This document shows positions 1-24,713 of a stretch of DNA of 24,713 bases, in pieces (the stretch's first letter is position 1; every line of letters begins with the position of its first letter). The notes under the pieces are model-generated. The model saw only the letters and a list, made by a program, of their open reading frames with translations. It was not told where the DNA came from and ran no database searches. This DNA is from a virus, in IMG/VR virus record IMGVR_UViG_3300034120_002552, positions 1 to 24,713 of that record; one strand, given 5' to 3'. The translations under genes were made by a program, and so were the position numbers.

Positions 1-38
1 CCGACCATGACTGAACACTAAGCACAGAGGATCGTCCG

Positions 39-1151
39 TTGGCACTCATTCGTTTCAAGAGAGGTGCGACTGCTGGCATCGTTCCCACGGGGCTGACCTA
101 TGGCGAACCGGCTGTCAATGTCGCCGATCAGATCCTCTATGTCGGCGGGGTGGACGGGGAGCCGATTCCGATCGGTGGAGGAGGGGCGGGTTCGCAGGGA
201 CCGACCGGAAACGGTGTCACCGGCTTCACGGTCATCGGCAACATCTTGTACTACTGGTACATGGGTCCGACCGGAGCGACCTTCGGGGAACTACAGAGTG
301 CAGGTTCCATCGCGGGCGGGGTTGAGACCACATGGAGCAATCCGAATCCGACCTTGGCGACCGACATTGACGGCATCCCTGTCGGAACCACATTTGATGT
401 CGGCACTACGGCCATCGCCATCCTTGAGCGAATCCTCTATCCATACCAGAGTGTGAGTTTCACATCTCTGACAACCAGTCTGTCCTCCACATATGAACTG
501 GGACAGACGGCAACTCCCTCAAGCACGATATCTTGGCAAACTTCCGGTCCGACCGGCAACTGGGTCTCAAACAGCGGTAGGCTGTCGTACTCGGGATCGC
601 TTCTGGGCACGGGTTCGCTCGCGACGAACTTTGAACTTTACGACACGGACGACAATCCGTTCCAGAGCAGCCAGACAGTATCCTATCCCACGCTCAGGGG
701 AACGCTCATTGACAACAACACCTTCACGGTGTCCGTGACAGGACAGCAGAAAAGTGGAACTCCTCTCGTCAGCAGATCATCCACGACAAGGTGGTGGTCC
801 AAGATGTATTGGGGCAAGTCCACCGACACCGACCTGAAGAATCCCTTTGCTCTGGTTGATGGCATCACCAACGGACTCTCGGTCAACACGACCGCAGTTG
901 ATGCTGTTACCCTAAGCATCACCACAGGCGGAAGCGATGCTTATGTGTACCTGTTCCTCCACGACTACTACAAGTTGAATTCCATCAAGTTGGATGGAAT
1001 CAATGTGTCCCTGAGAGAACCACCGGGTGGAGGCATAACGACACACTCGGTCGCCAACGCTAGGGGATTCACCGCCGACTACAAGATATACAGAAGCACA
1101 AACCAACTCCCCAGCAACCTCCAGATGGAAATAATCTATCAAAAGGATTGA
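39..1151 (+). CDS. Tail-fibre / baseplate-associated structural protein (370 aa)
   Basis: Probable virion adhesion or fibre protein. The TTG start is the only start codon after the in-frame TGA at 12-14, and AGAGG at 26-30 sits 8 nt upstream. Residues 1-47 form an anchor (IRFKRG..., LTYGEPAVNVADQILYVGG) shared with the genes at 5866 and 7210. A short GPTG stretch and a GFTVIGNILYYWYMGPTG module (about 58-95) match repeats in the 1017-aa gene, even at DNA level. Residues 110-140 hold a DIDGIPVGTTFDVGT...ERILYPYQ segment seen in many phage structural proteins. The C-terminal 120 residues (RWWSKMYWGKS to GFTADYKIYRSTNQL) resemble the C-termini of the next two genes. It opens a run of nine same-strand structural genes. 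Bases 1-38 hold only the end of an upstream gene whose frame cannot be settled. The exact virion role is inferred. Confidence 0.8.
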   Translation: MALIRFKRGATAGIVPTGLTYGEPAVNVADQILYVGGVDGEPIPIGGGGAGSQGPTGNGVTGFTVIGNILYYWYMGPTGATFGELQSAGSIAGGVETTWSNPNPTLATDIDGIPVGTTFDVGTTAIAILERILYPYQSVSFTSLTTSLSSTYELGQTATPSSTISWQTSGPTGNWVSNSGRLSYSGSLLGTGSLATNFELYDTDDNPFQSSQTVSYPTLRGTLIDNNTFTVSVTGQQKSGTPLVSRSSTTRWWSKMYWGKSTDTDLKNPFALVDGITNGLSVNTTAVDAVTLSITTGGSDAYVYLFLHDYYKLNSIKLDGINVSLREPPGGGITTHSVANARGFTADYKIYRSTNQLPSNLQMEIIYQKD

Positions 1152-1164
1152 GACCGATTAGACC

Positions 1165-2352
1165 ATGCCCATCACCGGAACAGTACCAGTCACCGCACCG
1201 ATCGCTCCTACGCTGGAGACGGCGACCTATGCTGTTACCGATCCGATCTACGGAAAGGGAAGCCTCCGGACCGTAGCCAACACGACCCAACGCGATGCCA
1301 TTACGCAAGCCCGCCGTGAGAAGGGGATGTTGGTCTATGTCGTGAACGATGGGGCCAATGGACGGTACTACTCCCTCATCGGTGGCACGGGCAACGAACA
1401 CTGGACCGAGTTCAACTCCGGCGGAGGGATCGTCGGTGACTATGTTGAGTCCGTGAACGGATTGACGGGTGTGGTGGTAGGTGTCGTGCGATTCACCGCG
1501 GGAACCACAGCACCCGACACGAATGTACAGGTTGGACACAAGTGGCTTGACACATCCTCCGGCACCGAGTTTACATACATCTATGACGGCGACACATACC
1601 AATGGGTGGACATTGCGGGCGGTGGAGCGGCGGGCGGCGGTTTTGGGGCAACCGGACCGACCGGACCCCAATTGCTCATCATTGATTCGTTCTCAACGAA
1701 CTTGCCGAGGGTATTCCTGAAGGGTTCGGGATACACGGTCATAGGGAGCGACAAAAACATTTCGGTGACATACGAAGGTGGTCTTGTTCCGGCAACGGGT
1801 GCCGTTTACCTCACCAACCCGACCAAGGGAACAGGCTTTCCTGTTTACTTTGGGAATTCGGGAATGACCGGAATCAACTTCACTACCCAGACTCTGACCG
1901 GAAACATAGGCGAGGCGATAACCCTGCGTCTGGTCGTGACTGGAGCCGACGGCTCGGGCGACAAGTATGACTACACGGTGTTCATGGGCAACGAGTTCAG
2001 GTGGGGGGCGACGACCGGATCCAGCCTGACGGCGGGCGATCTCTCGACCACACTCACCAATAGTGCGGTAGTGACCGGTCCTAACATAGATTTCACGCTT
2101 TCTACGCTGATCACCCAGTATGCCTACTACGCATATCCAAAGTCTATGGGTCAGACGAGGCAGAGCATAAATAACGCTAGTTATGGTGGGATGGTGTTGC
2201 AGGGGCACGATTGGACGGCGGATGCGGGGGGACTTTCTTCTTTCAACCACTCCAACTCTCTTGGTTATGCTGAGGATTTCTATGTCTACAGGTCAGACCA
2301 CCTGTACATAGGCAGGAACGCAAAGGTCAGGGTCTACGAAGAACCAGCATAA
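1165..2352 (+). CDS. Tail-fibre-like structural protein (395 aa)
   Basis: Probable fibre or baseplate decoration protein. The N-terminus (about 20-90: TYAVTDPIYGKGSLRTVANTTQRDAI, then GMLVYVVNDGANGRYYSL and HWTEF) matches a domain common at the start of phage fibre proteins. A second, similar unit follows (SVNGLTGVVVGVVRF, GHKWLDTSSGTEFTYIYDGDTYQWVDI), then a Gly-rich hinge with GATGPTGP near 160. Residues 180-260 look Ig-like (GYTVIGSDKNISVTYEGG; TGFPVYFGNSGMTGINFTTQ). The last 130 residues (FRWGATTGSSLTAGDL to GYAEDFYVYRSDHL) are a C-terminal domain shared with the genes at 39 and 2362. It follows the previous gene by 13 nt, with no convincing Shine-Dalgarno before the ATG, so translation may be coupled. 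Fibre assignment is good; which fibre is unknown. Confidence 0.78.
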   Translation: MPITGTVPVTAPIAPTLETATYAVTDPIYGKGSLRTVANTTQRDAITQARREKGMLVYVVNDGANGRYYSLIGGTGNEHWTEFNSGGGIVGDYVESVNGLTGVVVGVVRFTAGTTAPDTNVQVGHKWLDTSSGTEFTYIYDGDTYQWVDIAGGGAAGGGFGATGPTGPQLLIIDSFSTNLPRVFLKGSGYTVIGSDKNISVTYEGGLVPATGAVYLTNPTKGTGFPVYFGNSGMTGINFTTQTLTGNIGEAITLRLVVTGADGSGDKYDYTVFMGNEFRWGATTGSSLTAGDLSTTLTNSAVVTGPNIDFTLSTLITQYAYYAYPKSMGQTRQSINNASYGGMVLQGHDWTADAGGLSSFNHSNSLGYAEDFYVYRSDHLYIGRNAKVRVYEEPA

Positions 2353-2361
2353 GGAACCAAG

Positions 2362-5300
2362 ATGGCAAACTACTTTCCGTCAAATCTAGAGCCAGACAAC
2401 AGGTTACAGAGAGTCACCAACGACGCTTGGTTCTGGTTGAACCAGACCACGGATATCGATTATACCGTTGATGGTATCATCGATTCGGTCAGCGGAGGTT
2501 TGGCAAGCGCTGGATTTAAATGGAGTGGTAATGTCAATACAAGCGCAAAAACCAGATATGTTCTTGCCATAGCACATGATACATCTGGACTCGGTGCGGT
2601 AATTCCCCTCGCCAGCGATGTCAGAATCAACGATGTCATCCAGAAAAATGACCCCGCTGCCTTCCAGTGCCATCTTGATGTCAGCAACACGAAAGTCAGC
2701 ACCTCTCTTGTCTACAACAAGCATGACGGCAAGTTCTACTACTATGACAAGACGGCAACAGAGTGGAAAGTGGTCGGATCCGGTGCCGCCGGTGCTGGTG
2801 CTAACATCATTGCATCCTATAGCCTGACGGGTGTCGCTTCGTTCAATTCGACCGATTTTGATTTGGGTTCAACGGGTCATGTCTCTCTTACTGCTGGAAT
2901 CGTACGCAGCGTTAATGGCATATTTGGTCCGAATGTATCCCTTCCGTTGGCTGATACCAGCGGCAGGACGGGTTTTGCCTCATTCAATGGCAACAACTTT
3001 GTGGTATCCGCTACAGGCACCGTGTCGCTGAGTGCCGCCGGACCTGCGGGTGCGATTCAATACAAGGGTGCAGATGGATCACTCTCCGGTGATTCGGGGC
3101 TGGTCTTCAACAGTGCAGCAAACGCACTCGTTCTCGGAAGTGGGCATGTTGTTCAGTTTGGTGATGGCACGACGCAAGGAACCGCCAGAAACTTCTTCGG
3201 AATCACCGGTCCGACAAACACATTCTTCCCCGCAGGCATGTCCGGAAGCGGCTATACCGGCGATCGTCTATTGGTGGCAACTGGTCCTTCGGCGGACCCG
3301 TTCCGTAACTATGTTCGGTTCAATAACCAGTGGTTCCAGTATGGAGTCGCCGGTGTCGGACAGGGACCAAAGGGAGACAAGGGAGATTCCGGCACAAATG
3401 GCGTAACCGGTGCAACAGGCACCGCAGGAACTACGGGAACGACCGGAGCGAGCCTGACCGGATTCTCCGTCGATCAATCCACAGGCATCCTTTCGGCTTC
3501 TTATTGGTATGCCGATGGTAGTGCATCCGATCCGTTCGAGATTGGCTATGTTCGAGGAGATACGGGCAATACGGGAAACACTGGTGCAGCCGGAACGGCA
3601 GGCACGACAGGTAACGGAGTCACTGGCTTCACGGTCAGCGGTAATGACCTCTACTACTGGTACATGGGTCCGACCGGAGCGACATTCGGTACGCTACAGA
3701 ATGCAGGTAATGTCCGAGGAAACACCGGACCAACAGGAGCGACGGGTGTCGCCGGAACGACAGGAACCACAGGCAACGGAGTCACGGGATTCTCCGTTGT
3801 CGGTAATGACCTTTACTACTGGTACATGGGTCCGGATGGTGCTACCTTCGGCAATCTCCAGAATGCCGGTAATGTCCGCGGAAACACCGGACCAACAGGA
3901 GCGACGGGTGCGGCTGGAACTACGGGTGTTACGGGCTGGGGTCTTACGAGCGTTTACTACGAAGAAGCCACAGGCATTCTATCGGCTCAATATTATCAGC
4001 AGGGTGGTCCCGTAGGTGAGATATTCAACATCGGATACATCCGCGGATCGACGGGTGCGGGCGGAACCGCCGGTGCTACCGGTGCGACCGGCGCAAGAAG
4101 TGGCATGAAATATGAGTTTGGGGGAACATCCGATACCCTGAATCCATCACCAGCGAACGCAAGAGTTTTCTTGTATCCGGGTTCCGGAACACCGACACAC
4201 CTTCTCATTTCCAAGAGAGATTTCAATGTAAATGGCGTGGAAAATTACATTGCAACATGGGATGACAGTGGAAGCGCGGTCAAGGGTTATGTCTCTCTGG
4301 ACGGCTTCTATACCGATAGCACACTGACAGGAACGGTCCTGTTCCAGATTACCGGTAAAGTCACCGCCGGTGCAGATTACATGCACATGGTGGGAACATA
4401 CCTCTCATCATCCCCAACCACGGCATTCCCGTCTGGTAGCGTGATTGCAGTCAACTTCTCGGCGGTCGGACCCAAAGGTGACGACCTTCTCGGCGAAGCC
4501 TACACTATTACTTCTCACTCAAGCCCGTCATTCATCTCGGGTCAAGAGGGAGGGGCGAGAAAAGTCGCTTTCTTGTTAGATGATGGGGGAATCACATTCG
4601 ACTATGTTCGCAACTACGATGTGTTCAATAAGTCCGAATTCGAGTTTGCTGTGTCCAGTTTCGGGGGAACAATCCCGACAACATACCGTCTCAGCCCGAC
4701 GAATTACAGTTTGAATGGTTTGTCTGTGAGTGCGGCTTACATTCAAGGCCCACCTTCTGTCACGGCATACATCTTCGTGGACACCGCAAACGAAGGCTCA
4801 GGTTTCCCTGTCCCGTTCCCAACGGCGGCAATGAATAGTGTCACCTTCACTTCACAGTCGTTGAGCGGTGCCCCCTTTGGAACCAGTTCCTTGTTTGGGT
4901 CTATCACCATCAGATTGACTGCGACCGGAGCCGGAGCGGATGGGGTGACAAGAAAGGGAGAATCAACGATAACATCAAGATTCACCAACGATTACCTCTG
5001 GGGTATGACCGGTGGCTCCAGCGTGACTGGTGGTGACCTTGACTGGACGAATGCATACTCACCCTACTGGAATAGGGATTTCACATCAACCAATCCTCGC
5101 AGTGGCATCATGGATGAATTCGTGTTCGGACCGACATCCGGATGGGTCGGGAACCAGTATCTCTACTTCGCACTTCCGGAAAGAATCTATCAACACGAAG
5201 TTGTCACCAACAACAAGACGCTCAAGTGGTTCGTGAACGGGTCTTTGTCTGAAGGTGCCATGTCCCTCCAAGGATTTGACTTGGCTGCGGATGCCAAGGG

Positions 5301-5415
5301 ACTGTCCACAATCAATGTCGTGAATGCATCCGGTTATGTCGAAAGATATCGTGTCTGGAGAACAGACCAGTTGTTCGCAAACTCGATGGGAAACAATTAT
5401 CCGACCGTGACCTGA
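2362..5415 (+). CDS. Large collagen-like tail-fibre protein (1017 aa)
   Basis: Largest fibre-type protein of the anchor and collagen families here. AAGGA at 2351-2355, overlapping the previous stop, gives a 6-nt spacing to ATG. Residues 1-140 are an anchor-like domain also found alone as the gene at 5435. Residues 150-230 carry two GVASFN..F.V..G.VSL modules. From about G335 to 575, Gly-X-Y collagen-like runs (GPKGDKGDSGTNG and similar) alternate with 54-55-residue beta modules in order B-A-A-B. A transition region (580-760) leads to an Ig-like segment (about 800-870) and a C-terminal domain (DYLWGMTGGSSVTGGDL to GYVERYRVWRTDQL) shared with the two upstream genes. Collagen-like repeats in phage fibres generally form trimeric stalks, so a trimeric rod with a distal receptor-binding tip is inferred. 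DNA-level near-identity of the repeats makes copy-number change likely. Confidence 0.85.
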   Translation: MANYFPSNLEPDNRLQRVTNDAWFWLNQTTDIDYTVDGIIDSVSGGLASAGFKWSGNVNTSAKTRYVLAIAHDTSGLGAVIPLASDVRINDVIQKNDPAAFQCHLDVSNTKVSTSLVYNKHDGKFYYYDKTATEWKVVGSGAAGAGANIIASYSLTGVASFNSTDFDLGSTGHVSLTAGIVRSVNGIFGPNVSLPLADTSGRTGFASFNGNNFVVSATGTVSLSAAGPAGAIQYKGADGSLSGDSGLVFNSAANALVLGSGHVVQFGDGTTQGTARNFFGITGPTNTFFPAGMSGSGYTGDRLLVATGPSADPFRNYVRFNNQWFQYGVAGVGQGPKGDKGDSGTNGVTGATGTAGTTGTTGASLTGFSVDQSTGILSASYWYADGSASDPFEIGYVRGDTGNTGNTGAAGTAGTTGNGVTGFTVSGNDLYYWYMGPTGATFGTLQNAGNVRGNTGPTGATGVAGTTGTTGNGVTGFSVVGNDLYYWYMGPDGATFGNLQNAGNVRGNTGPTGATGAAGTTGVTGWGLTSVYYEEATGILSAQYYQQGGPVGEIFNIGYIRGSTGAGGTAGATGATGARSGMKYEFGGTSDTLNPSPANARVFLYPGSGTPTHLLISKRDFNVNGVENYIATWDDSGSAVKGYVSLDGFYTDSTLTGTVLFQITGKVTAGADYMHMVGTYLSSSPTTAFPSGSVIAVNFSAVGPKGDDLLGEAYTITSHSSPSFISGQEGGARKVAFLLDDGGITFDYVRNYDVFNKSEFEFAVSSFGGTIPTTYRLSPTNYSLNGLSVSAAYIQGPPSVTAYIFVDTANEGSGFPVPFPTAAMNSVTFTSQSLSGAPFGTSSLFGSITIRLTATGAGADGVTRKGESTITSRFTNDYLWGMTGGSSVTGGDLDWTNAYSPYWNRDFTSTNPRSGIMDEFVFGPTSGWVGNQYLYFALPERIYQHEVVTNNKTLKWFVNGSLSEGAMSLQGFDLAADAKGLSTINVVNASGYVERYRVWRTDQLFANSMGNNYPTVT
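3364..4101 (+). repeat. Collagen-like Gly-X-Y runs alternating with 54-55-residue modules
   Basis: This lies inside the 1017-aa gene, at about residues 335-580. Four Gly-X-Y runs start near residues 335, 399, 453 and 507, with a fifth at 562. Between them are A modules (GF.V.GNDLYYWYMGP.GATFG.LQNAG), twice, and B modules (STGILSA.YW...F.IGYVRG), at the first and last positions. The R-G junctions fall at residues 398, 452, 506 and 561, so the DNA period is 162-165 bp. The two A copies (from 3553 and 3715) differ at few positions. Confidence 0.9.
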
Positions 5416-5434
5416 TCCAATGAGGAGATGAAAC

Positions 5435-5830
5435 ATGCCTTTGGAATTCAGTTCTAGTTTCACTCAGGATTCGAGAAAAAGTCGGGTATCCAGTCCCGAT
5501 ACATTCTTCCACCTCATGCACTCGGTGGATGTTGACCATGCCGTTGACCTCATCAATGATGGGATTGACGATTTCGCCCCTCCTGAGATTTACGGGAGGA
5601 AGGCGATCATCAAGAATGCGACCAGCAGTTTCGCCAGCCCCGAAGGACTTGCGAACAATGATATCGTGATGTGGAACGGGACCAACTGGGAAATCTACAT
5701 GGATGTGAGTAATCCCGAAATGAACAATTCCATCGTTTATGACAAGCGGACCCAGAAGTTTTATCAATACACTCCATCTTCCGGTTGGGTTGCCATCGTC
5801 GCTGGCGACATAAACGGCGGCACTTATTGA
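5435..5830 (+). CDS. Small stand-alone fibre-anchor-like protein (131 aa)
   Basis: A short protein that appears to be a free copy of the N-terminal domain of the 1017-aa fibre gene directly upstream. Shared signatures include VDVDHAVDLINDGIDD (here 31-46) against TDIDYTVDGIIDSVS, and MDVSNPEMNNSIVYDKRTQKF (89-109) against LDVSNTKVSTSLVYNKHDGKF, each followed by an aromatic strand ending GWVAIVAGD or EWKVVGSG. GAGGAG at 5422-5427 is 7 nt from ATG, an excellent Shine-Dalgarno. No collagen or C-terminal tip domain follows. It could be an adaptor or cap that occupies the same attachment site, or a partner that assembles with the long fibre. No signal peptide or membrane segment is seen. Confidence 0.75.
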   Translation: MPLEFSSSFTQDSRKSRVSSPDTFFHLMHSVDVDHAVDLINDGIDDFAPPEIYGRKAIIKNATSSFASPEGLANNDIVMWNGTNWEIYMDVSNPEMNNSIVYDKRTQKFYQYTPSSGWVAIVAGDINGGTY

Positions 5831-5833
5831 ACA

Positions 5834-5849
5834 CCCTTCTAAATAAGGG
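5834..5849 (+). promoter_or_regulatory. Putative T4-type late promoter inside a small palindrome
   Basis: TTCTAAATAAG fits the T4 late-promoter -10 type (TATAAATA), which is recognised by gp55 without a -35 element. It lies 19-27 nt ahead of the ATG at 5866. The box sits in a perfect 5-bp inverted repeat (CCCTT-CTAAAT-AAGGG). Promoter activity is inferred from motif and position only. Confidence 0.55.
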
Positions 5850-5865
5850 GCTGTGAGGGTAAATA

Positions 5866-7182
5866 ATGGCGAGAGAAAATCGGATCAAGGTCTATAGAAG
5901 CACGCAGGGAGCGGCTCCTCCGGCGTTCAGTTCGGATGCGGCGGTCGGTCCCACCTTCGGGGAGATGGCGTTCTCAGACGGCATCAACTCGCTGTTCATC
6001 GGCAAGGATGACGGCTCCCTCCTGTGGGTGGGTGCGCAGGTCACGGGCGGAGATGTCGGGCAGGGTTTGACCACGGCGGTTCCCACACAGGCGGCTGTGA
6101 AGGCATATGTGACCTCTGTCAGCAGCGGCTACTGGACCGTTCGTGACGAGAACGGGCTTACACACCAGATTGACCTCACGGACACGCTCACGCTCACGGG
6201 CGGGCTTGGGATTGATGTCCTGAAGTCCTCCACGACGGATACCCTCATCTTCAAGGGAGTGACCGCAAGCACGACCGAGTTCGGTGTTGCGAAATTCAAT
6301 TCCGCACACTTCAGCGTTACTGATGGAACCGTCAGCCGAGCCAGCAACACGCTTTTCAATCTTCAGCAAGGTTTTGAACTAACAGCAATAAATTTTGCGG
6401 ATGCCCTAGAAGTCACGGGCGGAGCCTCAATCGGTGTGAGATACAGCGATGCTGGATCCAAAACCGACATCATTCTTGATTCCAGAATCGCGACAAGCGG
6501 TCTTTCGGGGGTCGCTGCCTTTGCTTCTCCGGACTTCACGGTCACTTCTTCAGGTGTCGTCTCACTCAATTCTCTCTTTGTGTTGAGGGATGGTGCGGGG
6601 GTTACCGATCAGATATCCGCAACAAATACACTAACGATCACGGGCGGGCCGGGTGTATTCACGACAAGAGGGGGAACAGATACGATTTCAGTCAGGGGAG
6701 TTACTGCGACCTATTCTGCTCTGGGCGTAGCATCGTTCAATGCCACACACTTTTCTGTTACCAACGGGGCGGTATCTCTTACAGCCGGACCTCTATTCAC
6801 CCTTCGCGACGAGAAGGCCAACACGACTGCCATCGCCTTTGGCAACACCCTGAGCATCACCGGTGGACCGGGGATCAATGCTTTTCTGGATGGACAGACA
6901 GATCAGATAGCCATCCAAGGGATCACCGCAGACTACACCACCCTCGGTGTCGCTTCCTTCAAGCAAGGCGACTTCGTTGTTTCTTCCGGTGCCGTATCTC
7001 TCACATCCCAACTTGTCACCTCGGTCAACGGCTTGACCGGAGCGGTCACGGTTGTCTCAAACCTACCCCTTGCCAACACTACAGGCACTACAGGTGTTGC
7101 CGCATTCAATGCCAACTTCTTCAGCGTCAGTGCGACAGGAACAGTCTCCCTGACCACGGTAGACGGCGGCACATGGCCGTGA
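5866..7182 (+). CDS. Tail-fibre protein with four ~74-residue tandem repeats (438 aa)
   Basis: Probable fibre shaft protein. GAGGG at 5855-5859 is 6 nt from ATG. Residues 1-60 are an anchor (ENRIKVYRS..., GPTFGEMAFSDGINSLFIGKDDG) related to those of the genes at 39 and 7210. Residues 65-85 (GQGLTTAVPTQAAVKAYVTS) match a short motif common in phage fibres. From residue 90, units start near 90, 164, 238 and 311. Each carries an LRDE-like strand, a TLTITGGPGI strand, a TD.I.I.GVTA strand and GVASFN..F.V..GAVSLT. A final half-unit has SVNGLTGAV and PLANTTGTTGVAAFN. It ends without a separate tip domain, so the tip may be supplied by a partner such as the next gene. Family assignment rests on the repeats; exact virion position is inferred. 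Confidence 0.8.
   Translation: MARENRIKVYRSTQGAAPPAFSSDAAVGPTFGEMAFSDGINSLFIGKDDGSLLWVGAQVTGGDVGQGLTTAVPTQAAVKAYVTSVSSGYWTVRDENGLTHQIDLTDTLTLTGGLGIDVLKSSTTDTLIFKGVTASTTEFGVAKFNSAHFSVTDGTVSRASNTLFNLQQGFELTAINFADALEVTGGASIGVRYSDAGSKTDIILDSRIATSGLSGVAAFASPDFTVTSSGVVSLNSLFVLRDGAGVTDQISATNTLTITGGPGVFTTRGGTDTISVRGVTATYSALGVASFNATHFSVTNGAVSLTAGPLFTLRDEKANTTAIAFGNTLSITGGPGINAFLDGQTDQIAIQGITADYTTLGVASFKQGDFVVSSGAVSLTSQLVTSVNGLTGAVTVVSNLPLANTTGTTGVAAFNANFFSVSATGTVSLTTVDGGTWP
6133..7014 (+). repeat. Four tandem ~74-residue fibre repeats
   Basis: Within the 438-aa gene, residues 90-383. Unit starts are WTVRDENG (90), FNLQQGFE (about 164), FVLRDGAG (238) and FTLRDEKA (311), giving spacings of 73-74 residues. 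The second unit is the most diverged. Related single units occur in the genes at 7210 and 9962, and GVASFN half-units also occur in the gene at 2362. Confidence 0.85.
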
Positions 7183-7209
7183 CATGACTGATACAAAAGG
7201 TTTTTCGTA

Positions 7210-9234
7210 ATGCCCCGTAACAATCGCATCAGAATTCTTCGCTCCGAGACGGTGGGTCAGAACGCAACTGACCTGACCGCAGGTGAGCCATTCATCAACA
7301 TCGCAGAGAGACGGCTCGTCGTGGGTGGCACAGGAAGCAACACCCCCATCGGCTTCAGGAGCGAGCGGGATAGTGTCTGGTCCGTCAACGGCAAGACCGG
7401 AGCATATGCCTTGCCTCTCGCTTCGGTTCAGGGTGGATCAACTCCCGCGGTTACTGGTGTTGCGATGTTTGATTGCAACAACTTTGTCATAGACCAATTC
7501 GGCAAGGTATCGGTTGGATTTGGGGACCAATGCTTCCAGTGTGCTCCGGGGTCATGTGATTGGCCAAACGGTTCAAGCACTCGGTGGGGCGGAATCGGTG
7601 CCACATTCGACGAGAGCGGACGGCTCATGGCCTTCATCTTGAATGTGAACGGATTGACCGAGGCGGGAGAATCTTCCCGTTCACAATACATTCCCATCTT
7701 GCAGTCGGGAACAACCAAGAAAATCACGGCAGAGAAATTCATCTCGGACAATGCTGCGATATTTACCGCAAAGACAAATACAGGTCAACTGTCCATCACC
7801 AAGGACACGGGAACCAACAGCGTTGATTTTGCCATCGTCATGGGTGCGGTCGCTGCGGGGGATCAGGGTCTCGTCAAGGGAGCCAGTGCGTTCCAGTACA
7901 TCACCCAGAACACCGTCAAGTCGATCAACGGTCTCACCGGTGATATCGGCTGCATCGCGGTCACCTGTGCCGCACAGTCCTTCTCGGGATTGCAAACCTT
8001 CCTTCATGGCATTTCGGGTGCGAGTGCAGATTTGGGTAGGGCACGGATATCGGGTCTGAACTATCCGACTGGAGACGGCAACGACGGCGACTTCATCACG
8101 ACGGACGGCAACGGAAACCTGTCGTGGATAAGCGTTAAAGATGCCATCGGGGCTAGTGCAACTTACTTCATTGTTCAGGACGAGAAGGGAATCACCTCCC
8201 GCATAGATGACGGCAACATCCTGACGATCACGGGCGGACCCGGCATCAATGTGTTCAAGAACGCAAACGACTCGATTGCCATACAGGGAGTGACCGCCAC
8301 CAATACCGTGATGGGAATCGCCAGTTACAATTCTAGTCAATTCGTAGTTGCAAATGGCTCGGTTTCCACGCTTTCTCTTGGAGTGATTGCGGCCAGCGGA
8401 GATTATGGAGGTCTTGGGTTCAATCTGGGAGGAACCCTGACAATCACGGGAGGGAACGGAATCATCACGGAATTGATTGATTCCGACCTAGATGACACCG
8501 CAGATTACATGGCGATCCGTGCCCACGACGCATCCGCCACACAAAAAGGTATCGCATCATTCAACTCCTCACACTTCACCGTCGCGTCCGGTGCGGTGTC
8601 GCTGACCTCGGGACTGGTCTACTCCCTCAACGGGCAGACTGGCTCGGTGTCCCTGCCGGTCGCGTCAACGAGCCTGACCGGCGTGGCATCGTTCAACACG
8701 ACCCAGTTCACGGTATCGGCGACAGGACATGTGTCTCTCGCCACCCCATCGTCAAGTTCGGGAACCAAGACCTACTCCGTCTTCACGGCACTAGACAATC
8801 ACCCACCGGGAACAAACTATGCCACTTTTGATACCCGTGCCTCCATCGGTGTCCTTGACTTTGACGGGCTGACCAACGAGGCTGCGGTGTTCGTGGGCAT
8901 CATTCCCGAAGCCGCCTCGTACGCGAGCATGCAGGCGCGTGTGAGGTGGATGTCGGCTTCAGCCACCACTGGCAATGTGATATGGGGTATCAAGTGGGAA
9001 AACATGAACACCGATTTGGACTCCGAGTCTTATGGCGGCGTGAGCGAGACCATATCAACCACCGGACTGACCAGCGGTCTGCCCAACAACACCACCATCT
9101 CCTGCACGGACTTGGACGGGGTGACAGCCGGAGACCTCTACCGAATTTACCTCTATCGCGGTGCCACGGCGACCACGGACACGATGGTCGGCGATGCCCA
9201 ACTCATCGCGGTTGAGATACGGGGAGTGTCCTAA
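7210..9234 (+). CDS. Tail-fibre protein with C-terminal beta-sandwich (674 aa)
   Basis: Probable receptor-binding fibre. AAAAGG at 7195-7200 is 9 nt from ATG. Residues 1-52 are the shared anchor (NNRIRILRS, LTAGEPFINIAERRLVVGG). A cysteine cluster (QCFQCAPGSC, about 105-115) follows the first GVAMFDCNNF module. The centre (about 120-310) has fibre-like beta-strand sequence, including SINGLTGDIGCIA. From about 315 to 515 come LRDE/TITGGPGI/GIASFN modules like those of the previous gene. Residues 520-674 (TYSVFTALDNHPPGTNYATFD through RVRWMSASATTGNVIWGIKW to LIAVEIRG) look like a terminal beta-sandwich widespread in marine phage fibres, possibly the tip. The gene ends in TAATG, sharing one base with the next start, so the two are likely translationally coupled and may act together. 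Confidence 0.8.
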   Translation: MPRNNRIRILRSETVGQNATDLTAGEPFINIAERRLVVGGTGSNTPIGFRSERDSVWSVNGKTGAYALPLASVQGGSTPAVTGVAMFDCNNFVIDQFGKVSVGFGDQCFQCAPGSCDWPNGSSTRWGGIGATFDESGRLMAFILNVNGLTEAGESSRSQYIPILQSGTTKKITAEKFISDNAAIFTAKTNTGQLSITKDTGTNSVDFAIVMGAVAAGDQGLVKGASAFQYITQNTVKSINGLTGDIGCIAVTCAAQSFSGLQTFLHGISGASADLGRARISGLNYPTGDGNDGDFITTDGNGNLSWISVKDAIGASATYFIVQDEKGITSRIDDGNILTITGGPGINVFKNANDSIAIQGVTATNTVMGIASYNSSQFVVANGSVSTLSLGVIAASGDYGGLGFNLGGTLTITGGNGIITELIDSDLDDTADYMAIRAHDASATQKGIASFNSSHFTVASGAVSLTSGLVYSLNGQTGSVSLPVASTSLTGVASFNTTQFTVSATGHVSLATPSSSSGTKTYSVFTALDNHPPGTNYATFDTRASIGVLDFDGLTNEAAVFVGIIPEAASYASMQARVRWMSASATTGNVIWGIKWENMNTDLDSESYGGVSETISTTGLTSGLPNNTTISCTDLDGVTAGDLYRIYLYRGATATTDTMVGDAQLIAVEIRGVS

Positions 9235-9917
9235 TGTCCTACAACCTTGACGGCTCGGTGAGCAACAGCAGGGTCATATTTGATTCTGGGGTTACGGGAA
9301 CATCTTTACCCCTATCTATCTCATGTTGGTGTTTTTGCACGAATGGATTGGATAGCGCGGTCGCCGAGGGAACCAACATGAACATGGTTTCCGTAATGAA
9401 TTCCGCAAAAACCCACTGGAACTCTTTGTTGTTTGCGACTGCAAGCATCAATCAACTGAATGCCAGAATAAGGGCTGGTTCGGTTACTGTTGCCAACCCG
9501 ACCCCCAGCACGGCTACGGCAAGCGCAACCGGACTGGTAAACAAGTGGGTTCATGCAGCGGGAGTTTTTGCTAGTGAAACAAGCAGATTTTGCACGGTAA
9601 ATGGCACAAAATCTTCCGTGCAAACGGCAAGACGATCAACCACGGGCATAGTGGATTTAGTCGTCGGTGCTACGGCTGCTTCTCTTACGAGATCCTTTCA
9701 GGGGTATTTGGCTGAGGTTGGCATCTGGAACATAGCCCTGAAAGACGATGACATCAATGCTTTATACAGGGGTGCCAAGCCGACCGCCGTCCAGCCCGAC
9801 TATCTCGTCCACTATGTGCCTTTCGTTCAGAATACCAACGATATCGTTTTTGGTCAATCCCCCAAGACGGTTCAGGGGGCCACCCCGCTCTCTGACCACC
9901 CCGCTCGCTACGGCTGA
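9234..9917 (+). CDS. LamG / concanavalin-like lectin-fold protein (227 aa)
   Basis: Probable carbohydrate-binding jelly-roll protein, likely a fibre tip or virion lectin. The order of strands fits the LamG family: PLSISCWCFC (26-35), NKWVHAAGVFASETSRFCTVNGT (103-125), LVVGATAA (142-149), FQGYLAEVGIWNIALKDDDINALYRG (155-180). The W-HAAGV, F.G.LAEVGIWN and AL.DDDI.ALY.G motifs are typical of that fold. A C-terminal extension (LVHYVPFVQN) follows. Its start overlaps the stop of the 674-aa gene (TAATG), implying coupled translation and probable co-assembly. No signal peptide is seen, as expected for a virion component. Ligand is unknown. Confidence 0.8.
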   Translation: MSYNLDGSVSNSRVIFDSGVTGTSLPLSISCWCFCTNGLDSAVAEGTNMNMVSVMNSAKTHWNSLLFATASINQLNARIRAGSVTVANPTPSTATASATGLVNKWVHAAGVFASETSRFCTVNGTKSSVQTARRSTTGIVDLVVGATAASLTRSFQGYLAEVGIWNIALKDDDINALYRGAKPTAVQPDYLVHYVPFVQNTNDIVFGQSPKTVQGATPLSDHPARYG

Positions 9918-9925
9918 CCCAATGA

Positions 9926-9936
9926 CATAAATAAGG
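9926..9936 (+). promoter_or_regulatory. Putative T4-type late promoter
   Basis: CATAAATAAGG in the 44-bp gap before the gene at 9962 matches seven of the eight bases of the T4 late consensus TATAAATA. A start site is expected about 10-12 nt downstream, which leaves room for the AAGGA Shine-Dalgarno at 9948-9952. Confidence 0.6.
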
Positions 9937-9961
9937 CAGAACACCCAAAGGAACCAGAGAC

Positions 9962-11590
9962 ATGTTCAACCCACCTACCGGACCGACAAATGGAGCAGAG
10001 TATACCTACGGAGATGTGGTATGGCAATACCAGAACCCACCCGGTGTCTGGAACATCAAGGATGGAACTCTTGTCGGCACGGATGGTGTCGGTGTGTCCG
10101 GTTTCAGGTTGATTGGTAATGACCTGTATTTCCACTATGTCTATCCGGGTGGGGTCACATCGAGTGAAATCAATCTCGGAACCGTCGTGGGGGCGGGAAC
10201 GATTGATGGTGGCTTGACCTTCAACTTCCCGTTCAACAACAGCAGCGTAAGGGTGTCTTTAGGGGACACTGTCAACATTCAAGCAACGGGTTCGGTACGG
10301 GCATTCGTGGAGGGGGACGGAAAGACGATTCGCATTGACAATCGTCTCGCTACGGTCAACCTCACTGGAGTTGCCTCTTTCAACAGTACGGATTTTACCG
10401 TTACTACCGGTCGTGTGTCCCTTGACACTTCGAGAACGACATGGACCTTAAGAGATTCTAAAAATGCCGTCGAAACCGTTGCTTTCCGTGATACATTGGC
10501 CATAACCGGCGGAAGAGGAATTGAAACCGTCCTGAGTACAGGACTTGGAACACTAGCACCAGTATTTTCCGTGCTCGGAATTACCGCCAGCAACACAACC
10601 ATTGGTGTGGCATCGTTCAATGCGGGAGATTTCACCGTCACCTCGGGTCAGGTATCCCTTACGGCGGGAATCGTCAACTCGGTCAACGGGAAGACCGGAA
10701 ATGTCCTGATTCCTCTCGCGAAGACGGACGGAACCACCGGTGTCGCCTCGTTCAAGAGCGGCGACTTCACCGTGTCTACTGCGGGCGAGGTATCTCTCAC
10801 TTCAGGTATCGTCACTTCTATAGAGGGTGTTACTGGTGCTGTAGGTTTTCTGTCGGCAAACTCAAATCTTTCAGTTTCCGTTTCTGGAAAATCGGTATCT
10901 CTCACCGTGCCAAACGCTACCAACAGTAGCAGCGGTGCTGCCTCCTTCAAGGCGGGTGATTTCGTTGTCACATCCGGCGTGGTCTCTCTTACATCCGGTC
11001 TCGTAAACACCATCAACGGAGCCACGGGCACCGTGCTCGCGGGCGCGGGCGACGACAAGATTGTCTTCACGAATCCGACCGGTCTGACCGCCAGCCCGAA
11101 CTTCCTGTTTGACGGAACCGCCCTGACATTCGGTGGTGCCAATACAAGCATGACCGTCACGGGTCCAACTTTCGCCTTCGGAGACCTCACCACGGTCAAG
11201 GGTGGCGTGTATACCATGTTCTCGGAGCAGGCTACGGCTTGGACTGAAAGCGGCAGCAATACTATTCAGATAGACCTTGAGGATGGAACGATTCAAAAAG
11301 TCAAAAAGACAAATGCGTCTGGACTTCTGACCGTAACCGTAGGATCCGGTGGGTGGTCCAATGTTCCGAATACCGTCCAGAGCGTGGTGGTGTATGTCCA
11401 GCAAATCGGAACCGGATACACCGGACAATTCCATTCCAGCATTATTGCCGACCGAAGAGTTCCCATGTTCGGGGTGACAGGCGGAATCGATGTGTTCACC
11501 ATCAGCCGATACGCGGTGACGAACACCACCGGATTGACCATGGGCTTCTCGGTTGCCGTGGGATTGACCGGAAGCGGAATAGCATTCTGA
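9962..11590 (+). CDS. Tail-fibre repeat protein (542 aa)
   Basis: Probable fibre protein. AAGGA lies 9 nt before ATG. The N-terminus (PPTGPTNGAEYTYGDVVWQYQNPPGVWNIKDG) leads into GVSGFRLIGNDLYFHYVYPGG (about 42-62), a diverged copy of the GF.V.GNDLYYWY module of the collagen-like gene. Residues 120-360 carry five GVASFN..F.V..G.VSLT units joined by SVNGKTGNV or INGATGTV linkers, with one complete LRD/ITGGRGI unit near 160-215. The C-terminal 170 residues (FTNPTGLTASPNFLFDGTALTFGG to MGFSVAVGLTGSGIAF) form a different domain with a QSVVVYVQQIGTGYTGQFHSS core, possibly the tip. A late-promoter box precedes the gene, so it may start a new late unit. Fibre class is confident; position on the virion is not. 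Confidence 0.8.
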   Translation: MFNPPTGPTNGAEYTYGDVVWQYQNPPGVWNIKDGTLVGTDGVGVSGFRLIGNDLYFHYVYPGGVTSSEINLGTVVGAGTIDGGLTFNFPFNNSSVRVSLGDTVNIQATGSVRAFVEGDGKTIRIDNRLATVNLTGVASFNSTDFTVTTGRVSLDTSRTTWTLRDSKNAVETVAFRDTLAITGGRGIETVLSTGLGTLAPVFSVLGITASNTTIGVASFNAGDFTVTSGQVSLTAGIVNSVNGKTGNVLIPLAKTDGTTGVASFKSGDFTVSTAGEVSLTSGIVTSIEGVTGAVGFLSANSNLSVSVSGKSVSLTVPNATNSSSGAASFKAGDFVVTSGVVSLTSGLVNTINGATGTVLAGAGDDKIVFTNPTGLTASPNFLFDGTALTFGGANTSMTVTGPTFAFGDLTTVKGGVYTMFSEQATAWTESGSNTIQIDLEDGTIQKVKKTNASGLLTVTVGSGGWSNVPNTVQSVVVYVQQIGTGYTGQFHSSIIADRRVPMFGVTGGIDVFTISRYAVTNTTGLTMGFSVAVGLTGSGIAF

Positions 11591-11628
11591 TAGACGACCT
11601 ATCTACTTGATGAACCGGAGATAATGAC

Positions 11629-14600
11629 ATGCACGGACCCTTTTCATGGCGGAAATTGATTCCTACGAGATTCCAAGGGCTGGATGAACCACCACCGGGT
11701 CCAACATGTGTGTGCGAGAGAAATCCTCCCGGACCGTTGACGGGAGACTGCGGTAGTGCAAGTGACCCATTTGAAATTTGTTATGGATATAATGTTGGTG
11801 GTCTAGGTTATTCGATATGCTATACCCAGTCTGGGCGTATATGTGGTGAGGTTCCTCCGTGGGAAGGTCCACCTATGGTTGGTCCACCCCCCATCATAAT
11901 TCAGCCCCCGATAGATCCAATCACACCACTATGCCCAAGAGAAAAGACACTGGAGTTCGGTCTGCTTTGCACAAGGAATTTTTCCCCTTATTCTGACGGA
12001 AATCCCAGTCTTGCTTCTTGTCTAAATTGGACAAGAAATCCGGCGATAGGTGTGTTGACACAATTTGGAAACGGGGGCATAGTTCCCACCGAAAACCCCT
12101 ACTTCAACTTGCCAACGGGAGAGACGAGCATTCGAAGCCAGTTCCTTTGTCTCGAATATGGGAACTTGAATCCTTCGGATTTCAATCGAATACAATTCAT
12201 CGCAGGCAGGAACAGGGACAGATATGGTGGTCCCTTGGCTGCACATTATCTTCGGGGATACAATCTTGCGGGTTGCGATTATGATGGGAACGGATACCTG
12301 TTCGATGACATCGTATTCGGTCTTACACACATCGGCGACATGCAAAGGTCAATTTCGAGAGGTTCGGGTGCGGGTCAATCCAGATTTGGTGGAACATTCC
12401 CCATGGAAGACGCAGTATTGACCTTACCCCTTTTCGGTGCGGTTGTCAACGAAAATCCGTCGCCGGTAGACCCGCAATGTGAAGCGGAGCCTTGTTGCGA
12501 CGAACTTCTTCCCCCCGGACAATCCTGCTATAGTTGCAGGGAAAGTCATAACGACGGTTACGGTCATTACTTACCCGACAATCAAGGACCGACATCAGGA
12601 TACTTCTCGTTTGCCTGCTTCAATCCACAATCAACCCTGTATTCCAAAACTCTCCCCAATGAAGGTGGTGCAGCCGGAGCGATGCATAGGGGACGAGTCG
12701 AAGTCCCGACCTGCTCGCTATGGGCACTCATCAAGGGAGTTCGGAATTACATCATTGCAAACGAAGAACAAAAACCGCTGGAGTATTCAATTAAATGTTC
12801 TCTTGTGGACATTAATCAAGGTCAGGGAGAATCGTGGTGGATCAACACGGATCCGGGTGGAACTAACTCGGCAGGAACAAGCAATGTTCGTCTTGTGATG
12901 GATGAGATGACAACAAGAATCAACAACATTGCAGGGTTTGATATTAACGACCCGTTTGGAGAAAATCCCTGTGATGGCGCAAGCAACCCATATCACTTCA
13001 CCCCACCGAATGTGTTCCTCTGGGACAAGGATGCCTTCTTGGGTGCCACAGCCGCCGAGAGATGGAAGCACATCTATACCATCGGGTATGCCAACATTCT
13101 TTTTGATACCGGTTGCACCAGCATAATACCCGAGGAGGCTGGTTTTACCTCCACAAGTGCGATGATTTATCTTGACAACACCGCACATGCGGACGGGGTC
13201 GGATTGAGTCACTCTGCGAGAATGTTGGGTTGGCAAGGATGCAACGGTAATCCTGCTCAAGACGGGATAATGACCCGATTGCGAAGTCTCCAGTGTGATG
13301 GCCAAGACTTCGGAAACGAACCCGATAGTGTTTTCCATTGTGAGGATTGTCTCACTCGATTTAATGCTAAGGACTGCCCAAACATTAGCGATGTTCTATG
13401 GCAGGGTTACACCGGCGGGACGGCGGTTAACTGTGGTGGAGACCCGTCAATCTATGCCTGCACAGAAGGATGCTGTGATTATACTACGGAATACTTTACT
13501 TTGATTCCGGATCCAATCGTGGGTTATTATAATAATGTGTATAATAATGTGTATATTAGTGTGAATTCTGGCTTTGAGTTTCGATTCACAAATTCATGGT
13601 ATGCTATTTGTCCTACTGGTTCAACCCAAGGTCCGACCGCATCGGGTCCAGTTAGACCATTTGAATATCCCGTTCTTACCCCGAATCCTATTTACGACGG
13701 GTCAAAATATCCCGAAGTAAGGAATTCTTATGGGTATAGACCTTCTCGCGATGATTTCACTTCGTTTTTTAGTAAGAAAATTGCCAACGATGGTCTATAC
13801 AGAACAACAGTTCTTGATGGTTGGGATCTTAGCGAAGGCGAAGGATCCCAACCAGGCTGCTACGGTAATTGTAACGGTGTGAGGATGGTAGGAAGAAAGT
13901 ATCATGCCATAATCAATACGGATTTGGAAAATACTAAGCCTCAGGTATTCGGCAATAATGTGACGGTCGGAAGAACACATGGACCCTATGTTGTTCCTGG
14001 ATACACTGCCGGATACTATCCGGCGGCAGGGACAAGCAAGATTTACAAACTCTTCCCTCCGAGCGTGACTGCTGACAGCATTTCAGCGAGTCCTGTTCAT
14101 GGAATAGTTCTAAAGGGAAATGGTGGCATAGAAACTTTTGGGTATTCCGGTTGGACTGCATCTGATGTTTGGCCTGAACAACAGACTTGGTTGGACATAC
14201 CATCTCCATTATCGAAAAACCCTTCGCTGCCAAGCGACAAGAAAGCAATAAGTATCGCTGCCGGTGGGGCCATGGGACTTGTCTTTGATGGTCCGTTTAG
14301 TGCAGCAACATCTTCCTTCGAAAGAAGACTTTATGGCTATAGTGCCGCGATCACAGAAGATGGTTCCCTCTACACATGGGGAAGAAATTGGTCTGGGTGC
14401 GTAAATTCCACATGGCCATCCGAAATCCCACCCCTATTGCCATGGAGAGTTGCATTTGGTTATGATGGATCTGGGGTGGGCGTGGATCCCCCCACAAATT
14501 ACATCATAAGAAGACCATCGGATGCAGAACTAGCCGCGGAAGGTGGATGCACGGCGGTTTTTGCTGGAAATGGAGCAATGGCGGTAATCACAAATTCCCC

Positions 14601-15102
14601 GAATCAGGAGGGGATTCCCCAATACAAAGTGAAGATGTGGGGATTGAATGGGTTTTTTGATCCCTTCTATTATTATGGTCCGGCTAACTTTGGAAAGAAA
14701 TATGTGTTTACCGGAATATGCAATCCCCCAGCCAAGTTAAAGAATGTGAAAAAGGTGGTCATTGGTGATTGTGTTGCATTTGCTCTTCTTCATGATGGAA
14801 CAATTCAAGGATGGGGAGGCGAATGTTATGAGGGCGGTATTAACGCGATATGTCCAGAATCGCCTCTGTATAACATAGACGATGCAACCGATATACAGTT
14901 TGGACCAGGGGACAATTATCCAGTATGGCACCAGTCCTATCGCTCTCTTGTCGTCAGAAGAGGAAATTCAACCACAATCAAACCACTGGAGGTATATCAA
15001 ACATATCCTCCGTTCTGGGACATTTGTGCCGGACCCCTAAATTGCCAGTCAGATGTGGAGTATTTCGATGTCTGTACTTATGGGCCACCGGCTACGATTT
15101 AA
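11629..15102 (+). CDS. Large cysteine-rich protein with RCC1-like propeller (1157 aa)
   Basis: Unrecognised overall; probably a virion or adhesion protein by position. GGAG at 11617-11620 is 8 nt from the ATG; an earlier ATG at 11624 is out of frame and dead-ends. Residues 20-100 are Cys- and Pro-rich (CVCERNPP, PPIIIQPPIDP). The middle (100-650) has Cys-pair clusters (EPCCDELLPPGQSCYSC, HCEDCLTRFNAKDC, CTEGCCDY) and no domain I can name. About 40 cysteines occur in all. Residues 820-1065 carry RCC1-type blades: GIVLKGNGGIETFGYSG, ISIAAGGAMGLVFDG, YSAAITEDGSLYTWGRN, VFAGNGAMAVITN...KMWGLNG and VAFALLHDGTIQGWGGEC. RCC1 repeats normally build a seven-bladed propeller used for binding. Composition is clearly more AT-rich than the neighbours, suggesting separate acquisition. 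No signal peptide or membrane anchor is seen. Confidence 0.75.
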   Translation: MHGPFSWRKLIPTRFQGLDEPPPGPTCVCERNPPGPLTGDCGSASDPFEICYGYNVGGLGYSICYTQSGRICGEVPPWEGPPMVGPPPIIIQPPIDPITPLCPREKTLEFGLLCTRNFSPYSDGNPSLASCLNWTRNPAIGVLTQFGNGGIVPTENPYFNLPTGETSIRSQFLCLEYGNLNPSDFNRIQFIAGRNRDRYGGPLAAHYLRGYNLAGCDYDGNGYLFDDIVFGLTHIGDMQRSISRGSGAGQSRFGGTFPMEDAVLTLPLFGAVVNENPSPVDPQCEAEPCCDELLPPGQSCYSCRESHNDGYGHYLPDNQGPTSGYFSFACFNPQSTLYSKTLPNEGGAAGAMHRGRVEVPTCSLWALIKGVRNYIIANEEQKPLEYSIKCSLVDINQGQGESWWINTDPGGTNSAGTSNVRLVMDEMTTRINNIAGFDINDPFGENPCDGASNPYHFTPPNVFLWDKDAFLGATAAERWKHIYTIGYANILFDTGCTSIIPEEAGFTSTSAMIYLDNTAHADGVGLSHSARMLGWQGCNGNPAQDGIMTRLRSLQCDGQDFGNEPDSVFHCEDCLTRFNAKDCPNISDVLWQGYTGGTAVNCGGDPSIYACTEGCCDYTTEYFTLIPDPIVGYYNNVYNNVYISVNSGFEFRFTNSWYAICPTGSTQGPTASGPVRPFEYPVLTPNPIYDGSKYPEVRNSYGYRPSRDDFTSFFSKKIANDGLYRTTVLDGWDLSEGEGSQPGCYGNCNGVRMVGRKYHAIINTDLENTKPQVFGNNVTVGRTHGPYVVPGYTAGYYPAAGTSKIYKLFPPSVTADSISASPVHGIVLKGNGGIETFGYSGWTASDVWPEQQTWLDIPSPLSKNPSLPSDKKAISIAAGGAMGLVFDGPFSAATSSFERRLYGYSAAITEDGSLYTWGRNWSGCVNSTWPSEIPPLLPWRVAFGYDGSGVGVDPPTNYIIRRPSDAELAAEGGCTAVFAGNGAMAVITNSPNQEGIPQYKVKMWGLNGFFDPFYYYGPANFGKKYVFTGICNPPAKLKNVKKVVIGDCVAFALLHDGTIQGWGGECYEGGINAICPESPLYNIDDATDIQFGPGDNYPVWHQSYRSLVVRRGNSTTIKPLEVYQTYPPFWDICAGPLNCQSDVEYFDVCTYGPPATI
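13528..13551 (+). repeat. 12-bp direct repeat, two copies
   Basis: TATAATAATGTG occurs twice in tandem, in frame, within the 1157-aa gene. It encodes YNNVYNNV at residues 634-641 and is followed by a partial third copy. The surrounding 50 bases are strikingly AT-rich. It is compatible with a small slippage duplication. Confidence 0.85.
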
Positions 15103-15195
15103 TGTTACTGACTTACTGATGGCTGACATTCACTCACAGAGTCACTCTTGCAACATCGGCAAATCTCGGCTACACTTCTCCACCTGCATCACAGT

Positions 15196-15212
15196 AGGGG
15201 GCTAAATACCCT
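15196..15212 (+). promoter_or_regulatory. Putative late promoter ahead of ribonucleotide reductase
   Basis: GCTAAATACC at 15201-15210, flanked by AGGG and CCCT arms, lies in the 148-bp gap between the 1157-aa gene and nrdJ, 40 nt ahead of the ATG at 15251. It has the same box and the same short inverted-repeat setting as other sites here. The rest of the gap shows no further clear signal. Confidence 0.55.
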
Positions 15213-15250
15213 CGCCCTCAAAACCAAGAACGAACTATGGAGATTGATTC

Positions 15251-17215
15251 ATGAACGAAGCGAACATCGCCCTGCCGACTCCCTACCAGCAGTTCATCCA
15301 CCTGAGCCGCTACAGCAGGTGGTTGCCCGAGAAAGGTCGCCGTGAGACATGGCAGGAGACGGTGGATCGCTACTTCAACTTCTTCGATGAGCATCTCAAG
15401 GACAACCACAAGTTCAAGTTGCCCAAGGAGACCCGCGAGGAACTCCGCAACGCCATCCTGAACCTTGAGGTGCTGCCGTCCATGCGTGCCCTCATGACCG
15501 CAGGGGAAGCCCTCAAGCGAGACAACATCGCGGGCTACAACTGCTCATATGTCGCCGTCAACCGCGTGCGTGCCTTTGACGAGATCCTCTACATCCTCAT
15601 GTGCGGGACGGGCGTGGGCTTCTCGGTTGAGCGTCAGTTCGTGGACAAGTTGCCCACCATCGCAGAGGAGTTCTCGGACACGGACACCACTATCGCCGTG
15701 GTGGACTCCAAGATGGGATGGGCGAAGGCGTTCCGCGAACTGATCAGCCTGCTCATCGTGGGTCAAGTCCCCAAGTGGGATCTCTCGCGCGTGCGTCCCG
15801 CGGGCGCACGCCTGAAGACATTCGGTGGTCGTGCCAGCGGTCCCCGTCCGCTGGACGAACTCTTCCGCTTCGCGGTGGAGACATTCCGCCATGCAGCCGG
15901 TCGCAAGTTGACTTCCATTGAGTGCCATGACATCGTGTGCAAGGTGGCGGAGATCGTCGTGGTCGGCGGTGTCCGTCGCTCGGCTCTCATCTCGCTGTCC
16001 AACCTCACGGACGAGCGCATGCGTGATGCCAAGAGCGGTGCATGGTGGGAGGCGAACCCGCAGCGTGCCCTCGCCAACAACTCGGTCGCATACAAGGAGA
16101 AGCCGGACATCGGCATCTTCATGGAGGAGTGGCTGTCGCTCTACAAGAGCAAGAGCGGCGAGCGTGGCATCTTCAACCGTGATGCCACCAAGAAGACCGT
16201 TGCCCGTCTCGGGGACCGCCGTGACCCCAACCATGAGTTCGGGACCAATCCCTGCTCGGAGATCATCCTGCGTGATCGCGAGTTCTGCAACCTGACCGAA
16301 GTGGTCGTGCGAGCGGATGACACGCCGGAGACCCTCGCCCGCAAGGTGCGTCTCGCAAGCATCCTCGGGACCATGCAGGCGACCCTGACCAACTTCCAGT
16401 ACATCTCCTCGGAGTGGACCAAGAACTGCAAGGAGGAGGCATTGCTGGGAGTGTCCCTGACCGGCATCCTTGACAACGAGATGATGCACTTCCACGGTTC
16501 CACCACCCGTTCTCTGAACCTTGAGGAGATGCTGGAGAGCCTACGCAAGGTGGCGATTGAGACCAATGCGAAGTGGGCTGACGAGATCGGCATCAGCCCC
16601 TCGGCTTCCATCACCTGCGTCAAGCCGTCCGGCACGGTGTCGCAACTGGTTGATGCGGCATCGGGCATCCATGCTCGCCATGCTCCCTACTACATCCGCA
16701 CGGTGCGTGCCGACAACAAGGATCCTCTGTGCGTCATGATGAAGGAGATGGGGTTCCCTAACGAGCCGGATGTGATGAAGCCGGAGCATACGACCGTCTT
16801 CTCGTTCCCGATGAAGTCACCGGAGAACTCGGTGTTCCGCAAGGACATGTCGGCGATTGACCAGTTGGACCTTTGGCTCACCTACCAGCGTCACTGGTGC
16901 GAGCACAAGCCGTCGGTCACCGTGACCGTAAAGGAGAACGAATGGATGGAGGTCGGTGCATGGGTCTACAAGCACTTTGACGAGGTGTCGGGCATCTCGT
17001 TCCTCCCCTACTCGGATCACTCCTATCGTCAAGCCCCGTATCAGGACTGCACCAAGGCGGAGTACGAGGCTCTGCTTGAGAAGATGCCGAAGATCACTGA
17101 CTGGTCTACCCTCTCCAACTACGAGAAGGAAGATAACACCATCGGAACTCAAACTTATTCGTGTTCCGGGGACAAATGTGAAATCGTTGACCTTACATCG
17201 TCGGCTTCCCGCTGA
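15251..17215 (+). CDS. nrdJ: Class II (adenosylcobalamin-dependent) ribonucleotide reductase, monomeric type
   Basis: Reduces ribonucleoside triphosphates to deoxyribonucleotides for phage DNA synthesis, using coenzyme B12 to make the active-site radical. Family knowledge from the Lactobacillus leichmannii enzyme maps onto visible residues: GYNCSY with C98 and C346 in FCNL as the reducing pair, and N333, C335 (thiyl radical) and E337 in NPCSE. The C-terminal CxxxxC pair is C638/C643. CGTGVGFSVE (118-127) and KPSGTVSQL (458-466) are typical. At 654 residues it is shorter than the 739-residue L. leichmannii enzyme, mostly between C98 and N333. GGAG at 15239-15242 gives an 8-nt spacing. It is preceded by a late-type box. 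T4 itself uses class I NrdAB, so this replaces the usual T4 enzyme or adds to one outside the window. Confidence 0.93.
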   Translation: MNEANIALPTPYQQFIHLSRYSRWLPEKGRRETWQETVDRYFNFFDEHLKDNHKFKLPKETREELRNAILNLEVLPSMRALMTAGEALKRDNIAGYNCSYVAVNRVRAFDEILYILMCGTGVGFSVERQFVDKLPTIAEEFSDTDTTIAVVDSKMGWAKAFRELISLLIVGQVPKWDLSRVRPAGARLKTFGGRASGPRPLDELFRFAVETFRHAAGRKLTSIECHDIVCKVAEIVVVGGVRRSALISLSNLTDERMRDAKSGAWWEANPQRALANNSVAYKEKPDIGIFMEEWLSLYKSKSGERGIFNRDATKKTVARLGDRRDPNHEFGTNPCSEIILRDREFCNLTEVVVRADDTPETLARKVRLASILGTMQATLTNFQYISSEWTKNCKEEALLGVSLTGILDNEMMHFHGSTTRSLNLEEMLESLRKVAIETNAKWADEIGISPSASITCVKPSGTVSQLVDAASGIHARHAPYYIRTVRADNKDPLCVMMKEMGFPNEPDVMKPEHTTVFSFPMKSPENSVFRKDMSAIDQLDLWLTYQRHWCEHKPSVTVTVKENEWMEVGAWVYKHFDEVSGISFLPYSDHSYRQAPYQDCTKAEYEALLEKMPKITDWSTLSNYEKEDNTIGTQTYSCSGDKCEIVDLTSSASR

Positions 17216-17217
17216 TG

Positions 17218-17229
17218 GTCTAAATAGGG
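17218..17229 (+). promoter_or_regulatory. Putative T4-type late promoter
   Basis: GTCTAAATAGGG begins just after the nrdJ stop codon and lies 16 nt ahead of the ATG at 17245. The expected start site would fall near the GGAGG at 17232-17236, so the leader would be very short. Confidence 0.55.
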
Positions 17230-17244
17230 TCGGAGGTTTTCATC

Positions 17245-17634
17245 ATGGATGTGCTATGGTCTGCCTTGTGGGTGATGTTCGTCCTGTTCATACTCTACGA
17301 CACGGATGCCGTGTACGAGTATGCGACCATGTTCACGAAATGGTTGCCGTTTCTTAACCGATTGACTCTCGCAAACGCATACAGGAACAGGCCATTGATG
17401 GACAGGCAGTTATCCTACACCACCTACCTCCAGATTTACCATCCTTCGTTCATGCTCAACCTAATGACCTGCCGATATTGTACGGGGGTCTGGTTGGCAC
17501 TTGCAACCATCCCGATTTGTGGTATACTGGAAGTCCCCGCCATCTACCTCGGCGGTCAGTTGGGCTACTCGCTGTTCACGACCATGGAGAAGAAACTCCA
17601 GATGCTCAGGGAAGGAGACGCAGATGACATTTGA
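17245..17634 (+). CDS. Small membrane protein with CxxC motif (129 aa)
   Basis: Probable inner-membrane protein, function unknown. A hydrophobic segment spans residues 3-19 and a second spans about 81-103, with a conserved-looking LMTCRYCTGVWLAL motif just before it (C76, C79). CxxCxGFW-type motifs at a membrane boundary occur in DUF1360-like proteins; the resemblance here is suggestive only. The tail (113-129) is charged and cytoplasmic-like. GGAGG at 17232-17236 gives an 8-nt spacing. It overlaps the next gene by 11 nt, so the two are probably translated together. Confidence 0.75.
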   Translation: MDVLWSALWVMFVLFILYDTDAVYEYATMFTKWLPFLNRLTLANAYRNRPLMDRQLSYTTYLQIYHPSFMLNLMTCRYCTGVWLALATIPICGILEVPAIYLGGQLGYSLFTTMEKKLQMLREGDADDI

Positions 17635-17902
17635 CTCGCTAGACGCACTTCACAATCACCTTTCTGCCCGTGGCGGTGCGAACCCACAAGAACACGGGCA
17701 ACTCGGGCAGTTCTATGTCGCGATGAGTGCTTACACGAACCCAAACACATGCGGCTGTCGCAAGGGACCGAAGGCACTTGCCAACATCGTGAGCATCGCA
17801 TCAGGCATGTCCTCCCTTTCCGGCAACGCGAGCGTCAAGGAATTGTTTGACAACAACGAAGTCGTAGTAAACCACAACGGAGCGACGATAGCGAGGTTCT
17901 GA
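17624..17902 (+). CDS. Conserved-looking hypothetical protein (92 aa)
   Basis: Unrecognised. The start at 17624 is chosen over a longer upstream reading because GAAGGAG at 17611-17617 is 6 nt away and the extension would lie wholly inside the membrane-protein gene. A CGCRKGPK motif (about 39-46) follows a YTNPNT stretch, and the rest looks like a small alpha/beta protein. Its TGA stop (17900-17902) is followed at once, in the same frame, by the TTG that opens the next gene, with no intervening base. Confidence 0.7.
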   Translation: MTFDSLDALHNHLSARGGANPQEHGQLGQFYVAMSAYTNPNTCGCRKGPKALANIVSIASGMSSLSGNASVKELFDNNEVVVNHNGATIARF

Positions 17903-18505
17903 TTGCCCTCAGTCAATGAGGAGTTCGTAGAGAAGGTCAAGACAAACCTTGCCGACTATGGCATGGTGCTGTCCTTTTCGCCGAAGCGGTTCGTCATGGC
18001 GGATCGCGTGAAGTGCCTCGGCTACTTTGACGAGAAGAAGATCATGGTCGCGAAAGGCAACCCCAACTGGATTGAGGTGCTTGCCCATGAATACAGCCAC
18101 TTCATCCAGTGGATGGTCGGCAGCGAGGCATATGTCAAGTGCTTCGGTCCAAAGAACTACTACACCACCATCTGCGAGGAATGGCTTCACGGCAAGAAAA
18201 AGAAGCCGTTCATGGTCAAGCGTGCTTTCAATGCCGTCCGTGAGATGGAGCGTGAGTGCGAGATGATCGCGGTGCAGGTCATCAAGGACAACGGGCTGAA
18301 TGTGGACATTGAGCGTTACACGCAGGAAGCCAACTGCTATATCTACATGCACCATCTCATGGAAGAGCATGGCAAGCACTGGGGAGAGGCAAAGGGAGAC
18401 CCCTTCTCTTCACGCATCATCCGCAACATGCCCTCCTCGTTCCGTCACAAGAGCCACAAGAAGATCCCCGACAACATCAGGGAAATCCTTGACAGGGTGT
18501 TCTGA
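17903..18505 (+). CDS. Putative zinc metallopeptidase-like protein (200 aa, HExxH)
   Basis: The sequence has a gluzincin-type motif LAHEYSH at residues 60-66 (H62, E63, H66) in a predicted helix. A second acidic helix (REMERECEMIAVQVI, 113-127) could give the third ligand, as in ImmA/SprT-like families. Substrate and activity are unknown. The start is TTG: GAGG at 17892-17895 lies 7 nt upstream, and the next in-frame Met is residue 21. Because it follows the 92-residue gene in the same frame with only a TGA between them, termination-reinitiation or readthrough is possible. The C-terminus is basic (FRHKSHKKIPDNIREILD). Confidence 0.7.
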   Translation: MPSVNEEFVEKVKTNLADYGMVLSFSPKRFVMADRVKCLGYFDEKKIMVAKGNPNWIEVLAHEYSHFIQWMVGSEAYVKCFGPKNYYTTICEEWLHGKKKKPFMVKRAFNAVREMERECEMIAVQVIKDNGLNVDIERYTQEANCYIYMHHLMEEHGKHWGEAKGDPFSSRIIRNMPSSFRHKSHKKIPDNIREILDRVF

Positions 18506-18506
18506 T

Positions 18507-18544
18507 CGCACGCACACGCACGCCCGCCCGCGTACGCGCACGCG
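18507..18544. other. Alternating CG/CA tract, Z-DNA-prone
   Basis: Right after the stop of the metallopeptidase-like gene, 38 bases are almost wholly C alternating with G or A. Two strict pyrimidine-purine runs (18507-18523 and 18529-18544) are separated by CCGCC. A perfect 10-bp palindrome CGCGTACGCG lies at 18529-18538. No T-run follows, so it does not look like an intrinsic terminator. Structural behaviour is inferred. Confidence 0.7.
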
Positions 18545-18546
18545 AG

Positions 18547-18558
18547 ACCTAAATACCC
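18547..18558 (+). promoter_or_regulatory. Putative T4-type late promoter
   Basis: ACCTAAATACCC lies directly after the CG/CA tract and 18 nt before the ATG of the 37-residue gene. The CTAAATACC core is the same as at 15202 and on the - strand at 20653. Confidence 0.55.
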
Positions 18559-18576
18559 TGTGAAAGGAGAACATCA

Positions 18577-18690
18577 ATGGAACACATTCTCGGAACCATC
18601 TGGTGGAGTGCCCTCATGTTCATTGCCGGTGCCGTCATTGGCGTGCCGCTCTGGAAATGGGTCTCAACCAAGTTGCCTTGGAACAACTGA
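18577..18690 (+). CDS. 37-residue membrane microprotein
   Basis: The reading frame encodes MEHILGTIWW, a hydrophobic run (SALMFIAGAVIGVPLW, about 11-26), then a short basic tail with KWVSTK. AAAGGAG at 18563-18569 is 7 nt from the ATG, and a late-promoter box precedes it, which together support real expression. One transmembrane helix is predicted by eye. No function can be assigned; small single-pass proteins are common in late regions of T4-like phages. Confidence 0.7.
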   Translation: MEHILGTIWWSALMFIAGAVIGVPLWKWVSTKLPWNN

Positions 18691-18691
18691 C

Positions 18692-18719
18692 TTGACTTCA
18701 GCCATCTTGGCGGTATACT
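18692..18719 (+). promoter_or_regulatory. Putative sigma70-type early promoter for gene 46
   Basis: TTGACT (18692-18697), a 16-nt spacer and TATACT (18714-18719) each match the host sigma70 consensus at five of six bases. Transcription would start near 18726, only about 8 nt before the gp46 ATG. The spacer contains an 11-bp hyphenated palindrome GCCA-TCT-TGGC (18701-18711), which could be an operator. Confidence 0.6.
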
Positions 18720-18733
18720 GACCTGTTTACACG

Positions 18734-20431
18734 ATGATCACCTTCAAGACCATTCGCTGGAAGAACCTCCTCAGCACGGGCAACCTGTTCACGGAGGTCC
18801 AACTCAACAAGACCAAGACCACCCTCATGCTGGGTGAGAACGGGGCAGGTAAGAGCACCTTATTGGACGCTCTTACCTTTGTCCTGTTCAACAAGCCCTA
18901 CCGGAACATCAACCTGCCGCAACTGGTCAACTCGGTGAACGAGAAGGACTGCGTGGCGGAGATTGAGTTCACGAAGGGCGACTCCATCTACAAGGTCATC
19001 CGCGGGCAGTCACCCAAGGTATTTGAGATTTGGGAAGACGGCAAGTTGATTGACCAAGATGCCAAGGCGAAGGACTACCAGAAGTTCCTTGAGGACCAGA
19101 TCCTCGGGATGAACTACAAGTCATTCTGTCAGGTGGTCATCCTCGGCTCGGCGAACTATGTCCCATTCATGAAACTATCGGCGGCAGACCGCCGGTCGGT
19201 CGTGGAAGCCATCCTTGACATCGGGGTGTTCTCGGTCATGAATGTCCACCTCAAGGAACGCTTCAGCCAGAACCGCGAGGAACTCAACCAAGCCGACTCA
19301 GCCCTTGCGGTCGCCCGCGAGCGGGTTACTCTTCTCCGCCGGATGGTGGAGGATGCCAAGAAGCGGAGCGAGCAGGATAGTGTCTGGGAGGCGGAGCAGG
19401 TCGCCCAAGCGAGAGTTCGCATCGGGGAGGCTCAGGAGGCTATCCGTTCGTCCGAAGCGATTGTGGAGGCTCTGACGGCTTCCATCATTGACCAAGAAAG
19501 CGTGGAGGGGGACATCAGCCGCTACGAGGTTCTCAGGGGTCAAATAACCAAAAGAGCCGCCGGATTGCGTAAGGAAATTGCTTTTTATGAGAAGAACGAC
19601 ACCTGCCCCACCTGCTGCCAGCAGATTGACGGGGACTTCAAGAAGCGTGCCTCCGACAAGGCAGAGGGGAAGATCAAGGAAATAGAGGAGGCCATTGAAG
19701 AAATGGCGGGTCACATTGACCGGAACACCTCCCGCATGACGGAAATCAAGAAGGTTCTCTCCGACATCCGCGATGCCACCACGAACATCCACAAAAAGCG
19801 GAACGAGATTGAGAACACCGAGGATCATATCAAGAAGATCCTCTCCAAGAAGGTTGAGGAACCGAAGGACTTCCAAAATGACTTGACGGAAGCCATGTCC
19901 GGCGAAAACGAGTGCCTTGAGAACAAGAAGGAATTGCTTGAGGAACAGCACTACCTGTACCTCGCCCAGACCATCCTGCGGGACTCGGGCATCAAGAGCC
20001 GCATCGTCAAGAACTACATCCCCGTCATCAACGAGACCATCAACCGATACCTCACCCGCATGAACTTCTTCGTGAACTTCCACCTTGACGAGGAGTTCAA
20101 CGAGACCATCAAGTCGCGACATCGGGATGTATTCACCTATGCCTCGTTCAGTGAGGGCGAGAAGAAGCGGATTGACCTGTCCCTCCTGTTCGCATGGCGT
20201 GCCATCGCATCCATGAAGAACTCCATCCGGACCAACCTGCTCATCCTTGACGAGGTTCTTGACGGGAGCCTTGATGACGGGTCAGTGGAGGCGTTCCTTG
20301 ACATCGTGTCCCACATGGGCGACGATACGAACATCGTGGTCATCAGCCACAAGCCGAAGGAACTGCTACAAGACAAGTTTGAGCGGACGATCCAGTTCGT
20401 GAAGAAGGGGAACTTCAGCAAGGCAACTTAA
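18734..20431 (+). CDS. 46: gp46-like recombination nuclease ATPase subunit (Rad50/SbcC family)
   Basis: ATPase subunit of the gp46/gp47 complex, which resects DNA ends for recombination-dependent replication and host DNA breakdown. Walker A GENGAGKST is at 34-42. A long coiled coil (about 170-460) has the zinc hook CPTC (C291, C294) at its centre. The ABC signature FSEGEKKR is at 472-479, and Walker B LLILDE ends at D506-E507, followed by the D-loop region GSLDDGS. The length of 565 is close to T4 gp46 (560). A sigma70-type promoter ends just before the ATG, and no Shine-Dalgarno is visible, so the mRNA may be almost leaderless. It is on the opposite strand to its partner gp47, unlike T4, and its TAA overlaps the stop of the convergent 73-residue gene. 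Confidence 0.95.
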   Translation: MITFKTIRWKNLLSTGNLFTEVQLNKTKTTLMLGENGAGKSTLLDALTFVLFNKPYRNINLPQLVNSVNEKDCVAEIEFTKGDSIYKVIRGQSPKVFEIWEDGKLIDQDAKAKDYQKFLEDQILGMNYKSFCQVVILGSANYVPFMKLSAADRRSVVEAILDIGVFSVMNVHLKERFSQNREELNQADSALAVARERVTLLRRMVEDAKKRSEQDSVWEAEQVAQARVRIGEAQEAIRSSEAIVEALTASIIDQESVEGDISRYEVLRGQITKRAAGLRKEIAFYEKNDTCPTCCQQIDGDFKKRASDKAEGKIKEIEEAIEEMAGHIDRNTSRMTEIKKVLSDIRDATTNIHKKRNEIENTEDHIKKILSKKVEEPKDFQNDLTEAMSGENECLENKKELLEEQHYLYLAQTILRDSGIKSRIVKNYIPVINETINRYLTRMNFFVNFHLDEEFNETIKSRHRDVFTYASFSEGEKKRIDLSLLFAWRAIASMKNSIRTNLLILDEVLDGSLDDGSVEAFLDIVSHMGDDTNIVVISHKPKELLQDKFERTIQFVKKGNFSKAT

Positions 20432-20649
20432 GTGATGCCGCCTTGGCTGTAGTTCATCGTGATCTTCGGGTTCTGGATGCTGGCAGCGGTCGGCTGTCGC
20501 TTCTTCAACTGCCGGATGGAAGGTCTCTTGGCCTTGTCTGCCTTGCCCGTACGCAGGGACATCACGGGTTCAACGAACGGGGCACCGGATGCCGATGCCG
20601 ACATCTGCCACTCTCTGATCTCCTGACGCAACAGGTCAAACTGCTTCAT
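20428..20649 (-). CDS. Small basic hypothetical protein (73 aa)
   Basis: Unrecognised. The sequence is basic and low in hydrophobics: MKQFDLLRQEIREWQ could form an amphipathic helix, followed by a KADKAKRPSIRQLKKRQ segment suited to nucleic-acid or protein binding. It lies 8 nt downstream of gp47 on the same strand, with its own CTAAATA box in that gap, so it may be expressed both from the gp47 transcript and late. No convincing Shine-Dalgarno. Its TAA overlaps the TAA of gp46 within TTAA. Confidence 0.6.
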   Translation of the reverse strand: MKQFDLLRQEIREWQMSASASGAPFVEPVMSLRTGKADKAKRPSIRQLKKRQPTAASIQNPKITMNYSQGGIT

Positions 20650-20670
20650 GCAGGTATTTAGCCCTGCATG
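20647..20670 (-). promoter_or_regulatory. Putative late promoter inside a perfect 8-bp inverted repeat
   Basis: On the - strand GCTAAATACC (20662 to 20653) lies 3 nt ahead of the ATG of the 73-residue gene, and its TAA is the stop codon of gp47. Arms CATGCAGG (20647-20654) and CCTGCATG (20663-20670) are perfect complements around an 8-nt loop. As RNA the hairpin would hide the ATG of the 73-residue gene. A start about 10 nt downstream of the box would fall inside that gene, so promoter use for it is doubtful. Confidence 0.45.
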
Positions 20671-21707
20671 GACTCGGCATAGATTTCCCTGACTAGGGTC
20701 TTCAGCCGTGTCGGGTCATCTACATTCTCCATCCGGTCAATCTCGTCGCAGATGAGGGTGAGGGTGTCCTTGCTCATGTCCACCACGGTGGGGTCCGACT
20801 GTTCCTGCTTGTCGTTCAACTCAATGATGGTCAAACCGTGGACGGGAGTGGCGTTCAGCCGGTCAATCAGGTTCTCGTAGACGAACGGCTTGGACTTCGC
20901 CTTGACCATCAGGCGGACGAAGGTCTCCTTGTAGTCCGCCGTGCTGAACATGTTGTAATCCCTTGCCGTGTCATCGTACTCCAGCATCGTGAACATGTGC
21001 TTGGGGTTCGGGACGAACTCCATGCTCCGGTCCTCGGTGTCAAAGTAGTGGAACCCCTTGGTCTGACCCAAGTCGGAGAAGGTCATCTGGTACTGGGTTC
21101 CCAAGTAGTGGATGTTGCCGCGGCTGTGCCGGAAGTGGAAGTGTCCGCTGTAGACCGCATCGTACTTCTCAAGAGTGCTGGGGGACATCCCTTCCTGATG
21201 CTGGACTCCACACACCGCCTCACACCCGTTCACCTCAAAGTGACCGAACAGGATATCCGTTTTCCTGTCGGCGATGAAGTCCATGCACTCCTGATGGTTG
21301 TTCTTGGCGATCCACGGGACGAACCCGACGAGCAACCCGTCCAGAGAGACGACGCTGGGCTTGTCATGGACTTTGATGTTTGAGTCGGTGCCGAAGAGTT
21401 CCGTGGGGGAGTTGAGGGAGATGGTGTTGCGGTAGTAGGCATCGTGGTTGCCGATGATCAGGTCCATCGTGATGCCGTCCTTCTTCAGCCGGTCCACGAA
21501 GAACTTCCGTGTGGCGTTGAGGGTGTGGAAGTTGACGAACTTCCTCCTGTCCATGAAGTCCCCCATGTGGACGATGTGGTTGACACCCCTCTCCTTGAGC
21601 GAGGGAAAGAACACCTCGTCCCAGAAGCGGATGAAATGCTCAAGGAAGATGGGGCTGTCGTTGCGTGCCCCGAAGTGCGTGTCAGAGATTACAGCAATCT
21701 TGGTCAT
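20658..21707 (-). CDS. 47: gp47-like recombination nuclease subunit (Mre11/SbcD family)
   Basis: Metal-dependent nuclease partner of gp46. Calcineurin-type phosphoesterase motifs run in order: DTHFG (9-13), GDFMDRR (49-55), GNHD (86-89), FGHFEV (154-159) and SGHFHFR (187-193), supplying the usual two-metal ligands. The length of 349 is close to T4 gp47 (339). The ATG overlaps the stop of the methyltransferase gene by four bases (ATGA), so translation is probably coupled. It belongs to the - strand operon with gp55, whereas gp46 is transcribed from the opposite strand. Confidence 0.95.
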   Translation of the reverse strand: MTKIAVISDTHFGARNDSPIFLEHFIRFWDEVFFPSLKERGVNHIVHMGDFMDRRKFVNFHTLNATRKFFVDRLKKDGITMDLIIGNHDAYYRNTISLNSPTELFGTDSNIKVHDKPSVVSLDGLLVGFVPWIAKNNHQECMDFIADRKTDILFGHFEVNGCEAVCGVQHQEGMSPSTLEKYDAVYSGHFHFRHSRGNIHYLGTQYQMTFSDLGQTKGFHYFDTEDRSMEFVPNPKHMFTMLEYDDTARDYNMFSTADYKETFVRLMVKAKSKPFVYENLIDRLNATPVHGLTIIELNDKQEQSDPTVVDMSKDTLTLICDEIDRMENVDDPTRLKTLVREIYAESMQG

Positions 21708-23077
21708 TCCATTATCTCCATCAGGCTTGACGGGGTTTCAATCTCGTCCAGCCGCTTCCTTGCGATGTTCGCATATTCCTCGCTCAACTCAATGCCCACA
21801 AAACGGAAACCCTCAAGCAGAGCCGCCTTGCCGGTACTACCCGAACCCATGAACGGGTCAAGGACGATTCCGTTGGGTGGGGTGACGAGACGGCACAGGT
21901 ATCTCATGAGGTCGGTCGGCTTGACAGTCGGGTGGATGTTATCCTTGCCGCGGTCGGACTTGTTTGCCTTTGCCGTATAAAAAAATCTTCCAGCCGAACC
22001 ACTGTCTCCAAAACCAGGATCATCATTTGACCATGCGGCTTCGGATGCTTTTCCGCTGCCTACATTACCTCCACCTTTTCTCTTGATTGTCCTTCCTCCT
22101 GTGCTCTTACCGGTATCCGGAAAAAGCCTCATCACTTCTTCACTTCCATCATGAATAAGGTTTGCCGGAAATCTTCCGGTCACGGTCTTGGATGAGTAGG
22201 CATGCCCAGCCCCGTTTCCGAAAGGCTTCATCCCGTCATCAAAGGTGTTGATGGTGACTTGCTCAGTGCCGACGCGGCATCCGTCAATGTTCATCGCACC
22301 CGTGCCGTGCTTGAGGACATTCTCCGCCACCGTGCCGACGAGCGGCTTTCGTGCGACGATGATTGGTTCCCATGCTGGCTTGAGTGCCGTGCCCCAACCA
22401 CTCCATTGGCGGGCAGCGTCGGTGGCGGGAGCGGTGATTGGTTGTGGGTCGCAATCATAACTCACCTTTCTTGTTTTGCTATATTGTTGAGTCGGCTTTC
22501 CTCTCTTGTAAGGAGGAGGTCCGATTATCTCACGCTCCGCCCCCGCGGTCTTGTCTATCGCCTTGCTCACATCCAGTGACTTCGGGAACCCGCTGCCATA
22601 GACCCACATCACGCAGTCACGGATCTCCCATCCTGCGTCCTCAAGTGCACAGGTCATCCGATGGTATGTTCGGGTGCCTCCGAAAACAAGAATGTGGGCA
22701 CCGGGCTTGGCGACACGCAAGGCTTCCACCGCCCACTCATGTGCCCAATCCTGAAATGCTCGCATCCTCTCTGCATCCTGACTGACAGGACGGGGATTTT
22801 CGCATTTACACTTGGAACCGCCTTGTCCTACGAGCATCCCACAAGAACCGCACCTGACCCTGTTGGAACCTTTGAACGATGGCCATTTGGTCTTTCGGTC
22901 TCCGATGCCCGGTTCCGAAAATCCGCCACTCGTCTGCTTCCAAGGCGCATCCCACTCCTTCCCCATGAACTCTAGTCCATAGGGAGGGTCGGTGACGATG
23001 GCATCCACGCTCGCTTCCGCCATCTTCTTCATCTCGTCCACGCAGTTTCCGTTGATGATTGTCGCTCTGTCATTCAT
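21704..23077 (-). CDS. DNA methyltransferase, N6-adenine or N4-cytosine type (457 aa)
   Basis: Amino-methyltransferase acting on DNA with S-adenosylmethionine. Catalytic motif DPPYG is at 30-34 and the SAM-binding DPFMGSGSTG at 407-416, followed by FVGIELSEEY. This order (catalytic motif first) is the beta class of the N6/N4 family. HPTVKP at 382-387 is the usual segment before motif I. An inserted zinc-ribbon-like cluster (CGSC at 77-80, CKC at 90-92) is unusual. The central 200 residues between the motifs are long and probably hold target recognition. No restriction nuclease is adjacent, so it may be a solitary enzyme protecting or marking phage DNA. It starts 5 nt after gp55 and overlaps gp47 by ATGA. 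Confidence 0.9.
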   Translation of the reverse strand: MNDRATIINGNCVDEMKKMAEASVDAIVTDPPYGLEFMGKEWDAPWKQTSGGFSEPGIGDRKTKWPSFKGSNRVRCGSCGMLVGQGGSKCKCENPRPVSQDAERMRAFQDWAHEWAVEALRVAKPGAHILVFGGTRTYHRMTCALEDAGWEIRDCVMWVYGSGFPKSLDVSKAIDKTAGAEREIIGPPPYKRGKPTQQYSKTRKVSYDCDPQPITAPATDAARQWSGWGTALKPAWEPIIVARKPLVGTVAENVLKHGTGAMNIDGCRVGTEQVTINTFDDGMKPFGNGAGHAYSSKTVTGRFPANLIHDGSEEVMRLFPDTGKSTGGRTIKRKGGGNVGSGKASEAAWSNDDPGFGDSGSAGRFFYTAKANKSDRGKDNIHPTVKPTDLMRYLCRLVTPPNGIVLDPFMGSGSTGKAALLEGFRFVGIELSEEYANIARKRLDEIETPSSLMEIME

Positions 23078-23082
23078 GGTGT

Positions 23083-23643
23083 TCAGTCCATCAGTTCGTC
23101 TAGAGGCTTGGTCTTCTTGCGACCGCGTTTCTTGGCTTTGGGTTTGGGCTTATTCTCCGTCTTGGAGTCGGCCATGAAGTCGCCTGCCACGAACTCGTAA
23201 AATGGACTCTCCGTAGAATCTTCGTACTTCTTGTGTTCCTCGTTCATCCAGTTGCGGAACTTCCCTGTCGGGTCGTTCTGCTCAAAGGCTCGCATCTTGA
23301 TGAAGAGTTGCTTCTTCTCCTTCTGGATGCGACGAAGGAAAGCATAGTAGATGATCTGCGTGAAGAACGCAAATGGGTTCGTGGATTTCTTGGGGTCAAA
23401 GTTGGTCGCATACATGATACAATTCTCTATTGCATCCGAGACCATCTCCTCCTTGTAGGTGTAGTTGGTGAAGTTGGGCTTCTTGGCGAGGTTGTTGGCG
23501 ATGTCCATGAAGCACTGCCCGATGTAGTTTGACACCCCCGGCTTGGGCTTGGCTTCCTTCAATGCCTTCTTGACCAGTTTCTTGTGTGCCACCAACTCGG
23601 CAAGGAACTTCTTGTTGTCAATGTAGTGGTTCTGTTTGGGCAT
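23083..23643 (-). CDS. 55: gp55-like late-transcription sigma factor
   Basis: Sigma-family protein that directs host RNA polymerase to phage late promoters. The length of 186 is essentially that of T4 gp55 (185). The core, residues 61-112 (YTYKEEMVSDAIENCIMYATNFDP through NPFAFFTQIIYYAFLRRIQKEKK), is the sigma region 2-like DNA- and core-binding segment. The C-terminus is a lysine-rich linker (KPKPKAKKRGRKKTK) with an acidic-hydrophobic end LDELMD, which may be the sliding-clamp contact known for gp55 (inference). An AGGAGG Shine-Dalgarno (23650-23655 on the - strand) is the best of the region. It is driven by the sigma70-type promoter at 23847-23875 through a structured leader. Its expected targets are the CTAAATA boxes in this window. 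Confidence 0.93.
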   Translation of the reverse strand: MPKQNHYIDNKKFLAELVAHKKLVKKALKEAKPKPGVSNYIGQCFMDIANNLAKKPNFTNYTYKEEMVSDAIENCIMYATNFDPKKSTNPFAFFTQIIYYAFLRRIQKEKKQLFIKMRAFEQNDPTGKFRNWMNEEHKKYEDSTESPFYEFVAGDFMADSKTENKPKPKAKKRGRKKTKPLDELMD

Positions 23644-23659
23644 CAGCCCTCCTGTGTTA

Positions 23660-23695
23660 AGATTTGCGAAATCTGGCGAGATTTTTCTCTCCGCC
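23660..23695 (-). promoter_or_regulatory. Two adjacent hairpins ahead of the gp55 ribosome-binding site
   Basis: On the - strand, GGCGGAGA...TCTCGCC (23695-23675, one bulged base, GAAAAA loop) is followed at once by the perfect stem AGATTT-CGC-AAATCT (23674-23660). Only a few bases then separate it from AGGAGG. No T-run follows either stem, so translational control or RNA stability is more likely than termination. Confidence 0.6.
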
Positions 23696-23711
23696 GTCGT
23701 TTTGCCTACTA

Positions 23712-23842
23712 GATACCTTTGGGAACAAAGGGGTACTGAGTACTATAGGGTACTTACTAAGATACTCTTCAGTAGGTACTCTAGATACTCTCTAGTAAGT
23801 TCTCTAGAGTATACTCTAAAGAGTTACTTAAGATACCTAGTG
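23712..23842 (-). repeat. Four GTATCT repeats in the gp55 leader
   Basis: Read on the - strand, GTATCT with R-rich flanks occurs at about 23836, 23788, 23765 and 23716: AGGTATCTTAAG, GAGTATCTAGAG, GAGTATCTTAGT and AGGTATCTAGTA. Spacings are 48, 23 and 49 bases. A 14-bp palindrome TAGAGTATACTCTA lies at 23805-23818. GTAC and CTAG each occur six times between 23709 and 23863. A further hairpin CCTTTG-TTCC-CAAAGG lies at 23716-23731. Confidence 0.75.
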
Positions 23843-23846
23843 TTAC

Positions 23847-23875
23847 ATTGTAGTACCTAGTACGCGGCTTGTCAA
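23847..23875 (-). promoter_or_regulatory. Strong sigma70-type promoter for gene 55
   Basis: On the - strand TTGACA (23875-23870), a 17-nt spacer, then TACAAT (23852-23847): six of six and five of six matches at ideal spacing. The stop codon TGA of the upstream gene (23874-23872) lies inside the -35 box. The start site would be near 23840, giving a leader of about 195 nt. Confidence 0.8.
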
Positions 23876-24312
23876 GGGCCAAGTCGCGGATCTCCTCCCC
23901 ATCCCGGAAATTCTGGGTTGTCCTCCTCATCCTCATCACCCTCCTCGTCTTCCTTGTAGTCCTCCTCAAGGACATCGGGTGCATCTTCAAGTTCGCCTTC
24001 CATGTCGGAGTTGATCTTGGCCATCTGGTAGTCACCCACCAGTTCCTTGATCGGAGTTGTGATGCAGACCACGGACTGCTTGGGAACCATGATGTAGTCA
24101 TCCATAGTGAAGTCAATCCAATCTTTGAGGACAAGGGTGAAACCTTCTTGCACGCCTTCCTTGCCGTTGGGGTGCCTCTTTCGCACCGGAATGGATACCA
24201 CCGACATCGGACGCTCAAGGATGTAGTTGGACTCGCCGCTTTCCGCGATACCGGAGATGACCTGCTCCCCCGTCACCATCTTGAGCAACTTGATGGGATA
24301 GTACTGGATCAA
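23872..24312 (-). CDS. Small protein with acidic tail, possibly Sm-like fold (146 aa)
   Basis: Residues 1-95 (IKLLKMVTGEQVISGIAES..., NYILERPMSVVSIPV, EGFTLVLKDWIDFT, DYIMVPKQSVVCITTP, IKELVGDYQM) look like a compact five-stranded barrel. They resemble a family of small T4-like cyanophage proteins that I believe to be Sm-like; this is from memory and should be treated as weak. Residues 100-135 are extremely acidic (EGELEDAP, EEDYKEDEEGDEDEEDN). Its ATG overlaps the uvsW stop (ATGA), so it is translated with uvsW. It ends inside the gp55 promoter. Possible roles in RNA handling or polymerase contact are speculative. Confidence 0.75.
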   Translation of the reverse strand: MIQYYPIKLLKMVTGEQVISGIAESGESNYILERPMSVVSIPVRKRHPNGKEGVQEGFTLVLKDWIDFTMDDYIMVPKQSVVCITTPIKELVGDYQMAKINSDMEGELEDAPDVLEEDYKEDEEGDEDEEDNPEFPGWGGDPRLGP

Positions 24313-24713
24313 GATGATCTCCTGATACGCATGTCAATTGGCATCTTGATCAACTTGTAGTTGAACTGCTCGCTCTCGTAGATTTTTGTCCTCTTCAGGA
24401 AGTGACGGAGGGTGTAGTTCAGCGTGGTTTCATGGTGAAGGTCATCAGCCACATCGTACAGGTTGGCCACCTGCTTCCCCTCCGCCTTCCTCAACTGGCG
24501 ACCGATGCTCTGTAGGATGCGGATGCGGCTCTTGGACGGGGAGGCGAAGATGATGTTCTTCAGGCTACGGATGTTGATGCCCGTGGAGAAGGTTCCGTAT
24601 GATGCCACGATGATGGCGTTCGTCTCGTTTTCCACGATGTTGCGGATGTCCTCCCGCTCGTTCCCGTCCGTCTCGCCCGCAACGAAGAACACCTTCCTCT
24701 TGTCGTCGCAGAG
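24309..24713 (-). CDS. uvsW: UvsW-like superfamily 2 helicase, C-terminal part (5' end beyond window)
   Basis: Only the last 134 codons are present; the frame runs open to the window edge (beginning LCDDKRKVFFVAGE), so the GTG at 24692 is not a real start. Helicase motif V is visible as ASYGTFSTGINI and motif VI as QSIGRQLRKAEGK, with SPSKSRIRILQ between them, as in UvsW/RecG-type domain 2. T4 UvsW unwinds branched DNA and R-loops, regresses forks and helps the switch from origin- to recombination-dependent replication. Neighbouring gp46/47 and gp55 support this identity. The gene overlaps the next by ATGA. Confidence 0.9.
   Translation of the reverse strand, partial: LCDDKRKVFFVAGETDGNEREDIRNIVENETNAIIVASYGTFSTGINIRSLKNIIFASPSKSRIRILQSIGRQLRKAEGKQVANLYDVADDLHHETTLNYTLRHFLKRTKIYESEQFNYKLIKMPIDMRIRRSS

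Follow-up and report, generated by a model that had tools for sequence, protein, structure and literature searches.

Late transcription is switched on by gp55. In the 24,713-nt stretch of viral DNA analyzed here (the window), a gap of 228 bp separates gp55 from the 146-aa gene on its uvsW side (hyp; Table 1). A sequence-only reading of this DNA had proposed that gp55 is expressed from a host-type promoter through a structured leader, and that folding of the leader RNA times or limits gp55 synthesis. Does the gap function as an RNA leader, or is its conspicuous symmetry a property of the DNA?

Table 1. Features in and around the gap upstream of gp55 (window coordinates)
Feature	Position	Strand	Remarks
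gp55, T4-like late sigma factor, 186 aa	23083..23643	-	PHROG 234 (phrog_234), E 1.4e-55
Shine-Dalgarno AGGAGG of gp55	23648..23653	-	read from the sequence
Two short hairpins (GGCGGAGAgaaaaaTCTCGCC, AGATTTcgcAAATCT) before the ribosome binding site	23660..23695	-	not significant
Dyad CCTTTG-TTCC-CAAAGG, then TATCTAG	23709..23731	-	dyad itself 23716-23731
Short palindromic repeats (AGTAC, TCTAGA, CTTAAG, CTATAG)	23736..23864	.	degenerate counterpart of the clade's AGTACT array
-10 hexamer TACAAT	23847..23852	-	spacer 17; predicted transcript start ~23840
-35 hexamer TTGACA, gp55 promoter	23870..23875	-	read from the sequence; conserved in L001-L007
146-aa conserved hypothetical (hyp), directly behind uvsW	23872..24312	-	"methylamine utilization" in annotated cyanophages

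Genome context of the gap

The gap lies at a boundary between gene modules. Synechococcus phage DSL-LC02 has a complete genome, and in it the uvsW-hyp-gp55 gap is the exact junction of a late module (terminase, sheath, tube, portal, capsid, gp3, uvsY, uvsW, hyp) and a replication module (gp55, gp47, gp46, clamp loader, clamp), all on one strand. The homologues of gp46 (SMC/AAA; 18734-20431, +) and gp47 (metallophosphoesterase; 20658-21707, -) are together on one strand in DSL-LC02 and convergent in the window. The window also has an N4/N6 DNA methylase gene (PF01555; 21704-23077, -) between gp55 and gp47, overlapping gp47 by 4 bp; none was present at this place in the annotated cyanophages examined. 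A psbA search as a pointer to the host gave no match in the contigs of six relatives, and thus no support for a cyanobacterial host.

The sequence-only reading held that every other gap in the window is under 150 bp. This is correct if small open reading frames are counted as genes. Otherwise it fails for 18506-18733 (228 bp, containing a 37-aa ORF) and 20432-20657 (226 bp, containing a 73-aa ORF). The 37-aa ORF (18577-18690, +) is hydrophobic, had no PHROG match, and lies downstream of a late-type promoter, CTAAATACCC, and AGGAG. A CG-dinucleotide-rich tract, CGCACGCACACGCACGCCCGCCCGCGTACGCGCACGCG, occupies 18506-18548, immediately after a stop codon.

A host-type promoter upstream of gp55

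We found that the window contains only one sigma70-type site with a match of at least 11/12. This site, TTGACA-N17-TACAAT at 23875-23847 on the minus strand, matches at 11/12 positions, and dinucleotide-preserving shuffles give a chance expectation of 0.10 such sites per window. Its hexamers are thus above chance, with a spacer (17 nt) in the 16-18 nt range of sigma70 promoters. The stop codon of hyp (TGA, 23874-23872) is inside the -35 hexamer. Promoter, strand and overlap were as the sequence-only reading had described them, and the predicted leader of ~197 nt agrees with its estimate of ~195 nt. The relative L007 (87% identity in gp55) keeps TTGACA-N16-TATACT in the same region, although the rest of its gap is very different from that of the window (195 vs 228 bp). 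Judged from the sequence, this is very probably a host-type promoter for gp55. It resembles the host-type (sigma70) early promoters of T4-like cyanophages in its TTGACA, 17-nt spacer, TANNAT and position before a regulatory or replication gene.

A promoter swap in the window's lineage

We compared 195 distinct uvsW-hyp-gp55 gaps, most of them in metagenomic fragments, obtained from IMG/VR scans and annotated phages. Long gaps (190-242 bp) made up 28/195 and constitute the window's clade; these 28 include close relatives, so counts among them are not independent. Most other gaps were 60-155 bp. In a tree of gp55, a single branch with support 82 separated the long gaps from the others (1 change); among the long gaps, the window was sister to L007 (98).

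One layout is common to the long gaps. The stop codon is followed by an AGTACT/CTTAAG cluster, then the dyad with TAT[CGA]TAG, then a spacer and, in 25/28, a gp55 promoter of the type TTTACA-N16/17-TATAGT. This promoter is 8-33 nt before gp55, downstream of both cluster and dyad, and the cluster is ~80-170 bp upstream of it. Relatives with short gaps also carry a promoter close to gp55. The gp55 promoters of the relatives belong to the same host-type class as that of the window. The window promoter stands apart from those of the rest of its clade, being ~200 bp distant from gp55 and overlapping the stop codon of hyp.

A promoter at this place was found only in the window lineage (L001 and L002 types) and its sister L007, none of which has a downstream candidate. 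In contrast, 25/25 of the other long gaps have a promoter downstream and lack a strong one upstream. This distribution suggests that the cluster became a leader secondarily: it appears to be an old feature of the clade, located upstream of the gp55 promoter, that turned into a leader where the promoter moved. Because L001-L006 are near copies, the swap rests on two lineages. The gp55 tree alone leaves the direction of the move unfixed, but a promoter near gp55 is common to 25/28 long gaps and the short-gap relatives. In L007 no AGTAC or GTACT remains and the dyad is lost. This repeat decay would fit a relaxed constraint after the promoter moved.

In the 270 bp upstream of gp55, L345 and L347 have related gaps with dense CTAG/GTAC palindromes and TATTTAG (antisense CTAAATA). 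They have no clear sigma70 promoter adjoining gp55.

The palindrome cluster and the small dyad

In a DNA search, the cluster region of the window aligned with its own complement over 66 nt. No other AGTAC/TTAAGTA site came near the density of the cluster in the gp55 gap, either in the window or in the contigs of three relatives (120, 147 and 168 kb): it had 6-9 motif hits, vs 1-3 at the next-best site. Genome-wide, the pattern AGTACTNNNAGTACT was not clearly commoner than its reversed control; it is special only in its clustering at gp55. L011 and L016/L173 of the same clade have no AGTAC/GTACT repeats, though their gaps are palindromic.

Two known binding sites were considered for the repeats and rejected. 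The cyanobacterial LexA box (AGTACWNWTGTACT, PMC3091678) needs GTAC at a distance of 8, and successive GTAC repeats in the clade's arrays are mostly 9 nt apart, start to start (14, vs 4 at distance 8). For the NtcA site (GTA-N8-TAC, PMC3037559), the spacing peak was at N7 (23), vs 5 at N8; one GTA-N8-TAC is present in the window.

The TAT[CGA]TAG element occurred at the same place in 28/28 long gaps. The small dyad next to it folded with a mean of -5.45 kcal/mol, vs -1.17 for shuffled sequences. Its stems vary by compensated C-G/T-A swaps at the outer pairs, with zero G-T pairs. Such swaps without G-T pairs are as expected of a dyad that acts as DNA, although they are not proof of one. Whether T is avoided at the N of TATNTAG on the sense strand was also considered; this notion was dropped, as L345 and L347 read TATTTAG.

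A proposed regulatory island at the late/early junction

With moderate confidence, we favor a swap of the early promoter over an island at the junction of late and early genes that would act at the DNA level, as a regulatory element or insulator. Host RNA polymerase (sigma70) would transcribe gp55 early from the promoter in the window, which would be a lineage-specific replacement of the relatives' promoter close to gp55. Since the new promoter lies upstream of both, the cluster and the dyad would now be transcribed as the leader. In the relatives, the cluster is located where the late module (gp17 to gp23, uvsY, uvsW, hyp) meets the replication module (gp55, gp47, gp46, clamp genes). There it may act at the DNA level, through putative protein-binding dyads or as an insulator separating the two transcription units, and tune gp55. 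In the window, any effect on gp55 mRNA would likely be a by-product, and the cluster would have little or no role as leader RNA. Against this explanation count the fold of the whole window leader (z -4), the lack of a clear downstream promoter in L345 and L347, the absence of AGTAC/GTACT repeats from L011 and L016/L173, and the small number of lineages (two) behind the swap.

Alternatively, the cluster might belong to the 3' end of the upstream late operon, with a hairpin at the hyp stop codon that terminates transcription or shields the late mRNA from exonucleases, parting the late and early units. The location at the junction agrees with this, as does the start of the array right at the stop codon (TAG followed by GTACTT) in most of the clade. 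Some relatives also have a dyad and a T-run just before the gp55 promoter (e.g., AAAATCTCGAAGATTTTTTT in L109). However, there was no intrinsic terminator (GC-rich stem, then T-run) in 23644-23871 of the window, and neither the long hairpin nor the small dyad is followed by a T-run. There was also no common fold of the array in 12 close relatives (RNAalifold, -2.5 kcal/mol). Finally, an efficient terminator in the window's array would cut off gp55 because the promoter precedes the array. We consider this alternative doubtful.

Folding of the leader

We found that the window leader is predicted to fold, but not where the sequence-only reading had placed the structure. The RNA fold of 23635-23841 had -64.5 kcal/mol (z -4.0), so the claim of a structured leader held for the leader as a whole. 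The source of the signal was the AGTAC/CTAG palindrome cluster. The two hairpins said to be stacked directly before AGGAGG were not significant (z -0.7 to -1.1 for the last 65 nt), and the corresponding stretch of L007 had z +0.9. The window had no match above the gathering score to any Rfam family, and a riboswitch or other known RNA was rejected on this ground.

If the sense RNA had been selected to fold, it would outfold its complement. Over the 28 arrays, pairing was equal on the two strands (mean z -2.4 sense, -2.1 antisense), with no bias toward the sense strand and therefore no RNA-specific signal. Two-sided compensatory changes were found in 0/42 pairs among the window, L002 and L007. 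Two smaller groups did have a shared array fold, with three two-sided changes each; there too, the array is outside the gp55 leader. Since the cluster is upstream of the gp55 promoter in 25/28 long gaps, it is not part of the gp55 leader in these phages. The hairpins of the leader were for the most part not conserved. The small dyad was, in most of the clade, but there it is outside the gp55 transcript.

Folding of the leader is thus unlikely to time or limit the translation of gp55 or the stability of its mRNA, whether directly or through an RNA-binding phage protein. Besides the fold of the whole leader, this possibility has in its favor a predicted GGGC-UGAU-GCCC hairpin that places the start codon in its loop. 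It also has a precedent in another T4-like phage: psbA of cyanophage S-PM2d has a long, hairpin-rich 5'-UTR behind a sigma70 promoter, for which a regulatory role was suggested (PMC5931967). Unlike that leader, the palindromes studied here are in nearly all relatives not part of the gp55 transcript, and they lack RNA-specific conservation. The absence of covariation in the window lineage and of a consensus fold of the array, and the unstructured part next to the ribosome binding site, also argue against RNA control. The proposal that RNA folding controls gp55 was therefore not sustained, and the covariation and conservation by which it was to be judged were largely absent. The folded-looking stretch is a palindromic DNA repeat cluster, and because nearly all relatives have it ahead of their gp55 promoter, it is by origin probably not a leader for RNA control.

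Antisense promoters in relatives with short gaps

Relatives with short gaps, mostly marine, have a sigma70 promoter directed toward hyp and uvsW in addition to the gp55 promoter. An antisense TTGACA-N16-18-TANNAT with a score of at least 10 was present in 129/145 short gaps, vs ~5% of shuffles. Among 130 antisense elements, TTGACA was exact in 121 and the spacer was 17 nt in 98. The antisense and sense -35 hexamers overlap by the palindrome CTTGTCAAG (offset -1) in 67/130. We rejected the notion that the antisense promoter is a mere by-product of this symmetry, because its -35 matches better than the sense -35, which in the 130 elements was TTGACA in only 29 (TTGTCA in 68). Back-to-back arrangements with the gp55 promoter are found in L085 (1402-1488), L087 (1376-1482), L093 (1231-1317) and >100 other short gaps, with a conserved stretch, TTCAACCCTNACANAGGTATTNTAC, around the antisense -10. 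Where these relatives have the antisense sigma70 promoter, several sister lineages from freshwater carry ATAAATA or CTAAATA, motifs of the late type. Cyanophages are without MotA, and their late promoters are NATAAATA (PMC2984593).

The shared palindromic -35 of the short-gap relatives resembles bidirectional bacterial promoters (PMC10268837, PMC12825309). The window is unlike those promoters: it has no such pair, and its promoter sequence points in a single direction.

The uvsW gene of T4 has a late promoter, and the UvsW protein unwinds R-loops at origins (PMC3016281). On this ground, an early antisense start directed at uvsW would be plausible. It is conceivable, though rather unlikely, that T4-like aquatic phages use the uvsW-hyp-gp55 gap as a dedicated switch between late and early genes, by which uvsW and other late genes stay silent early, during gp55 synthesis. 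The role of switch would fall to an antisense promoter of sigma70 type in marine phages and of late type in some freshwater ones, or, where the window's clade is concerned, to the once-per-genome AGTACT cluster with a putative regulator bound to it.

Very unlikely, in our view, is that the dyad and TATNTAG descend from the marine antisense promoter, as a remnant or changed form transcribing into hyp and uvsW. The prevalence of antisense promoters in short gaps and the late-type motifs at the same place in sister clades would favor such a descent, as would the resemblance of the window's antisense TAGATACCTTTGG to the marine TAGAATACCTTTGTTAGGG. However, the long-gap clade has no antisense -35 at the right distance. 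We also rejected TATCTAG/TATNTAG as an antisense late promoter, since CTAGATA, the reading of the homologous place on that strand in the window's clade, was upstream of genes in the relatives' contigs at just 1/27 sites, vs 80/132 for CTAAATA.

The cluster might also be a replication origin. It is AT-rich (G+C 31%), occurs once per contig and is next to uvsW, the gene whose T4 product acts on origin R-loops; a phage initiator could bind it, or transcription could open it. We consider this highly improbable, as the short-gap relatives have no cluster and GC skew in the contigs had no clear turning point at the locus (a weak test, since skew follows gene strand).

Implications for gp55 control

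These results bear on the control of gp55 timing in T4-like environmental phages without MotA. They make a natural promoter swap available for comparison, mark a clade-specific repeat cluster that occurs once per genome, and point out a widely conserved antisense promoter at the boundary between late and early genes.
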